Assembly: GCA_021734325.1 (NCBI GenBank)
Contig: JAIPJF010000007.1
Location: 62,001 to 126,000 of the forward strand
From: Fidelibacterota bacterium
GTDB taxonomy: Bacteria > Fidelibacterota > UBA8477 > JABMPR01
Direction: 5' to 3'
Length of the DNA stretch: 64,000 bases
The notes under the pieces are model-generated. The model searched no databases. It saw only the letters and a program-made list of their open reading frames with translations, and was not told the origin of the DNA. Below, piece after piece: positions 1-64,000 of the stretch (the first letter of the stretch is position 1; each line of letters begins with the position of its first letter). Made by a program: the position numbers and the translations under genes.

Positions 1-2
1 AA

Positions 3-902
3 GAACCCGGATATTTGTTTGAACCCATGCGCTACGCCTTGAATGCAGAGGGAAAAATGCTTCGCCCGGCGCTTTGCCTGGCTGCTGCTGAGGCAATCGG
101 AGGCCAGTGGCAGGACGCTGTGATAGCTGGTGCCGCCCTCGAAATATTTCACACCTTTACCCTGATCCATGATGATATCATGGATGGTGATGAACTGCGC
201 AGGGGAATTCCCACCGTTCACAAGGCCTTTGATCCGGACCGGGCGCTTCTTGCCGGTGATACACTGCTTATCTATGTCTATCAGCTCCTTTCCAGAATGG
301 ATGATGATATTTTCCCCAAAGTGTTCCGAGTCTTCAATGACGGAGCCATGGAGGTCTGCCTGGGACAGGGTTGGGATATGCAATTTGAGAAGAGTGCTAA
401 AATTGAAACGCATCAATACGAGATAATGATCGATCTCAAGACCGGTGCCTTGTTAAAACTTGCCTGCAGACTGGGCGGTATCATAGGACGGGGCAGCGAG
501 GCGGATATTGAAGCACTGTCCCGATTCGGGTTACTCCTGGGCCGGGCTTTCCAAATGCAGGACGACCTGTTGGAAGTAACTTCTTCCCAGGAAATGATGG
601 GTAAAAGCCTGGGCTCTGATGTCCTTAATGAGAAAAAAACCTGGATCTGGCAGGATCTGGAGAAAAATTTCAATCAAGAGCAGTTTTCAGAATGGAGCCT
701 TATGCGAAACTCTGGGCAACTCAGCGATGACGACAGGGAAAAGCTGAGAACCTGGATGACAGAATATGGTACCATTGAACGAGCCCAGGGAATGATCAAT
801 ACCTGGATGAATGAGGCAAACGCAATCCTGGTTGGAGCCTCTTTTAAGGATGCCAGTATGCTTAAAGCAATGCTGACCCTTATCCTGGGACGACAAAACT
901 AA
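3..902 (+). CDS. polyprenyl (geranylgeranyl/farnesyl) diphosphate synthase, 5' end cut by window
   Basis: Isoprenyl diphosphate synthase, condensing isopentenyl diphosphate onto an allylic diphosphate in the cytoplasm. The first aspartate-rich motif DDIMD followed by RRG lies about 53-64 residues after the TTG at 15. The second, QMQDDLLE, is near residue 181-187, with Glu in place of the last Asp. The frame is open to base 3 and reads EPGY before LFEPMRYALNAEGK, the normal family N-terminus (PMRY, GK, LRP), so TTG 15 is not the real start and the gene begins upstream of the window. Chain length of the product cannot be told from the sequence. Confidence 0.92.
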   Translation, partial: EPGYLFEPMRYALNAEGKMLRPALCLAAAEAIGGQWQDAVIAGAALEIFHTFTLIHDDIMDGDELRRGIPTVHKAFDPDRALLAGDTLLIYVYQLLSRMDDDIFPKVFRVFNDGAMEVCLGQGWDMQFEKSAKIETHQYEIMIDLKTGALLKLACRLGGIIGRGSEADIEALSRFGLLLGRAFQMQDDLLEVTSSQEMMGKSLGSDVLNEKKTWIWQDLEKNFNQEQFSEWSLMRNSGQLSDDDREKLRTWMTEYGTIERAQGMINTWMNEANAILVGASFKDASMLKAMLTLILGRQN

Positions 903-971
903 GCATGTAATTCCCAAGAGAAGTGTTTGACATTCGGCCTGCTGTGGACGTATGTTTGTCCAAGGTTGATA

Positions 972-1559
972 ATGATAGATGTGATCGTCAAGAATATCCT
1001 GTTTTTTGCCAAGGCGGCCGTCCCTGGTTATACCCTGTTTCTACAATCTTCAGAAGATGATTCAAAGAGCCTGCCCATCGTCATCGGGCAATTCGAAGCC
1101 CAGTCAATCGCCCTGGCCATGGAACAGATCACCCTCAATCGCCCCCTGACCCACGATCTTTTATCTGCTGTCATCGAATCAACGACCGATGGTCTGGAAA
1201 GTGTGGCCATTTATGATCTAAAAGATGGGACCTTTTATGCTCATTTGAATATCTGGAAAGATGGCAAACTCGAGACCATCGATGCCAGGCCCAGTGATGC
1301 GATTGCACTGGCGCTCAAAGCACGGGTACCCATTCGGGTCGATGCCAGAATATTTAATGATGCGGCGGTGCCCATCCCAGGAAGGGAAGAGCAGGAGAGT
1401 CAATCAAACAATAGCTTTGCCGATAATGTTAATGAGATTGCCAGACAGGCTGAAATACGCTATGATTTGGAGAAGGATCTGCGAGAAGCAATCTCACGTG
1501 AAGATTATGAACAAGCTGCCAGGATAAGAGATCGTCTTCACACCCTGATGGGTGAATAA
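972..1559 (+). CDS. bifunctional nuclease (DUF151) domain protein with C-terminal UVR motif
   Basis: The N-terminal ~120 residues match the bifunctional nuclease (BFN/DUF151) family, with conserved LPIVIG, ARPSDAIALALR-like (here ARPSDAIALALK) and P-rich segments. The last ~35 residues (DLEKDLREAISREDYEQAAR, then IRDRL) form a UvrB/UvrC-type helical hairpin. This BFN plus UVR arrangement is common in Bacteroidota and relatives. The open frame extends to a TTG at 927, but ATG 972 has an AAGG 7 nt upstream and starts at the family's usual MIDVIVKNI. Family members are described as DNase/RNase, but the cellular role is unclear. Follows the prenyl synthase by 69 nt on the same strand. Confidence 0.85.
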   Translation: MIDVIVKNILFFAKAAVPGYTLFLQSSEDDSKSLPIVIGQFEAQSIALAMEQITLNRPLTHDLLSAVIESTTDGLESVAIYDLKDGTFYAHLNIWKDGKLETIDARPSDAIALALKARVPIRVDARIFNDAAVPIPGREEQESQSNNSFADNVNEIARQAEIRYDLEKDLREAISREDYEQAARIRDRLHTLMGE

Positions 1560-1567
1560 AATCAAAA

Positions 1568-2068
1568 TTACAGCTGAGACAATTCCGACTCAACCTGTTT
1601 GAGTGTTTCTGCTGGTAATTCATCAGGTGAGCTCGGAGCGTCTTTTTTGACCTTGAATTTGCGCAGGGCCACTGCCAGCAGAGCCAAACCGACAATGAAG
1701 AATCCCAGCACCATCCAATAGGAAACACGACCAACCGTTTCAGTGGCTTTCGGCGAGGCAAGTATCCGATTCCCATAGGGCAGTCCAGTTCGAGGATCGA
1801 TGCTTTCCCTGAAATGATCAAGGATCTCATCCGTCGTTTTACCCTCGATCAAGAGACGCCTGATCGTGATCTTGGCCTCTTCTGTCTTTTGATTCTTACC
1901 ATGCATATAGATGGGACCACCAAAACAGCAGGTAGCCATAATGTTTTTTTCCAGATAGATTGCATCTTCCTTTTGTTCATCAGTCAGTTTTTGATTGTAG
2001 AATTCATAATTTTGGGCGAACACAGCCCCGGCGATTGCGAGCAGCAAAATAATTTTAATAGTTTTCAT
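1568..2068 (-). CDS. CcmH-like cytochrome c biogenesis protein, CC variant
   Basis: 166-aa protein with a signal peptide (residues 1-18, ending VFAQ), a CcmH/CycL-like helical domain (LLIEGKTTDEILDHF, then YGNRILASP) and one C-terminal membrane helix (about residues 115-137). CcmH presents apocytochrome c thiols for haem attachment. The usual RCPVCQ motif is replaced by MATCCFGG with adjacent cysteines, a variant I recall from several non-proteobacterial phyla. No other ccm gene is nearby. Convergent with the upstream nuclease gene, 8 nt apart. The family is fairly secure; activity is inferred. Confidence 0.72.
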   Translation of the reverse strand: MKTIKIILLLAIAGAVFAQNYEFYNQKLTDEQKEDAIYLEKNIMATCCFGGPIYMHGKNQKTEEAKITIRRLLIEGKTTDEILDHFRESIDPRTGLPYGNRILASPKATETVGRVSYWMVLGFFIVGLALLAVALRKFKVKKDAPSSPDELPAETLKQVESELSQL

Positions 2069-2180
2069 GATTGAAAAATAGCCAGGAAAACACGGTTCTC
2101 AATGAATTTCATTGGAGGATGGACAATTGCTGGTCAATTTCGCAAGGATGCTGAAATAGTAATTATTTATAGGAGTTTAC

Positions 2181-3080
2181 ATGTCTCTGCTCATTGTCGG
2201 ATCCCTGGCCCTGGATACCATTGAAACAAGTAAAGGTTCTGTGTCAGAGGTCCCGGGAGGCTCTACCAGCTATTGTTCACTGGCGGCGAGCTATTTCTCA
2301 AATCCCCAAATCGTTGGTGTCGTTGGAGAAGATTTTCCCGATTCTGTCATCTCGCTTTTCGAGGATCACCATATCGACCTGGAGGGGATGCAGACCGTGG
2401 CTGGAAAAACATTTCGCTGGGGGGGACGCTATGCTGGAAATTTCGATGATCGGGTCACCCTGTTTACTGAGTTGAATGTATTTGAGACCTTTAAACCCAG
2501 GCTGCCGGATAATTATAAAAAAGCTTCTCATGTCCTGCTGGCCAATATTCATCCTGGTCTACAGCACGAGGTACTCAATCAGCTGGAGTCGGAAGCCTTT
2601 GTCATCCTGGATACCATGAATCTCTGGATCGAAACTGCCCATGAAGATCTCATCTCACTGATGGCCAGGGTGAATATGCTGGTCATCAACGAAGAAGAAT
2701 CAAAAATGCTCACCGGTAAGACCAATCATAAACAGGCAGCTGCCGAGCTTCGAAAAATGGGCCCTGAATGGATCATTATTAAAAAAGGTCAGCATGGGGC
2801 ATTGCTTTTTTATGAGGACAGGGTCTTCAGCGTTCCCGGATTAATACTGGATGAAGTGATCGACCCAACAGGGGCTGGGGATACATTTGTGGGGGCTTTG
2901 GCCGGTTATCTGGACCAATCCCAGGATCATTCCTTTGACAACGTGAAGTTGGCCGTCGTATTTGGCTCGGTGCTCGCATCCTTTTGCGTGCAAAACTTTT
3001 CCGTGGAAGGGATCACCTATCTCAAAGAGGAAGATCTGGAAGAACGCTATGATGAGTTTGTTGTCATGAGTCAATTTTAG
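2181..3080 (+). CDS. PfkB-family carbohydrate/nucleoside kinase
   Basis: 299-aa ribokinase-fold sugar kinase. The anion-hole/catalytic motif DPTGAGDTF is at residues 228-236 (Asp234 as base). The N-terminal GG signature (VPGGSTSY) is at about 25-31 and the NEEE motif near 170. It phosphorylates a sugar or nucleoside hydroxyl with ATP, and the substrate is not evident. The start ATG 2181 has AGGAG at 2171-2175. The next gene begins 7 nt after the stop, so the two are probably co-transcribed. Confidence 0.88.
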   Translation: MSLLIVGSLALDTIETSKGSVSEVPGGSTSYCSLAASYFSNPQIVGVVGEDFPDSVISLFEDHHIDLEGMQTVAGKTFRWGGRYAGNFDDRVTLFTELNVFETFKPRLPDNYKKASHVLLANIHPGLQHEVLNQLESEAFVILDTMNLWIETAHEDLISLMARVNMLVINEEESKMLTGKTNHKQAAAELRKMGPEWIIIKKGQHGALLFYEDRVFSVPGLILDEVIDPTGAGDTFVGALAGYLDQSQDHSFDNVKLAVVFGSVLASFCVQNFSVEGITYLKEEDLEERYDEFVVMSQF

Positions 3081-3087
3081 GAAAACC

Positions 3088-4308
3088 ATGTCTAGGATAT
3101 TAAAAATTCGATTTATTTTTATTTTGGGACTCATCATTCAACTCTCCCTGGTTACTTGTGAAAAGGATAATCAGGAACCGGTGATCGATGATTGCAATCC
3201 GGCAGGTGTTGCCGGAGAACTGCTATCATCTTCCTTCGTTGGGACTTTCACCCCGGCACAGGTTCAAACCTTTGCAGGTGCCCTTGGAGTACCAGTGAGC
3301 ATGGAATTAACATACACCGTGGACGCCTACACAATGACCTACGAGACCCGGGATAAAAATGATGCCTTAACAATTGCATCAGGTGTGATTTTTGTTCCCC
3401 GAGGCATAGATACCCTTGATCTTCTCAGCGTTCAGCATGGAACTATCATTAAGCGCAGTGAGGTTGGATCCCAATTGCCATACTACGCTGCAGATGGGTT
3501 GATATCGGCCATGAATGGCTATCTGGTTGCCTCGCCAGATTATCTGGGACTCGGTGTATCAGACCTTCTCCACCCTTATCTACATGCCGAATTATCGGCG
3601 AACGCAGTCATTGATATGATCCGGGCAACCCGGATTCATGCCTGTCAATCTGAACTGCTCTTGAGCGACCGACTGTTCCTCGCCGGATATTCTGAAGGTG
3701 GCTATGTTACCCTGGCCACACAACAGGCGATCGAGATGGATTATGCAGATGAATTCCAATTGACAGCTGTGGCTCCCATGGCGGGTCCCTATGATCTGCT
3801 AGGCAGTACCGAAACAATGTTGAAGCGCAAAACCTATGACAATCCATCCTACCTGGCCTATCTCGTGACGGCGTACAACGATATTTATGAATGGGACCGT
3901 CTGGCTGAGATTTTTGAGGAACCTTTTGCCAGCAGGATCCCAAGACTCTTCAACGGGAATTACAGCGGATCTGACATTCATGATTCTCTGACCACCGAGA
4001 TCGACAGCCTGTTCCAGGAGCAGTTCAGGGTGTCCTTTCTGACCGGGAATGAGACCCAGATTGAGGCTGCATTAATTGAAAATTCTCCCCTGAACTGGGG
4101 TCCCATTGCACCGGTACGCCTGTATCATGGCACCAGCGACAGCACGGTTTATTTTGAGAATTCCCAGACAGCCTTTGAATCCATGCAGAAAAATGGTGGC
4201 CTGGATGTGGGACTTGTGCCCTTGAATGGAGCCAACCACGAAACGGGAGCTTTCCCATCCTACTATCTGGCTCTGACCTGGTTTGAGAGTCTCAGGAATA
4301 CACCATAG
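3088..4308 (+). CDS. lipoprotein alpha/beta hydrolase, secretory-lipase-like
   Basis: 406-aa lipoprotein: hydrophobic N-terminus with lipobox LVTC (Cys24). It has an alpha/beta-hydrolase core with nucleophile elbow GYSEGG (Ser202), a possible acid in the YHGTSDSTVYF segment and a His in GANHETG. The order and the PRG, SPDYLGLG and YSEGGY segments resemble the secretory lipase (LIP) / prolyl-aminopeptidase-like bacterial group. Likely a periplasmic or surface esterase; the substrate is unknown. It directly follows the PfkB kinase. Confidence 0.8.
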   Translation: MSRILKIRFIFILGLIIQLSLVTCEKDNQEPVIDDCNPAGVAGELLSSSFVGTFTPAQVQTFAGALGVPVSMELTYTVDAYTMTYETRDKNDALTIASGVIFVPRGIDTLDLLSVQHGTIIKRSEVGSQLPYYAADGLISAMNGYLVASPDYLGLGVSDLLHPYLHAELSANAVIDMIRATRIHACQSELLLSDRLFLAGYSEGGYVTLATQQAIEMDYADEFQLTAVAPMAGPYDLLGSTETMLKRKTYDNPSYLAYLVTAYNDIYEWDRLAEIFEEPFASRIPRLFNGNYSGSDIHDSLTTEIDSLFQEQFRVSFLTGNETQIEAALIENSPLNWGPIAPVRLYHGTSDSTVYFENSQTAFESMQKNGGLDVGLVPLNGANHETGAFPSYYLALTWFESLRNTP

Positions 4309-4477
4309 AAAACAACTGCGTATAAATATTTCCCGATTCTCCTCTGAGAGAGGTTTGAGGATTGAATATACCGCCCTGTTGAGGTGAAGCGTAAATATTG
4401 TTGCGATGGGCTTTCCTTCCCGATAACTTGGTACAAGTACTCCAGGTTGTATTGAAATTCACCAATTGGGGGGTATA

Positions 4478-7400
4478 ATGTTCAGGAAAGAACTGTTTTT
4501 CGCAATACTGCTCTTCACAGTGAGCATAGGCTATGCTGAAAAAGCTGTTTTGGGTCCGGATATCCAAAAAATACTTCCCCGGGATGGTAGACCCTCACGG
4601 ATCAATCATATTCAGGTGAATCCAAAACAGAAAGCCCCTGATTTTGACCCCCATGCCGAGGTCCAGCCTCTCCTGAGCCGAGATAAATCATTCACCACAA
4701 TTGACCCAGATCAGATCGACAAAACGGCTTTTACATCCCGGCTGGAATATGTGAATTGGCCCACAGGCGGGTTTGGAGGCTTTGGATTTGATGCCACTGA
4801 TTCTGCCCTGACCTGGTTCCGACCTGCTGCAGAGTGTAGCATCGAACAGGTTCATATTGCCTTTGGTAGTGACTCCGATTGGTCGGGAAAGACGGCGAAA
4901 CTTCAATTGTATTCCATCAAGGAAGATTGGGATTCCACCTATGGGGGGAACAGGACCTATGACTTCAGCCAATTCGACTATATAGTTGGTGAGAATGGTC
5001 CCCATGACCAGCTCCTCTGGGAGGCAACTTTTCCTGTAACGGATCTGGGTATGAATAATCTCTACACCCTGAATCTGGCTGATTGGGGAGGCCCTGTTGA
5101 AATCGGCTGCGACGACTTTGCCCTGGTCATTGGAATACCAGCAGAGGTATCTGACGGAATGCTTTATTACAGTCCCTTCTGGAGTGATCGAGGTCAGTAT
5201 CATAGTTTTAAATACTATCATGGCGCTGCAGGCTGGAAATCCCGCCTCAATTTTGTCATGATGGCGACGGTGGATTACTATGATGAGCTACCACCATTCA
5301 TTTCCAATGAAAATGACCTGTCCGATGTTTACTATTCTGATGATCCAGGTCCCTACCTCCTTGAAATGACCATACCCTACACCCGGTTCTATGGTTGCCA
5401 TTGGGAAGGTGCCCTGTCAACGGTCCTTTTGAAATATTCAGTCAATGGTGTGCCCTATGAAATTGATGTCAGTGATCAAATTGTACCGGTTGAGGGTGTC
5501 GAGAATCACTTCCAGGTTGAACTGTCCGGCTTGTCTGTTGGTGATCATGTTGAATATTTCTGGTGGGCCGCTGACACGACAGGGATCTCTACTCACGAAA
5601 TCACATCGGCTCTGCCCATGAGCTTCACAGTCCGTGAGGCCAATCCCGATGCCTCCATATTTATCATGGATGATAATTCAAGTAAGATCGCAGCGGACTA
5701 TTACGCACCCATCCTGCATGCTGGTGGCTGGATCTATGATTACTGGGATGTGGCAAGCAGTGGAACACCAACCGCTGGAATTTTATCAAACTACGCCGCC
5801 CTGATTTGGGTGCAGGGTAGTGAGAGAGCCGGGATCCTGGCAGACAGCAGCATGGAATCCATTCTCAGGGATTATCTGGATTCCGGTAGAAGTCTCTTTC
5901 TGTCATCCTCTGATTACATCGGTGAAATGGAGGGTAATTTTGATGGTGTTTGGTATCCATCAAGTCCAGGTTCCTTTCTTGAATCGCATCTTCATGTCGC
6001 TCAATATGTTCCTGACGCCAATATCGGAACAGTAAGTGGAGTATCTGACGACACGCTCTACACAGGTGTCGCCGGGTCAATTATATCTGATGATTACAGT
6101 GATATAGAATTTGTTGTAAATCCCAGCCATATCGGTTATAACAACTGGGCAGATGAAGTGACTCCTGATAAAGATGCTGAAGCACCATTCCTGGTTTATA
6201 GCAATTATCTCGATCAGGATTGGGTGAGTGCCGGAGTTGTTTATGATGGTGCTTACAAGGTCGTTTTCCTCCCCTGGCAGTTTGAAGCCATTGTTGATCG
6301 GGAAATACAAGCAGACCTATTAAGGAATATTCTTGCCTTCCTTGCACCTGATTGTCACGGATATATTCACTATGAGGGAGGAAACCGCAATGCCCAGGCG
6401 GCTAATGCCGGAGATATCCTCGTCTATGGTTCTCCTTTTTATGGTGGAGGCGATGAGCTTAGCATGAGTATAAAGTATACATTGGATGATGGAGCCACCT
6501 GGTCCTCTGCGCCGATGACAGATGGAGTAGGTGCTATACCAGCTTTATCTGTTGGTGATACCTGCACCTTCAGGATTTCGGTGGATGATCCTGGGTGGTG
6601 CTCATTTTACTCGGAGACCCATAAAGTCTGGAAGATCGATTTCACACCCTCAGCAGATATTCTCTATGTCGGAGATGATTACTACACCTGGCACTATGGG
6701 GCAAATTATGATTCTGTCAACTATGCCAGGACGGTGGCCATAGCTGAAGCTGCCGGGTTTACTATCGAATACTATGATCTGGACGAATTTTATCTCATGG
6801 ATTCATACTCGATCCTTGATCAATACACTGCAGTCATCTGGAATGGTTATGGTGATTGGGATCCTGCCTGCATGCCAGTGAATACGTTCGACAATCCATT
6901 GACAGAGTATGTTGCTCAAGGTGGACATTTACTCTACAGCTCAGAGGAAATGATCGGCACCTGGTTTGATTGGCCGCAGTATCAGGAATTTGAGCCTGGT
7001 CAATTCATGTATGATGTCCTTCGTGTAAACTGGGCTGCCAATGATTTTGGGAACGACTCCATTGCTCCAGATCCAACAGGTGTCTACACCTCAGAACTGG
7101 ATACCTTTAATCTGGCATCTGATAACTTCTTCTGGGGCAACATGAATGACATTTGTGACCCCATTGGTTATTGGGGTACGGGAGGAACGATTGCAAATCC
7201 GAGTTTGGCTCCGTTTACCAGTTATGGACCAGAGCAGTGGGGATGGAGTCCAAACTCATCAATGACCGAGAACACCACTTTCCTGGCCTTCTCCATGATG
7301 ATGATACCTGATGCACAGTATACGCCATTCATAGGTGCCTGGTTAGGTCGAAATGTTGCTGTTGATGAGCCTGTTTCTTCATTACCTGAGGAATTTGCTT

Positions 7401-7666
7401 TGTCTAATAATTATCCCAACCCATTCAATCCCGTCACCCATATCTCTTATGAATTGCCTCAAGCCTCCGATGTTACTGTCACCGTCTATGACCTTTTGGG
7501 ACGGAATATTTGTACCCTTGTAGAAGCATCCCAGCCGGCGGGTTATTATCAGATTCAGTGGAATAGCCTGGACGATCAGGGTGAACAGGTCAGCACAGGC
7601 ATCTATTTTGCCAGGCTTCAGGCGGAGGAATTCTCCAGTGTTGTTAAAATGGTTTATTTGAGGTAG
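4478..7666 (+). CDS. large secreted protein with C-terminal type IX-like sorting domain
   Basis: About 1062 aa. The signal peptide is FFAILLFTVSIGYA. No catalytic domain is recognised; the body contains repeated aromatic, Asp/Gly-rich beta segments and two regions (near 5660-6360 and 6660-7370) that read like flavodoxin-type or amidotransferase-like folds (FIMDDNSS..., ILYVGDDYY...). The last ~85 residues hold NNYPNPFNPVT, VYDLLGR and STGIYFARL, the FlgD-Ig-like/T9SS type A sorting domain. The frame opens at TTG 4466, but ATG 4478 has GGGGGG at 4468-4473. Probably exported and anchored at the surface by the type IX system; no enzymatic role can be assigned. Confidence 0.85.
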   Translation: MFRKELFFAILLFTVSIGYAEKAVLGPDIQKILPRDGRPSRINHIQVNPKQKAPDFDPHAEVQPLLSRDKSFTTIDPDQIDKTAFTSRLEYVNWPTGGFGGFGFDATDSALTWFRPAAECSIEQVHIAFGSDSDWSGKTAKLQLYSIKEDWDSTYGGNRTYDFSQFDYIVGENGPHDQLLWEATFPVTDLGMNNLYTLNLADWGGPVEIGCDDFALVIGIPAEVSDGMLYYSPFWSDRGQYHSFKYYHGAAGWKSRLNFVMMATVDYYDELPPFISNENDLSDVYYSDDPGPYLLEMTIPYTRFYGCHWEGALSTVLLKYSVNGVPYEIDVSDQIVPVEGVENHFQVELSGLSVGDHVEYFWWAADTTGISTHEITSALPMSFTVREANPDASIFIMDDNSSKIAADYYAPILHAGGWIYDYWDVASSGTPTAGILSNYAALIWVQGSERAGILADSSMESILRDYLDSGRSLFLSSSDYIGEMEGNFDGVWYPSSPGSFLESHLHVAQYVPDANIGTVSGVSDDTLYTGVAGSIISDDYSDIEFVVNPSHIGYNNWADEVTPDKDAEAPFLVYSNYLDQDWVSAGVVYDGAYKVVFLPWQFEAIVDREIQADLLRNILAFLAPDCHGYIHYEGGNRNAQAANAGDILVYGSPFYGGGDELSMSIKYTLDDGATWSSAPMTDGVGAIPALSVGDTCTFRISVDDPGWCSFYSETHKVWKIDFTPSADILYVGDDYYTWHYGANYDSVNYARTVAIAEAAGFTIEYYDLDEFYLMDSYSILDQYTAVIWNGYGDWDPACMPVNTFDNPLTEYVAQGGHLLYSSEEMIGTWFDWPQYQEFEPGQFMYDVLRVNWAANDFGNDSIAPDPTGVYTSELDTFNLASDNFFWGNMNDICDPIGYWGTGGTIANPSLAPFTSYGPEQWGWSPNSSMTENTTFLAFSMMMIPDAQYTPFIGAWLGRNVAVDEPVSSLPEEFALSNNYPNPFNPVTHISYELPQASDVTVTVYDLLGRNICTLVEASQPAGYYQIQWNSLDDQGEQVSTGIYFARLQAEEFSSVVKMVYLR

Positions 7667-7803
7667 TTGGCAGCGAATTTGAAAAGCTGCACAAATATTC
7701 TACATTTCAGCATAATTTAAACTAAGTGGGAGTAAGAATGGAATCGTGTGATGGCAATGCCTATCCAGAGAAAGCGAAACCGCATTTAGAGGGAAGAAGC
7801 AAG

Positions 7804-9063
7804 ATGTGGTTTTCTCTCCTTTTTTTGATTTCTGGACCATTATTATTCTGTCAAGACTTCCGCTTTAAAATGGATTTATTCGAGCATGAATACATTTTTC
7901 CTGTCGATACCTTATTTAGAGAGATCAGAATAGATAATCATGAGACGAATGGTAATCTTCCAAATATTCTTGATTTCTATCTCCCAAACACTGAACATGA
8001 CAGTATTGAGTATGCTATCACCTCCCCAGTTCTGGGGCGGTGGAATGATGACAGCTGCATGGTTATAGATATTGATTGGACATCACTTTCAAACAAGGAT
8101 AGTGTTTTTGTGGGTACTACCTTTCTTGATTCGCTACAACAATCCTACATAAGATATTTTAACTATCCTGGCGACTCGCTCTCAGGGATTCATATGGAGA
8201 TCAGCTATGATACGCTAAGCGCTGAGAATGATCACATTAAGTTTTATGTTTCTTCAAACACATATTCTGATTGGAGAAACTTCCAACCATTAGGAATGGG
8301 CTATATCTGGAGGTATTACGGACCAAGGGCAATTTACATAAGCGACAGAATAGAAATTATTGATACTTTCTCAGTTTCCGATACAAGCTTTTTTAAAGCT
8401 GTTAGACACAGAGAGTATTCACCAGGTTATGGAGAAGGTATTGTTATTGATACGTCGGTCATATACACCCTTCCTCACAAGAAACACCAAATATTCCAGT
8501 ATTCGGGATATAACATCTTAGTACACGACTTTAAAAGATCCTGGTATTTTGATGAACCTTCATATGGAACAATTGAAGTCCTTTCTCCACAAAAAGATGG
8601 TTCAGTAGATTTCTGGATCTCTGATCAGTTTGGAAATGGAAGGATTTGGTCCTATGGGATTGGTTTTGTATATAGCTCTGGCGATTACCAGGGAACGATC
8701 AGTTCTCTACTTGGATACTACCTGGGTGGCGATGTTTATGGTGATACCAGCCAAATTGTCAGTATTGAACCTTATAGATTTTTAACTAATTCATTCAAGT
8801 TGAGTACTTTTCCAAACCCCTTCAACCCTAACACAAGCATTGAGTACGAACTATCAGAGCACTCACAGGTTTCGCTCACCGTCTACAATCTCCAGGGACG
8901 CCAGATCATGACCCTGGTTTCAGAATCAAAACCAGCAGGTTTATACAGGGTGCAGTGGAATGGCATGGACGATCAGGGTGAACAGGTCAGCACAGGCATC
9001 TATTTTGCCAGGCTTCAGGCTGGATCATATTCTCAGGTTGAGAAGATGGTTTATCTGAAGTGA
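7804..9063 (+). CDS. secreted protein with C-terminal type IX-like sorting domain
   Basis: 419 aa from ATG 7804, which has GAGGGAAGAAG upstream and begins a clean signal peptide (MWFSLLFLISGPLLFCQ). The open frame continues to 7726 but would place an unlikely charged extension before it. The middle is beta-rich, Asp/Ser/Tyr-rich and not recognised. The C-terminus carries FPNPFNPNTSIEYE, VYNLQGRQ and STGIYFARL, the same sorting module as the preceding gene. The two genes share an identical 55-bp stretch in that module although the rest of the proteins differ. Confidence 0.8.
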   Translation: MWFSLLFLISGPLLFCQDFRFKMDLFEHEYIFPVDTLFREIRIDNHETNGNLPNILDFYLPNTEHDSIEYAITSPVLGRWNDDSCMVIDIDWTSLSNKDSVFVGTTFLDSLQQSYIRYFNYPGDSLSGIHMEISYDTLSAENDHIKFYVSSNTYSDWRNFQPLGMGYIWRYYGPRAIYISDRIEIIDTFSVSDTSFFKAVRHREYSPGYGEGIVIDTSVIYTLPHKKHQIFQYSGYNILVHDFKRSWYFDEPSYGTIEVLSPQKDGSVDFWISDQFGNGRIWSYGIGFVYSSGDYQGTISSLLGYYLGGDVYGDTSQIVSIEPYRFLTNSFKLSTFPNPFNPNTSIEYELSEHSQVSLTVYNLQGRQIMTLVSESKPAGLYRVQWNGMDDQGEQVSTGIYFARLQAGSYSQVEKMVYLK

Positions 9064-9071
9064 TGCGTCTT

Positions 9072-9130
9072 TCATTCTGAATAGTCTGAGATTCTACGTC
9101 CAGGCAGAGCCGCAAGGACTCAGAGTGACA
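9072..9130 (-). repeat. dispersed CATTCTGAG-type element, copy
   Basis: Between the sorting-domain protein and the DJ-1 gene. Minus-strand reading TGTCACTCTGAGTCC ... AGAATCTCAGAC ... TTCAGAATGA, the same building blocks as at 47296-47340 but in a longer, inverted arrangement. It may also form a hairpin between the two convergent genes. Confidence 0.45.
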
Positions 9131-9148
9131 TGCTGGAAATAGACTGCG

Positions 9149-9697
9149 CTACAATCTTGCTAAAACGCCGGAATTGACTTCCTTGACCTTGTCCGGACCG
9201 AATAGCGTCTCCACCAGCTTAAAGGCAAACTCCATGGCACTCCCCGCTGCTTGCCCAGTGATGAGCAGCTCAGCCACTTCAACCCGATTACCTGTGTGAA
9301 TCGCTGTTGTCATACGGTCAGCCCAGGCAGGATGAGACGTGACCTGCTTATCTCTGGTGAGTCCGGCCTTCTCCAGGACTGCAGGGGCAGCACAGATGGC
9401 CGCCGAGGTCTTGTTAGCACTAGCCTGGTCTTTGAGCAATTGAATGATCCTGGCATCTTCCATCAGGGTTGGTGCTCCCGGAACACCGCCGGGGAGGACC
9501 ACCATCTCCCAGGTCTCTTTAAGGGCTTCATCCAGAACCGTATCGGCGACAATTTTCAAGCCATGAGCCCCTTCAACATTGCGTTTCTCCAGGGCGACAG
9601 TCCGCACATCAGCGCCGGCACGTCTGAGAATGTCCACAATGGTGATGGCTTCGATCTCTTCAAATCCATTGGCAAATGGAACCAGGACCTTTTTCAT
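9149..9697 (-). CDS. DJ-1/PfpI family protein (YajL/DJ-1 type)
   Basis: 182-aa single-domain DJ-1/PfpI protein. The nucleophilic Cys102 lies in AAICAAP and the conserved Glu is near residue 14 in ANGFEEIEA. FVLPGG-like VVLPGGVPG is present. Family members act as protein or nucleotide deglycases, chaperones or glyoxalases; sequence alone cannot separate these. Length and motif order match YajL/ThiJ-type proteins. It is followed on the same strand by nothing close; the upstream gene (lipoprotein) ends 24 nt before its start, so the three minus-strand genes may form one unit. Confidence 0.9.
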   Translation of the reverse strand: MKKVLVPFANGFEEIEAITIVDILRRAGADVRTVALEKRNVEGAHGLKIVADTVLDEALKETWEMVVLPGGVPGAPTLMEDARIIQLLKDQASANKTSAAICAAPAVLEKAGLTRDKQVTSHPAWADRMTTAIHTGNRVEVAELLITGQAAGSAMEFAFKLVETLFGPDKVKEVNSGVLARL

Positions 9698-9720
9698 TCA
9701 AGACCTCCCTATTCTGGGTA

Positions 9721-10635
9721 CTATGTCCCTGGTGTACGAAAAGCCTCCAAATACTGGGGCTTGTGATATTTTTCGGTTTTAATCAATTCAGCTTTGGAAT
9801 TATAATGGTGAATGAATTTCGGTTGATGCTTGTCCGTATACTCATAAATCCGACGTTTTTGTAAATTCATTTGACGATCCCGCTCCTCCTCTTGCTGCAC
9901 CAGCCCGTATGCATCAAAGGTTCTGGAGATAAAGAGATTCCGGTCCGCATCCAGGATCTCCTCGCGCTCACGATAACCCTTCACCGGATGATAGGTATAG
10001 CGGTAGAAAGTGATCAGGGAATTATCAGGGTAATAGTGTTCCTCGGTCATGATCTGGATATCGTCATTGTAGATGGTCAACCAGTAATCCCGGAGACCAC
10101 CATCAAGGAGAAAAAAATTGCGGCGGGATTTATCCAGCCTGTTTTTGTAGTCATAATAGTATTCCGTCGAGCTTTCTATCTTATCGCCCAGGCCTTCAGT
10201 TTGCTCCAGATAAGGTTTCCCTTGCTTGTCGTAGAATACGATCAGTTTTTTTTCCAGTGTCCGGGAACGGGTAAACCACTGTTCTTCTCTCTGGGTAACG
10301 ATGTTCTTATTATAGGTCCATTCTTTTAAGAAACGCGGTTTCCCCTTATCAAAATATTCCACATAATGATGTTTCGATAAAGAACCATCACTGGCATACT
10401 CATAATAACTCTTCTCCATGAGTTGTTTGCTGCCGGAGAAATGTTTTACAGCAATGATCTGCTTTTTCTTGTTGCGCTCAACCTCATAATACGCACCGGA
10501 GATTTTCTTGTCCCTTTGGATCATATTTTGAAAACTGCGGGTAAAATGATCCCCTTTTTCATAGCGGGTCACAATTGCTGAGCTGCACCCGGTCAGGATG
10601 ATGAGGATCAACAAGGAGGACAGAAATCTGATCAT
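9721..10635 (-). CDS. lipoprotein with Tyr-rich MORN/YD-like repeats, function unknown
   Basis: 304-aa lipoprotein with lipobox LTGC (Cys17). The mature part is made of short beta-hairpin-like repeats rich in Tyr, Lys and Asp (YYEYASDGSLSK, TYNKNIVTQREE and similar), reminiscent of MORN-2/YwqK or YD-type repeats. I do not recognise a named family. Its ATG overlaps the TAA of the preceding gene by one base (TAATG), so it is translationally coupled to the coiled-coil exported protein. A shorter protein with similar repeats is at 34188. Confidence 0.72.
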   Translation of the reverse strand: MIRFLSSLLILIILTGCSSAIVTRYEKGDHFTRSFQNMIQRDKKISGAYYEVERNKKKQIIAVKHFSGSKQLMEKSYYEYASDGSLSKHHYVEYFDKGKPRFLKEWTYNKNIVTQREEQWFTRSRTLEKKLIVFYDKQGKPYLEQTEGLGDKIESSTEYYYDYKNRLDKSRRNFFLLDGGLRDYWLTIYNDDIQIMTEEHYYPDNSLITFYRYTYHPVKGYREREEILDADRNLFISRTFDAYGLVQQEEERDRQMNLQKRRIYEYTDKHQPKFIHHYNSKAELIKTEKYHKPQYLEAFRTPGT

Positions 10636-11312
10636 TATTTTGTAAACAGATAGAAGTAGATGGCAGAGCGACGGGCATTCATCATTTCAATCCCTTCAGA
10701 TTGAACGATATCATCGGCAATGTCATAAAGCTTATAGCGCTCCTCTTTAGCCAGCCCCCGGTAAAATTTGAGCACCTGCTCATCACTTAATTTCTCAATG
10801 GTGAGTAATCGTGCCTGGTCCAGGGATTGACCCTGACGTATCAATTTTACTGCTGCCAGATCAACAGAACGGGCTGAAACCGAATCAATCGTGCTGGAAG
10901 AATCCTTTTGCCTGGTGGGGGCGAGAGTCGTTCTCGGCTTTGGCTCTTTAAGTTTTTTAGCCAGGGCGTAGCGTTTTTTGGGGTCTTCCAGTTGTCTGCT
11001 CAGTTTGATGATGTCCATGGTCAGGGCGTCGATCTTGGCACTGGATGCAGCTTGTTTTCTCTGCAATGTTACCAGACGCAGACTATCCTGCTTGTTAAAA
11101 TCTCCACGAGGGGCTTCAAGCTCCTGGTCAAGTTTCATGGAGTGATTTTGCTCAGATTTGAGCTGTTCAAGCATTTGGCTAAGCTGATCGATCTTTGCAT
11201 TCAGTATTGCGATTTCTGATTTTTTCCCCTGGGCGTTAAGCAGCCCTGGAAGCATGCAGATGAGTAGTCCCAAAAGTAAGTGAATTTTGAATTTCTTTAT
11301 TGTGCTATACAT
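10635..11312 (-). CDS. exported coiled-coil protein of unknown function
   Basis: 225 aa from ATG 11312, preceded by GAGGAG; the open frame extends to 11360, but that start lacks an SD. An N-terminal signal peptide (LLLGLLICMLPGLLNAQ) is followed by a predicted coiled coil (SEIAILNAKIDQLSQMLEQL and onward). A Lys/Pro/Ser linker comes next, then a small C-terminal alpha-helical domain (LSDEQVLKFYRGL, ERYKLYDIADDIVQ). No family is recognised. It is probably periplasmic and works with the lipoprotein encoded immediately downstream. Confidence 0.72.
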   Translation of the reverse strand: MYSTIKKFKIHLLLGLLICMLPGLLNAQGKKSEIAILNAKIDQLSQMLEQLKSEQNHSMKLDQELEAPRGDFNKQDSLRLVTLQRKQAASSAKIDALTMDIIKLSRQLEDPKKRYALAKKLKEPKPRTTLAPTRQKDSSSTIDSVSARSVDLAAVKLIRQGQSLDQARLLTIEKLSDEQVLKFYRGLAKEERYKLYDIADDIVQSEGIEMMNARRSAIYFYLFTK

Positions 11313-11407
11313 GATGTGAATCTCCTCATTACTGAACAGGCAACTTAACCTCTTTGTCAAACAGGGAAAAGTGTGAATTGTGCAAGTGCACGATAGCGGA
11401 ATTCAGG

Positions 11408-11959
11408 TTATTGTTCATTCAAGCGTTTCTCATACCAATATTTCAACTCGCCCCCATCCATTTCTGACCTGATCCTCTGGTAACCATTTTTTTCTCCCAG
11501 TGCGATCATGGCCGGGAAACGATCATAACTCGTAAAATAGACACTATCTAAATTAAGTTCACGTGCAGCCTTCTCCTGCTCTTCTAGCAGGCCTTGGGCA
11601 ATGCCCTGGCGTCGGTAATCCGGGTGAACACCTCCCAGCCAGGAAAACAAGGCGTTTTCTCCTTTCTTTATGTATCCCAATTTGAATCCAACGGCTTTTC
11701 CGGCATGATATGCTACGAGGAATATCGTTTGTGTGTCTGCCATCTTTTGGAATTTCTCCAGTGTGAGCCAGGAGCTCTGGAATACCATCCATTCAAGATC
11801 TTTTAACATCTCATAATTCAATTCCACCGATTTGATGATAATTTTCTTAGAATGAATGTCGTACGCCCTCGTATGAATACTTGCTAATTTGAAAAAAGAC
11901 TTACCCCTTGAACTTTTCCATCTAAATTTAGACTTCAACGATGGGTAAACAAAAGCCAA
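11408..11959 (-). CDS. GNAT-family N-acetyltransferase
   Basis: Acetyl-CoA-dependent N-acetyltransferase fold: beta4 and the pyrophosphate loop are seen as GGVHPDYRRQGIAQGLLEEQEKA-like sequence around residue 110-132, followed by a C-terminal motif near GEKNGYQRI. The acceptor is unknown. The longest frame starts at 11959 and overlaps the divergent DUF3667 gene by 19 nt. Its first ~35 residues are basic and not family-like, so the true start is probably a later non-ATG codon before KIIIKSVELN. The protein core is secure, the start is not. Confidence 0.8.
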   Translation of the reverse strand: MAFVYPSLKSKFRWKSSRGKSFFKLASIHTRAYDIHSKKIIIKSVELNYEMLKDLEWMVFQSSWLTLEKFQKMADTQTIFLVAYHAGKAVGFKLGYIKKGENALFSWLGGVHPDYRRQGIAQGLLEEQEKAARELNLDSVYFTSYDRFPAMIALGEKNGYQRIRSEMDGGELKYWYEKRLNEQ

Positions 11960-12858
11960 GAATCGCCGCCAATATAAACTGCCTGAATTGTGGAGCGCAT
12001 CTTAGCAGCCAATTTTGTCCACAGTGCGGTCAGAAAAACAAAGACTACCGCCTTTCGTTTAAGGATCTTTTTTCAGATTTTCTGGAAGAAATGCTGGATA
12101 TGGACTCGCGGGTGCTACGGACGATGCGGACCTTATTCACCAAGCCGGGTTTTCTCACCACTGAATATATCAAAGGACGCCGGATCAGTTACCTGCCCCC
12201 AGTGAGGATCTACCTCGTGGCCAGTGTCGTGTTTTTTCTGCTCTTGTCACTGAAGGCCATGCTGCCAAGCGTACAGAACAATCAATTTATCAGGGAGCTG
12301 ACTTCCAAAGGGGGTGTAGAAGAATCCTTAAGCAGCAGAATTAAATCCCAGCAAGCCTCGAAAACGGATCAAACAGCCCTCTTCGAAGAGCAGGGTTTGG
12401 TAAGTGCCGAATCCGACAGCTCGCATTCAGGCATGAGCCTTTCCTTTGACGATCAAGCCTTTGATGTGGAACAGGGTGAATTTTTAAATAGTTTCACCGA
12501 TAATTTTGCTAAAATGATGTTTTTGCTTCTCCCTGTTGCCGCACTTCAGTTGAAGCTGCTGTACTGGCGACGCAGGAAATTGTATATCGAACATCTCATT
12601 TTCAGTCTCCATGTTCATGCCTTTATTTTCAGTCTCTTGATTCTCACCGTTATTCTGGATTATAAACCGGTCATGTGGACTGTTATTCTGGCCAGCTTGA
12701 TCTATCTGTATCTCTCTATGAAGAACTATTATGAGCAATCCTATATGAAGACCTTCTCCAAGATGTTCCTTTTACTTTTTAGCTATGGGCTGACAACGGG
12801 ATTGGTCATGGTACTCACCCTGGTCATTACGGCAATCGCAATGCTTGCAGGCAGTTAG
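11941..12858 (+). CDS. DUF3667 membrane protein with N-terminal zinc ribbon
   Basis: 305 aa. Four cysteines form a zinc ribbon (CLNC at 14-17, CPQC at 26-29). The DUF3667 signature follows (LFSDFLEEMLDMDSR, LFTKPGFLTTEYIKGRR, YLPPVRIYL). There is one membrane helix near 93-108 and three or four more in the last 110 residues. This family is frequent in Bacteroidota and its function is not known. Transcribed divergently from the GNAT gene. Confidence 0.85.
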   Translation: MGKQKPRIAANINCLNCGAHLSSQFCPQCGQKNKDYRLSFKDLFSDFLEEMLDMDSRVLRTMRTLFTKPGFLTTEYIKGRRISYLPPVRIYLVASVVFFLLLSLKAMLPSVQNNQFIRELTSKGGVEESLSSRIKSQQASKTDQTALFEEQGLVSAESDSSHSGMSLSFDDQAFDVEQGEFLNSFTDNFAKMMFLLLPVAALQLKLLYWRRRKLYIEHLIFSLHVHAFIFSLLILTVILDYKPVMWTVILASLIYLYLSMKNYYEQSYMKTFSKMFLLLFSYGLTTGLVMVLTLVITAIAMLAGS

Positions 12859-12877
12859 ATTATGACATCTTTGTCCC

Positions 12878-13456
12878 ATGCTTGAGCTAATCTCACAGAC
12901 CTTTAACGCCTCTGTCATTGCAGTCACGCAGTTGTTCCTTTCGACAGTCATGAGTAGCAATCCCTGGTTCGAGGGTCTGGAGATCAACTACGAGGGAAAC
13001 AAACAGGAAATTATCTGCAATACTAAATTATCACCATCATTTACGGAGACTCTCGATGATGTGCTACTTTCCGGACAGAATATCACCCTCCATTTTCGAT
13101 TTGAACTCTTTACTGCAGGCGAATCCAAAGCACTTCAGCAAAAGGAAATTGTGAATGGGTTTCGCTATGACACCGAATCAGAGTCCTATTACCTGATCAA
13201 TTCCGAGGACAGGGAAGTGGAGCGCTTCTTTACTGTTGAAGCGGCTAAGGATTCGTATGTGACAGTCTTGAATTTAACGGTCGCCAATACCGAAGATCTG
13301 CCAGCACAAAATGAGTATTTTTTGAGAGTAACGGCGTTTCTGGATCCTGTCAAGCTGGATAATATGAGTGAATCCGTGAATCTCATGTTGCGCTGGGCCA
13401 GTGTAAAACCCACTATTGTTTCAGAAAAATTCCGGATTTCTCCGCGGGCTACCTGA
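12878..13456 (+). CDS. DUF4390-like protein of unknown function
   Basis: 192 aa starting 19 nt after the DUF3667 gene. The core has the pattern of a transport/secretion-associated beta domain: KLSPSFTETLDDVLLSGQNI then LHFRFELF, followed by YDTESESYYL and later YFLRVTAFLDPV. This resembles DUF4390, but the match is by eye and weak. The N-terminal ~25 residues are hydrophobic and could be a membrane anchor. Converges with manA, 3 nt between stops. Confidence 0.6.
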   Translation: MLELISQTFNASVIAVTQLFLSTVMSSNPWFEGLEINYEGNKQEIICNTKLSPSFTETLDDVLLSGQNITLHFRFELFTAGESKALQQKEIVNGFRYDTESESYYLINSEDREVERFFTVEAAKDSYVTVLNLTVANTEDLPAQNEYFLRVTAFLDPVKLDNMSESVNLMLRWASVKPTIVSEKFRISPRAT

Positions 13457-13459
13457 TCC

Positions 13460-14683
13460 TTAGGGGAGCTTGACCACGTATATGCTTGAGTTCTGTTTCG
13501 CTCTGAGGCTGTAGTTGCTCAAATTAGCCGGGGAAATAAACGCATCGCCCCGTCGGAAGATACTCATGCAGTCTGCTTCATCTGAACACCAATGAAAATT
13601 GATCAACCCATCCAGGATCAGAAATAACGTCAGTTCTGTCTGACCAGTAAAATCGTGGGATTTTTTAGCATTTATTTTTAACACGCTTACCTGGAATTCA
13701 TTGACACTGGTTTGATACACTGTCATGGGACCTGACGTGCTGGTTGCGACTCTGAAATCGGTGTTTCTCTCCTTTGTCAGTATCCTGGATAGTGCCTTAG
13801 AATCGCAGAATTTTTTGGTCAACCCCAATCGGACAACATTGTCAGAATTGGCCATGCATTCGATGATATTGCCCCTGAGATAGGCATGTGGGACACCAGG
13901 AGGCAGGTAGACCGCCTCACCTGGCCCCAGATGAACGCGATTAAGCAGAAAGAGAAAGAGCAAGCCCACGTCTCGCTGGCCGTGTATCTCAGTCTGGTTC
14001 AGGAATAATGATTCTGATTCAGTCAGGGTAGATTTTTTTGCCAGCCGATTATGGAGATACCCAATACAGGTTTCGATTGCATCCGGCTGATTTTCCCAAA
14101 GTCTGAGAATTTTCAGAACATCATCGTGAATACCCGTGGTTGAGGCGTTGTCTGAATACAGAAGTGCTCGCAGTTCAGGAATATCCCCCAGTACCTGCTC
14201 GTAATCCTGGTCTGATAGCAGACCGATCAGCGCGTCCAGGGAATCGATGGCGATGGCGATCTCAGGTTTGTGATTGCTGTCCGGATAATGTTCAGGGTCC
14301 TGCTGATGGAGTTGTTCTGCCTGTGATTTATCCGGATGGGCTTGAATGCTCAAGGCCTCGTTTGCGGACAATACCTTGAAAAGGTAGGGAAGACCAGTTG
14401 AAAAAGCAGCACTCCGATACCGACTGAGATGGTTCACCGGATCGGCTGCAAGCCAGTCGGAAAGTGATAGCTCTCCATGGGCAAAATCGATAATCGTTGA
14501 TGGTGCGCTGGGATGTGTCCCCATCCACAATTCTGCATAGGGCTTGTCATTTTCGGGTGTGATGCCGAGAAGGTCTGCGATAAATGCATCCTTGTTTTTC
14601 ATCCCCCAGGGGTAATGCTGAATGGTATTCCTGAGCAACAAGGGTCTGGGTTGATGAATGCTTTTGGATTCAGGGCTGGCCAC
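13460..14683 (-). CDS. manA: mannose-6-phosphate isomerase, class I
   Basis: 407-aa type I phosphomannose isomerase, interconverting mannose 6-phosphate and fructose 6-phosphate with bound zinc. Seen are QHYPWG near the N-terminus, the zinc-ligand segment SIQAHPDKSQAE (about 113-124), SNHKPEIAIA, and the C-terminal PPGVPHAYLRGNIIE with its His ligand and the MANSDNVVRLGLT motif. Length is as expected for ManA. It feeds mannose and GDP-sugar metabolism for surface polysaccharides. It is divergent from the PilM-like gene across an A+T-rich promoter region. Confidence 0.95.
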   Translation of the reverse strand: MASPESKSIHQPRPLLLRNTIQHYPWGMKNKDAFIADLLGITPENDKPYAELWMGTHPSAPSTIIDFAHGELSLSDWLAADPVNHLSRYRSAAFSTGLPYLFKVLSANEALSIQAHPDKSQAEQLHQQDPEHYPDSNHKPEIAIAIDSLDALIGLLSDQDYEQVLGDIPELRALLYSDNASTTGIHDDVLKILRLWENQPDAIETCIGYLHNRLAKKSTLTESESLFLNQTEIHGQRDVGLLFLFLLNRVHLGPGEAVYLPPGVPHAYLRGNIIECMANSDNVVRLGLTKKFCDSKALSRILTKERNTDFRVATSTSGPMTVYQTSVNEFQVSVLKINAKKSHDFTGQTELTLFLILDGLINFHWCSDEADCMSIFRRGDAFISPANLSNYSLRAKQNSSIYVVKLP

Positions 14684-14909
14684 GATAAAAACTATTCGAT
14701 TCTCTGCTCCTCTCCAATGAGAAATAGAGTTGTTTAGTGATATATCTCACAGTAATAAAAATACGATATAAATTATATAATATTAAATTAATCGTAAATT
14801 TTTTCTTGGAATCATATCTCAGCATTTTATTTTTCTCCTAAACCGAGACAGAAAGCAGGAAGAAAATGAGCCGAGACCTGATGGTTTAGCTCGTTATTTG
14901 GAGGAATCA

Positions 14910-15818
14910 ATGATTCATTCAAAAGATGTCAAAGCCAGGCTGTTTTTCACCTATCTCAAAGATAAAACAGAGTTGTTTCTATACGTAAAACCCCACGATA
15001 CCACTGGGAGTCGTTGCGTCTATCGTCGAGCACCGGGTGATGCCGCAATGAGCTACAGGATCCATGCCTTACTGGAAAATACCGGTGTGCTAAAATCAGA
15101 AATTGAGATATGGGTGCTTTTGTATCCACCAGAAATCAGAACGACCACGATCTATGCACCGTCGGGACTGTCTGACAAGGAGATCTCCGTTCACATACAT
15201 GAAAACGTATTGCTGAATCAGCCCTATTCGCTCAAATATGACTGGAAGAATTATTTGCTCCAAAGAAGGGATAACGGACATGATGAAGACATGGTAACCA
15301 TCACCTTCCTGGGGAAAAACGTCTTACCAAGAATCCGTTCCCTCCTGGGAAAGGATACAGCTAAAATTAATTTTATCGGAGATGGTCTTCAGTTTCTCAA
15401 CGTAAATATGAAAATTTTCCCCCAGCTTCGGGGACAGACATACGAGCTTATCCTGCCCTATGATGAGATCTACTACAAGGCCATCATCCGCTCAGGCGTT
15501 CATTTTGAAAGCCTGGGGCTGCCCCATGGGTGCTCAGCGGAATTTGGACACTACAAACTGAGATCAGAGCAGGTCTATTTAAAAATGGGTAATCAAGGAT
15601 CCAAGTTAGACCTGCCTGTATTCCAGCCCCTGGTTCCTGTTGATGAGTGGAAAGAGACCTATCTGACTCCATCAGCCTTTCCAAGTTGGTACATCGCGTT
15701 ACGAAGTATGGATCAGGAGACACAGGTGAATTTTGCGGAGCGATTTCACCAGGAAGAAAAGCTAGTCAGGAATCATACCTCTCTATCCATAGGTCCTGCT
15801 TATGGCTATTCAAGTTGA
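14910..15818 (+). CDS. orphan PilM/EpsL-like protein, function unknown
   Basis: 302 aa. ATG 14910 has GGAGGAA at 14900-14905, preferred over the in-frame TTG 14898. Not firmly recognised. Residues ~75-165 (TTTIYAPSGLSDKEISVHIH then PYSLKYDW, and VTITFLGKNVLPRIRSLL) follow the pattern of the PilM/GspL actin-like fold: LP-like segment, paired Glu/His helix, W after the beta hairpin, then VLVA/LL. No PilN, PilO or ATPase genes are adjacent. No signal peptide. It could be a degenerate adaptor. Confidence 0.5.
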   Translation: MIHSKDVKARLFFTYLKDKTELFLYVKPHDTTGSRCVYRRAPGDAAMSYRIHALLENTGVLKSEIEIWVLLYPPEIRTTTIYAPSGLSDKEISVHIHENVLLNQPYSLKYDWKNYLLQRRDNGHDEDMVTITFLGKNVLPRIRSLLGKDTAKINFIGDGLQFLNVNMKIFPQLRGQTYELILPYDEIYYKAIIRSGVHFESLGLPHGCSAEFGHYKLRSEQVYLKMGNQGSKLDLPVFQPLVPVDEWKETYLTPSAFPSWYIALRSMDQETQVNFAERFHQEEKLVRNHTSLSIGPAYGYSS

Positions 15819-15864
15819 CTCTGCGAAGGATGATGATGGCAGTAAACATACTGATTGGATAATA

Positions 15865-16617
15865 TTATATGTTATTCCTGTTTCGCATGGTAGCAGCAAT
15901 ATCCTTTATGGCAAAGGGGGCATAGTAAATATAGAAAGAAACAACGGCTACCCCTTCCAGAACGAGAATATACCACGGCCACGGACCCATGGCATCCATG
16001 ATGGACCCATTTACCGGTTTGTGACAGATAAAGAGATAATTGCCATCAACTAGAGAATTGAATCCGGCCATAATGACCAGATAGATATTCGTGAATCCGA
16101 ACACCTTCCAGATAGATTTGTGGGTGGGCCTCAGACCGCCTATCCAGGTCATATAGAGACTGGCGAAGATCAGCGTACCGTGGGATACGAAAAATTGAAA
16201 AAAACGGTAATGGGGGTAGCCGTATTGACCAATATCAGGAGTGAGCAAGGCCTGGATCGCTCCACCCAAACCCCAGAAATAGACCAATTCATAGAGTAGT
16301 TGACTCCGATTAATCATTAAGAATGCACCAAGCACAATGGCCAGACCACATAAATGCAAGGGCAGAGACTCACCGGCAGACCAGGTGCCCATACTGAGGC
16401 GCCAGATGCTCAGGCTCAGTTCCTGCAGCAAAAGCAGACTGGCGATGATCCAGCGTGTTCTGAAATCGATCTGTGAGGATTTGAACCAGGCTCTGAAATA
16501 CCAGAGACAGAAGTAAAGGATGAAAAGAACACCCAAAGCAATCAAATGCGGTGGTGAGAAAAAAACAAAGGCATGACCTGGATAATCTGTGGCGAATGGA
16601 CCTGCACCGTACGTCAT
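15865..16617 (-). CDS. TIGR02206-type (YwaF-like) membrane protein
   Basis: About 250 aa with six to seven membrane helices. The family features are HAFVFFSPPHLIALG near the N-terminus, LPLHLCGLAIVLGAF in the middle, and YFWGLGGAIQALLTPD followed by HYRFFQFFVSHG. Matches the TIGR02206/YwaF integral membrane family of unknown function. The chosen ATG 16617 overlaps the glpK TGA as ATGA, so translation is coupled to glycerol kinase; an alternative ATG lies two codons upstream at 16623. The context hints at a role around glycerol, but nothing proves it. Confidence 0.8.
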   Translation of the reverse strand: MTYGAGPFATDYPGHAFVFFSPPHLIALGVLFILYFCLWYFRAWFKSSQIDFRTRWIIASLLLLQELSLSIWRLSMGTWSAGESLPLHLCGLAIVLGAFLMINRSQLLYELVYFWGLGGAIQALLTPDIGQYGYPHYRFFQFFVSHGTLIFASLYMTWIGGLRPTHKSIWKVFGFTNIYLVIMAGFNSLVDGNYLFICHKPVNGSIMDAMGPWPWYILVLEGVAVVSFYIYYAPFAIKDIAATMRNRNNI

Positions 16618-18062
16618 GAGCATTGGGCCTTTCTGATGGCAAGGTGCCATCCAGCAATATTTTTTTGACGCTCGCTTTCAAGCATCGATGGGTGAAAGTG
16701 AACCTTTTGTTTAGAGAATTCAGTCAGAATCTGAGGTGTCCAAATACCCTGTGCCAGACCAGCCAGGTAGGCAGCACCCAAGGCCGTTGTCTCCACGCGA
16801 TCTGCTCTTTCAACAACCAGATTGAGGATGTCTGCCTGAAATTGCATCAGAAAATCATTCTCCGTCGCCCCGCCATCCACAGCTATCCCGTTGATTGGCA
16901 GCTCTGTATCCTGCTCCATGGCCTTGATAACATCATAGGTTTGGTAGCACATGGATTCCAAGCCGGCTCTGATCAGATGATTTTTACTTGACCCTCTTGT
17001 CAAACCGGCGATTATGCCCCGGGCTTCCATATCCCAATAGGGTGCTCCCAATCCGACAAATGCAGGCACCAGATAAACACCGCCATTGTCCGAAATGGAA
17101 TTGGCTGCCGCCTCACTTTCTGCTGCTGTCTGGATGAGACCTAATTCATCCCGCAACCACTGAACGGCTGCCCCGGCAATAAAGACTGATCCCTCAAGCG
17201 CGTAGCAGGGTTCTCCATTCTGGGCGACGGCCAGGGTTGTGATCAATCCATGCTGTGAATCAATTGCCTGCGATCCGGTATTCATCATGATGAAACATCC
17301 GGTCCCATACGTATTCTTGATTTCTCCCGCCGTAAAACACTGCTGTCCAAACAGGGATGCCTGCTGATCACCAGCAACACCGGAAATAGGAATGTTGATC
17401 AATTCAGGAATGCTTTCAACGATGCCAAAATCACCTGAAGAAGGCCTCACTTCAGGTAAAATTGATTCAGGTATTTCCAAAAGCTCACAGAGCTCAGCGT
17501 CCCATTCTCTGCTATGAATATTGTACAGCATGGTACGGGAGGCATTGGTGTAATCAGTGGCGTGGACTCGGCCGCCAGTCAGTTTCCAGATCAGCCATGA
17601 ATCGATGGTTCCAAACCGTAAATCCTGATCTTCGCTGACAGGTGCATTTTCGAGGATCCATTTGACTTTTGTGCCACTGAAATATGCATCCAGGGGGAGA
17701 CCGGTTTTTTGCTTGATCAGTTCCCTGTATGGTTCAAGACTATTACAGATGGCCGACGTCCGGCGACATTGCCAGACAATGGCATTGTACACGGGTTTAC
17801 CCGTTTTAGCGTCCCACACGACGGTGGTCTCTCTCTGATTCGTGATGCCGACAGCTTCAATGGTGCCATCTAACCTAGTCATTATTTCGGATACACAATC
17901 CATGACAGTCTGCCAGATCTCTTCAGGATCGTGTTCCACCCAGCCAGGGAAGGGGTAAAACTGGCGGAATTCACGATATGCTTTGCTTACGATCGCCCCG
18001 TCATGCTCTACTAACAACACCGTTGTTCCCGTTGTCCCCTGATCAATCGCGAGTATGGCCAA
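16614..18062 (-). CDS. glpK: glycerol kinase
   Basis: 482-aa FGGY-family kinase, phosphorylating glycerol to sn-glycerol 3-phosphate with ATP. N-terminal DQGTTGTT, then GWVEHDPEEIW, TNQRETTVVWD, SGTKVKWIL, GTIDSWLIWKL and DYTNASRTMLYNI are all characteristic of GlpK rather than other FGGY kinases. GVAGDQQASLFGQ and VDGGATENDFLMQFQAD complete the ATP-binding half. Slightly short of the usual ~500 residues but apparently full length. Its stop overlaps the start of the membrane protein downstream. The monoacylglycerol-lipase-like gene lies upstream on the same strand, suggesting use of lipid-derived glycerol. Confidence 0.95.
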   Translation of the reverse strand: MAILAIDQGTTGTTVLLVEHDGAIVSKAYREFRQFYPFPGWVEHDPEEIWQTVMDCVSEIMTRLDGTIEAVGITNQRETTVVWDAKTGKPVYNAIVWQCRRTSAICNSLEPYRELIKQKTGLPLDAYFSGTKVKWILENAPVSEDQDLRFGTIDSWLIWKLTGGRVHATDYTNASRTMLYNIHSREWDAELCELLEIPESILPEVRPSSGDFGIVESIPELINIPISGVAGDQQASLFGQQCFTAGEIKNTYGTGCFIMMNTGSQAIDSQHGLITTLAVAQNGEPCYALEGSVFIAGAAVQWLRDELGLIQTAAESEAAANSISDNGGVYLVPAFVGLGAPYWDMEARGIIAGLTRGSSKNHLIRAGLESMCYQTYDVIKAMEQDTELPINGIAVDGGATENDFLMQFQADILNLVVERADRVETTALGAAYLAGLAQGIWTPQILTEFSKQKVHFHPSMLESERQKNIAGWHLAIRKAQCS

Positions 18063-18157
18063 AATGATTACCTGTTTTTTTGCTTATTTTATTAATAAAG
18101 CTACATTCTGACTTCAACACTATAACTCATTGCGGGTCAAAACCTGCACTCGAACCT

Positions 18158-19000
18158 CTATATATGCGCGTCCAGCCAGGCGATCATATCCGATTTTACC
18201 TGGTCCTGCTCCGGCTCATTGAGGATCTCATGATAGAGCCCCTCATACAGCTTCAGTGTTTTATCTGCAGAACCAACCTTCCCATAGAGCATCTTACTCC
18301 CACTTACATCAGCCAGTTTATCTGAGGTCCCATGCATAATAAGAATGGGAAGCCTGATCGTCGATGCCAGTGCACCAATGCTTTTCGTGGATTTGAGTAG
18401 TTCAGACCCTGTTCTGGCAAGGATCCCCCCTCGATAATTCAATGGATCGTTGTCATAAGCCTCCACCACCAGCGGATCTTTTGAGATATCAGCGCTCGCC
18501 AGCTTCACTGCAGGGAGCTTGGGAGCAATAATGCTCAGCAGCCCAGAAATTTTTTGAAGGAGCGGCGAAATGTCATCACTGACTTTTACTGAAGGCGCGC
18601 TGAGGAGAATTCCCCTGACATCAGGCTTCCTCTCGATGGTAAATAAGGTAACGATACCTCCACCCATGCTATGCCCAAACAGAAAGAGCGGCAGGGACGG
18701 AAATTTTTCCTTTGTCCTGGTAAGCACTTCCTCCAGATCATTTAGATAGTCCTGGAAAGAGTTGACGTAATTTCGCTTGCCTGAGGAGTTTCCGTGTCCG
18801 CGGAGATCGAAGGCCACCACAGAGTATCCGGCTGCGTTCAGAGATTTGGCAATATGCTCGTAGCGACCTGAATGCTCGGCGATGCCATGCGTCATTAAAA
18901 CAACACCCTTGGCTGCCTCCTGGCTCCAGGTTCGCTCAAAAAGATTAAAGTTGTCAGGCGTTGTGAATGTTGTCTCATTGCTGACCTTTGTCGCAACCAT
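18158..19000 (-). CDS. alpha/beta hydrolase, monoacylglycerol lipase-like
   Basis: 280-aa serine hydrolase of the Hydrolase_4/monoglyceride-lipase type. The oxyanion segment is MTHGIAEHSGRY, the FDLRGHGNSSG loop follows, the nucleophile elbow GHSMGG has Ser111, a candidate Asp lies in MHGTSDKLAD and a His in GLYHEIL. No signal peptide, so cytoplasmic. The product glycerol would be the substrate of glpK, encoded 95 nt downstream on the same strand. Confidence 0.88.
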   Translation of the reverse strand: MVATKVSNETTFTTPDNFNLFERTWSQEAAKGVVLMTHGIAEHSGRYEHIAKSLNAAGYSVVAFDLRGHGNSSGKRNYVNSFQDYLNDLEEVLTRTKEKFPSLPLFLFGHSMGGGIVTLFTIERKPDVRGILLSAPSVKVSDDISPLLQKISGLLSIIAPKLPAVKLASADISKDPLVVEAYDNDPLNYRGGILARTGSELLKSTKSIGALASTIRLPILIMHGTSDKLADVSGSKMLYGKVGSADKTLKLYEGLYHEILNEPEQDQVKSDMIAWLDAHI

Positions 19001-19095
19001 GGAACCTCCCCTTCATACCGAATCGGCATTGAATAAACTGAACTGTTTTCATGCTTGGTGATACCGCAAAAAATAAGCCCCTGCGGTCGGTAAAA

Positions 19096-22000
19096 TCAAT
19101 CGAAAATATCTTGCAGACTGGTCACGGTCAGATCGTCTTTTAAAAGACGCCGAATTCCTCTGATAGCTGTTTTTGCTCCTGATAAGGTTGTAATCGCTGG
19201 GATTTTATGTCGAATAGCAGCCCGCCCAATTTCGTATTCATCATCGCGGGATCGTTTTCCAAGCGGTGTATTAATGACCATCTGAATTTCACCATTCTTG
19301 ATCAGATCCACCACGTGAGGTCTACCCTCATTGACTTTCAGAATCGCTCGAACGACAAGACCATTCTCTTTGAGGACCTCTGCTGTTCCATGGGTTGCCA
19401 AGATCTTGAATCCCAATTCCTGAAGATCCTGGGCGATATCGATCACGTTTTGCTTATCTCTGTCATTGACAGAGATAAAAACAGATCCCTTGGTCGGAAG
19501 CAGATTCCCTGCTCCCAACTCTGCCTTGGCAAAAGCAGCCCCCAGTCTTGAATCCAGGCCGATGACCTCACCCGTAGATCTCATTTCAGGGGAAAGGAAG
19601 ACACTCTGTTTTGGGAATTTATTAAAGGGGAAAACAGGCTTTTTTACTGCTATCAGGTTATGTTTTTTTCGACTCAGATCAAAATCCTTAAGCTTTTTCC
19701 CTGTGGCCAATTGCGCAGCATATTTCGCCAGAGGTACGTCCCGTACCTTGCTCACAAAGGGTACAGTACGACTTGCCCTCGGATTGACCTCCAGTACATA
19801 AATGATCCCATCCTTGGCCGCAAACTGAATATTAATCAGGCCAATGGTCTTTAAAGACAGGGCCAGTTCGCGGGTGTATCGCTCAATTCGCTTTCGATGA
19901 TTTGGAAGCAGCTGATAGGGCGGAAGAACACAGGCAGAATCACCAGAATGAATACCGGCTTCTTCAATATGTTGCATGATGCCGCCAATAAAAACCTCTT
20001 CACCATCGCAAAGGGCATCCACATCAAATTCAAAGGCATCCTCCAGGAATGCATCAATCAGAACAGGATGATGTCCGCTGACGGCTGTCGCCTGGGCCAT
20101 GAATTGTCGGAGAGAATCTTCGGCATACACGATTTCCATCCCGCGACCTCCCAATACATAGGAGGGTCTTACCAGAACCGGGTAGCCTATCTCATTGGCT
20201 ACCTCAATGGCTTCATCAACTGAAAATGCCGTCCCATACGCTGGAGCCGGAATGTTCAATTCGTCCAGAATGGTTCCAAATTTCTTGCGGTTCTCAGCGA
20301 GATCGATGGCTGCCGGACTGGTTCCAATTATGCTGACTCCAGCTTCCTGGAGACGCATGGCAATATTCAAGGGTGTTTGCCCACCAAACTGGACCAGGAC
20401 ACCATCCGGTTGCTCCAGATCGACAATATTCATGACATTTTCGTAAGTGAGCGGTTCAAAATAAAGACGGTCTGAGATATCAAAATCTGTTGATACGGTT
20501 TCCGGATTACAATTCACCATGATCGTTTTATAACCTAGCTCATTCAATCCAAAGACAGCCTGAACGCAACAGTAGTCGAATTCGATTCCCTGACCAATTC
20601 TGTTTGGTCCACCTCCGAGAATGATCACTTTCTTGCCTGGCAGAGGCAGAACCTCATTTTCTGTTTCGTAGGTGGAATAAACATAGGATGTACGGGCTGG
20701 AAATTCAGCAGCACAGGTGTCGACTTCCTTGAATGTGGGGAGGATATTGTTTGCTTTTCGAAAATCTCGAATCTCATTCTCGCTCATGGAAATTCGGTTT
20801 GCGATCTGGATATCGGAATAGCCATGCCGCTTAAACTCGCGAATACTCTCATGTTCAAGTGACGGGATACCTTCTAATGCCAATTCCTGAATTTGATGCA
20901 GGAACCATGGATCGATCTGAGTGATCCTATGCAGGGTGTCAAGGTCAACCCCGTTTTCAAATGCCTTCCAGATCTTTACCAGACGAAAGGCAGTTGCAAA
21001 ACGCATTTTTTTAAGATCAAGATCACGGCCGATCATTTTTTTGGGTTCAAGTCCATCCAGACCGACTTCCAGAGAGCGAAATGCTTTTTGTAAACTTTCT
21101 TTAAAGGTCCGTCCAATGGCCATCACCTCACCGACGGATTGCATTTGAACACCGAGAGTACCATCTGCTGTTGGAAATTTTTCAAAGTCAAAACGCGGAA
21201 CTTTGGTGACGATATAATCGATACTGGGTTCAAATGCGGCAAGCGTTTCACCCGTGATCTCATTGGGAAGTTCATCGAGATGGTAACCAACGGCGAGTTT
21301 GGCGGCAATTTTTGCAATAGGAAAACCAGTCGCCTTGGATGCGAGGGCAGAAGATCGACTCACGCGAGGATTCATTTCAATGACGATCATCCGTCCTGAA
21401 ACAGGATCAACCGCAAACTGAACATTGGAGCCCCCTGTCTCCACGCCAATAGCCCGCAGACATTCGATGGACCAGTTCCGCATCTTCTGATATTCCTTAT
21501 CGGTCAAGGTCATTGCCGGGGCAATGGTAACAGAATCGCCGGTATGCACCCCCATGGGGTCAATATTTTCAATGGAGCAGACGATAATGGCGTTGTCACA
21601 TCTGTCACGGACAACTTCCATCTCGAACTCCTTCCAACCTAAAAGGGACTCTTCTATCAATACTTCGCCGATGGGAGAGGCAGCGAGGCCATTTTCGACC
21701 AGCTCTTTAAATTCTTCAAGGTTATAGGCTGTGGAACCTCCAGTACCACCCATGGTGAAGGAGGGCCTGATAATGGCCGGGAATCCAGTGGTCGCAACGA
21801 TCTCCATAGCCGATGAAACACTGTGAGCAAAGCCCCCTTTGGCAGTGTCAATTCCCACAGAATCCATCACCGTTTTGAATTTCTCACGATCTTCAGCCTT
21901 ATTGATCGCGTCCACATCCGCGCCGATCAATTCAACTTCATATTTCTTTAATATTCCCAGCTCATCTAGTTTAATGGCCAGATCCAGGGCCGTTTGTCCA

Positions 22001-22272
22001 CCGACGGTGGGAAGTATGGCATCTGGACGTTCTTTTGCTATGATGGCACTGACAATGGTCGGGGTCAGTGGCTCTAGATAGGTAGCGTCAGCCAGATTGC
22101 GGTCAGTCATGATGGTTGCTGGGTTGGAATTGACCAGAATGATTCGATACCCCTCCTCTCGCAGGGCGCGGCAGGCTTGAGTTCCGGAATAATCAAATTC
22201 GCAGGCCTGACCAATAACAATTGGTCCAGCTCCCAGAATAAGGATGGATTTTATATCAGTTCTTTTTGGCAT
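19096..22272 (-). CDS. carB: carbamoyl-phosphate synthase large subunit
   Basis: 1058-aa synthetase subunit with the two duplicated ATP-grasp halves (each with [17 protein letters not shown] or [17 protein letters not shown]-type openings at about residues 11 and 550), an oligomerisation region between them, and a C-terminal MGS-like allosteric domain from about residue 930. Makes carbamoyl phosphate for arginine and pyrimidines from ammonia delivered by CarA. The start ATG 22272 lies inside the end of carA (17-nt overlap), so the two are co-translated. Confidence 0.97.
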
Positions 22273-23356
22273 GGGTGTCCATCAGCTTGATGAATTCCTG
22301 GAATAGATAGCGGGAATCGTGGGGTCCCGGGCTCGCTTCGGGATGATACTGGACCGAAAATGCAGGGTTGTCTAGACAACGAATTCCTTCCAGGGTATCA
22401 TCGTTCAGATTCACATGGGTGACTTGGATTGAAGCAGGGAGTGACTCCGGATCAACGGCAAAGCCGTGATTTTGACTCGTGATCTCAACCCGTTCTGTGA
22501 TCTGGTTTTTCACCGGGTGATTTCCTCCGCGATGCCCGAACTTGAGTTTATATGTTTTTGCCCCCAGGGCAAGGGAGAGGATCTGATGACCAAGGCAAAT
22601 ACCAAAGATTGGTTTTTCACCAACGAGTTGTTTTACGGTGCTAATGGCGTAGTCCACAGGTTCTGGATCGCCTGGTCCATTGGAGAGAAAAACACCATCG
22701 GGATTCAGGGCCAGAATATCAGCCACTGATGTGTCAGCTGGAACAATGGTGATGTCACAATCATGAATTGCGAGTTGTCTCAGAATGTTGTACTTGATAC
22801 CGAAATCCAGCGCAACCACATGATATTTCCGGGAAGCATTCTCCGCAGACCACTGCCAGGGTTTCAGGCAACTCACTTCTTTGACCAGATCACGACCGTT
22901 CATGGATGGCACTTGCTCCAATTGAATCTTTAATACAGCCGGGTCAAGTATCTCGGAGCTGATAATGCCATTCATGGCACCTTCATTTCGGATCATTCGG
23001 GTCAGGGCTCTGGTATCGATCCCTTGAATACCCACAATACCAGCATCATTCAGATATGACTGTAGGCTCTGGGTAGCTCGATAATTGGAAAATACCGGAC
23101 TGGCTTCTCTGACAATAAACCCCTGAACCTGTATCCGATCACTTTCAATATCTTCAGGATTGATCCCATAATTGCCAATATGAGGGGCTGTCATGGTGAC
23201 AATTTGGCCTTTATAGGATGGGTCGGTCAGAATCTCCTGGTAACCGGTCATGCTGGTATTAAAACAGACCTCACCACCGGAGGTACCGATTGCGCCAAAA
23301 GAAAGTCCTTTAAAGTGGTGTCCATTTTCCAGAAGCAGGATCGCGGGCTTATTCAT
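22256..23356 (-). CDS. carA: carbamoyl-phosphate synthase small (glutaminase) subunit
   Basis: 366-aa CarA. N-terminal domain has [17 protein letters not shown]; the C-terminal class I glutamine amidotransferase has LSNGPGDPE, the nucleophile in [10 protein letters not shown], and [10 protein letters not shown] with the His-Glu pair. Hydrolyses glutamine and tunnels ammonia to CarB. First gene of the carAB unit. No clear regulatory element (PyrR site, arginine box) is recognisable upstream. Confidence 0.97.
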
Positions 23357-23525
23357 TAAAGTCTAATGTCACTTTTATTTAAGGATGTGCAACCGAAAAT
23401 GTGCCGGGTTGAAGTATTTATTTGAAATAAATTCGAAAGGGATGATATTGCACAAGCCCAATCAAAGAATGCCTGGAAACAGCTTGGAGAGGAAGGTTTG
23501 CATTGGTACGGGCAGAGAGGAGAAA

Positions 23526-24110
23526 ATGAAGGTTTATCTGGAAACTGAGCGCATGATCCTGAGAGAATTCATTGAGGCAGATGTGGATAATCTGGTTGAC
23601 CTTGACTCTGATCCGAAGGTCATGCTTTACATCAATGGTGGAAAGCCGACCCCTCGCCAGGATGTAGTTGAAAGGGTCATGCCCCATATCTTGAAATATT
23701 ACAAAAATAATGATGGTCTGGGTATCTGGGCTGCAATGAATAAACTTGATGGGCAATTCATGGGCTGGTTTCTATTGCGACCCAATTGGGCTGACGAAAC
23801 AGAGACTGAATTGGGGTATCGTTTTAAACGGCAATACTGGGATCAGGGCTATGCAAGTGAAGGATCACGTGCCTTGATCCACAAAGGTTTCATGCACCTG
23901 AAAGTAAATGTCATCATGGCTACTGCAGATCCTGCGAATGTTGCATCACGGAGAGTTATGGAGAAAATTGGTCTGAAATTTGAAAAAGAGTATGCAGAAG
24001 CAGATGGCTTTATCGTTGTCAAATATCGTTTGGGGAGAAGCGAATATTTAAAACGGGGCCAGTCTGAAGTGTCGAAGGACCCCATTGATTATGGATCAGA
24101 AATTCGATAA
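23526..24110 (+). CDS. GNAT-family (RimJ/RimL type) N-acetyltransferase
   Basis: 194 aa. ATG 23526 follows GAGAGGAGAAA, whereas the frame is open to 23385 without an SD. It starts with the family's typical YLETERMILREF. LGYRFKRQYWDQGYASEGSRALI carries the acetyl-CoA loop and NVASRRVMEKIGL the C-terminal motif, as in RimJ/RimL-like ribosomal-protein acetyltransferases. The substrate is unknown. The last ~25 residues are basic and variable. Confidence 0.88.
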   Translation: MKVYLETERMILREFIEADVDNLVDLDSDPKVMLYINGGKPTPRQDVVERVMPHILKYYKNNDGLGIWAAMNKLDGQFMGWFLLRPNWADETETELGYRFKRQYWDQGYASEGSRALIHKGFMHLKVNVIMATADPANVASRRVMEKIGLKFEKEYAEADGFIVVKYRLGRSEYLKRGQSEVSKDPIDYGSEIR

Positions 24111-24144
24111 AAAATTTATTTAATTTTCGCCAGAAAAGGATCAA

Positions 24145-24555
24145 ATGTCAATCTTTACAAACAGAATGCAGAGGGAAGCAAACACCATCAGGGCGATGGT
24201 AAGGATTTACTGCCAGCATCACCATGAAGGAAAAACGGAAAATTGTCCGGAATGTTCTCAGATCCAGAATTATGCCCTTGACCGCCTCTATTATTGTCCG
24301 TTCCAGGAGGGGAAGACCTCCTGTAAAAACTGTCCCGTTCATTGCTATAAACCCAGTATGAAGGATGATATAAAAAGGGTAATGCGGTATTCAGGTCCAC
24401 GGATGGCTCTCAGGCACCCAATGTTGACCATTTTTCACTTTATTGACGAGAGAAGACGTGAGCCAGCTCACAGCACAACTGGAAAAGAATTCAAGAAGAC
24501 AGGGCAAGGAATGAACAATCCTGGCAGACCCAATGAAGCATGTGAACATCTCTAG
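24145..24555 (+). CDS. nitrous oxide-stimulated promoter family protein
   Basis: 136 aa. Matches the small Cys-rich family named for a nitrous-oxide-stimulated promoter (PF11756): REANTIRAMVRIYCQHHH, CPECSQIQNYALDRL, CPF...KTSCKNCPVHCYKP and VMRYSGPRMALRHP, with six or more conserved cysteines. The cysteine pattern suggests metal binding. Biochemical role is unknown. The C-terminal ~30 residues are not conserved. Starts 34 nt after the GNAT gene and may be co-transcribed with it. Confidence 0.85.
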   Translation: MSIFTNRMQREANTIRAMVRIYCQHHHEGKTENCPECSQIQNYALDRLYYCPFQEGKTSCKNCPVHCYKPSMKDDIKRVMRYSGPRMALRHPMLTIFHFIDERRREPAHSTTGKEFKKTGQGMNNPGRPNEACEHL

Positions 24556-24726
24556 GCTTTTCACCTCAAAGACACTCAATTTTTTCTCTGTCATTTAACA
24601 CCCTTTGACCATCCTTTTAAAGATTGCTAATTATTTGTATGCAAGGTATAAATGATTAATATTAAACACTGATAAATAGACACTAGGGATGATTTCCAAA
24701 GCTCGAACCATCATATATGAAGAAAA

Positions 24727-26628
24727 ATGAATATGGCTAAATCAATACAGGCGGAACACAAAGCATTTGAATTTTTACCCGGTGCCCTGATCGAGATCGA
24801 TTTGGCCACCAGGTCGATCACCTATATGAGCAGAATCGCCCATGCTGTTTTCGGATATTCCAGCACTGACCTTGATTCAGGAATTCCAGCAATCGATATC
24901 TTTTCCAACCCTGCTGAATATGAGCGTGCGATGGAGCTGGTGAAGTCCTTCGGTATGGAAAGTTATCAGGAGCATATACCCTACACCCCGGTTAATAATC
25001 AGGACCTGTATGATTTCATGCTCAAAAAAAAGGATGGTAGTTTATTCTATGGTGAATGTCAGGGTGCTTTTGTTCTGGACGAGGACAAAATACCGATAAG
25101 TATTCGAATCTATGTTAGAGATCTCACTGAACAACGGAAAATGGAAGCCTCGATTGCGGATCATGAGGAAAAATATCGACTACTAATTGAAAACTCCATC
25201 GATTGTATCTGGACGCTGGACAAAAATTTAGTATTTACATTTCTTAGCCCGACACTTGAAAACATCTTGGGTTTTAAACCAGAGGAATGGATTGGTACAA
25301 GTCTGGTGTCGCATTTCAGGCCACAGGAGCGAGAAGTGATTGGTCCTATTGCTGAAGAAGCGATAAAAAACTACAAGTCTTTCGAGCCTGTTTCCATAGA
25401 AACCGTTATCCTGAGCAAAGACAAAAAGGAAGTGGCGCTGGAAATAAGGAGTAAGGTTTTACTTAGCAGTGAAGGTGAATTGCTTGGTTTGCAGGGAACA
25501 ACCAGAGACATAACAACGCGTAAAGAAGCTGAGAATGCACTCATCGAGAGTGAAAATAAATATCACAATATTTTTAACAACTCCCAGGATGCCGTCTACA
25601 TCACCACTGAAAGCGGGTCGCTAATAGACTTTAATCAGGCATTGGTTGATATGCTCGGATACTCCTCGGAGGAACTTATGAATATGAGTATAAGCGAACT
25701 CTACCAAAATGATGAAGACCGTATTCTATTCCAGCAAGCGATCCAAGCGCATGGATTTGTAAAGGATTTTGAACTACACATACCAAAAAAGGATGGTACC
25801 ATCATTGACTGTCTGGACACCTCCACAATGAATAAGCGCCCAGACGGTGTCATTGAGTATCACGGAATCATACGCGATATTACTGAACAAAAAAAATCTA
25901 AAAAACGTATTGAGCAGGCATTGATGGATGTAAAAGTAGCCAGCGCGGCTAAAGACCAATTCATTGCCAATATGTCGCATGAGTTTCGAACGCCATTGAC
26001 CAGTATCATTGGATTCACCGATTACCTGAAGAAAAGTCTTGGTAATTCCCTAAAGCCCAGCGACAGAGAATCATTTGACTCCATCCATAGAAATAGTGAT
26101 CGTCTGCTTCAGACTGTCAACGCCATATTAAACTTTTCCCAGATTCAATCTGGGGGCCATCAACTGAATCCTCGTATCATTTATCTTAATCCATTTGTTC
26201 AGAAACTATGTAATGACTTTAAAAGTAGTGCCTACAAAAAGGGACTGGAATTTGATTTTATATCAGAGACAGATGACGATAAATCCTGGCTTGATGAATA
26301 CTCAATCCGTCAGGCGGTTGAAAATATTGTCCAAAATGCCATTAAGTATACCAACGAAGGGAAGATTACTGTAAAACTTACCAGAGCAAAAAATCGTTTA
26401 AAACTCATCATCTCTGATACGGGGATTGGTATTTCTGCAGATTTTTATAAACAGATATTTCAGCCCTTCAGTCAGGAGAGTGAGGGCCTTGAGAGAGAAT
26501 ATCAGGGTCTGGGTCTTGGCCTGGCGCTTACCAAACGATATCTGGAATGGAATAATGTGGACATTGACGTTGACAGCAGAAGCAACATGGGCTCAAGCTT
26601 TACCCTGACCTTTCCGGACAGCCCCTGA
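24727..26628 (+). CDS. PAS-domain sensor histidine kinase
   Basis: 633 aa, no membrane segment, so a soluble cytoplasmic sensor. Three PAS/PAC modules (about 15-140, 145-270, 275-395; PAC ends read RDLTEQRKM, RDITTRKEA, RDITEQKKS) precede a HisKA domain with the phospho-acceptor in MSHEFRTPL (His ~418) and an HATPase domain with N (NIVQNAIKYT), G1 (DTGIGIS) and G2 (GLGLGLAL) boxes. No receiver domain and no response regulator nearby, so it is an orphan kinase. The signal is unknown. Confidence 0.93.
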   Translation: MNMAKSIQAEHKAFEFLPGALIEIDLATRSITYMSRIAHAVFGYSSTDLDSGIPAIDIFSNPAEYERAMELVKSFGMESYQEHIPYTPVNNQDLYDFMLKKKDGSLFYGECQGAFVLDEDKIPISIRIYVRDLTEQRKMEASIADHEEKYRLLIENSIDCIWTLDKNLVFTFLSPTLENILGFKPEEWIGTSLVSHFRPQEREVIGPIAEEAIKNYKSFEPVSIETVILSKDKKEVALEIRSKVLLSSEGELLGLQGTTRDITTRKEAENALIESENKYHNIFNNSQDAVYITTESGSLIDFNQALVDMLGYSSEELMNMSISELYQNDEDRILFQQAIQAHGFVKDFELHIPKKDGTIIDCLDTSTMNKRPDGVIEYHGIIRDITEQKKSKKRIEQALMDVKVASAAKDQFIANMSHEFRTPLTSIIGFTDYLKKSLGNSLKPSDRESFDSIHRNSDRLLQTVNAILNFSQIQSGGHQLNPRIIYLNPFVQKLCNDFKSSAYKKGLEFDFISETDDDKSWLDEYSIRQAVENIVQNAIKYTNEGKITVKLTRAKNRLKLIISDTGIGISADFYKQIFQPFSQESEGLEREYQGLGLGLALTKRYLEWNNVDIDVDSRSNMGSSFTLTFPDSP

Positions 26629-26661
26629 TAGATTTCAAGTTTTGATCGAATCTGGAGTATG

Positions 26662-26734
<73 letters not shown>

Positions 26735-26760
26735 ATGAAAAAAGCGGCTGAATATATGTT

Positions 26761-26789
26761 TTGATATATCCCTTGGCAAGCTTGTCAAT
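26761..26789 (-). promoter_or_regulatory. candidate promoter for tRNA-Thr
   Basis: On the minus strand, TTGACA (26789-26784), a 17-nt spacer and TATCAA (26766-26761) stand about 27 nt before the tRNA 5' end. Perfect -35, weak -10. Inference only. Confidence 0.45.
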
Positions 26790-26917
26790 TCAACCTGGAA
26801 TACTTGACTTTTAAAAACCTGTCCATATCTGAGACCGTACTCATTACCTTAACAGGCTCTGGAACTTCTATGAAGAACCCGGGGTTAGAAATATTTAGGT
26901 GCAATCAAGGAGTTTCA

Positions 26918-27577
26918 TTGAACAGGATTTGGAAAAATATAGGTGTTTCACTTGCCATTATGATGGTCTCAGTACTCCAGGCCCAAAATCTTAGCATCAC
27001 CCGCCTGCAGTATGACGGGGGTGGTGACTGGTATGCCAATCCAAGTTCTCTTCCCAATTTGATTCGCTTCATCATCGACAATACGAATATCAAAGTGGAG
27101 CCGGAGGAGTCCCGGATTAAACTAACTGATACAGATCTGTATAGTCATCCATTTCTGTATATGACGGGGCATGGAAATGTCAAATTCAGCAATGAAGAAA
27201 TTTATAAACTGAGGGATTTTCTGATTTCAGGGGGATTTCTCCATGCAGATGATAACTATGGTATGGACGAATCTTTGAGACGTGAATTCAAAAAGGTCTT
27301 CCCGAAAAAAGAGTGGGTTGAATTGCCCCATGACCATCCCATATTCCACAATTATTTCGAATTTGACAATGGACTCCCCAAGATCCATGAGCATGATGGA
27401 AAACCCCCTCAGGCATTGGCCCTGTTTCACGAGGGACGGATTATTGTACTCTATACCTATGAAAGTGATCTGGGTGATGGTTGGGAGGACCTTGAAGTTC
27501 ATAATGACGGTGTGAAAAAGCATCGTGATGCCCTTGAAATGGGCACCAATATCTTAATCTATGCATTTACCCATTAA
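26918..27577 (+). CDS. exported DUF4159 domain protein
   Basis: 219 aa from TTG 26918, which has AAGGAG 5 nt upstream and begins a signal peptide (NRIWKNIGVSLAIMMVSVLQAQ). The open frame runs back to 26804, but without SD or family similarity. DUF4159 features: ITRLQYDGGGDWY, YPFLYMTGHG-like HPFLYMTGHG, LRDFLISGGFLHADDNYGMD, LPHDHPIF and YTYESDLGDGWED. The fold is amidotransferase-like and the activity unknown. First gene of an exported four-gene operon; its end overlaps the earliest start of the DUF4175 gene. Confidence 0.85.
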   Translation: MNRIWKNIGVSLAIMMVSVLQAQNLSITRLQYDGGGDWYANPSSLPNLIRFIIDNTNIKVEPEESRIKLTDTDLYSHPFLYMTGHGNVKFSNEEIYKLRDFLISGGFLHADDNYGMDESLRREFKKVFPKKEWVELPHDHPIFHNYFEFDNGLPKIHEHDGKPPQALALFHEGRIIVLYTYESDLGDGWEDLEVHNDGVKKHRDALEMGTNILIYAFTH

Positions 27578-27581
27578 AGCC

Positions 27582-30500
27582 ATGAACCAATCCCTGCATA
27601 TAAAACTGAAAGCGCACGCCATCACCAGAGCTCGTGGAATTGGTGCTCAACTGGGGATGGTCGCTTTTGTTTTGATTTCATTATTTGTGGGTATTCTGGT
27701 CTGGTTGGAGAGCTTTCGGTACTTTGAACCGGAGACTAAAATGGGTCTTCTGATATTTATTGGAGGTTTTACATCTCTCTCAACAGGCATCATTCTGGTT
27801 TATTACTGGCTATTAAGAAACCAGAGGATCAAGCAGACACGACCTGAATATATTGCCAATCTCATCGGTGATGAAGTGCCAGAGGTGGGGGACAGAATCC
27901 TTAATGCCGTGCAATTGAATGCAATGCATGGTGAGGCAGGTATATCGCAGGAGCTGCAAAAAGCCGCGGTCCAGGTCGGAATCGAGGTCATGGACCGAAT
28001 TCCCCGACAAGTCCTCTTCCCTTTGAAAAAGATAAAAATCTATTTGCTGAGAGTTGCCATGGGTTTCGTAGTACTGATTGGCTTGTATTTTCTGAATTTC
28101 CAGGAATCAACGGCTGCAATAAAAAGACTGAGCCAACCCGAGACTCGCTATGAATATCCTCTTCCTCTTAGCATCCACCTTTCAAGTAATAAGACGACTG
28201 TGATAGCCGGTGATACCCTGGCGATAACGGGGCAACTAAACGGACGTCATCTTAAATATGCAGATCTGATCATCCAGACCAGGAAGGACACGAATACTTT
28301 CCGGGTCGCCATTGAAGATCAACAATTCACTTTCCCCCTTGAGCATCTGATCACAAGCTTTACTGCTACTGCACAGGTTAGCAACCACAAATACTGGGAA
28401 CCCTGGACCACAATTACATCCAATTCGTTGGATATTCAGGTGATAAACAGACCCCTGATCCAAAATCTCAGTGTCCGTATCCGGCCACCCGCCTATACAA
28501 GATTGCCAATTGAAGTGCATACCCGGGATATTCTAGATATTAGCGGTTTTAAAGGTACACGGGTAAGTGTTGAAGGATTGGTCTCGAAGGAAGTCAAAAC
28601 AGTTAAGATGCATTTCGATCAGAACAGAAGCATGAAAGCCGAGGTAAATGGTCAGCGATTCACTGCCAATTTCGACCTTACCAAGGATGACAATCTCTGG
28701 TTCGAACTAACCGATGATGAGGGGGTCAACAATTCTGATCCTCTGGTCTATCCCATTTATGTTGCCAAGGATATGGCACCTTTGATACGGGTAATGGTAC
28801 CGGGGCAGGATGTCATTATTGGTGAAAGTATGCTCATCCCGACCCGCCTGAAAATGGATGATGATTTTGGATTTTCGAAACTTGAATTGAGTTATCAAAT
28901 TCAGCATCCTGATTTTTTGATGGCCGATACCAACACGTATAAGCAAAATATTGCTCTTCCACAAACGGATCAGATGTCACTTGAGCTCAGTTATGCCTGG
29001 GATATTAACAAGATCAACATCATGCCTGAAGATATGATCGAATATTGGTTCACAGTGTGGGATAACAATAGTGTAGATGGTCCCCGGAAAGCAATGAGCA
29101 AAAAGTGGGTGGCCAGACTGCCCTCATTGGATGAGATGTTTGGAGAAGTTGACAGGGGCAATGATCAGGTCAGGGAAGACCAGGCAGAAGTTCTGGATGT
29201 GGTAAAAGATATTCGTGAAAAGGTTGACCAGCTGGCACTGGAGGTTCAAAAGGATCCCAATCTCACCTGGGATCAAAAGCAGGAGGCTGAGGAGGCCATC
29301 CAGCAGGTTGGGGATTTGCAGCAGCAACTGGAAAAGATCAGTCAACAACTTGATGAGATGATGAAATCGGCGCAGGATCAAAATCTCTTCAGCAAAGAAA
29401 CACTGGATAAATACGCTGAACTGCAGCAACTCATGGAACAGTTGATAACACCTGAACTCAGAGAAGCCATGGAAAAACTCCAACAGGCCCTGGAGCAGAA
29501 CAATCCCCGGGATACGGAAATGGCCATGCAGGACTTCCAGACTGCCATGGAGGACTTTCAAAAAAGTCTGGAACGTACTTTGGAGATCTTCAAACAGGTG
29601 GAGTTGGAGCAAAAGATCGATGAACTAAATGCCCGTCTGACTGATTTGGCTGAACGACAGGAAACACTCGTCAAGAACCTGGACAGTCTAAATGCTGCTG
29701 ATGCAAGTCAACTGGAAAAGCAAATAACCAGGGACTTTAACAAAGCTGAGGAAACAGCGGAAGCCCTGAAAGATCTTCTCGATCAACGCGAGGACCTTCC
29801 CTCAGAATGGGTTCAGGACCTGCAGAAAAGCATAACCCAGGAGCAGATCAGCAAGAACCTGAACCAGGCTGCCGACCAAATGCAGCAGGGACAGATCAAG
29901 GACGCAAAAATCCCCTCATCTGAAGCGGCACAATCCCTACGAAAGCTTGCCCAGCAGTCGCAACAAATGCAGGAGAATCTCCAGCAGATGATGATGGATA
30001 AAGTGATTTCCGAATTTCGTTCTATCCTGCTTAAGACCCTGAATTTATCACAGTCCCAGGAAGCCCTGGAGCGAACCACACAAAATATCTCGAAGCAAAG
30101 CTCCCTGCTTCGGGATCAGGCAGAATCACAGATGGATCTTATGCAGGGACTACAGCAAGTCGCCAGTGACCTGAAAAATCTGGGTGAATCAACTTTCTCA
30201 GTCTCTCCCTCCATGGGCCGTTCGATGGGAGCAACCCAGGCCCACATGCAGGAAGCCATCAATCAAATGGAGGCTCGTAATACGGGAAAGGCATCTCAAG
30301 CTCAAAATTCAGCCCGTGAAAACTTGAATCGAATGGCCATGCAGATCGCGAGTAGCATGGAATCTCTTCAGGCATCTGGTGAGGCAAGTGGATTCAGTGA
30401 ATATATGGAGCAACTTCAGCAAATGGCAGGTCAGCAACAGGGCCTGAATCAGCAGACCATGTTGCAGTTGGGACAGGGGTCACAATCAATGATGCAGCAA

Positions 30501-30920
30501 CTTGCCAGACAGCAGATGCAACTGCATGAGGCGCTATCACAGATTGAAAAAGGGATGGGATCTGATTCCAGAATGTTGGGAGATCTGGGTAAAATTGGTG
30601 ATGAAATGGAAGCTGTGGCCAAGGAACTATTGAAGCGTAGACCGGCACAAAACATACATGAGCAGCAGGAGAGGATTTTAACTCGCCTGCTTGATGCACA
30701 GCGATCTGCCACCCAGCGAGATTTCAGCAAAAAAAGAAAATCTGAAACTGCCGGCGAAAAAAACTGGCTGGGAAGTGGCTCCTTACCTGATGATCTGGGT
30801 GAAGCACGTAATCTGCTTTATGAGGAATTGATTTTTAGTCTCAAACAGAATTATGACCGTGAGGAACAAGCCCTTATCCGTGAGTACTTCAATTTGCTGG
30901 AGACTGAGCTGAATGAATAG
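27582..30920 (+). CDS. DUF4175-type membrane protein with long coiled coil
   Basis: 1112 aa from ATG 27582; an in-frame ATG 27561 inside the previous gene is possible. Two N-terminal membrane helices (about residues 25-45 and 55-78) and a third near 158-178. A beta-rich region to ~520 follows (SVRIRPPAYTRLP and VSVEGLVSKEV as in DUF4175). The rest is very Gln/Glu/Met-rich coiled coil (~520-1040). Seen mostly in Bacteroidota and relatives; thought to be part of an envelope complex, biochemical role unknown. Overlaps the next gene by 8 nt. Confidence 0.82.
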   Translation: MNQSLHIKLKAHAITRARGIGAQLGMVAFVLISLFVGILVWLESFRYFEPETKMGLLIFIGGFTSLSTGIILVYYWLLRNQRIKQTRPEYIANLIGDEVPEVGDRILNAVQLNAMHGEAGISQELQKAAVQVGIEVMDRIPRQVLFPLKKIKIYLLRVAMGFVVLIGLYFLNFQESTAAIKRLSQPETRYEYPLPLSIHLSSNKTTVIAGDTLAITGQLNGRHLKYADLIIQTRKDTNTFRVAIEDQQFTFPLEHLITSFTATAQVSNHKYWEPWTTITSNSLDIQVINRPLIQNLSVRIRPPAYTRLPIEVHTRDILDISGFKGTRVSVEGLVSKEVKTVKMHFDQNRSMKAEVNGQRFTANFDLTKDDNLWFELTDDEGVNNSDPLVYPIYVAKDMAPLIRVMVPGQDVIIGESMLIPTRLKMDDDFGFSKLELSYQIQHPDFLMADTNTYKQNIALPQTDQMSLELSYAWDINKINIMPEDMIEYWFTVWDNNSVDGPRKAMSKKWVARLPSLDEMFGEVDRGNDQVREDQAEVLDVVKDIREKVDQLALEVQKDPNLTWDQKQEAEEAIQQVGDLQQQLEKISQQLDEMMKSAQDQNLFSKETLDKYAELQQLMEQLITPELREAMEKLQQALEQNNPRDTEMAMQDFQTAMEDFQKSLERTLEIFKQVELEQKIDELNARLTDLAERQETLVKNLDSLNAADASQLEKQITRDFNKAEETAEALKDLLDQREDLPSEWVQDLQKSITQEQISKNLNQAADQMQQGQIKDAKIPSSEAAQSLRKLAQQSQQMQENLQQMMMDKVISEFRSILLKTLNLSQSQEALERTTQNISKQSSLLRDQAESQMDLMQGLQQVASDLKNLGESTFSVSPSMGRSMGATQAHMQEAINQMEARNTGKASQAQNSARENLNRMAMQIASSMESLQASGEASGFSEYMEQLQQMAGQQQGLNQQTMLQLGQGSQSMMQQLARQQMQLHEALSQIEKGMGSDSRMLGDLGKIGDEMEAVAKELLKRRPAQNIHEQQERILTRLLDAQRSATQRDFSKKRKSETAGEKNWLGSGSLPDDLGEARNLLYEELIFSLKQNYDREEQALIREYFNLLETELNE

Positions 30921-32853
30921 AACCAACACGGCATTGTCCATCAAATCAGCCAGGCATTGGCTGATTGTTGGTCTGATATTCCTGGGCTATGGCTTTATTT
31001 TATGTCCACAGGCTACACTTGCACAATCAGCCGCTCAGCGGAACGCAGCCTCCAATTTGGTGATCGAGAAGCGAGCGACAGCGCTGATCAGAATGGGAAG
31101 AATGGAAGAGGCTGTAGATCTCTACATGGCCACACTTTATAAAAACCCCAAAAACCTGAATTATTATTATCGGCTGGCTGAACTCCTGCCGGGAAAAGAC
31201 AATGCATATACCCTGCTCCAAATAGTTGACGACCTGCTCAAATTTCAGACTGAGGATAACAATTTATTGGCTGAGAAAGGAAGATTATTGTATCTCCTTG
31301 AGCAGAAGCAGGAGGCCCTCCAGGTGTGGTACCAGATCATTCCGGCCAATCCCAACCAACGTTTCATCTATACGACTGTCAGCAATGCCATGTTAAAAGC
31401 CGGTGCTGTAAATGAAGCAATCGATTTATTGAATAGCGGTAGAAGTGAGTTCTATGAGCCAGATCTGTTTGCCTTCGATCTGGCCCGTATTTACGCTGCA
31501 AAACATGATTATACTTTTGCAACGAAGGAGTATTTGATCCATCTGGACAGAAATCCCAGGATGTTGGATCATATTGCATCCCAATTGATCAGGCTGCTGG
31601 AAAATGAGGGTGCCCAGGAAGCCATGGAAAAGGGCTTTGATGATGCACTGACAGACAATAAACAGCACCCGGCTCTTATTCTTGCAAGAGCCATGATTAT
31701 GCTCCACCTGAAACAGTATGATGTCTGTGCCAACACGGTAATGCAGATGGAGATTGGCCAATCAGGGCCTGAGGTTCTCAAGATTGCAAACGACTTGAAA
31801 AATGAAGGTGCGTGGCAGCCGGCTGCAGAATTATATATGAGAATATCCTCGAGAAGTAAAGATGACAGACTCAGGGGAGAGGCTCTCTTGAATTTGGCGG
31901 CATGCTATGACCAAAGCCTTAATTCTAAGGATTCCTATGAATCTTTAGCCGATTATTTCCCAGGTAATTCATTTTTAAAATTGGATTTACGTATCGTGCC
32001 ACAAAATGATGGTTCCCTGGAACGTACTCTGAAACTTTATGATAGTCTTCAGGTTCTATTGCCAAAAACCAGGCAGGCTACCATGGCATCCTATAACATT
32101 GCCGAGATCAATCTGACCGTCAGTGCTGATATCGATCGGGCTAGCAGGGGTCTTGAAGATATTTTTAAATTCTCTCCCTATAAGGATATGCAATTGATCG
32201 CAGGGATACGTTTGGTTGATGCATTCCTTGCGAAGGGTGATACCTCCTCAGCCGTGCATACGCTTGAGCGAGTTGTAAAAACACTTGACTTGGATGAGGA
32301 CGATCCGGTCATTATTGCCTCCAGAATTAAAATATTCATACACGAGGGCGATGTATCGCTACTCCTCAAGGAATTGAAAAATCTCTCCGGTTCTGCCGGA
32401 GCCGCTCACCCACTGTTTAATGATGGTATGGAATTGCAGGCACTTTTGGAATCAAATGGTGGAACAGAGGATCAACGCCTCCGTGACTACCTGGAGGCTG
32501 AACGTTTGATCGGCCAGCATAAACTTTCCCAGGCAATAGATATTCTCTCAAAAATCGAGGGACCAGTGAATTCAATTACTGATGAAGCCAAGGTGAGAAT
32601 GATTCAGCTCCTATTGGCCCTCGACGATAATACGCGGGCCCAGACAGAGATGGATGATTTCCTGAAGACTTCAATGGACTCGCCGTGGCGGGCAACCGTA
32701 CTTGTCTGGAGGGGAGAGCAATTCCAATTTGTTGACAACGATCCTCAGGCGGCAATCCCCTATTACGAAGAACTTATAGTTGAGCATCCCGAATATTTGG
32801 GAATCAAATCTGTACGCCTTAGATTAAGGAATATTTTAGGAACGGGTTCATGA
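30913..32853 (+). CDS. exported tetratricopeptide-repeat protein
   Basis: 646 aa with a signal peptide (LIVGLIFLGYGFILCPQATLAQ) and a solenoid of TPR-like helices from about residue 45 to the end (e.g. RATALIRMGRMEEAVDLYMA, KGRLLYLLEQKQEALQVWYQ, YYEELIVEHPEYLG). Likely a periplasmic scaffold. Starts inside the end of the DUF4175 gene and its stop overlaps the next start as ATGA, so the operon is tightly coupled. Confidence 0.82.
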   Translation: MNRTNTALSIKSARHWLIVGLIFLGYGFILCPQATLAQSAAQRNAASNLVIEKRATALIRMGRMEEAVDLYMATLYKNPKNLNYYYRLAELLPGKDNAYTLLQIVDDLLKFQTEDNNLLAEKGRLLYLLEQKQEALQVWYQIIPANPNQRFIYTTVSNAMLKAGAVNEAIDLLNSGRSEFYEPDLFAFDLARIYAAKHDYTFATKEYLIHLDRNPRMLDHIASQLIRLLENEGAQEAMEKGFDDALTDNKQHPALILARAMIMLHLKQYDVCANTVMQMEIGQSGPEVLKIANDLKNEGAWQPAAELYMRISSRSKDDRLRGEALLNLAACYDQSLNSKDSYESLADYFPGNSFLKLDLRIVPQNDGSLERTLKLYDSLQVLLPKTRQATMASYNIAEINLTVSADIDRASRGLEDIFKFSPYKDMQLIAGIRLVDAFLAKGDTSSAVHTLERVVKTLDLDEDDPVIIASRIKIFIHEGDVSLLLKELKNLSGSAGAAHPLFNDGMELQALLESNGGTEDQRLRDYLEAERLIGQHKLSQAIDILSKIEGPVNSITDEAKVRMIQLLLALDDNTRAQTEMDDFLKTSMDSPWRATVLVWRGEQFQFVDNDPQAAIPYYEELIVEHPEYLGIKSVRLRLRNILGTGS

Positions 32854-34109
32854 AAATTTTAATACATGCTACAATCCTGCTCATGCTGGTTAACCTGGTA
32901 TTTTCACAAAAGATCCTTATCCCCATGGATCAAAGTCAGACAGATCATCTGAAAGCATATGGAATCGCCTTTTGGGTGTTGGGAAGAGATACAGATATCG
33001 AGTGGTTGCTCAATTATCGCGGTGGTAGTTTTCTCATGGACAATTATCCTGAAATCGTCAGGGAGCTGCGTTTAAGGGATGTGAGTTTTGAGACAATTCC
33101 CCCAGGGGCAGAGCTAGAGATCTATGGCACCATAGAAACCAGCAATATGGATGTTGTCCTCCTTGAGAAAGCGCCCAAGGTAGCTGTTTATTCACCACCG
33201 GGAAAACAACCCTGGGATGATGCAGTTACTTTGGCTTTGACTTACGCTGAGGTGGAGTATGAAACCGTTTGGGATGCAGAAGTGTTAGATGGCAAACTGA
33301 ATGATTATGACTGGCTTCACCTCCACCATGAGGATTTTACAGGCCAGTACGGAAAATTTTATCGGAATTATTCGACTGCAGCCTGGTATCAGAAGCAACA
33401 GAGTGACTACGAATCGTTTGCAGCCCAGAGGGGATTCAGCAAAGTATCTGAAGAGAAGAAAATGGTGGCTCGCTATATAAAGGATTATGTCCTTAAAGGC
33501 GGATTCCTGTTTGCCATGTGCAGTGCCACGGATGCCATCGACATTGCCCTGTCTGCTGAAGGTGTGGATATGGTTGATACACCCTATGACCATGATCCCG
33601 TAGATCCTGACGCTCAGCAGAGATTGGATTATGGTAAGACCATGGCCTTTGAGAATTTCAAAATTATCACCAATCCCCTGATCTATGAATACAGCGATAT
33701 CGATATTCCCTCCAGCGATCGCCCCGTGGCACGTGGCGCAGAAGCAGACTATTTTACCCTGTTTGAATTCTCAGCGAAATGGGATCCTGTACCTACCATG
33801 CTCACCCAGAACCATGTGGGAGTGATCAAGGGATTTATGGGACAAACGACGGGTTTTAACCGAACTCTCATAAAAAAGCATGTGATCGTCATGGCTGATG
33901 TGCCTGGGGAGGCGCAGGTGAAATATATCCACGGGAATGCAGGCAAAGGAACTTTTACCTTCCTCGGTGGACATGATCCGGAGGACTACCAGCATTTTGT
34001 TGGAGATCCTCCCACTCAGTTGTCGCTCCATAGAAATTCACCAGGCTACCGATTGATATTGAATAATGTACTTTTTCCTGCGGCAAAAAAGAAGGAACGG
34101 AAGACCTAG
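32850..34109 (+). CDS. exported amidotransferase-fold-like protein (similar proteins often labelled asparagine synthetase B)
   Basis: 419 aa, signal peptide MKILIHATILLMLVNLVFSQ. A Rossmann/GATase-like part starts at VAVYSPPGKQPWDDAVTLAL, then DYDWLHLHHEDFTGQYGKFY and GGFLFAMCSATDAIDIAL, where the Cys sits like an amidotransferase nucleophile. GHDPEDYQHFVGDPPTQL near the end resembles the terminal GHG/DP segment of related exported proteins. I recall such proteins carrying the name asparagine synthetase B in databases, but no AsnB synthetase domain is visible. Last gene of the DUF4159-DUF4175-TPR operon. Confidence 0.65.
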   Translation: MKILIHATILLMLVNLVFSQKILIPMDQSQTDHLKAYGIAFWVLGRDTDIEWLLNYRGGSFLMDNYPEIVRELRLRDVSFETIPPGAELEIYGTIETSNMDVVLLEKAPKVAVYSPPGKQPWDDAVTLALTYAEVEYETVWDAEVLDGKLNDYDWLHLHHEDFTGQYGKFYRNYSTAAWYQKQQSDYESFAAQRGFSKVSEEKKMVARYIKDYVLKGGFLFAMCSATDAIDIALSAEGVDMVDTPYDHDPVDPDAQQRLDYGKTMAFENFKIITNPLIYEYSDIDIPSSDRPVARGAEADYFTLFEFSAKWDPVPTMLTQNHVGVIKGFMGQTTGFNRTLIKKHVIVMADVPGEAQVKYIHGNAGKGTFTFLGGHDPEDYQHFVGDPPTQLSLHRNSPGYRLILNNVLFPAAKKKERKT

Positions 34110-34187
34110 CAAAATTGAATATGACTGAGGTCATCTGACACATATCTCTTTGTATTTATGCCCTCCAGTGTAATTTTTAAGCCAAAA

Positions 34188-34844
34188 ATGAAACAGTTTC
34201 TTCCTATTATCATCCTTGTATCCTGCCTTTGTGCTCAGGCTCAGGATTCAACGGTATATTATTCCGGATGGGGAAAGATCAGCATGGCTGATTTCGCAGA
34301 ATTTGATTCTGTGAAAAACTCTGAATATACAATGGTTACTCTGCACAAGGATCGACCAGTTCTTCTCAAGCATTTTCGTGCTGATCGAGTACTCGAGAAT
34401 TATACAGAAAACGAATATGATGAATATGGAAATCATATAAGCCAGAGAAGTTTTGACAAGGCCGGACAAAAGCGGGAAGAGATGCTGTTTAAGAATGATC
34501 CTGAGGAACTGGCACTTTTTAGAACCGTGTTTGGCCCGACTTTTATTCCTGCCAACTCAAATTTTTCCATTCGCAGAGAATACAACGACTCTGGACGTGA
34601 AACGGGTTACTTCATCCTTGGTGTAGATGGACGAAACATCTATTCCAGGATCACCACCTACCGTGAAGATGGACGCAAGGAAAAGGAAATTCTAAAAGAT
34701 CACCTGAATGGGACCCTGCTTGCAGAGAGACGTTATAAATACATCGATCAGGAAAAACGTACCGTTCTGGAAGAATTTGACGGGATGGGAAAAATGGTCC
34801 AGCGAGTTGTGCTCTTTGATCAGCATGATATCATCGAGGAATGA
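34188..34844 (+). CDS. exported protein with Tyr-rich repeats, unknown
   Basis: 218 aa from ATG 34188, giving a signal peptide (MKQFLPIIILVSCLCAQAQ); an ATG at 34158 would add ten residues. The mature protein has repeated beta strands of the type ENYTENEYDEYGNHISQRSF, RREYNDSGRETGYF, TYREDGRKEKE, similar in style to the lipoprotein at 9721-10635. No named family recognised. Monocistronic in appearance. Confidence 0.65.
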   Translation: MKQFLPIIILVSCLCAQAQDSTVYYSGWGKISMADFAEFDSVKNSEYTMVTLHKDRPVLLKHFRADRVLENYTENEYDEYGNHISQRSFDKAGQKREEMLFKNDPEELALFRTVFGPTFIPANSNFSIRREYNDSGRETGYFILGVDGRNIYSRITTYREDGRKEKEILKDHLNGTLLAERRYKYIDQEKRTVLEEFDGMGKMVQRVVLFDQHDIIEE

Positions 34845-34919
34845 TCAATAGAGGAAGAAATTTTAAAGCTTTGTGTTTGCGATAATTGTTCACCCATACA
34901 TATCTAAAAGGAAGTTTCA

Positions 34920-35849
34920 ATGATCATACCTGATCCAATTCAAGCAGGGGCTACCATTGCGGTTATCTCCCCGTCATCGGCACCCAAACCGGAAAAACTG
35001 AAACGTGGGATCGAATACCTGAAATCAATGGGATTCAAGATTAAAGAGGGTCCAAATCTTTGGGGAAAGCATAAATATCTATCTGGCCATGGTCCAGAGC
35101 AGTTATCAGACCTGCATTGGGCGTTCTCCGATGATGAAGTTGACCTGATCTTCTGTAGCAGGGGAGGGTATGGTACGCCTCGGTATCTGGATGATATCGA
35201 CTATGAGTTGATTGCCCAGCACCCAAAATTTTTTGTTGGATATTCAGATATCACTGCCCTGCAAAATGCCCTTGGAATTGAAACAGGACTGGTTTCCATC
35301 TCGGGTGCCATGGTGGCTGTTGAAATGGCGGGTGAAAATGGGATCGATCCATATACTGAATCCAGTCTGTGGAAATTATTAAGGGAACCCATGTCCGGGC
35401 AAATCCTCCAGAATCCTGAAGATATTCCGGCAAAAATTTTGTCTCCAGGAAAGGGGGAGGGACCAATTGTCGGTGGCTGTCTTTCACTCTTCAACAATCT
35501 GATGGGGACTCCTTACTTTCCGGATGTGAGCGGAGGAATTATGATCCTTGAGGATATCGGAGAGAATGTTCAACATTTGGATAGAATGTTAAGCCAGTTC
35601 AAAATGGCCGGTTTTTTTCACGGTGAGAATCGCATAAATGGTCTCATGCTAGGTCAGTTTATTGACACCTGGGAGGAAGCCAACGAGGATGATTTTGAAT
35701 TGGAGGAACTGGTTCATGATATCATTGGCGAGGTCGACTATCCGATAATCACCAATGTTGCCTATGGCCATAATATGCGAAAAATGCCTATCCCTCTTGG
35801 GGCGACTGCAATTCTGGATGGAAGCATGGGAAGCCTGACACTTAAATGA
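34920..35849 (+). CDS. LD-carboxypeptidase, peptidase family S66
   Basis: 309 aa. Matches LdcA/MccF: AVISPSSAP near the N-terminus, FCSRGGYGTPRYLDDIDY, FFVGYSDITALQNAL with the nucleophilic Ser, ILEDIGENVQHLDRML with the Glu, and NVAYGHNMRKMPIPLGATA with the His of the Ser-Glu-His triad. LdcA removes the terminal D-Ala of L,D-tetrapeptides in murein recycling; MccF-like members cleave microcin C, and the two cannot be separated here. Overlaps the next gene as ATGA. Confidence 0.92.
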   Translation: MIIPDPIQAGATIAVISPSSAPKPEKLKRGIEYLKSMGFKIKEGPNLWGKHKYLSGHGPEQLSDLHWAFSDDEVDLIFCSRGGYGTPRYLDDIDYELIAQHPKFFVGYSDITALQNALGIETGLVSISGAMVAVEMAGENGIDPYTESSLWKLLREPMSGQILQNPEDIPAKILSPGKGEGPIVGGCLSLFNNLMGTPYFPDVSGGIMILEDIGENVQHLDRMLSQFKMAGFFHGENRINGLMLGQFIDTWEEANEDDFELEELVHDIIGEVDYPIITNVAYGHNMRKMPIPLGATAILDGSMGSLTLK

Positions 35850-36475
35850 GTCCTGAATGGGCCGAATGGTTAGGCTACATCGCATCGGTGGTGGTGGCCG
35901 TTTCACTGACCATGTCCAATATCCGTCGCCTGCGCTGGATCAACCTGTCAGGTGCTGTGGCATTCACAATCTATGGTGCGCTGTTGCAACTCTACCCGGT
36001 CCTCGTTGTTAATGGATTCATTGTAGGAATTAATATTTATTATCTCGTCCGGATGTCCTTGACCCGTGACCATTTTCACCTGATCCCCGTTTCCTGGGAG
36101 TCCAGTATCTTTTTACCCCGCTTTATTGAATTTTATGCAAAGGATATCAGAGAACACTTTCCGGATACTGACCTGGTCGCTCTGCGTCAATATGAGGCTA
36201 TATTCATCACACGGAATGTTGTCCCTGTTGGCCTGTTCATCTACGAAGAAAAGTCGGAAGGCACCATTCTGGTCCATCTTGACTATGCCATCCCTCTGTA
36301 TCGGGATTATGAAAGTGCCCGCTATTTTTTCAGGGAATTTAGAGGTATGATGCAGGAAAAGGGTTTCCATACATATATTAGTTATTGTTACGTGCCTGTT
36401 CATCAGCGTTATTTGCGCCGCATGAAGTTCATTGAGGATTCTGAAAAATCAGGCTTGTTCGTGCGCGAAGTATAA
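35846..36475 (+). CDS. YgjV-like inner membrane protein with C-terminal soluble domain
   Basis: 209 aa. Residues 1-72 hold three membrane helices in the YgjV/YafJ-like pattern (EWLGYIASVVVAVSLTMSNIRRLRWINLSGA type sequence, then YLVRM). The C-terminal ~130 residues are soluble with a GNAT-like feel (FHTYISYCYVPVHQRYLRRMKF near the end). Function unknown. Translationally coupled to the S66 peptidase. Confidence 0.75.
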   Translation: MSPEWAEWLGYIASVVVAVSLTMSNIRRLRWINLSGAVAFTIYGALLQLYPVLVVNGFIVGINIYYLVRMSLTRDHFHLIPVSWESSIFLPRFIEFYAKDIREHFPDTDLVALRQYEAIFITRNVVPVGLFIYEEKSEGTILVHLDYAIPLYRDYESARYFFREFRGMMQEKGFHTYISYCYVPVHQRYLRRMKFIEDSEKSGLFVREV

Positions 36476-36498
36476 GACGGGGTATAAAGGAATTTTCC

Positions 36499-37155
36499 AT
36501 GATAAAAAAAATAGTGGTTGCGTTGCTTTTAATAAATGCTGTCGTATTGGCACAGAATATTCAACTTCATTATGAAGCCTCCAGTCAGCGGGAGTATTTT
36601 GTCACCACATTGGAGATGTTCAAACCTGACAAGTACGGATCTACATTCTGGTTTGTGGATATGGAATATGATTCACCAGCTGTGAAAGGGGTTTCCCTGG
36701 GCTATTGGGAAATCGCACGCTCATTTTCGCTCCCGATAAATATTTTTTCCCTGACCGTTCAATACAATGACGGTGTTGCTAATTTTGGATCTTTGGGACA
36801 GGTTTGGCTTCTCGGGGTTAACTATTATCTGGATCTCGGATTTGTGGCTTTGCCCATAGACATCCTCTATCGATCAGCCCAAAATTCTGATGCGCCAGAT
36901 ATTCAAATTACAACAACGTGGTTCAAGCCCTTGCTGGATGGCCACATCGAATTGTCAGGGTTTCTGGATATCTGGTCAGAGGATACTGGCAGCGATGGTG
37001 AAAAACAACTGGTCATACTTTCAGAACCTCAACTATGGTACAATGCCAATGAGCACTTCTCCATCGGTTCAGAAATTGAAATTAGCAAAAATTTTGTATT
37101 CGGAGAATCTGATGTCCAGGTGCTCCCCACAATCGGGATGCGCTGGACATTCTAA
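36499..37155 (+). CDS. DUF5020-like outer-membrane beta-barrel protein
   Basis: 218 aa with signal peptide (VVALLLINAVVLAQ). The mature protein is a run of amphipathic strands ending in RWTF, the terminal aromatic expected of an outer-membrane barrel. DUF5020 features: LHYEASSQREYFVTTLEMFKPD, GSTFWFVDMEY, YWEIARSF, QPQLWYN-like EPQLWYN and IGMRWTF. Relatives resemble nucleoside-channel (Tsx-like) proteins; substrate not known. Confidence 0.8.
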   Translation: MIKKIVVALLLINAVVLAQNIQLHYEASSQREYFVTTLEMFKPDKYGSTFWFVDMEYDSPAVKGVSLGYWEIARSFSLPINIFSLTVQYNDGVANFGSLGQVWLLGVNYYLDLGFVALPIDILYRSAQNSDAPDIQITTTWFKPLLDGHIELSGFLDIWSEDTGSDGEKQLVILSEPQLWYNANEHFSIGSEIEISKNFVFGESDVQVLPTIGMRWTF

Positions 37156-37170
37156 GCCTATGAGCGTAGA

Positions 37171-38340
37171 TCAGGATACTTGATGTAGGCGCTCATTTGT
37201 AAACAGGATGATATCATAGGGATCGGCGATACTGGTCGCTGACTTAATCGAGTAAATTCTGGCATCTTTTCCCTGTTCCAAACTTCCGATCTTGTCAGCG
37301 AGGCCAAGTGCTTTTGCACCATTCAGAGTTGCCATTTTCATGATCTCATCTGCCTTGAATCCGTATTCTGCAGATGCAGAACGCATTTCAGCCCGAATAT
37401 TCATATGCTCTGCAAAGGTACCCAGACAGATATTAAAACCTTTATCACGGATCAGCTGTCCAGGCGCGGTTCCCAATTCCCATTGTCGATCAAATCGGGG
37501 GTGGAGGCAGAAGTTAAAGGTCTCTGGTCGATCCTGAAGTAGATCCAGATCCTCTTCGTTCACATTTATAGCCTGACTGATGATTGTCTCCGGGGCAGCA
37601 AATGCATTGCTCAGAAAGTAGCGCAGGGGGCTGGTCCGAGGAGCCTGCCAACGGTAATCCATATCTTCCTTGCCCAGAAGATACTGGTAGATCCTGCCCT
37701 GCCCCTTCATGAAAAAGAGTTCTTCATCTTTCATAAATGATATGGGAAGAGCCGTTCTCGCATTCGTACGGGCGATTTGGCGGAAAACATCAGGGGTGAG
37801 ATTGAAGAGGAATTCACCCGCATGATAAAAATGAGTAAGATCCGTATTCTCAAAAAGTGTCCTGTTTTTCCAAATTTCAAATGCATTGCTCTCACGAAAT
37901 CCAGTTACCATTTGAAAAACTGCTGAGTACATACCGGAGTGCTCAAGATGCTTGCTCACATCCGGGTGGTGCGTTCTTATACCTATTGCTGCAGTCCCGT
38001 AATCATAACAGCGCTTGATCGCACTCAGCAATTCACTCTCCACTTCGAGTTTTGAACTCAAACGTTGATGGGACTTTCCCGAATACAACCAACTGAAGAA
38101 ACTTCCCCTTGCTGTTGTTTGGGGATCTGCGACGGGGTAATCGGGGTGAAAGAGAGCATTTACAAGGGCTGGGGTCATGACGGCATGCCCGAGATTGTGA
38201 ACACTTTTGGAATCACCTGGAAAATGACCCTGTTCACCAATATCCAATATTTTTCCATTTTTTATGGAGATGTATCCATGATGAATGGGGTCGGTCACAA
38301 TGGGGAGTACCCATTCTGCAAAAAAAGTTCGTTCTACCAT
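37171..38340 (-). CDS. amidohydrolase-superfamily protein lacking most metal ligands
   Basis: 389 aa with amidohydrolase layout: small beta-sandwich at both ends (ISIKNGKILDIG; KIGSLEQGKDARIYSI) around a TIM barrel, most like MqnF/TrzN/SsnA-type deaminases. The expected NAHTHL is NALFHPD, so the first His of HxH is lost. The barrel His before NEEDLDLL is Gln, and the usual GTD is GTF. The scaffold motifs (LGTxxEHMNIRAEM, ATLNGAKALGL) are intact. It is probably not a normal metallohydrolase. Converges with the DUF5020 gene. Confidence 0.78.
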   Translation of the reverse strand: MVERTFFAEWVLPIVTDPIHHGYISIKNGKILDIGEQGHFPGDSKSVHNLGHAVMTPALVNALFHPDYPVADPQTTARGSFFSWLYSGKSHQRLSSKLEVESELLSAIKRCYDYGTAAIGIRTHHPDVSKHLEHSGMYSAVFQMVTGFRESNAFEIWKNRTLFENTDLTHFYHAGEFLFNLTPDVFRQIARTNARTALPISFMKDEELFFMKGQGRIYQYLLGKEDMDYRWQAPRTSPLRYFLSNAFAAPETIISQAINVNEEDLDLLQDRPETFNFCLHPRFDRQWELGTAPGQLIRDKGFNICLGTFAEHMNIRAEMRSASAEYGFKADEIMKMATLNGAKALGLADKIGSLEQGKDARIYSIKSATSIADPYDIILFTNERLHQVS

Positions 38341-38427
38341 CCAACAATCTAATTACAAAAAGGGAATTATGAATTAGAGAACAGGAAATCAGTCACCCAG
38401 GGCAGCTTTTTGTATATATTAGTCAGC

Positions 38428-38694
38428 ATGACACATAGAATATCAGAACACCGTAAAAGAATTGATGATCTGGATGCAAAAATTCTTGAATTGATAGAAG
38501 AAAGAATTCAGGAGGCGATGAGCATCAGAAAATTAAAAATAGATAATGACATTCCATTATTTACACCTGAAAGAGAAGAAGAATTGATCCAAAGGTTAGT
38601 CGTCCTGTCTGCAGGTCGTATACCTGCTGTTGTGATCCAGGAAATTTGGGGATCCATTATCAAAGGTGGAAAGCAGACTGCCGACAGTAAGTAA
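38428..38694 (+). CDS. chorismate mutase, AroQ class
   Basis: 88 aa from ATG 38428 (an in-frame TTG at 38410 gives no family similarity). All-helical AroQ fold: HRKRIDDLDAKILELIEERI, then IRKLKIDNDIPLFTPEREEELIQRL. Arg, Lys and Glu residues expected in the active site are present. Converts chorismate to prephenate for Phe/Tyr. It stands alone, with malate dehydrogenase 97 nt downstream. Confidence 0.88.
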   Translation: MTHRISEHRKRIDDLDAKILELIEERIQEAMSIRKLKIDNDIPLFTPEREEELIQRLVVLSAGRIPAVVIQEIWGSIIKGGKQTADSK

Positions 38695-38791
38695 TGTTGG
38701 TAATAATTGTGTAGATTAACTATTGTGGCACAAGAATTGAAGCCTCTCAGGTTAAAAGAATACGATAATCTCTTACAAAGGAGTTCTTAAG

Positions 38792-39727
38792 ATGAGTAGA
38801 AAGAAAATTAGTTTAATAGGGGGTGGTCAGATCGGTCAAATTCTGGCCCTGATCTCAGCGCAAAAAGAATTGGGTGATGTTGTTATTCTTGACATTCCGG
38901 ACTTTGAAGGTCCTGTTCAGGGAAAGGCTTTGGATCTCATGGAAATGCGCCCCCTGGAAGGTCTTGATGTCAATATCAAGGGTACCAGCAATTATGCAGA
39001 CATTGCTGATTCAGATGTTATCATCATTACAGCAGGGGTCCCTCGGAAGCCGGGCATGTCCAGAGATGATCTGCTTGACATCAATTTAAAGATCATTTCG
39101 CATGTAGCTGAAAACGTGAAGAAATATGCCCCAAACGCCTTTGTCATTGTGGTGTCCAACCCTCTGGATGCGATCGTTTATGCATTTTACAAAGTCTCTG
39201 GTTTCGCCAAGAATAAGATTATTGGTATGGCGGGAGCCCTTGATTCATCGCGTTTTAAGGCCTTTATTGCCATGGAAACCGGATACTCCACTCAGGATGT
39301 GTCTTGTCTGGTTCTGGGAGGTCATGGTGACACCATGGTCCCGCTTACACGATTAGCCACTGTGGGTGGTGTACCTGTAGCAGAATTATTGGATGCAGAG
39401 ACATTGGCCGCCATTGAAAAGAGAACCCGCATGGCTGGTGGCGAGATAGTAAAACTTCTGGGTAATGGCTCAGCGTTTTTCAGCCCTGCACAATCAGCTA
39501 TTGAGATGGCTGAATCCTTTCTGATGGATAAGAAACGCATCATTCCCTGCGCAGGTCTTTGCGAGGGTGAATATGGGATCAATGGTCTCTTTATTGGAGT
39601 TCCCTGTGTAATCGGAGCTGGTGGTATCGAGAAGATCATCGAAGTTGAATTGAACGATGATGAAAAAGCAGCCCTCAAAGTGACTGCTGATCATGTTGCA
39701 GCTGTTGTTGCAGAAACCAAATTGTAA
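38792..39727 (+). CDS. mdh: malate dehydrogenase, LDH-like type
   Basis: 311 aa. NAD-binding GGGQIGQ and Asp in ILDIPD (NAD preference), ITAGVPRKPGMSRDDLL with the substrate-specifying Arg (malate rather than lactate), VVSNPLDAI, catalytic His in GGHGDTMVPL and the paired Asp in AGALDSSRF. TCA-cycle oxidation of malate to oxaloacetate. SD AAAGGAG at 38778-38784. Followed by a bidirectional hairpin terminator. Confidence 0.96.
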   Translation: MSRKKISLIGGGQIGQILALISAQKELGDVVILDIPDFEGPVQGKALDLMEMRPLEGLDVNIKGTSNYADIADSDVIIITAGVPRKPGMSRDDLLDINLKIISHVAENVKKYAPNAFVIVVSNPLDAIVYAFYKVSGFAKNKIIGMAGALDSSRFKAFIAMETGYSTQDVSCLVLGGHGDTMVPLTRLATVGGVPVAELLDAETLAAIEKRTRMAGGEIVKLLGNGSAFFSPAQSAIEMAESFLMDKKRIIPCAGLCEGEYGINGLFIGVPCVIGAGGIEKIIEVELNDDEKAALKVTADHVAAVVAETKL

Positions 39728-39740
39728 AACGATTATCAAT

Positions 39741-39780
39741 AGACCAGGCGGGAACTCAAATTACTGCCTGGTCTTATTTT
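39741..39780. terminator. bidirectional hairpin between mdh and yjbQ-like gene
   Basis: AGACCAGGC (39741-39749) pairs with GCCTGGTCT (39766-39774), followed by TATTTT. It overlaps the stop of the convergent gene, so it can end transcription from both sides. Confidence 0.75.
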
Positions 39781-40172
39781 CCTAAAATTTGTATCTGGAT
39801 CTTGCGCTGTCTGGGTCCATCAAATTCACAAAAATAAATACCCTGCCACATTCCCAGTTGGAGCTTTCCGTTTTCAAGTATGATCTGGGTTGAATTGCCC
39901 ATAAGGGACGCCTTGACGTGGGCAGCAGTATTACCTTCATAATGCCTGTACTCAGGATCCTCCCATGGAACAGCTCTATCCAATACCTTCAACATATCCC
40001 TTTTAACGTCCGGATCTGCATTTTCATTGATCGTAATTCCGGCGGTCGTGTGAGAAACAAAAACAGTCACAATCCCCGAGAGTATCTCACTTTCTGCGAC
40101 AGCTTCCTCAATCAAAGAGGTTATATTGATAAATTGACTGTGTGTGCTGCTCGAAATAGTTTTAACATACAT
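39774..40172 (-). CDS. YjbQ/UPF0047 family protein
   Basis: 132 aa, the full family length. Seen are FVSHTTAGITINENADPDV, the HYEGNTAAHVKASLMG segment with conserved His, and LGMWQGIYFCEFDGPRQRKI. YjbQ-type proteins have been described with thiamine phosphate synthase activity in complementation work; the physiological role is open. Shares the terminator with mdh. Confidence 0.93.
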   Translation of the reverse strand: MYVKTISSSTHSQFINITSLIEEAVAESEILSGIVTVFVSHTTAGITINENADPDVKRDMLKVLDRAVPWEDPEYRHYEGNTAAHVKASLMGNSTQIILENGKLQLGMWQGIYFCEFDGPRQRKIQIQILGK

Positions 40173-40198
40173 GACACTGTCCTGAACCAGAAATAGCG

Positions 40199-41044
40199 CT
40201 AACCATTTTCCTTGAATTCAAAGATCATGATACCCCCAAAGAAGGCACCCTTCTTTGGGAAATAATATTTCAAGAAATCTAATTTGACTGTTTTGCCGGC
40301 ACTTTGGGAAGCATGGACCAAATATTTGCCGTCAATGATCATCCCTTCATGACCCATGACGATTCCCATCTTGAAGTAAGCGGGTTTGACAAAGGCAACA
40401 CCCACTATTTGGGGCAGTTTATCAAGAAGACTCTGTGTTATTTGATCATTGGGTATGTAATAGGCGACCATTTCACGATCCCAATTAAGCTCGAGAAATT
40501 CTTCACCAGTATCTTTTTTGTTAAGGGTGATTTTTACTGAATCGAGCTGATCTCGGGGTAGCAGTGTTTGGGTAATATCAACGGTATTGGGATTAGCAGT
40601 AATGCGATCCAGAGTATAATGCCAGCGGGATGCATAAGTCGGTTGTTTTACGCCACTCGAATCTGCCTTATAATGAATATTGATCATGTTGTCTTTGGCC
40701 TCAGCCCAGGAAGAGCTTCTGACAGCAGCCAGTGAAGTAAGATTGTGCCCTGTACAATCAGAAAGGTCATATCGTATGATGGGATCTGGATCAGGTTCAA
40801 CCTCTTCCCCCAGTTTGAAGATCTCATAGGGTGTACCCACCCGCCAGAGTGCAAAATATTTCAAGCGCGATTGAAACTCAGGAAATCGTTCTTGGAAAAG
40901 GGGAAGTATTTCATCCATCTGTTCCTGGCTTAATGTCCAGGGCTTTGGCAAGTGGGCAATCCAGTCCTTATCGCTTACGTTTCCTTTGCAGGAGAAGGCA
41001 AAAACTGTCAGACAGAGAAGAGAAAATGTTTTCAATACTCGCAT
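40199..41044 (-). CDS. DUF1460-like lipoprotein, probable NlpC/P60-fold amidase
   Basis: 281-aa lipoprotein: lipobox FSCK-type (FAFSC, Cys19). DUF1460 features are GTPYEIFKLGE, the Cys in YDLSDCTGHNLTSLAAV, then YKADSSGVKQPTYASRWHYTLDRI and VDITQTL. A second His segment GHEGMIIDGKYLVHASQSAG looks like NlpC/P60. DUF1460 members include N-acetylmuramoyl-L-alanine amidases, and peptidoglycan cleavage in the periplasm is inferred. Ends 27 nt past the yjbQ-like start, same strand. Confidence 0.68.
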   Translation of the reverse strand: MRVLKTFSLLCLTVFAFSCKGNVSDKDWIAHLPKPWTLSQEQMDEILPLFQERFPEFQSRLKYFALWRVGTPYEIFKLGEEVEPDPDPIIRYDLSDCTGHNLTSLAAVRSSSWAEAKDNMINIHYKADSSGVKQPTYASRWHYTLDRITANPNTVDITQTLLPRDQLDSVKITLNKKDTGEEFLELNWDREMVAYYIPNDQITQSLLDKLPQIVGVAFVKPAYFKMGIVMGHEGMIIDGKYLVHASQSAGKTVKLDFLKYYFPKKGAFFGGIMIFEFKENG

Positions 41045-41091
41045 AAAATGACCCTTTTTATCAGATTGAAATAGGTTTATAAAACAGGCTG

Positions 41092-41922
41092 TTACCAGTC
41101 AGCCAGGATATCTTCATAATATTCCCGGTGTTCATCATCAACATGCATCAGGCGCTGGAGAAATGAGAGATCTTTCACTTCCCAGAGGAAATCTCCCAAT
41201 TCCTGATATTTGGCCTTGAGAAAATTTTGTGTAAGAATCCGGGTATCCTGATTTTTGATGCTGATCTCCAAATTTCGCATAAAATTCTCGAGCGTTTTTT
41301 TTGCATCCTCTTTTTGACCGGAATCCCAACGGTCGATTGCCTCATAATAGGCAAACTTCATTTTTCTATAATTTTGGTTACGACTCAATTTTTCAATATC
41401 TTCAAGGCGTTCTTTCCAGCCGATTGAAAACGGATCCTTTGTTCCATCACGGGCAACTTGTCGGGCTTCAGTATATAATTGGCTGCCGCCGAATTCATTC
41501 CACGTATCCAGATCTCCACCAAGAATGGTCAAAGTCCAAAAGTCGAGAAAGGATGTAAGCGAATTAAATGAACGCGAGCGGGTAAGGGGTTCTCCCTGGT
41601 TAAAAGCAAATTGCCAGCTTTTATCAAAATATTTCTGGTCATCCCCGTTTCCCCAAAATGCCTTGCCGGTATAGATCTTTTGATATCCTGACTCTGTATA
41701 TGTATCCAGGTAAATCGTAGCCTGTATGGTGAACTCAGTTGGTAGATCATCAAATGTCCACTGGGTATTTTCAATATAATATTGGATATCATTGGCAAGA
41801 TCCGATGTCGCTTGACGTGGAATCTCATCCAGATTTTTTGTGTCGACCTTGATTTCAGCCGTGACTCCCTGAGCCACCATAATCGTTGGCAGGAGCATGA
41901 GTAAAAAGATGGTATTTTTCAT
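41092..41922 (-). CDS. DUF4835/PorD-like type IX secretion-associated protein
   Basis: 276 aa, signal peptide MKNTIFLLMLLPTIMVAQG. DUF4835 features: IPRQATSDLANDIQYYIENTQWT, then EFTIQATIYLDTY, TRSRSFNSLTSFLDFWTLTILGGDLDTW, GGSQLYTEARQVA and the long C-terminal helices ending YYEDILADW. DUF4835 includes PorD, required for type IX secretion in Porphyromonas. This agrees with the sorting-domain proteins elsewhere in the window. Divergent from the TPR kinase. Confidence 0.82.
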   Translation of the reverse strand: MKNTIFLLMLLPTIMVAQGVTAEIKVDTKNLDEIPRQATSDLANDIQYYIENTQWTFDDLPTEFTIQATIYLDTYTESGYQKIYTGKAFWGNGDDQKYFDKSWQFAFNQGEPLTRSRSFNSLTSFLDFWTLTILGGDLDTWNEFGGSQLYTEARQVARDGTKDPFSIGWKERLEDIEKLSRNQNYRKMKFAYYEAIDRWDSGQKEDAKKTLENFMRNLEISIKNQDTRILTQNFLKAKYQELGDFLWEVKDLSFLQRLMHVDDEHREYYEDILADW

Positions 41923-42010
41923 AGGGATATGAATATATTAATCTTGAATATGTTTGCAAACCAATTGGAGCAGTTAACGGGAATGAAAAGCACCAGATTG
42001 AAGCAAAAGT

Positions 42011-42039
42011 TTGACACATAAGTAATATTAAGCTAGATT
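42011..42039 (+). promoter_or_regulatory. sigma70-type promoter of the TPR histidine kinase gene
   Basis: TTGACA (42011-42016), exact 17-nt spacer, TAGATT (42034-42039). Transcription would start near 42046, after the in-frame ATG at 42042, which supports ATG 42123 as the true start. Confidence 0.65.
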
Positions 42040-42122
42040 AAATGCTGCGGGTTTATAATATTTCAAATATTAAAAAGAAGAATCAGCGGACTGGAAAATC
42101 AAATCGTGAAGTTGGGGAACAA

Positions 42123-44279
42123 ATGAAACAGATCAACCTGCTTGCTGTATTGCTACTCACTCTCCTGGTCTCAGGAGTTTTTGCCGGCCAAGAGATAGAA
42201 ATTGATAGCTTGAAACAGATTCTTCGCAATACAAGTGAAGGGGAAACAGTTGACCTTTTGAACCAGCTCGCTGAAGCCCATGCCGGACAGGAATGGGAGA
42301 AGAGCCAGCGTTATGCAAACCTTGCTTTGGATTTAGCTACTTCACTTGATGATAAATATGGAATGGCGGTCGCTCATACCAATTTGGCCAATTATTACAA
42401 CATGGATCAAAATTATCGCCAGGCCCTTGATCATGCGGCCCTTGCTCTCGGTCAATTTGAGCAACTCTCTGATGACTGGCAAATTGCCAGAACCTTGAGA
42501 ACAATCGGAACTACCTACAGTCTCCTGAATCAAAGCGATCAGAGCCTTGATTATTTTCTCCGGTCATTAATGATCTTTGAGGATATAAATCGTGAGAAAG
42601 AAGTGGCGGCTACGGTCATTTCCATTGGTGATGTGTATACGCAATGGGGGCAAGCTGAAAAAGCCCTGCGATTCTTTGAGAGGGCTCTCAGTATTTATCG
42701 GATAGACGATGACTATAAGGGCATACTCTTGAGTGGTAATCGTCTTGCCAGATCCTTAATGTCACTAAAGCGTTACGATGAAGCCAGGGAATATCTTGAG
42801 GAGATGCTCAGGGTCTCTGATGACCACGGAACGCCCCATCTGAAAGCGAGCATTTATTCCAGTCTCGGTGAACTTTACTATAGCCAACTGCAATTGAATA
42901 TTGCTTTGCAGTATTTCATGGATGCATTGGAAATCAAGAAGAACGAAGGAGATAAGGGTCAGATCGCTCTGGCGCTAAGCGATGTGGCGCGCGTGCATTT
43001 GGAAGCAGGCGATTCTGAAAAGGCACTTTCCTTTTATATGGACGGAGAGCGTCTTGCTCAAGAAGCCGGAGAATCGAACATTTCGGCGGAAATATGGCTT
43101 TTAATAGGTGAACTCCATATGGGAAATGGACTTCAACAAAAAACTGTGGATGCTCTTTTATCCGGCCTGAATATCGCCCAGAGTGTACAGGACCTGCCCA
43201 TGATCCAGAGAGCAAACAGTTTGCTCACAGAAGCCTACGGGAGATTTGGTCAACCGGGGAAGGCCCTGATCTATCAAAAAGCCCTTCAGACAGCAATCGA
43301 TGAGTTGAATCGCCAGCAAAGCAATCGCAGAGTGGCTGAGCTTGAAATTCGATACGAGCTGGATAAGATGGACAAGGAGATTGATGACCTCAGGGGCAGT
43401 GCGCTAATTGATGAAATGAAGTACAAAAGGCGATATGCAATGATGATCGTCGTTATTGCTTTCTCAATTGTCATCATGGTGCTACTGGTCGTATTTGTGT
43501 TCTATCGCAGCTCCCTGATCCGGAAGACTGAAAAGGAAAAAATGGAGCAGGCTCTACGCTTGAAGGCAGATTTCACAGCGATGCTCGTTCACGATCTACG
43601 AAGTCCACTCACGGCAGTCTTTGGGTTTGCAGAACTTCTGAAGATGGGCGAAAAACCTTATGAGCAAATCCGCGAGATTGCCAAAACTATTCGTGTCGCC
43701 AGTCAAAAAATGCTTCAATTGGTAAATGAAATGCTCGATCTTTCAAAATTTGAAGCCGGGAAAATGGCCCTGTCAAAAACAGATGTAACACTCAAGCCCA
43801 TCGTTTCAACATCTATCCAAATGCTGGATCCCGTTGCCAATAATCGGAATATGGAAATTGTATTTGAAGCAGAGAATGGTTTGCCCACCTGCCATTGTGA
43901 CGTTCTGAAAATTGAACAGGTGATTACAAATTTTATCAGCAATGCCATCAATCATGTCCCCAAGGGGTCGCTGATCACTGTCAGGTTGAAAGAGATTCAG
44001 GAGCAAGGCCAATCTTTTCTCCATTTCAGCGTCGCAGACAATGGTCCTGGAATTCCTGAGGACCAAAGGGGTAAATTATTTGATAAATATGCCCAGTTAG
44101 AATCACGTGCATCTGATAAAAGTAGCGGCACAGGGCTTGGACTAGCCGTTTCAAGAATCATAGTAGAAGAGCACGGAGGTAAGATCGGGTATGAAGAGAA
44201 CGAGCCCCACGGCAGTATCTTCTATTTTCAGATTCCCAGGGAAGATGTTCGTGCTGAGGCAAAAGTTCAGACAAAATAA
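42123..44279 (+). CDS. periplasmic TPR-domain sensor histidine kinase
   Basis: 718 aa from ATG 42123, which has GGGGAAC upstream and begins a signal peptide (QINLLAVLLLTLLVSGVFAG). About seven TPR units fill the periplasmic part (to ~400), then a coiled coil, one membrane helix (MIVVIAFSIVIMVLLVVFVF), HisKA with MLVHDLRSPL (His ~490) and HATPase with NFISNAINH, DNGPGIP and GTGLGLAV. This layout is common in Bacteroidota. No response regulator is adjacent. Confidence 0.93.
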   Translation: MKQINLLAVLLLTLLVSGVFAGQEIEIDSLKQILRNTSEGETVDLLNQLAEAHAGQEWEKSQRYANLALDLATSLDDKYGMAVAHTNLANYYNMDQNYRQALDHAALALGQFEQLSDDWQIARTLRTIGTTYSLLNQSDQSLDYFLRSLMIFEDINREKEVAATVISIGDVYTQWGQAEKALRFFERALSIYRIDDDYKGILLSGNRLARSLMSLKRYDEAREYLEEMLRVSDDHGTPHLKASIYSSLGELYYSQLQLNIALQYFMDALEIKKNEGDKGQIALALSDVARVHLEAGDSEKALSFYMDGERLAQEAGESNISAEIWLLIGELHMGNGLQQKTVDALLSGLNIAQSVQDLPMIQRANSLLTEAYGRFGQPGKALIYQKALQTAIDELNRQQSNRRVAELEIRYELDKMDKEIDDLRGSALIDEMKYKRRYAMMIVVIAFSIVIMVLLVVFVFYRSSLIRKTEKEKMEQALRLKADFTAMLVHDLRSPLTAVFGFAELLKMGEKPYEQIREIAKTIRVASQKMLQLVNEMLDLSKFEAGKMALSKTDVTLKPIVSTSIQMLDPVANNRNMEIVFEAENGLPTCHCDVLKIEQVITNFISNAINHVPKGSLITVRLKEIQEQGQSFLHFSVADNGPGIPEDQRGKLFDKYAQLESRASDKSSGTGLGLAVSRIIVEEHGGKIGYEENEPHGSIFYFQIPREDVRAEAKVQTK

Positions 44280-44310
44280 CAGCATCTAAACCCTTCTAAC
44301 TTTTATCTTG

Positions 44311-45021
44311 ATGGTCGTCTCCTGTTCTGAAATTGGTCCCCTGAACCATGCTGGACATACTTTTGGCTCAAGCTTAAAAGGGGTTCCTCTTGAAGTTTTC
44401 CTACCTGTGGAACAAAGTCCTAAGATCTTGCTTATGGCCTCGATTCATGGGGATGAAAGTATATCAACAGTCCTGCTGTCTGAATGCTTGAGATCAATGG
44501 AACCCTCAGTGCTGAAATCAGCTGTTATTCTTTCTGCAAACCCTGATGGAACACTTGTTGGCACACGTTGTAATGCCGGAGGTGTTGACCTGAATCGAAA
44601 TTTTCCCAGTCAGAACTGGGTGGCCGACCCGGTCTTTTATCGAAACCGAAAAGGTGGTCCCCAGGATATTCCATTAAGTCCTGGTTCTAGTGCAGGCTCT
44701 GAGCCTGAAACGCAGGCGATCATGGGTTTGATCGACAAAATTTCACCAAAATTGATCGTGTCACTCCATGGCTTTCTGAACTGCATTGATGACCCGCAAA
44801 GTTCCACCATCGCCATGGACCTGGCCAGGCGTACAAATATGGAAGTGGTGCCGGATGTAGGCTATGAAACACCGGGATCATTTGGCTCCTGGTGCGCTGA
44901 AAAGCAGATTCCGATCATTACCTATGAACTGCCATTTCTGCCCATGGATGAGTTGAGAAAGATCCATAATCCGGTGCTATCAGACCTGATGACCGGACAC
45001 TATGAAGCCCTGCTTGGATGA
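44311..45021 (+). CDS. M14-type zinc carboxypeptidase, MpaA-like murein peptide amidase
   Basis: 236 aa. Zinc-ligand motif ASIHGDES (His and Glu), NPDGTL, RCNAGGVDLNRNFPS, third ligand in VSLHGFLN, and the catalytic Glu in ITYELPFL. The GVDLNRNFP and SSAGSEPETQA segments are those of MpaA, which splits gamma-D-Glu-meso-diaminopimelate in murein tripeptides. No signal peptide, so cytoplasmic recycling is likely. The next gene overlaps its end and is a glutamate-racemase-like protein. No strong SD is seen. Confidence 0.85.
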   Translation: MVVSCSEIGPLNHAGHTFGSSLKGVPLEVFLPVEQSPKILLMASIHGDESISTVLLSECLRSMEPSVLKSAVILSANPDGTLVGTRCNAGGVDLNRNFPSQNWVADPVFYRNRKGGPQDIPLSPGSSAGSEPETQAIMGLIDKISPKLIVSLHGFLNCIDDPQSSTIAMDLARRTNMEVVPDVGYETPGSFGSWCAEKQIPIITYELPFLPMDELRKIHNPVLSDLMTGHYEALLG

Positions 45022-45028
45022 GAAACCC

Positions 45029-45910
45029 ATGCGCTGGATGATCACAGATTCAGGAATTGGGGGACTGTCAGTCTGTGCAGGACTTGAAAGAGGCCTAAGG
45101 GAGACTGGTGCCGGACACGGAATCGAGCTGTTGTATATTAATGCAACACCAGAAGCACAGGGAGGCTATAATTCGCTTCCTTCCCAATCTGAGAGAATCA
45201 GGGTCTTTAATAATTTTCTCAGGGATACCTATCAAAGCTTTTTACCTGATCAGATTGCGATCGCCTGCAATACCCTGAGTGTGATCTATGAGGATACAGC
45301 GTTTTCAAGCCAATGTCCGGTGAAGGTCAGAGGTGTCGTTGACGCCGGAGTGCAAATGAGCAAGACCTACCTTAGGTCTCAATCTGAGAAGCATATTATC
45401 GTATTCGCAACGGAAACTACTACGGAAGCGGATACCTATCCCCGGAAGCTCAGAGGAGCAGAAAATGTAACAGTTGTAGCTCAAGCTTGTCCTGGCCTCG
45501 CCAGCGCCATATCCGGTGATGCCAGCGGAGCTGCCTGCAAACTGTTGCTAAAAAACTACATTGCCGAAGCGCTGGATCAGTTCGAAACTCAAACGACAAG
45601 TGCTGCGGCCTTGCTGGCCTGTACCCATTACGGTTATCAGGCGCACGTTTTCAAAGAGCTTCTGGCTGATAAAGGGGTAAACACAGAAATTCTAAATCCA
45701 AACGATCTCTTGATCGAACAGCTGCTGGCTGAAAATACTTCAATGCGGCAGACTTCGAATGCCAGTTTATCTGTACGTTTTGTCAGTCGCTTTCCTATTT
45801 CTCAGGATGTGATCCATGCCATGGGTCAATATCTGGCGGGAACAGCTCCGCTGACACTGAATGCCTTGCAGAATCAGGAAGTTATCCCTGATCTTTTTGA
45901 ATACCGTTAA
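45029..45910 (+). CDS. glutamate-racemase-like protein (Asp/Glu racemase family)
   Basis: 293 aa from ATG 45029; an ATG at 45002 inside the amidase gene is also in frame. MurI features: ITDSGIGGLSV, IACNTLS with the first catalytic Cys, and LACTHYGY with the second Cys. The usual GDTARVPYG is replaced by INATPEAQGGYNSL, so the protein is divergent. It should interconvert L- and D-Glu, or act on a related substrate. Pairing with the MpaA-like amidase, which releases D-Glu-containing peptides, is sensible for peptidoglycan recycling. Confidence 0.8.
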   Translation: MRWMITDSGIGGLSVCAGLERGLRETGAGHGIELLYINATPEAQGGYNSLPSQSERIRVFNNFLRDTYQSFLPDQIAIACNTLSVIYEDTAFSSQCPVKVRGVVDAGVQMSKTYLRSQSEKHIIVFATETTTEADTYPRKLRGAENVTVVAQACPGLASAISGDASGAACKLLLKNYIAEALDQFETQTTSAAALLACTHYGYQAHVFKELLADKGVNTEILNPNDLLIEQLLAENTSMRQTSNASLSVRFVSRFPISQDVIHAMGQYLAGTAPLTLNALQNQEVIPDLFEYR

Positions 45911-46146
45911 ACTGGCAGGGCATAAAACCGCTCCAATATCGTTCGTTCGAATATATCACCATGATATGCACACATATCAATATGATGAAAAATACATATT
46001 AATACCCCTTGCGTGCTGGATATTAAAAACCGCATAAGTATAAAATATACAACATTATATAATCATGTATATCGCATATGGCACAGCGCTTGTGTATATA
46101 CTAGCCATGAGGATTAATGAATTATTAAAAGCGAGGAGGGTGGACA

Positions 46147-46251
46147 ATGAAAAATATCATGGAATATCAGCTTCGGATGAGCAGCTTTATCAGCCTGGTG
46201 ATTGTAACAATGAATCTCTTGGCGATTACCTATTGTCTGGCTGCCAGGTAA
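46147..46251 (+). CDS. 34-aa small hydrophobic peptide
   Basis: ATG 46147 has an excellent SD (GAGGAGG, 46132-46138). The product is 34 aa with a single hydrophobic helix (SSFISLVIVTMNLLAITYCLAA) ending in Arg. It precedes the VNG-repeat lipoprotein by 66 nt on the same strand. Too short for family assignment; the overlapping 79-aa frame from 46065 has no SD. Likely a small membrane protein. Confidence 0.5.
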   Translation: MKNIMEYQLRMSSFISLVIVTMNLLAITYCLAAR

Positions 46252-46317
46252 TTCAAATCCCAAAAGTAAAGCGTGATTATGATGAGAAAAGTCAATCCAA
46301 ATAGGGAGCTGAGGATT

Positions 46318-47016
46318 ATGAAACATTCATTTCTTGCAACAATGACCTTTGTGATTTTGGCCTGTGGGGTTTCTTCGGACACGGGGATTAACAAAAGTTT
46401 TTTTGTCTCAGATGGTGAACACAAAAAGGGCAATTTAACCGCTGTTAATGGAACCATTAGCGTTGGGAATGAAGCCAGCGTTCTGGGGGACTGTTCTACG
46501 GTCAATGGTCAAATTGTTATTGGTGAGAACTCCGAAGTTAGGGAAGCCTCCTGTGTAAACGGGAGCATCAGCATTGACAGAAACTCAAAGGCATCAAGAT
46601 TGTCCTGCGTGAATGGATCAATTGAAATGGGGAGCGAAGTTAAAATCGACGGGACTGTCTCCACAGTAAATGGTTCAATTAAAGCGAAAAGAGAAACAGC
46701 CATTGCAGGGAACATGGAAACAGTCAATGGCGATATGTATGCTCTGGAAACCCTGATCGGCGGAGACATGTCTACAGTCAATGGCGATATTGAACTGCTG
46801 GAAAACACGATAGTCAAGGGGGATATCATCATTGATCGGAAGCAAAAGCAATCAAAGTTTCGAGAATATAAAAAACTGGTCATCACTGTGGACTCAGGGT
46901 CCAAAGTGGAAGGAAGTATAAGAGTTAAAGGCGACGATCCGAACGTAACAGTTGTTCTCGCAGGCGGCGGCGAAGTCCTGGGAGAGATCTTAAACGCTGA
47001 GGTAGTTCGCAAATAA
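46318..47016 (+). CDS. lipoprotein with VNG-repeat beta-solenoid, polymer-forming-like
   Basis: 232 aa from ATG 46318; lipobox ILACG (Cys14). The mature part repeats a strand-turn unit around a V-N-G core seven times (AVNGTI, TVNGQI, CVNGSI, CVNGSI, TVNGSI, TVNGDM, TVNGDI) at roughly 17-19 residue spacing, the pattern of a right-handed beta-solenoid like bactofilin or polymer-forming cytoskeletal proteins. The C-terminus VEGSIRVKGDDPNVTVVLAG fits the same fold. Function unknown. Ends just before a strong UUCG hairpin. Confidence 0.72.
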   Translation: MKHSFLATMTFVILACGVSSDTGINKSFFVSDGEHKKGNLTAVNGTISVGNEASVLGDCSTVNGQIVIGENSEVREASCVNGSISIDRNSKASRLSCVNGSIEMGSEVKIDGTVSTVNGSIKAKRETAIAGNMETVNGDMYALETLIGGDMSTVNGDIELLENTIVKGDIIIDRKQKQSKFREYKKLVITVDSGSKVEGSIRVKGDDPNVTVVLAGGGEVLGEILNAEVVRK

Positions 47017-47040
47017 CAAGATCCCCAAAGTGGGTGTCAT

Positions 47041-47074
47041 ACGACGAAGGGCCTTCGGGTCCTTTGTCGTTTCT
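47041..47074 (+). terminator. intrinsic terminator-like hairpin with UUCG loop
   Basis: Thirteen consecutive base pairs (ACGACGAAGGGCC 47041-47053 with GGTCCTTTGTCGT 47058-47070, including three G-T pairs) close a TTCG tetraloop, then TTTCT. It lies 24 nt after the VNG lipoprotein stop. The T-tract is short. Confidence 0.65.
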
Positions 47075-47194
47075 AAGAAATACTAGCGAACTTTCCACAA
47101 TCCCCAGTTGCGCTTCCGGGGGTCTCGACAGCAATACCAGGAGAAAGGATCTCAGGATACCCTGTTGTGGCAAAAAATAGCTAACCTGGTTCTG

Positions 47195-47230
47195 TTCGAG
47201 ATTCTTCATCCTCGCTGACTCGGATTCAGA
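47195..47230 (-). repeat. dispersed CATTCTGAG/GAAGAATCTC element, copy
   Basis: Read on the minus strand: TTCTGAATCCGAGTCAG then GATGAAGAATCTCGA. Shares the TTCTGA...GAAGAATCTC frame with the copies at 47296-47340 and 9072-9130. Confidence 0.5.
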
Positions 47231-47295
47231 AAAACAATAACGGTGTCTCCTGGCCTTGATCAGGATCCATTATGCCGATTGGAAATGCCGTCCCT

Positions 47296-47340
47296 CGTCA
47301 TTCTGAGTACAAACGAAGAATCTCAGACTCAAGTGACATT
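47296..47340 (+). repeat. dispersed CATTCTGAG/GAAGAATCTC element, copy
   Basis: GTCATTCTGAG, 8-nt spacer, GAAGAATCTCAGACTC then GTGACA. Similar short intergenic elements occur in many environmental bacterial genomes, from general recollection. Confidence 0.55.
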
Positions 47341-47404
47341 TAATCATTCTCTTTTGCGACAGCAGTGATTCATGCTAATCTACGCGCATGGAGAAAACCT
47401 TACT

Positions 47405-48244
47405 ATGTTGATCTATATTAATGGCACCTGGATTGAACCTGAAAATGCAAGCATTCCCTTCAATGATCAGGGTTTTCAATTTGGTGACAGTCTGTTCGAA
47501 ACAATAAGAGTGAACAACGGGATCCCCTTTCGCATGGATCGCCATCTCGATCGCATGCGGAGTGGTATGAAAACCATTCACATGGATGGTGAAAAGCACC
47601 TGGCCGAGATTCCTCATCTGCTGAATGAATTCATCAAAAAGAATCAAATTAAAAGTGCTTTGCTGAAAGTTATGATCACCCGTGGTGTCAGTGCAGGTAT
47701 CACACACGAATCCGATTCCCAGCTGGCTTTGTACATATCGGCCAGGGGCGTTCCAGATCCTCCGCCCTGGCCTGTAAAGGTGATTTTTCTGTCAGAACAG
47801 AATTATCCTATACTACGATTTAACCCTGCCATTAAATCAGGCAATTATCTAGGAAATATGCTGGCCAAAAAAGATGCCGAGGCTGCTGGCGCATACGAAC
47901 CAGTCTTTGTAAATAAAGATGGCTATATTACTGAGTGTGCTATCAGAAATATTTTCTTTATAAAAAACAATGTTCTCCTTACGCCCACAACTGAGCTGGG
48001 AGTCCTTCCTGGTGTTGTCCGGGAGACGATTATGGAACTGGCTGAAAAGCGGGGCCTGGAAGTGAGAGAGGCTTTGATCCTGAAAGATGAGATCAATGCG
48101 ATGGACGAGGCATTTATCTCCAGTACAGGAGTGGGGGTCCTGCCTGTATACTGGGACGGATACCACTCTGAATATGAGCAAAGCCAATCTTTGAGATTGG
48201 ATTTGCAAACACTTTTCGAATCAGGAGAATCGAATGTCGCATAA
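47405..48244 (+). CDS. class IV aminotransferase (branched-chain / D-amino-acid / ADC lyase type)
   Basis: 279 aa from ATG 47405; in-frame ATG 47372 has a poorer context. Fold type IV PLP enzyme: FQFGDSLFETIRV, the Arg-His segment MDRHLDRMRSGM, PLP Lys in PAIKSGNYLGNMLAKKDA, and ITECAIRNIFFIKN followed by LGVLPGVVRETI. Reaction may be branched-chain or D-amino-acid transamination or aminodeoxychorismate lysis; the residues I see do not settle it. Overlaps the methyltransferase start by 11 nt. Confidence 0.88.
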   Translation: MLIYINGTWIEPENASIPFNDQGFQFGDSLFETIRVNNGIPFRMDRHLDRMRSGMKTIHMDGEKHLAEIPHLLNEFIKKNQIKSALLKVMITRGVSAGITHESDSQLALYISARGVPDPPPWPVKVIFLSEQNYPILRFNPAIKSGNYLGNMLAKKDAEAAGAYEPVFVNKDGYITECAIRNIFFIKNNVLLTPTTELGVLPGVVRETIMELAEKRGLEVREALILKDEINAMDEAFISSTGVGVLPVYWDGYHSEYEQSQSLRLDLQTLFESGESNVA

Positions 48245-48809
48245 ATTTAATCCTGAGCGGGCAGAAAGATTGATATCACCTGAACGCTATCAAGAGTTGA
48301 AACCGGATATCCTATTGCAACGATTGGGTGTAGGACCGGGAAATACCATTTTGGACCTGGGTTGCGGTAATGGTTTCTTCACCTTCCCGGCGGCCGTAGG
48401 AATGGGTGAGGAAGGAATGGTGATTGCCGCCGATGTTTCTGATGTCATGCTGGAGCAACTTGACCGTCGTATGCCACCGGACAACGTTCAAGTCCTCAAG
48501 GCTGAAGAGGTAAAACTCGATATTGAAAATGAATCGGTGGATGGAACAGTTGCCATTGCACTGTACCATGAATTTAAAGCACCGCTGGAAAACCTGAATG
48601 AGATCAAGCGCATTCTGAAACCTGGGGGGAAGCTCTTGTTGCTCGATTGGGATCCTCGCGCCAAAAAAGAGAGGGGACCGGCGTTTGATCATCGCGTTTC
48701 CATAGACCAGGTGATAAATGATCTGGAAGTATCGGGATTTATGATTGATGATCAGGAAAACTATGTAGATGATATGTGGTTACTCATCGCACATAAAGTC
48801 AGTGCTTAG
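48234..48809 (+). CDS. class I SAM-dependent methyltransferase
   Basis: 191 aa. SAM-binding motif I LDLGCGNGFFT (about 41-51), acidic Asp in VIAADVS (motif II), and LKPGGKLLLLDWDP (post-III). UbiE/arsenite-type small methyltransferase of unknown substrate. It starts within the end of the aminotransferase gene, so the pair is coupled, though no common pathway is evident. Confidence 0.88.
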   Translation: MSHKFNPERAERLISPERYQELKPDILLQRLGVGPGNTILDLGCGNGFFTFPAAVGMGEEGMVIAADVSDVMLEQLDRRMPPDNVQVLKAEEVKLDIENESVDGTVAIALYHEFKAPLENLNEIKRILKPGGKLLLLDWDPRAKKERGPAFDHRVSIDQVINDLEVSGFMIDDQENYVDDMWLLIAHKVSA

Positions 48810-48832
48810 GCTGCCTGCAGGATCACACGGGG

Positions 48833-49411
48833 ATGAAAAGATTAAACATCTATTATGTCGTCAGTACCATCGCGCTGGCATTCATGATGCTTATCATGGC
48901 CCGGACACTCGAGGTGACAGGCTGGTTTGGAAAACAGAGTGGAAAAAGTCCTGCTCAAATGCTATTGCAGAAATTAGAGGGTGTGTTCACCCTCAATCAC
49001 AACGGCAGCGACGCAATATATACTGATAAACAGTTTATGATCAGGTCGATGGATAGCCTTGGACGGGGATGGCTGGAAGTTACATTGGACACACTGGTCT
49101 ATCTGCGGCTTAAAATCAGTGATTTTGAAGATGAGCAGGTATTGATAGAAATATTTAAACCAGATTCATTGGGATCTGTCTATAAGTTGGAGGCCTGTGA
49201 ACTTCTGATCGAAAGGGACGAAGCAGGTAAATGGTTCGGCTCAACTCTGGGAACATTTTGCGGAGTAAATTCAGACGAACATGAATATTTCGAACTTAGA
49301 CTGGCAGTAGATAGCGAAATTGGACTTGAGATCGAAAATAGACGATTTGATGATCAGGTATTATTGACAAAAAGAGATTACATATTAAAAAGGTTGGCCG
49401 ACGATGAGTAA
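48833..49411 (+). CDS. CpcT/CpeT-like exported protein
   Basis: 192 aa with an N-terminal membrane anchor (YYVVSTIALAFMMLIMA). The rest follows the CpcT/CpeT pattern: LLQKLEGVFTLN, EVTLDTLVYLRLKISDFE, VYKLEACELLIER, then GKWFGSTLGTFCGV and a C-terminal YILKR. In cyanobacteria CpcT attaches bilin to phycobiliproteins; homologues elsewhere have no known substrate. The last 8 nt overlap tgt. Confidence 0.6.
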   Translation: MKRLNIYYVVSTIALAFMMLIMARTLEVTGWFGKQSGKSPAQMLLQKLEGVFTLNHNGSDAIYTDKQFMIRSMDSLGRGWLEVTLDTLVYLRLKISDFEDEQVLIEIFKPDSLGSVYKLEACELLIERDEAGKWFGSTLGTFCGVNSDEHEYFELRLAVDSEIGLEIENRRFDDQVLLTKRDYILKRLADDE

Positions 49412-50534
49412 AAAGGACATTAAATTTAAGCTATTAAAGACAGATCCGTCAGGAGCTCGTCGGGGTCAATTCGAAACGGAACATGGCAAAGTGGAAACAC
49501 CGACATTCATGCCTGTTGGAACGGCCGGATTTGTGCGCTCCACCCCCATGCGGGATGTCGTTGAGACAGGCGCCCAGGTGGTCCTGGCAAATACCTATCA
49601 CCTGTCAATAGGTGAACGCCGTGAGACAGTAAAGAGAGCAGGTGGTCTCCATAAATTTATGGGCTGGGAAGGCACCATCCTTACCGATTCGGGAGGTTTT
49701 CAGGCCTTTTCACTGGAGGGGAGGGAGATCAGCGAAAAAGGGGTCTCATTTCAGTTTGAAGAGAATGGTGAAAAGATCTTTTTGGGACCAGAGGAATCCA
49801 TGGCTATTCAAAGGGATCTGGGCTCTGATATTGTCATGGCCTTTGATGAATGTGTTGATTACAAAGCTCCTCAGGAATATGTACAAAAATCAGTTGAGCG
49901 AACCACGCGCTGGGCTGAACGTAGTCGGGATTACCCCCTTCAGGATCATCAATTCATGTTTGGGATCGTGCAGGGTGGCGTCTATCAATCGCTGCGTCGT
50001 CAGAGTGCTCAGGAGATTACCAACATTCCCTTTGATGGATTTGCCATTGGTGGGGTCAGTGTGGGCGAGGGTCTGGATCTGCTAAAAGAAGTGGTCGGGT
50101 ATACCACGCCGCTCTTGCCTCCTGACAAACCGCGCTATCTCATGGGGGTTGGTTTGCCAGAGGATATTTTAGCCGCAGTGAACCGAGGAATCGATATGAT
50201 GGATTGTGTTATTCCCACCCGCTATGCCAGACAGGGGACGCTGTTTACCCGGATGGGGAAACTGCGGATCATGGATCGAAATTTTCGAAAAGATAAATAT
50301 CCCCTGGATACTGCCTGTCGTTGCTATACCTGTCAAACCTACTCCCGGATGGTCCTGCGATATTTGTTCTTTACCAAGGACCCCCTTGCCGAGACGCTGG
50401 CAACGATCCATAATCTGACTTTTTACCAGGACTTGATGGCCGATATCCGTCGGGCTATCGAGAAGGGTAATTATGAGAATTTTCAACGCAATTGGTTGAA
50501 CCACTATTTCAGAAAGAGCAGTCCCAGAAAGTAG
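49404..50534 (+). CDS. tgt: queuine/preQ1 tRNA-ribosyltransferase
   Basis: 376 aa. Exchanges G34 for preQ1 in GUN-anticodon tRNAs. The catalytic Asp lies in ILTDSGGFQAFSL, the second Asp in GIDMMDCVIPTRYARQGTLFT, with GGVSVGEG and MGVGLPEDI. The zinc site is CRCYTC plus the His in TIHNL. NTYHL is followed by SIGERRETV instead of the common LLRPG, a small deviation. Length is typical. A terminator-like hairpin follows. Confidence 0.95.
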   Translation: MSKKDIKFKLLKTDPSGARRGQFETEHGKVETPTFMPVGTAGFVRSTPMRDVVETGAQVVLANTYHLSIGERRETVKRAGGLHKFMGWEGTILTDSGGFQAFSLEGREISEKGVSFQFEENGEKIFLGPEESMAIQRDLGSDIVMAFDECVDYKAPQEYVQKSVERTTRWAERSRDYPLQDHQFMFGIVQGGVYQSLRRQSAQEITNIPFDGFAIGGVSVGEGLDLLKEVVGYTTPLLPPDKPRYLMGVGLPEDILAAVNRGIDMMDCVIPTRYARQGTLFTRMGKLRIMDRNFRKDKYPLDTACRCYTCQTYSRMVLRYLFFTKDPLAETLATIHNLTFYQDLMADIRRAIEKGNYENFQRNWLNHYFRKSSPRK

Positions 50535-50550
50535 TATCCAGGCACGGTCA

Positions 50551-50585
50551 TGAATGCACCTTGCATTGTGAGAGCATTCTTTTAA
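50551..50585 (+). terminator. possible terminator after tgt
   Basis: GAATGC (50551-50556) can pair with GCATTC (50574-50579), followed by TTTTAAATTCTT. An alternative inner hairpin AATGC/GCATT is also possible. Confidence 0.45.
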
Positions 50586-50623
50586 ATTCTTAATTGTGCA
50601 GTGTATAATATTTCGGAGGAAAA

Positions 50624-50959
50624 ATGGCTGATATCGATTTCGCGAATGCTGATAGCAGAATGAAGTTCTTGCAGGAGAACCTTAGTCATCTCATGAATGG
50701 GATCGATAAGAATTACGGTCAGGTTCTTATGGATGAATTGATGCTTCGTCTGGAGCAGACAGTAAGTGAATTCAATGAAGAAGTGAAATCCATGTTGAGT
50801 CAGCTCCAGAAAAAGAAGAGTGACCAACAGCCTGACGTAGACATTTTCGCCTCTTCACCCCAAAGCAAAAAAGAATCAGGCAAGTCCGGGATCAATCTTG
50901 GGTCAACAAGGGAAGGCTTATCTGAATTCGAAAAAAGGCTGGAATCCCTGGATAAATAA
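50624..50959 (+). CDS. small coiled-coil protein, unknown
   Basis: 111 aa with strong SD CGGAGGA at 50614-50620. Residues ~8-62 are strongly helical (MKFLQENLSHLMNGIDKNYG, LMLRLEQTVSEFNEEVKSML), then a Lys/Ser/Gln-rich linker and a short C-terminal helix (SEFEKRLESLDK). No signal peptide, no recognised family. It is a real gene by SD, codon structure and length, but its role is unknown. Confidence 0.65.
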   Translation: MADIDFANADSRMKFLQENLSHLMNGIDKNYGQVLMDELMLRLEQTVSEFNEEVKSMLSQLQKKKSDQQPDVDIFASSPQSKKESGKSGINLGSTREGLSEFEKRLESLDK

Positions 50960-51059
50960 TTTTCTGGTAGCTTCAGGATTTTCTGGTTAATAAAATCTCG
51001 CTATTCCATTGTGTAACAAATTGATACCAACCGCTGTAATAAATTAAGTGAGGGTCAAG

Positions 51060-51593
51060 ATGAAGGGACTAATGATGTTCATGATGTTCGTATCATCCAT
51101 ATTTGCCCAGGACCGAGAAATGGTCCAGGAAGCTGTTAAGAACTTCGAATTAGATAAATACTTGGGAACCTGGTATGAGATAGCTCGACTGGATCATTCA
51201 TTTGAGCGCGGTATGAGTAACGTGACGGCACATTATTCCCTGCGAGAAGATGGAAGGGTAAAAGTCTTGAACAAAGGCTATCGGGACAACAAGTCAGTAT
51301 GGAAAAGTGCCACTGGCATAGCCAAGTTTACAGGTGAACCAACCCGAGGTGCCTTGAGGGTCTCATTCTTCAGACCATTTTACGGAGGTTATAACATCGT
51401 CGAACTGGATGAAGATTATTCCTATGCCCTGGTGGCCGGCGATTCTGAAAAATATCTATGGATCCTGAGCCGGACACCTGTGCTGGATCCTGATCACCTG
51501 GAAAAAATTCTCAGTCGAGGTCAAGCCCTTGGATACCGTATTGAGGATCTTATCTGGGTGGACCAAAGTCTTCATCTGGCCAGTCACCCCTGA
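51060..51593 (+). CDS. Blc-like lipocalin
   Basis: 177 aa from ATG 51060 (GTGAGGGT SD upstream; the GTG at 51048 is the other in-frame option). Signal peptide GLMMFMMFVSSIFAQ. Lipocalin signature LGTWYEIARLDHSFERGM, then VTAHYSLREDGRVKVLNKGY, RVSFFRPFYGGYNI and YLWILSRTP, as in bacterial lipocalin Blc. No lipobox, so soluble in the periplasm. Binds hydrophobic ligands in the envelope. Converges with the cytochrome gene. Confidence 0.92.
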   Translation: MKGLMMFMMFVSSIFAQDREMVQEAVKNFELDKYLGTWYEIARLDHSFERGMSNVTAHYSLREDGRVKVLNKGYRDNKSVWKSATGIAKFTGEPTRGALRVSFFRPFYGGYNIVELDEDYSYALVAGDSEKYLWILSRTPVLDPDHLEKILSRGQALGYRIEDLIWVDQSLHLASHP

Positions 51594-51606
51594 TCCATTC
51601 AGGGGT
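51586..51606. terminator. hairpin between lipocalin and cytochrome genes
   Basis: Perfect 8-bp stem ACCCCTGA (51586-51593) with TCAGGGGT (51599-51606), 5-nt loop, covering the stops of two convergent genes. No T-tract. Confidence 0.4.
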
Positions 51607-51836
51607 TAACTCCACTTCTTAGCATGGCAGGCAAAGCAGCTGACACCTGCTGAGCCACCCCTCAGGTCACTTCCATGGCAGGAGACACAATTTTTCATTG
51701 GATCGTTAAAACCGGGTTTATGGGCGACACCACCATTGATGCCTGTATGATCAGCGGGGGCATTTCCTGAGGGCTGTTCACAAGCCACCAAGAACAGGAT
51801 CAATATAAGTGATAAGGCTAAAGGTATAAGTTTCAT
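51606..51836 (-). CDS. small dihaem c-type cytochrome lipoprotein
   Basis: 76 aa: lipobox LVAC (Cys19), then two haem-binding CxxCH motifs (CVSCH at 50-54, CFACH at 67-71) in a short mature chain. Likely a periplasmic electron carrier or a truncated relative of cytochrome c domains of larger proteins; redox partner unknown. The only haem protein in the window, alongside the CcmH-like protein at 1568-2068. Confidence 0.85.
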   Translation of the reverse strand: MKLIPLALSLILILFLVACEQPSGNAPADHTGINGGVAHKPGFNDPMKNCVSCHGSDLRGGSAGVSCFACHAKKWS

Positions 51837-51860
51837 GTGGATTCCTTGCCTGAAATGGAA

Positions 51861-52640
51861 CTAATTCACTTTAAAAGTCAGCACTTGAGGAAGATGATCG
51901 GAGGCCACATTCACCACTGTCGACTTGACAGGGTTTATATGTTCTGGCTCTATCATTGATCCAATAAAAATATAATCGATGCGTCGCTGAGGGTCATCAG
52001 CCGGGAAGGTGTTGGCTGGTGAGTTGGAAAACTCGAGATAGCTGTCACGAAGCCGCTCGGTCAGGTGTGAATAGCCCTCAGAATTGGATTCCAGATTGAA
52101 ATCGCCGGAGAGGATCAGATTTCTGGTTTCAGGTAAAATTGACAGGATATTATTTATCTGCTGAATTTGTTCGGTCCGATCCAGTCCAAGATGAGTACCA
52201 AGGATTTTCAGAGTGTCCGGCTCGGCAAGCAATGTCGCTATAAATACACTCCGGCCTTCCAGAAGATTGTCCGTGGACAGATCGATAATCTGCAGATCCA
52301 GGATCGGGTATCGTGAGAGCAATGCATTCCCATAGAAGCCGCCATCGTAATCGATGGAGCGGCAGAAACGTCCCTGCAGGTTTAAAAGTTTTGCCAGACT
52401 GTCTGTTTGGGCGACTCCCATGGAGCGCTGAGTCCTTTCATCCACTTCATTCAGAACGAGAATATCCGGATCAACGGATGCGATCACCCGGGCGACACGC
52501 TCAAGGTCCAGGACTCGATCCATTCCCACCCCATGTCGGATATTATAGGTCATGATCGTATGCTTATTGGAGACCTGGGTGCAGGCACTTAGCAGGAGGA
52601 TCAGGAGCAGCGGAAGATATTTGAAGCGTGTAAGCTTCAT
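51861..52640 (-). CDS. endonuclease/exonuclease/phosphatase-family lipoprotein
   Basis: 259 aa from ATG 52640, which gives a lipobox (LLSAC). The longer frame to 52748 would run into the NlpC/P60 gene. EEP fold: IMTYNIRHGVG, LNEVDERTQRS (Glu), GTHLGLDR, LILSGDFNLES (Asp/Asn), RRIDYIFIG and SDHLPQVLTF with the catalytic His. Probably a periplasmic phosphodiesterase; substrate unknown. Follows the NlpC/P60 gene by 7 nt. Confidence 0.9.
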   Translation of the reverse strand: MKLTRFKYLPLLLILLLSACTQVSNKHTIMTYNIRHGVGMDRVLDLERVARVIASVDPDILVLNEVDERTQRSMGVAQTDSLAKLLNLQGRFCRSIDYDGGFYGNALLSRYPILDLQIIDLSTDNLLEGRSVFIATLLAEPDTLKILGTHLGLDRTEQIQQINNILSILPETRNLILSGDFNLESNSEGYSHLTERLRDSYLEFSNSPANTFPADDPQRRIDYIFIGSMIEPEHINPVKSTVVNVASDHLPQVLTFKVN

Positions 52641-52647
52641 TGTCTTG

Positions 52648-53754
52648 TCAGTCAAAGATCCGTTTGGCAAAAATAAAGCTGCGGTCCAGATTTTCTGAAT
52701 AGTCTTCATCTTCCGGATTGAGGCTATGGATCTGGACACCTTCACCAAGGCTGTGGATCACATGATCATCGCCAATATAGATGGCAACATGGGTTACCAG
52801 CCGTCTGGATCCGGCAAAAAACAGCAGATCACCTGGCAGCATGGAATCCATCCAGCCGGGAAGCCCGATAATACGACCCACATTTGACATCTCGTCCGTA
52901 TCTCTGGGTAGGTGCAGCCCGTTCAAGCCATAGCTTTGCATGACAAATCCGGAACAGTCCAGACCATCAGAGGAGCGTCCACCCCAAACATATGGCAAAT
53001 CCAGATATTGTTCGCTGGTTTTAATTATCTTTTGACGTAATGGGTTACTGGCTGCATTTATGACATGATAAGAATCACCATAAAGGGCCACTTCGTCTCC
53101 ATTGGCGAGGAGAATATTACCATTCATCAAGAAGGGAAGTCGCGTCCCTCTTTTTATCTGAAACCCATTCTTAAGTTCGACATCTTGATCAAAGATGGCT
53201 TGCTCGGCCTGGTGATAACGTACCCATTCTTCAAGCTTGACGGTTCTGATTGAATTTTTTGGAATGAAACCCAGATATCCTGTTGCTGATTGGACCTGAT
53301 AATAGGGATCAGAATCACGGATCAATCTTACAGCTTCACCATAGAGCAGTTCGGTACCTTCCTGTTTTACATTAACGGGCTTATATCGACTCATAACGTA
53401 GGGAACGATGACGATGCCAAAGGCTTTATCTTCAGGGAAGGATTCGGGAAGGTAGCTGACCTGATCAACAACCTTTTGCTCAAACCCTGCCTTCTTCAGG
53501 CTTTTGATAATCCCATTAACAGGGATTTTAAAAAAGGCTTCCCCTGTCAGGGTGATGGTTTTCCTGGACACCTCAGCATGGATATTCTGATACCATATCC
53601 GGCTGTCCAGATAAAAGCTGGAATTGGCTTCCGAAATTAGCTCTTGAATGTCTGCCTGCTTTGTTGAATATCTGCTATGAGTGCATGCAGACAGCGAAAT
53701 AAGGAGGAGAATTATCAAGCTGAGTCGGAAATTTTTTAAAGTTGAGGAGTACAT
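52648..53754 (-). CDS. NlpC/P60 lipoprotein peptidoglycan hydrolase with SH3-like domains
   Basis: 368-aa lipoprotein (lipobox LSAC, Cys24). Residues ~40-105 look like a BON-type small domain. Residues ~110-215 form two SH3b-like segments (EAVRLIRDSDPYYQVQSATG). From ~235 the NlpC/P60 domain: YVWGGRSSDGLDCSGFVMQS with catalytic Cys, THVAIYIGDDHVIHS with His. Cleaves D-Glu-DAP type bonds in peptidoglycan. Confidence 0.9.
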   Translation of the reverse strand: MYSSTLKNFRLSLIILLLISLSACTHSRYSTKQADIQELISEANSSFYLDSRIWYQNIHAEVSRKTITLTGEAFFKIPVNGIIKSLKKAGFEQKVVDQVSYLPESFPEDKAFGIVIVPYVMSRYKPVNVKQEGTELLYGEAVRLIRDSDPYYQVQSATGYLGFIPKNSIRTVKLEEWVRYHQAEQAIFDQDVELKNGFQIKRGTRLPFLMNGNILLANGDEVALYGDSYHVINAASNPLRQKIIKTSEQYLDLPYVWGGRSSDGLDCSGFVMQSYGLNGLHLPRDTDEMSNVGRIIGLPGWMDSMLPGDLLFFAGSRRLVTHVAIYIGDDHVIHSLGEGVQIHSLNPEDEDYSENLDRSFIFAKRIFD

Positions 53755-53943
53755 AGCATTGAGACCTTTTTATTAGAATGCTTGCTGTTGCGTCAAAATA
53801 ACTTGAAACGGGTCCCAAGATATCAAAAAATGGCAGGAATAAATAGATCTGGTTTCACACTAGATTTTGCAGGTCAGGATGTAATTGACTTGCTCAGTGC
53901 TGGATAGGATTCTAATATCGACGGCTTGATCGAGCATAACTTT

Positions 53944-54020
53944 GCTCCGGTAGCTCAGCTGGATAGAGCAACGGATTTCTAATCCGTAGGTCACAGGTTC
54001 GAGCCCTGTCCGGAGTACCA
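53944..54020 (+). tRNA. tRNA-Arg (anticodon TCT)
   Basis: Cloverleaf: acceptor GCTCCGG/CCGGAGT, D arm GCTCAGCTGGATAGAGC, anticodon stem ACGGA/TCCGT with loop TTTCTAA (TCT, reading AGA), T arm ACAGG-TTCGAGC-CCTGT, discriminator A and encoded CCA. A likely integration site for the downstream island. Confidence 0.95.
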
Positions 54021-54024
54021 CCTA

Positions 54025-54068
54025 AAACCCCTTATAAAACAACAGTTTATGAGGGGTTTATTTTTTAA
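54025..54068 (+). terminator. strong intrinsic terminator of tRNA-Arg
   Basis: Fourteen-bp stem AAACCCCTTATAAA (54025-54038) with TTTATGAGGGGTTT (54046-54059), 7-nt loop, one G-T pair, followed by A and TTTTTT. Confidence 0.9.
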
Positions 54069-54448
54069 TCCAGGGGTCACCAAATCATCATAATTCATCA
54101 AATATTATGCAAATAATGGGGTACAGGTGGGGAACGTTTTTTTGAATGAGCTCTCCTGTGACATCACAGGCGGATCAAATTGTCCAGGCATGTATTGACA
54201 CTCTCAGATGGCCTGATGCGTTTTTAGGGGGTATTTCGGGCGAAATGAGACCGTTTTTCTCTCGGGGAAGGATTCCCAGATTCTTTTTGGGTGGAACGGC
54301 GAATTGTAAAAGGCTCACCACTATCAATCGGTGAAGGGATGCTCTACTCCCGAGGTCTGATACCTGGAGGAGGCAAAAGAGTGTATTTGCGGCATAGTGG
54401 ATGACACTTAACTTGTCACCAATAAATTATATCAGCACCGACGCAAAA
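54069..54448. other. gene-poor start of the presumed island
   Basis: No supported gene; a 62-codon frame at 54146-54334 has no SD or similarity. It holds a tandem-like GGGGTAC-AGGT-GGGGAAC (54119-54135) and a perfect dyad CCTGTGACATCACAGG at 54155-54170. The area is where an attachment-site core or integrase remnant would be expected, but I see neither. Confidence 0.5.
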
Positions 54449-55600
54449 ATGAGACGACTCAACAAATATGTCCGCTTGGCTGGCGCAGGCTTTCTGCTCG
54501 CAAGCGTTACGCTGGCACAGAGTACCGACCCGGCCATGAACCCCTTCTTCCAGCCCAATGAAACAAGTTTCTACTACGGTAGCGGTGATGTGAATGGAGA
54601 TGGAAGTATAGACGTAGACGACTATTCCGCCATGGAGGCAGGTGTTCAAAACGACATGTCGGACATCGACGGCAACGGAACCCCATCAACGGCCAACGAT
54701 CTGTCCATCCTGAATCAATATTTGCAGGGCAGTATAGAATACCTCCCAGGGCACTGGAATTATCTGCAGGCACAGTCTGAACGTGAGTACTGGCTAGAAT
54801 CAATGTTAGCAATTGATGCTACAAGCGAGCTCCCATATCAAACAGGAGTATTCATTTCAGGAGATTATAGAACAGTAACCGAAATGAATTTTGCAGGAAG
54901 AATTAATCCAAACGACCCAAATATACCCTATAATCAGGATATCATTAATTTTGCACGATTCAATCTACCTGTTTATGGAGTTTCAGTAATTGATCCAAAC
55001 TCAAGCTGGGGTCATGGAATGGATGCAATATTAAAGGGCGAAAATCCTTTAAGCTGGGATGATTGGTCATTTGTAGAACCACAGAATGATGATATTAACG
55101 TTCAACCGGGGGGATGGAATATTCCGCACGGAACTTTGTTGGGCATAGATGTATTAGGGGGGTTCCAAGAAAATGGTAATAGGATTAACATAGCGATAGT
55201 AGCCTTTCAAATAGACGAAAATGGAATTCCTAGTTTATATCCTTTGGTGGGAACTTATCCAAATCCTGGTCTGATATTGGAACGCCCTGCTGTATCTGTA
55301 GATGACGAAGTTGAACATCCACTATCCTTCATACTTATTCAAAACTATCCCAACCCCTTTAATCCAAGCACTACAATTCATTATGATATCCCGACAGAAT
55401 CTTTGGTGCAGTTAGCTGTATACGATGTTCGTGGACGGCAGATCAAAACGCTGGTCAGTGAGGAAAAGCCTGCAGGCAGCTATGCTGTCCTATGGGACGG
55501 GTCGGATGACAGCGGAGCGCAAGTTAGTACGGGTGTGTATTTCGCCCGGCTACAAGTGGGCAATTATTCATGCACAATCAAAATGGTGTATTTGCCATAA
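54449..55600 (+). CDS. secreted protein with dockerin-like EF-hands and sorting domain
   Basis: 383 aa from ATG 54449 (frame open to 54401). Signal peptide RLAGAGFLLASVTLAQ. Residues ~45-100 (GDVNGDGSIDVDDYSAM, then DIDGNGTPSTANDLSILNQYL) are a dockerin type I-like pair of calcium loops. The middle (~105-280) is unrecognised. The C-terminus NYPNPFNPSTTIHYD, VYDVRGRQ, STGVYFARL is the type IX-like sorting module. Probably surface-displayed. Sorting-domain codon use differs from the two paralogous modules at 7.6 and 9.0 kb. Confidence 0.85.
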   Translation: MRRLNKYVRLAGAGFLLASVTLAQSTDPAMNPFFQPNETSFYYGSGDVNGDGSIDVDDYSAMEAGVQNDMSDIDGNGTPSTANDLSILNQYLQGSIEYLPGHWNYLQAQSEREYWLESMLAIDATSELPYQTGVFISGDYRTVTEMNFAGRINPNDPNIPYNQDIINFARFNLPVYGVSVIDPNSSWGHGMDAILKGENPLSWDDWSFVEPQNDDINVQPGGWNIPHGTLLGIDVLGGFQENGNRINIAIVAFQIDENGIPSLYPLVGTYPNPGLILERPAVSVDDEVEHPLSFILIQNYPNPFNPSTTIHYDIPTESLVQLAVYDVRGRQIKTLVSEEKPAGSYAVLWDGSDDSGAQVSTGVYFARLQVGNYSCTIKMVYLP

Positions 55601-55628
55601 TCACATTTGGTCAAGGAGAGCAACGTTT

Positions 55629-56330
55629 TTGAAATTTCAGCATAGCGAAGATTATCAGCATAGCGGCAAGTATCAGTATAGACTCAAAGAACTGAAACCA
55701 GTATTCTGGGCGCAGCTCATTGGTGGAGAGGGGGTTCAATATTGGTTTGAGGGGGAAGACCCGGATGAGATCCCAACTCAGACACTTACCCCTGATGAGA
55801 GAAGATACATTCATGAGGGACCACTCAGACCTCTCCTGAAGGACAAACGAACTGTTGATATCATGAAGGATTATGGCACAGAATATTGTGTCCATGACAT
55901 AAACAAACGGATTGCTAAAAGTCTGCTTGACGAATTTGAACAAATAGCGGAAACATGCCCCGAGAAATTATTGAGGCAGTATCTTGCTGCCATAGATCGT
56001 TTCTATCAATGGTTCTGGGAAAATAGGGAGAAAGGTGACGAAAAGCTCTTCACACGGTTCCTAAGGCACCTTCAACACCAGAGGCAGATCAGCCAGCAGC
56101 CAGCCACCTGGTATACACTTAGGGAAGCGGCTGCCTACTCAAGAACAGGTGTTACCAAATTACGCGAGCTGATCGATGTTGGAAAATTACGATCCTACCG
56201 GCTCGACGATGCAAAATCCAAATCGACTATTCTGTTGCACCGTAAAGATCTTGATGCAGTCATTCTCTTTGACAGATCCAGCGGCTTGACCAAGCGCGAA
56301 CAACAGAGACTCAAATCATATGGCAGTTAA
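55629..56330 (+). CDS. DNA-binding protein with C-terminal excisionase-type HTH
   Basis: 233 aa from TTG 55629, with AAGGAG at 55613-55618; the open frame to 55425 lies inside the sorting-domain gene. Residues ~155-215 (WYTLREAAAYSRTGVTKLRELIDVG..LRSYRL and LHRKDLDAVI) are an HTH_17/MerR-excisionase domain. The N-terminal 150 residues are helical and unrecognised. Single-domain excisionases are shorter, so this is a larger regulator or recombination-directionality factor. Island gene; no integrase beside it. Confidence 0.62.
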   Translation: MKFQHSEDYQHSGKYQYRLKELKPVFWAQLIGGEGVQYWFEGEDPDEIPTQTLTPDERRYIHEGPLRPLLKDKRTVDIMKDYGTEYCVHDINKRIAKSLLDEFEQIAETCPEKLLRQYLAAIDRFYQWFWENREKGDEKLFTRFLRHLQHQRQISQQPATWYTLREAAAYSRTGVTKLRELIDVGKLRSYRLDDAKSKSTILLHRKDLDAVILFDRSSGLTKREQQRLKSYGS

Positions 56331-57133
56331 AACATCAACAGTTAAATAGGAAGCCATTCAGGGGTCATCGGGTTTTGTGAATTATTTGCCTGTGAGCCAA
56401 AACGCGAATGAAGTGTAAAGACACCACCTAAGCTCACCATTATATACTTCATGCTACGTAGAAATCCAAAGAAGAGTACGAGTGATGTATCAATCGATAT
56501 TGTAATTTTGATCACTAAGGAAATTCGAGGGTGAGAGCTTGCCGGCCATAGCTGGATGTTCCACAATCGCAGGGGGAAATTGTTAATTGCGCTTGACCGG
56601 GGAAAAAGCTAGCCAGTAAGCTGTGAACAATTTTACCCGGACATGAGCAAAACTTCGCTTCGCTCATTTCTCCCTGGCCCTGGAAATGTGCCAACTCATG
56701 TCGGCAGGCTCGGTTTAATAGAAGCTCTAAAAGCAAGAGCAGCCGGTCAAGGTGATAAGAGTGCCTCACATCATTAAGCGAGGACATAGTTGATACATTC
56801 CTGGACATCTATTACAAACTATTTATTAATTATAATAATATAATAGAGAGGTTTCGCGTAAAAAAAAATAGAAATTCCCTTGTACTAAACTTTTCTGTTT
56901 TCAATAATAATATACCCTGATCGCCAGAATTATTTCACTCTGAAAATGAGGAATGGTACCAGATAAAGCCTCGAATAGAATATAGCGACATCAGAAAACG
57001 ATAAATGACACGGTAATGCATATATAAATTATCATCAATACTTAAATTGCTGTATGGAGCTGACATCAAAAATAGATAGATGTCAAATAGCGTATCTCAG
57101 GGAATATCTGAACAAGATTTTAGAAGGGGTTTT
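56331..57133. other. 803-bp gene-free A+T-rich stretch with repeat copy and inverted repeat
   Basis: No frame here has both an SD and protein-like content; minus-strand frames of 74 and 97 codons lack both. It includes a 24-bp near-copy (22 matches) of the 58.3-kb repeat at 56493-56516 and a perfect inverted repeat TGACATC...GATGTCA (57061-57067/57079-57085). It also holds a CGCGAATGAAG segment near 56403 that may mirror GCTCATTTCGCGAC at 58172-58185. Confidence 0.6.
56493..56516 (+). repeat. partial third copy of the island repeat
   Basis: Same orientation and 22 of 24 bases identical to the end of the copy at 58350-58401 (ends GTAATTTTGATCACT). Confidence 0.7.
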
Positions 57134-58084
57134 TTAGACCTTCGATTGATCCTTGAGGATTTTCACATACGATTTTGATTTTGGAAAGCTCCTGGTTTTC
57201 TTCATGAACACAATTGTTTGTATGTCCTCAGGAATATTATGATTGTGTTGCTTACAAACAAAACGTACTGTGCTCTCATACTCAGCAATTGAATCAAAGT
57301 GTTGTGATTTCCTTTTATCCCGGATGTATGAACTCAATTCTGAGAGCCCGGCTTTGGCCAGCTCCCGCCACCGAGGTGGGAATACCTGATCCTTTTCTAC
57401 AGGTAGGATATGGTGATGTTTGCAGAATAGTTTATAGGAACCATGCCCAGTAAATCTTGGACTGATAAATTTCTCTTCAAGCCGGGTTGGATGATGGTAG
57501 TGTGTTCTAGGTGAAATATCACTTTTCCATAGCGCTTCCTCAAAAAGATCAAGAATGTGATAGTGCGAATAATCCAATGTCGGTGCCAAGAAGATCCATT
57601 TGAACTTAGGGAAGTATCCAAAAAATAAAGAATGCTCATAGAGATGCCCACGAATGTAAATGGAAATTGGAGGTTCCAAATATCCAGTGACAAATAGATC
57701 ATCAGGATCATCCGGTGCAATTGAGTCAGCCACTCTGGTTTTGTAGGGTTTGGCACGCCACTCTGCCAACCGTCGTTGAAGTGTCCTCAGCATGGATTGA
57801 TTAAACTTGTTGGGCGAGTGCTTTATCAGGAAATTTAAAATCTTTTGACTGGTCGCCCTGGGATCCTCTTCTAATAATGGAACAACAAGAAGCTCCCAGT
57901 CATCATCAAAATGATGGGGCGCTGTGAAATGTCGTAGAGCTTTGATCTCGCTGGGGAGCCTATTCTGATTCTTGTATTTGTGCGCGGTGGAATAACAAAT
58001 TCCCAGCCTCCTGGATATACTTGCCAGGGACTCACCTCTTTTTAGCCGGAAGTGCAATTCCTCCACTATGGAATCAGTAAGCAT
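57134..58084 (-). CDS. IstA-like (IS21) protein without recognisable DDE catalytic residues
   Basis: 316 aa. N-terminal HTH (RGESLASISRRLGICYSTAH, about 18-37), then DDDWELLVVPLLEEDPRATS and MLRTLQRRLAEWRA, the IS21 transposase N-terminal pattern. After PDDPDDLF the catalytic core should show QxD(F/W)G, then a YDN, then a Glu. Instead PISIYIRGHLYEHSLFFGYF and THYHHPTRLEEKF occupy those places, so at least the two Asp are missing. Shorter than usual IstA (400-500). No istB follows. It may be decayed or domesticated as a DNA-binding protein. Confidence 0.72.
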   Translation of the reverse strand: MLTDSIVEELHFRLKRGESLASISRRLGICYSTAHKYKNQNRLPSEIKALRHFTAPHHFDDDWELLVVPLLEEDPRATSQKILNFLIKHSPNKFNQSMLRTLQRRLAEWRAKPYKTRVADSIAPDDPDDLFVTGYLEPPISIYIRGHLYEHSLFFGYFPKFKWIFLAPTLDYSHYHILDLFEEALWKSDISPRTHYHHPTRLEEKFISPRFTGHGSYKLFCKHHHILPVEKDQVFPPRWRELAKAGLSELSSYIRDKRKSQHFDSIAEYESTVRFVCKQHNHNIPEDIQTIVFMKKTRSFPKSKSYVKILKDQSKV

Positions 58085-58247
58085 TCAGCTTCTCCTGTAA
58101 CACATTTTTTAAACTCGAAATATCATATTTTATAGGCCACAATTTAGCTCGACTGGTTGAGTTTCGGAACGCTCATTTCGCGACTAACTTTGTCTGTTTG
58201 AATATCATGGATTCACTCACTCGGAATGATTCCAAATGAGCACAAAG

Positions 58248-58299
58248 GGCAAATATTTTGCCCATGTTGCTTCTATAGGAATCGTAGTTTTGATCACTT
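58248..58299 (+). repeat. direct repeat copy 1 (52 bp)
   Basis: 49 of 52 bases identical to copy 2. Includes the 17-bp palindrome GGGCAAATATTTTGCCC when the preceding G is counted, and ends in TGATCACTT. Confidence 0.9.
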
Positions 58300-58349
58300 A
58301 CTCATCTTTACTGAATACTCTCAATCAATGACACCGAAAAGACAAAAAT

Positions 58350-58401
58350 GGCAAATATTTTGCCCATGTTGCTTCTATAGATATCGTAATTTTGATCACT
58401 T
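58350..58401 (+). repeat. direct repeat copy 2 (52 bp)
   Basis: 102 bp downstream of copy 1, same orientation, three mismatches, with the dyad GGCAAATATTTTGCC. Confidence 0.9.
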
Positions 58402-58532
58402 GAGACAAAAATACTACACCTCTAGGAAAACTGAAAAAGCACTCGCTTTTCGGGTATATGAAAGATGCACAAAGAAGGTATTTCTTTGCCATTGCCAACA
58501 CCCAAAATTTTAAAAATAGAAGGAGAAAAATC

Positions 58533-58580
58533 ATGGATAAAAAGCTTGATCATTTCTCAAGGATTACCTATGAAAATTGA
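58533..58580 (+). CDS. possible 15-aa leader peptide upstream of RadC-like gene
   Basis: ATG 58533 has a better SD (AGGAGAAA, 58521-58528) than the RadC-like gene. It reads 15 codons (MDKKLDHFSRITYEN) and stops 8 nt after the RadC ATG, so translation could be coupled. A sequencing frameshift is an alternative explanation. Confidence 0.35.
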   Translation: MDKKLDHFSRITYEN

Positions 58581-59022
58581 CAAGGTCGCAGATCAACTGA
58601 TACTCGAAGAATACGTTCGAAGATTCACAATTCAAGCAGGAGAATCCATTCGATCAGCCAAAGAAGCTGCCAATCACTTCCGTGCCTTTTTTGCTGCAGA
58701 TGCTGCCAAGAAAGAGAAGTTCGTTGTTTGCTTTTTGAACGGACAGCACCAGGTGCTAACTACGGAGGTTCTGTTCGAGGGTTCATTGACGACTTCAGCG
58801 GTTTTTCCGAGGGAAGTGATTACCCGTGTTATCGAATTGGGATCCGCGGCAGTGATACTTGCTCACAACCATCCGAGCGGTTGCCTCACACCATCCTCTA
58901 GTGACAGAGCAGTCACCAAGAAGTTGCAAACGGCACTGGAAGCGATCGATGTGGAAACCCTCGATCATTTGGTTATCGGTGGCAGTGAGCATTACAGCTT
59001 CGCAGATAATCGTTTACTCTAA
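58570..59022 (+). CDS. short RadC-like JAB/MPN-domain protein
   Basis: 150 aa from ATG 58570 (AAGGA at 58559-58563). JAMM metal site: LAHNHPSG (His99, His101) and SSSDRAVTKKL (Asp112); DHLVIG and YSF at the end. It lacks the helix-hairpin-helix N-terminus of housekeeping RadC, like the short versions (YkfG/YeeS-type) carried by plasmids, phages and islands. Role unknown; despite the name, not shown to act in repair. The larger in-frame ORF to 58465 has no SD. Confidence 0.88.
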   Translation: MKIDKVADQLILEEYVRRFTIQAGESIRSAKEAANHFRAFFAADAAKKEKFVVCFLNGQHQVLTTEVLFEGSLTTSAVFPREVITRVIELGSAAVILAHNHPSGCLTPSSSDRAVTKKLQTALEAIDVETLDHLVIGGSEHYSFADNRLL

Positions 59023-59057
59023 AACCCCAACCAGCTCACCTCAATAAGGCAGCTCAC

Positions 59058-59073
59058 CGGAACATCTGTTCCG
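59058..59073. promoter_or_regulatory. perfect 16-bp dyad CGGAACATCTGTTCCG, operator candidate
   Basis: Lies between the RadC-like and DUF932 genes. The centre GAAC-N4-GTTC fits the Gram-positive-type LexA box core; it may equally be the site of an island repressor. Confidence 0.5.
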
Positions 59074-59131
59074 AAGATCCTGTCTTTTGGAACACAAACT
59101 CTAACAAGAAAAAAACAGACAATTTAGGGAT

Positions 59132-59194
59132 ATGAAGTATGGGAGAGACTATCTGCTCCCAGAACCGCATATTCAAAAAAAAACAGGAGAATGA
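59132..59194 (+). CDS. possible 20-aa leader peptide upstream of DUF932 gene
   Basis: ATG 59132, 20 codons, stop TGA 59192-59194 overlapping ATG 59191 of the next gene as ATGA. The SD (TAGGGA) is too close to be convincing. Confidence 0.3.
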   Translation: MKYGRDYLLPEPHIQKKTGE

Positions 59195-59196
59195 TT

Positions 59197-59928
59197 ATGA
59201 CTATGCTTTTACATCAAGGCGGAGAAGAATGTTCGTTGGAAGATCTAAAGAACATTCCATTGCCAGTAGAAACCAGGAGCTACAAGCCGGTTTCACATTA
59301 CGATCTCTCGGTCAACATCGCCAGAGTAGCCAGCGAGCTGCTGAGAGAGTTTACGCTCCAAAATAGCCAATTTGGTGTTGCCAAGTCGGGAGCACAGCTC
59401 TTTGCTGTTCACACCTTCAAAAATGCGAATGAAGAACTCGGTCTTTCCATTGCCTTCAGGAATTCACTGGACAAGTCTCTATCTGTCGGTATGGCATTTG
59501 GGGCGCAAGTGTTTGTCTGTGACAACCTGGCACTCACTGGTTCTATAGTTAAAATTCGCAAACATACTACCAATGTTCATACGGATCTGGAAGAGATGAT
59601 TCTCACCGGTGTCTATCGAGCTAGGACATCTTTCATCAGCGCTGTTGATGATGCTGGAAAGATGAAACAGATCGAGATCGCAGATGATGGGGCTTATCGA
59701 GCCCTGGGGCACCTCTTCGGTCACAAGGTCTTATCACCGAGACAGATGCCTGTTGCCTTGAAGGAATGGCATCACCCGTCACATCAAGAGTTCGAGCCCA
59801 GAAATTTGTGGTCACTGTTCAATTCGGTAACAGAAGCTCTTAAAACGTCACCACCACAAAGCATCATGGAAAAGCACATCGGCCTGCATCAGCACCTGCT
59901 GCCGAATCAAGCGAGATGGCAGGCATGA
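59197..59928 (+). CDS. DUF932 (phage/plasmid-like) protein
   Basis: 243 aa from ATG 59197 (AGGAGA at 59185-59190; ATG 59191 and 59203 are also in frame). DUF932 pattern: ELGLSIAFRNSLDKSLSVGMAFGAQVFVCDN-type core, with VFVCDNLAL and IRKHTTNVHTDLEEMI. This family is carried by plasmids, phages and ICEs, often near RadC-like and recombination genes. Molecular role unknown. Its stop overlaps a small ORF (ATGA). Confidence 0.85.
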   Translation: MTMLLHQGGEECSLEDLKNIPLPVETRSYKPVSHYDLSVNIARVASELLREFTLQNSQFGVAKSGAQLFAVHTFKNANEELGLSIAFRNSLDKSLSVGMAFGAQVFVCDNLALTGSIVKIRKHTTNVHTDLEEMILTGVYRARTSFISAVDDAGKMKQIEIADDGAYRALGHLFGHKVLSPRQMPVALKEWHHPSHQEFEPRNLWSLFNSVTEALKTSPPQSIMEKHIGLHQHLLPNQARWQA

Positions 59929-60065
59929 ACGGCCAGCATATCAAGGCCCTGATCGTCATGGGTCTGCAGTTCTTGGCTACAATTGCAGAGATACTATTCA
60001 CTAAACCCATAGAAAAAGCAAAGGAGGACTCTCATGACAAAGCAAGAGATCCTGGAAACGATTGA
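59925..60065 (+). CDS. possible 46-aa small membrane protein
   Basis: ATG 59925 overlaps the DUF932 TGA (ATGA). The 46-aa product has one hydrophobic helix (IKALIVMGLQFLATIAEILF) then a charged tail, and the frame runs 32 nt into the nuclease gene. Supported by coupling and the hydrophobic profile, not by homology. Confidence 0.4.
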   Translation: MNGQHIKALIVMGLQFLATIAEILFTKPIEKAKEDSHDKARDPGND

Positions 60066-60945
60066 GCTGAGACAGTCAACTCTGAAGACCTGGTTATCAT
60101 GCCCACTCATGTACAAGTTCAGGCATATTGACAAACTGGAACCGGCTTTCAGGTATCCAGGGACAGTACATGGATCTGCGCTCCACCTGGTCCTCTCCTG
60201 GCTCCATGAAGGCCTCTGGAAGGGTGATCTGAGGTCTCTGTATACCAAAGCCCTCAATTATCAACTCTATGCCTCAGAGGAGGAACATATCCCTGTTCGC
60301 TGGGGAGGAGAGATAGACAAAGAGATAGAAGCTCTCAAGGTCAATGCGGTGGAGATTCTGGAGAACTATCGAAGCAAATCGTACAATCGAGATGCTTTGG
60401 TCCTGTTCTCAGAGGTACAGTTCAGAGTGAAGATACTGGGATACCTGTTCACGGGAACCATCGATCAGGTTCGAAAGAATTCCGATGGAACTGTGGAGTT
60501 ATTGGACTTCAAATCATCGAAGATGCGGCCCAATCAGTACGCCATACCCAATGACCTGCAGCTGACACTGTATGCCTATGCCTGTAAATTCGGAGAACTA
60601 CTTGTTGATGGCATCTGGGTTAAGCCAAATATGCTGGTCGATTCCGTCGGGATCTACTTCCTGCGGGCTCATGAAGGCTATAAACGCAAGACCGGAAACA
60701 GTAATGTGGGTGATGAGAAGGGCGATCCCTTCTTCAGAACCACCAAGAGCATTCAGGATCTGCGTGCATTTCGAACAGAGATACGCCACCAGCTCTCTGC
60801 CATGGTCAAACCTTGGTACTACCCCAATACGGCGAGCTGTGCCTTCTGTAGCTATACAGCGCATTGTATTGGTCGAAATGATAACCTGCCAACAGACCAG
60901 GCTGAGGAAGCCCAGGAGCTGTTGGCTGAATTAAACATGGCATAA
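60034..60945 (+). CDS. RecB/Cas4-like PD-(D/E)XK nuclease with probable Fe-S cysteines
   Basis: 303 aa, strong SD AAAGGAGG. STLKTWLSCPLMYKFRH carries the first Cys (23). The nuclease core has Glu127, Asp144 in TGTIDQV and Asp158-x-Lys160 in LLDFKSSK, with QLTLYAYA as the Q-x-x-x-Y motif. C269, C272 and C278 (CAFC then HC) complete the four-Cys arrangement seen in AddB and Cas4. Likely processes DNA ends. No CRISPR or cas gene is near. Its TAA overlaps the next ATG (TAATG). Confidence 0.88.
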   Translation: MTKQEILETIELRQSTLKTWLSCPLMYKFRHIDKLEPAFRYPGTVHGSALHLVLSWLHEGLWKGDLRSLYTKALNYQLYASEEEHIPVRWGGEIDKEIEALKVNAVEILENYRSKSYNRDALVLFSEVQFRVKILGYLFTGTIDQVRKNSDGTVELLDFKSSKMRPNQYAIPNDLQLTLYAYACKFGELLVDGIWVKPNMLVDSVGIYFLRAHEGYKRKTGNSNVGDEKGDPFFRTTKSIQDLRAFRTEIRHQLSAMVKPWYYPNTASCAFCSYTAHCIGRNDNLPTDQAEEAQELLAELNMA

Positions 60946-61679
60946 TGCCAGAAGGGAAAACAATGGAACATCAATTAATCGAAACCGACACAGTCAAGCA
61001 GGCTTTGTCTGTTGCCGGGTGGGATATGGAAATGGAACTGGCCGGCATGGCTGTTGGGACATCTCAGTTTGAGCTGCCCAGAGTTCGCATAGAGCATAAG
61101 GATAATGGAAAACATCGGATGTATATCGATTCCGGTGAGAGCTATCTGGATGATCAATCCCAGGAGATCGAAATACCTGGCAACAAGCTGAATGCTGTAG
61201 TGTTTGCTGAACAGAATATCCGTGCATTCTGGAAAGAAGGCGACGAGGTCCCCGCCTGTTCTGGCATCGATGATATGCCGATTGGCATAGAACCATTGGC
61301 AGTTAGTTGTAAACGCTGTGAGCATGGTGTCATGGGTGGAAAATGCAAGCCCAAGGTACGTCTGCTCCTGCTGGCTGAGAATGACGGTGAGATCAAACCA
61401 CTGATCATGAATCTGTCACCAACATCCATCAAGCACTGGAATGTTCACAAGAAAAAGCTGGCAAGATCTAATCTTCCAGTGGTTGCCGTTAACACAACAT
61501 TCGAGTTAGAGGATGTGAAGAAAAATGGCTTTCGTTGGGCAGAAGTGAAGCTTGGAATGGATGGAATCGCTTCACGAGAGTTGCTGGTCATCGCCAGAAC
61601 AGCGCGGAATGAGCTGGAAGAGTTCACCAAGCAGATTTCCAAAAGTGATTTCGATGATTCAGGAGATAAGCAAGATTAA
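60945..61679 (+). CDS. zinc-binding mobile-element protein, ssDNA-binding-like
   Basis: 244 aa, coupled to the nuclease; ATG 60963 is a second in-frame start. Four cysteines (C105, C122, C125, C134; PACSG...CKRC...GKC) form a probable zinc ribbon, followed by beta strands (KVRLLLLAE, PLIMNLSPTSIKHWNV). I recall this layout from phage and conjugative-element proteins of replication/recombination modules, but cannot name a family. Acidic C-terminus (DFDDSGDKQD) as in ssDNA-binding proteins. Confidence 0.6.
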   Translation: MPEGKTMEHQLIETDTVKQALSVAGWDMEMELAGMAVGTSQFELPRVRIEHKDNGKHRMYIDSGESYLDDQSQEIEIPGNKLNAVVFAEQNIRAFWKEGDEVPACSGIDDMPIGIEPLAVSCKRCEHGVMGGKCKPKVRLLLLAENDGEIKPLIMNLSPTSIKHWNVHKKKLARSNLPVVAVNTTFELEDVKKNGFRWAEVKLGMDGIASRELLVIARTARNELEEFTKQISKSDFDDSGDKQD

Positions 61680-61683
61680 CAGC

Positions 61684-61711
61684 TTGCCTCATTTTAAAGC
61701 TAAAGTAATTT
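61684..61711 (+). promoter_or_regulatory. candidate promoter of the structured RNA
   Basis: TTGCCT (61684-61689), 16-nt spacer, TAATTT (61706-61711); predicted start near 61718, at the first base pairs of the outer RNA stem. Inference. Confidence 0.4.
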
Positions 61712-61716
61712 GCTCC

Positions 61717-61865
61717 CGCCAGACAGTTATCATGCCAAGTTAAATAAAAGCTTGGCCTTCGCAGAATATCAAGTGGGCATCATTGCCCCTTGGAGCAACT
61801 CTGCGGAGTTAAAATCGGTGACTGTCTGGCGACACCACTTGAGGCTTCAAGGGCTTTTTCTTTTT
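61717..61865 (+). ncRNA. candidate structured non-coding RNA of unknown class
   Basis: Nested perfect helices: outer stem CGCCAGACAGT (61717-61727)/ACTGTCTGGCG (61821-61831). Hairpin GCCAAGTT (61734-61741)/AGCTTGGC (61749-61756) abuts a 9-bp stem CTTCGCAGA (61757-61765)/TCTGCGGAG (61800-61808). That stem carries hairpin CAAG-T-GGGCA/TGCCCCTTG (61770-61792) with loop TCAT. The result is a three-way junction of ~115 nt, then a short hairpin and T-tract to 61865. No protein-coding frame fits. It could also be a DNA-level inverted-repeat element. Confidence 0.6.
61838..61865 (+). terminator. weak terminator at the end of the structured RNA
   Basis: CTTGA (61838-61842)/TCAAG (61847-61851) with loop GGCT, then GGC and TTTTTCTTTTT. 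Stem is short, T-tract good. Confidence 0.5.
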
Positions 61866-61898
61866 AGCTCTCAAGTACAACCTAGACTTGGGGCTTAG

Positions 61899-61997
61899 AT
61901 GATGAAGAACCCTACTTTTTATTTTCTGATTATCGGATATACCCCCCTACTCGCTGCAGATGAAGTAGTGTCCATGGCCATCGGCAAGAGAGTCTAA
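61899..61997 (+). CDS. possible 32-aa small hydrophobic ORF
   Basis: MMKNPTFYFLIIGYTPLLAA then a polar tail, like a signal peptide. It lies between the structured RNA and the GTPase. SD is poor. May be chance. Confidence 0.25.
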   Translation: MMKNPTFYFLIIGYTPLLAADEVVSMAIGKRV

Positions 61998-62030
61998 AGA
62001 GAATCGTGGCCAATAAACGGAGGATTAAAT

Positions 62031-63263
62031 ATGGATCACAGCGCACTTAAAGAGACACTGGAAGAGCTATTAAAACAATTTGATAGACTTCCTGACCCCC
62101 CCAGGGAAACCTTAAGAAATGAATTCCAAAAATTATGGGAGCTGATCGTGGATGTTAGTAATCCGTGTATAATTATCACAGGTCGTAGAGGAGCTGGAAA
62201 ATCGTCGCTAATTAATGCAATATTTAAGTCAAAAGTCAGTGCAACTGGTCCAGTGTTGTCCAAGACGGGAGAACCCGTTTGGCATAACTTTAAGAATAAA
62301 AAAGGAACAATGGAGATCTTGGACACAAGAGGATTGGGTGACAGGACAGTGCCTGACTCGGCAGAATTTAAAGATGCCATTGATGAGATAAAAAATGCCA
62401 TTAAAAAGAAGAAACCACATGCAATGCTCTTCCTGTGTAAAGCTCAAGATGTTGATTCTCACATTATGGCAGATATGATTTATTTGAATGAAATTCAGGA
62501 GTATATTAACAAAACATACGCGTACAACATTCCACTCATAGGGCTGGTAACTAAAGTTGATGAACTCGAGCCGATAGATGAAAATGTACCTCCTTATGAT
62601 GATGAGGAAAAACAGGAAAACATCAATACCGCGGTAAAAGCACTAGCTGATTCCTTCATAGAGTCAGAAGTGGAATGTATGAGAGTAATTCCTGTTTCAG
62701 CATATACTAGATTTAACGAGCAAGACGAGCTCTCTAGTAGTCGAATCTGGAATATTGACCTATTGACAGATTATTTGATTGATGTGTTACCCGAAAGTGC
62801 TCAATTAAGATTTGCTAGATTGTCTGCAATTGAGGGACTTCAGATGAAGCTGGCGAACAAGATAGTGTTCAGTACAGCCACATTATGTGCCGGAATTGCT
62901 GCAACACCTATCCCAGTGGCCGATATTTTACCGATTACATCAGCACAGGTTGGAATGATCATCTCTATTGCATATTTAGCTGGCCGTCAGCTTGATCGTG
63001 AGAATGCGAAAACTTTTCTGACAGCAATAGGAATAAATGTAGGTGCTGGGTATTTGGTGCGCGAATCAGTCAGAGCAATTGTGAAATTTGTATTCCCTGG
63101 AGCAGGGAACGCGGTTTCAGCAGCGATGGCATTTGCTGGCACAGCGGGTATTGGTAAGGCTGCCGCAGCGTATTTTATTGAGGGGAAGAATGAAGAAGAA
63201 GCGAAAGAGATTTTCAATAAGGGTTATAAAAATGCCAAGAAGGAGTATAATCAGGACTCTTGA
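62031..63263 (+). CDS. GTPase with C-terminal DUF697 membrane domain
   Basis: 410 aa, SD CGGAGG at 62018-62023. G1 GRRGAGKSS (51-59), G3 DTRGLGD (98-104), G4 TKVD (174-177), G5 SAY (223-225): Era/Toc34-like TRAFAC GTPase. From ~270, ATPIPVADILPITSAQVGMI, a Gly/Ala-rich pair of hydrophobic segments and KAAAAYFIEG match DUF697 (YcjF-like). It probably docks on or acts at the inner membrane. The gene is A+T-rich compared with the chromosomal part. Role unknown. Confidence 0.85.
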   Translation: MDHSALKETLEELLKQFDRLPDPPRETLRNEFQKLWELIVDVSNPCIIITGRRGAGKSSLINAIFKSKVSATGPVLSKTGEPVWHNFKNKKGTMEILDTRGLGDRTVPDSAEFKDAIDEIKNAIKKKKPHAMLFLCKAQDVDSHIMADMIYLNEIQEYINKTYAYNIPLIGLVTKVDELEPIDENVPPYDDEEKQENINTAVKALADSFIESEVECMRVIPVSAYTRFNEQDELSSSRIWNIDLLTDYLIDVLPESAQLRFARLSAIEGLQMKLANKIVFSTATLCAGIAATPIPVADILPITSAQVGMIISIAYLAGRQLDRENAKTFLTAIGINVGAGYLVRESVRAIVKFVFPGAGNAVSAAMAFAGTAGIGKAAAAYFIEGKNEEEAKEIFNKGYKNAKKEYNQDS

Positions 63264-63348
63264 AGCAGCATGATAAGCAAATAATTGTGGCGAAGCCCAC
63301 TTTTAATTTTCTACCAAACTGGATTGTCAGTTAGAGGTATATAACACC

Positions 63349-63918
63349 ATGAACACAACTTCGTCGTCACTCCAACTCGGATATGATAAGTTTGAGAATG
63401 TTCCAAATGATATTGGTTCTGCTGAAGTATTCTCTTTTACTGGTAATTTGAAGTGCCCTCATTGTGGCATATTATTACTTGACGCTCAAAGATGGGATCC
63501 TGAGAAAAGCATGATGAATGCAGGCGTTGGTGATTGTCCTCATCTTCTTTATGCATTTGCACTCGATCGGGAGTGGAGAGCACCTGAATTTTTGTCAGTA
63601 AGAACCGATTATGCGAAAGCTTATGTAGCAGCACTTGTAATATCACCACAATATAGTGAGAGTCTATTTAAGTGGAAATTGTCTCCACTCAAGGGTAGAG
63701 AAATTGCAGAATTCGGGTCGGGAGATCTAAAATATTCCACTGACTTTGAGGACTATCCTACGGTTGGGCACCGTGTAGCTCAATGTGGCTGGCATCTTCC
63801 CTCCGTCGCGATCCCAGAAGTTCTTCCAAATAACACAATTATTTTTGTTACCGGGAAATCTACAACCATCCATTTTGCGATCTGTCCATCAGTGGAAGAT
63901 ACTGTAAAGCTGCCTTAA
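63349..63918 (+). CDS. unknown protein with zinc-knuckle-like CPHC motif
   Basis: 189 aa. Cysteines CPHC (36-39), DCPH (63-65), QCGW and ICPS suggest metal binding. Otherwise unrecognised: LYAFALDREWRAPEFLSVRT and a C-terminal beta part ending VEDTVKLP. No signal peptide or membrane segment. It follows the GTPase by 85 nt on the same strand and may be its partner. No strong SD (TTAGAGGT at 63333-63340 is possible). Confidence 0.5.
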   Translation: MNTTSSSLQLGYDKFENVPNDIGSAEVFSFTGNLKCPHCGILLLDAQRWDPEKSMMNAGVGDCPHLLYAFALDREWRAPEFLSVRTDYAKAYVAALVISPQYSESLFKWKLSPLKGREIAEFGSGDLKYSTDFEDYPTVGHRVAQCGWHLPSVAIPEVLPNNTIIFVTGKSTTIHFAICPSVEDTVKLP

Positions 63919-64000
63919 CCGGGCTGGGCAGTGGTGCCTGGCTAGAAGTTGCCCCCAAGGAGTGGATCACTGCAGGAAGCTCATTTGAGGGTCCTGGAAC

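What the first reader, a model, noticed from the sequence alone, without database searches (positions are those of the whole stretch)
61684..61865. Free-standing, deeply structured RNA gene of no recognised class in the island
Four mutually compatible perfect or near-perfect helices fold ~115 nt into a closed three-way junction. There is a promoter-like pair whose predicted start coincides with the outer stem, and a T-tract follows. It sits between a nuclease/zinc-protein pair and a membrane GTPase, with no coding alternative. I could not match it to tmRNA, 6S, group I/II introns, retron msr-msd (no reverse transcriptase seen), crRNA or common riboswitches. It could be the RNA part of an undescribed island system.
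Basis: partly seen in the sequence, partly recalled or inferred. Interest (0 to 1): 0.75.

Follow-up and report, generated by a model that had tools for sequence, protein, structure and literature searches.

The report
New switch-like RNA before island genes
A folded RNA with a conserved start-like signal and a stop-like end sits in front of one accessory gene in a DNA island, and its relatives, found so far only in the same bacterial phylum, keep the same fold in front of quite different genes, so it is probably an undescribed on/off switch for such genes.

Summary
Window 61684-61865 folds at z = -6.95 and matches no Rfam family. It belongs to an RNA family: 27 copies in 20 of 245 genomes of Candidatus Neomarinimicrobiota, two more found later. 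Over 31 aligned rows 94.6% of cells pair and 27 of 31 pairs change on both sides (0/500 shuffles). A TAANNT box starts 27 of 27 copies with upstream sequence, with TTG 16-18 nt before it in 25. The 3' tail covaries with both strands flanking an internal hairpin (a pseudoknot; 0/5000 each), not with itself overall (4165/5000). Its last G-run is followed by a T-rich stretch in 26 of 26. The next ORF lies on the same strand in 24 of 25 copies, the previous one in 8 of 23. Those genes are unrelated. In one sister island the flanking genes lie about 260 nt apart, without the RNA and its GTPase gene. Best reading: a promoter-leader unit with a conditional terminator, rather than a stand-alone RNA gene. 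Transcription and termination are untested, and simple consensus scans find neither promoter nor terminator here.

The parts
61684..61689 (+). -35-like box TTGCCT
   Evidence: sequence; TTG 16, 17 or 18 nt before the -10-like box in 25 of 27 copies, against 13 of 837 at other offsets of the same stretches; not accepted by the consensus scan
61706..61711 (+). -10-like box TAATTT
   Evidence: TAANNT in 27 of 27 copies with upstream sequence; models R2 and R3 held this box, R1 did not, and all 8 copies of R1 have TAATTT
61717..61831 (+). RNA core: P1 (61717-61731/61817-61831) closing P2 (61734-61741/61749-61756) and P3 (61757-61765/61800-61808)
   Evidence: fold; P1 96.9% and P3 92.7% of cells paired over 31 rows, 13 of 14 and 8 of 8 pairs with double changes; P2 only 69.6% paired over 8 rows and not in model R3
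61770..61792 (+). P3b hairpin, CAAG-U-GGGCA/UGCCC-CUUG
   Evidence: 92.7% of cells paired, 6 of 9 pairs with double changes
61769..61776 (+). segment A (TCAAGTGG), partner of A*
   Evidence: A:A* own pairs better than re-dealt ones, 0/5000 over 25 copies
61787..61795 (+). segment B (CCCTTGGAG), partner of B*
   Evidence: B:B* own pairs better than re-dealt ones, 0/5000 over 25 copies
61835..61842 (+). segment A* (CCACTTGA) in the 3' tail
61845..61865 (+). segment B* (CTTCAAGGG, 61845-61853) followed by T-tracts 61855-61865: terminator-like end
   Evidence: at least 4 T in the 10 nt after the G-run in 26 of 26 copies, mean 6.04, against 28% T further on
61870..61893 (+). CTCAAGT (61870-61876), complementary to A* and to the SD-like ACTTGGGG (61886-61893)
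   Evidence: sequence; similar relation read by eye in G001, G013a, G011 and G165; not tested statistically
61899..61997 (+). possible 32-aa leader ORF with a signal-peptide-like start
   Evidence: coding not tested
62031..63263 (+). downstream gene: GTPase (MMR_HSR1) with C-terminal DUF697
   Evidence: Pfam
58465..61679 (+). island genes before the RNA: RadC, DUF932, PD-(D/E)XK nuclease, unnamed zinc-type protein
   Evidence: Pfam; the last has no Pfam or NCBIfam match, 'zinc-type' is from its cysteines only
63349..63918 (+). island gene whose homologue follows the zinc-type gene directly in sister genome G010
   Evidence: comparison

Best explanation
It is one copy of an undescribed structured RNA family of Candidatus Neomarinimicrobiota that works as a promoter plus attenuator leader for the gene behind it. 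Transcription starts at the foot of P1. The nascent RNA folds P1, P2, P3 and hairpin P3b. Its 3' tail (A*, B*) then pairs back with the two strands flanking P3b (A, B), giving a pseudoknot whose GC-rich B:B* helix stands directly before a U-rich stretch, so that most transcripts should end near 61865. When the tail does not pair back, polymerase reads on into the accessory gene (here the DUF697 GTPase). Shown by sequence: fold, covariation of P1, P3, P3b, A:A* and B:B*, conserved start boxes, G-run plus T-rich stretch, conserved place before a co-directional ORF. Inferred: transcription, termination, and that the A:B and A:A*/B:B* states switch. The trigger (protein, small molecule, or the RNA of another element) and the polarity are unknown.
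For: Covariation over 31 rows: 27 of 31 pairs with double changes, score 0.702 against 0.195 +/- 0.013, slid controls at most 0.106. Re-deal test over 25 copies: A:A* 0/5000, B:B* 0/5000, A:B 0/5000; controls A:B* 2051 and B:A* 3359; tail on itself 4165. A:A* also holds within f31 plus G105 (5/5000, 8 copies) and among 7 others (6/5000); B:B* within f1 (0/5000, 7 copies) and among the 7 others (0/5000). T-rich stretch 26 of 26. Start boxes. Next ORF co-directional 24 of 25, previous 8 of 23. RNA kept before homologous genes in distant genomes: G013 and G220 (69% protein identity), G165 and G124 (63%, 70%), three paralogous lipoproteins of G230.
Against: No transcript data. The consensus scans find no sigma-70 promoter and no hairpin terminator at this place in the window; the one plus-strand terminator-like hit (61670-61687) lies at the end of the preceding gene. 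A:A* is not significant within genus g1 (1261/5000) and B:B* not within f31 plus G105 (496/5000), where the letters hardly vary; among the 7 others the tail on itself has some support (122/5000). In an earlier version of the test with longer segments (19 copies) one intended control, B with the 5' tail, was also 0/5000; it vanished with tighter segments. In several g1 copies the T-rich stretch is short or interrupted. Homologues of the accessory genes often lack the RNA: it was found at 2 of 11 places of the 133-aa protein and 4 of 20 of the lipoprotein, one of these decayed. The crossing topology was not modelled in 3D. Few unpaired bases are conserved.
Confidence: 0.52

Rival explanations
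1. A discrete, stand-alone RNA made by the element and acting in trans, for example on the leaders of other elements in the same cell or with an element protein; the gene behind it is only a passenger.
For: Conserved start boxes and terminator-like end; several copies in one genome (three in G015, two in G013, five in G230; a sixth in G230; a second in G223). A/A* and B/B* could also pair between molecules. No gene partner is constant.
Against: Strong same-strand bias for the following ORF only; the RNA stays with homologous genes over large distances.
Confidence: 0.27
2. A metabolite or ion riboswitch (a leader whose core binds a small ligand).
For: Leader position, junction architecture, terminator-like end, pseudoknot.
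Against: The downstream genes examined share no pathway; junction bases vary between families.
Confidence: 0.12
3. A single-stranded DNA hairpin site used by a recombinase or for replication or transfer of the element.
For: Several copies lie near integrases, primases or RadC; RNA plus gene is present or absent together; copies in G165, G150, G133, G122 and G220 lie within about 240 nt of a contig end; in G079 an imperfect AT-rich 23-nt repeat (83%) flanks tRNA-Val, RNA and gene.
Against: G-U pairs are tolerated in the helices; conserved start boxes and T-rich end; fixed orientation to the next ORF; two copies sit in ordinary chromosomal surroundings (G079, G124; names by reading).
Confidence: 0.07
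4. Chance inverted repeats or a decayed mobile-element end.
For: None beyond the island setting.
Against: Covariation over 31 rows and homologues in 16 of 84 genera.
Confidence: 0.01

Closest known systems
Transcription attenuators and terminator-type riboswitch leaders (kind recalled, not from a call)
   Same: Start signal, folded leader, competing pairings, terminator-like end, gene behind on the same strand
   Different: No Rfam match; the strand closing the terminator-like helix lies inside a distant hairpin (B in P3b), so the helix is a pseudoknot and the simple terminator scan misses it; it accompanies unrelated accessory genes; ligand unknown
Phage P4 immunity leader and CI RNA (recalled; seen as a listing only)
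   Same: Leader of a mobile element with complementary segments that decide premature termination; a short terminated RNA could act on sister elements
   Different: No sequence or gene homology tested; as recalled, the P4 leader controls replication genes, here mixed accessory genes
Retron msr-msd RNA (recalled)
   Same: Long closing stem around two hairpin domains, start signal right before it, gene behind
   Different: No reverse transcriptase family in the 45 neighbouring or window proteins scanned with Pfam
Type III toxin-antitoxin RNA (recalled)
   Same: Structured RNA and terminator-like end before a gene
   Different: No tandem repeats in 61400-62200; no ToxN family among the downstream proteins scanned

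Membership tests
Any Rfam 15 family | covariance model match | tested here: not met
   no match to the element in window 54000-64000 at E up to 5, nor to the element in 8 loci holding relatives at E up to 1, where the only hit is a neighbouring tRNA
Attenuator / terminator-type leader | promoter-like start at the 5' helix | tested here: inconclusive
   boxes conserved in place (27 of 27 and 25 of 27), but below the threshold of the sigma-70 consensus scan in the window
Attenuator / terminator-type leader | GC-rich helix strand followed by U-rich stretch | tested here: met
   26 of 26, helix B:B* 0/5000; not a simple hairpin terminator
Attenuator / terminator-type leader | mutually exclusive alternative pairings | tested here: inconclusive
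   A:B, A:A* and B:B* are all supported, but whether they alternate or coexist is not decidable here
Attenuator / terminator-type leader | co-directional gene right behind | tested here: met
   24 of 25 against 8 of 23 upstream. Six of the 24 ORFs as scored begin inside the RNA; five of these have a later start with an SD behind it, G105 does not
Riboswitch | specific small-molecule ligand | not testable with these tools
   needs binding experiments
Retron | adjacent reverse transcriptase | tested here: not met
   Pfam on 45 proteins shows none; 10 ORFs of 392 scanned carry a YxDD-like motif, 9 of them are among those 45 or are homologues of them, and one in G230b has no family
Type III toxin-antitoxin | tandem repeats in the RNA gene | tested here: not met
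   0 rows from Tandem Repeats Finder on 61400-62200; tested in the window copy only
Integron attC site | R and L boxes of attC recognised by IntI | not tested
   an integron integrase lies 4.3 kb from one copy but attC boxes were not searched for
P4-type immunity RNA | trans action of the processed leader RNA | not testable with these tools
   needs experiments

The most novel reading that the evidence does not exclude
A self-contained promoter-RNA module that travels with accessory genes of mobile elements through one bacterial phylum, keeps them silent by a pseudoknotted terminator, and lets co-resident elements recognise each other through their A/A* and B/B* segments: an RNA-based cargo-silencing or immunity code.
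Probability: 0.2. Interest if true: 0.85.

Novelty: new variant of a known kind. Interest (0 to 1): 0.62.

Why it matters
It adds a structured RNA family with clear covariation from a mostly uncultured phylum. It suggests a leader type tied to the mobile gene pool rather than to a metabolic pathway, with a terminator-like helix closed by a pseudoknot that simple terminator scans miss. If the switch is real, it would explain how incoming elements keep unrelated cargo genes under one control, and the natural compensatory changes give a ready set of tests.

Tried and rejected
Blast of the RNA against plasmids gave nothing and against phages only 21-nt matches at E 0.6. blastn on 60 relatives listed 41 with some match at E up to 1; all but the own and three others are short (36 bits or less) and were taken as chance. 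Genome-wide pattern scan: 22 loci, 6 of them known copies; R2 gives nothing above 11 bits in the other 16. The pattern recovers only 6 of the 27 copies, so absence outside the phylum is weakly tested. Viral contigs: 28 loci by a shorter pattern, one at 19.4 bits, not followed; 1 locus by the longer pattern, no model match. Two genomes (G154, G155, 22 bits) were judged by eye to be coding sequence and dropped; they are not among the 20. The tail-hairpin reading (A* with B*) was my first idea and was dropped. tRNA-end attachment in G079: no repeat of the tRNA end, but an imperfect AT-rich 23-nt repeat flanks tRNA, RNA and gene. A metabolic theme for the downstream genes: none seen. A cassette-array reading of G003 C28: only two imperfect repeats of 26-27 nt. 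Protein structure prediction was not used. One search keeps two weak rows of A11 (the reverse strand of L133, 21.1 bits, and the decayed G231 copy, 18.9 bits), as rows cannot be dropped there, and A11 was fitted to the model. In one search, 3 of 28 copies fell out: G015b and G230f (no P3b found by the script) and G122 (no tail). In one search, G122 (no tail) and G133 (7 nt of tail) were not counted. One search covers 27 copies, of which G133 and G122 end at the contig edge.

Full report
WHAT WAS CHECKED. The stretch 61684-61865 was read and folded on both strands. The plus strand has -72.2 kcal/mol, z = -6.95, with no shuffle of 200 as low; the minus strand z = -5.44. No Rfam family matches it (window 54000-64000, E up to 5; three weak hits elsewhere). 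Simple consensus scans of 61500-62100 find no sigma-70 promoter (0 against 0.6 expected) and no terminator at the end of the RNA; their only plus-strand terminator-like hit is 61670-61687, at the end of the preceding gene.

RELATIVES. blastn over 60 related genomes gave partial matches in three genomes of the same genus (G015, G013, G011) at E 7e-8 to 2e-5, besides short ones; in two of them the element lies on the minus strand of the locus. A covariance model from four sequences (R1) found 8 copies, the four seeds and four new ones, in 5 of 19 genomes of the genus. A second model (R2, 8 sequences) matched 19 of 245 genomes of the phylum, two of them judged false. A third (R3, 20 sequences) found 27 copies in 20 of 245 genomes and 16 of 84 genera. 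A laxer search of 35 of these genomes added none, but later searches of fetched loci turned up a sixth copy in G230 (L138, 34 bits), a second in G223 (L131, 49.8 bits) and a half-decayed one in G231 (L151, 18.9 bits; its P1 5' arm no longer matches). So the counts are lower bounds. The own genome has one copy. Record titles name the phylum: of the 6 known copies hit by an exact-pattern scan of genome contigs, 5 are titled Candidatus Neomarinimicrobiota and one only 'bacterium'. The other 16 loci of that scan give nothing above 11 bits. The pattern recovers only 6 of 27 copies, so confinement to this phylum is a provisional finding.

COVARIATION. On the 8 sequences of A8: 89.0% of cells paired, 19 of 38 pairs with a change on both sides (1/500 shuffles as high), score 0.423 against 0.205 (0/500). 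On 31 rows of A11, fitted to the model and so leaning towards it: 94.6% paired, 27 of 31 pairs with double changes, score 0.702 against 0.195, slid controls at most 0.106. P2 is paired in 69.6% of cells of A8, is not in R3, and is rebuilt differently in the fold of G001.

THE TAIL. By eye, the 3' tail carries A* (61835-61842) and B* (61845-61853), complementary to A (61769-61776) and B (61787-61795), the strands flanking and partly forming P3b. To test it, each copy's segment was paired in silico with its own partner and with partners re-dealt among copies (25 copies). A:A*: -11.1 kcal/mol own, -8.5 re-dealt, 0/5000. B:B*: -18.6 against -14.2, 0/5000. A:B: -13.3 against -9.6, 0/5000. The tail with itself (A*:B*): 4165/5000, no support overall, though 122/5000 in the group of seven others. 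Controls A:B* and B:A*: 2051 and 3359. Inside subgroups: A:A* 5/5000 in f31 plus G105, 6/5000 among seven others, 1261/5000 in f1; B:B* 0/5000 in f1 and among the others, 496/5000 in f31 plus G105. Where a test fails the letters hardly vary. A first version with longer segments (19 copies) gave 0/5000 for A and B with the tail, but also for one intended control (B with the 5' tail), which is why it was repeated. Two copies outside the test, G230f and G223b, show the same complementarity on reading. The order A, B, A*, B* makes the pairs cross, so the 3' end closes as a pseudoknot, or these pairings alternate with A:B.

ENDS. TAANNT is present in 27 of 27 copies with upstream sequence, and TTG stands 17 nt before it in 23, 16 in one (the window) and 18 in one; at other offsets of the same stretches TTG is found 13 of 837 times. 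R2 and R3 contained the TAANNT box, so for copies they found this is partly by selection; R1 lacked it and its 8 copies all have TAATTT. After the last G-run, 26 of 26 copies have at least four T in ten (mean 6.04; 28% T in the following leader). In several g1 copies the stretch is interrupted; several f31 copies have a clean run.

WHAT FOLLOWS IT. The nearest ORF of at least 90 aa downstream is on the same strand in 24 of 25 copies, the nearest upstream one in 8 of 23. Six of the 24 ORFs as scored start inside the RNA; in five a later start with an SD lies behind it, in G105 none. The one exception, G001, is at a contig end. The genes examined differ: GTPase with DUF697 (window); FISUMP lipoprotein, HNH protein, DUF1232, PLD-like protein, and weakly (below the Pfam cut-off) LPP20-like and PEGA-like proteins; Sel1, beta-helix-like and LamG proteins. 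Several have no family. Many begin with a signal peptide or membrane helix on reading; no predictor was run. One (G015c) matches the candidate defence family PDC-S30 at 277 bits. The RNA keeps company with homologous genes: the LPP20-like gene has 4 places in 245 genomes; the RNA is right before it in G013 and G220, two genes before it in G230, and the fourth, in G227, has only 760 nt of contig before it. The 133-aa protein has the RNA at 2 of 11 places, the G230 lipoprotein at 3 paralogues plus the decayed G231 one, of 20 matches of which several are fragments. So RNA and gene are linked but not inseparable.

THE ISLAND. In the window the RNA follows RadC, DUF932, a PD-(D/E)XK nuclease and a zinc-type protein. 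The zinc-type protein has 30 matches in 11 of 245 genomes. The DNA behind it was printed for eight loci; in two (L179, L183) the stretch did not begin at the gene's end, and what follows differs from locus to locus. In G010, whose copy is 89% identical, the homologue of window gene 63349 starts about 260 nt after the stop of the zinc-type gene (299 nt as measured, from 39 nt before the end of the stop codon), with no RNA and no GTPase; in the window 1,669 nt lie between the same two genes. This is one sister comparison; it does not tell gain from loss, nor where the borders are. Other copies lie near integrases, DnaG-type and AEP-type primases, a sliding clamp and Avs2. G079 (between a S41 protease gene, and a thrS-like gene) and G124 (after an aroE-like gene) look like ordinary chromosome (names by reading).

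MECHANISM. The anatomy (start boxes, folded leader, GC-rich helix plus U-rich stretch, co-directional gene) fits a transcription attenuator best. Polarity is not known: B:B* before the U-rich stretch suggests that the pseudoknotted state terminates, while A:B alone would leave B* free. There is a further layer read by eye: CTCAAGT (61870-61876) can pair with A* or with the SD-like ACTTGGGG (61886-61893); a similar triple complementarity appears in G001, G013a, G011 and G165. This was not tested statistically. What sets the switch is unknown; the junction is poorly conserved in sequence, which speaks against a classical ligand pocket and leaves a protein or another RNA copy as candidates.

LITERATURE. 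Four searches were seen as listings only: 15 of 2,428 papers, 15 of 17, 2 of 2 and 10 of 1,421. None of those listed names this family in its title or the start of its abstract; no paper was opened, so this is a thin test of novelty beside the Rfam result. Statements about attenuators, P4, retrons and type III systems are recalled.

Noticed in passing
L026 16054-17004 (G015 C140): An integron integrase (TIGR02249, 404 bits against a cut-off of 265) lies 4.3 kb downstream of one RNA copy, on the opposite strand.
   Followed up: partly
G230 and G231, places: The last 34-45 codons of the lipoprotein gene recur alone at seven other places in these two genomes, as if the gene's 3' end were an integration or exchange site.
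   Followed up: no
window 58225-58401 and 56483-56516: A 75-nt near-repeat (84%) 102 nt apart and a related 34-nt copy 1.8 kb upstream, on either side of the HTH-like gene 57134-58084; could be ends of a small mobile element.
   Followed up: no
L128 3993-8528 (G230): A full-length Avs2 defence protein (1596 bits) directly upstream of and divergent from one RNA copy.
   Followed up: partly
window 60945-61679: The zinc-type island protein has no Pfam or NCBIfam match but is multi-copy in this genus (7 matches in G009, some partial), marking a family of related islands.
   Followed up: partly
L030 11912-14354, L028 10333-12894, L033 351-2546, L172 9569-11998: A recurring pair, a DUF5659 or similar small protein plus a DUF5906 primase-like protein, lies near several RNA copies (L172 by reading only).
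   Followed up: partly
L071 4502-4596 (viral contig): A weak 19.4-bit match to the RNA model in an IMG/VR contig; may be chance.
   Followed up: no
L086 10002-10024 and 11288-11310 (G079): An imperfect AT-rich 23-nt repeat flanks tRNA-Val, the RNA copy and its gene.
   Followed up: no
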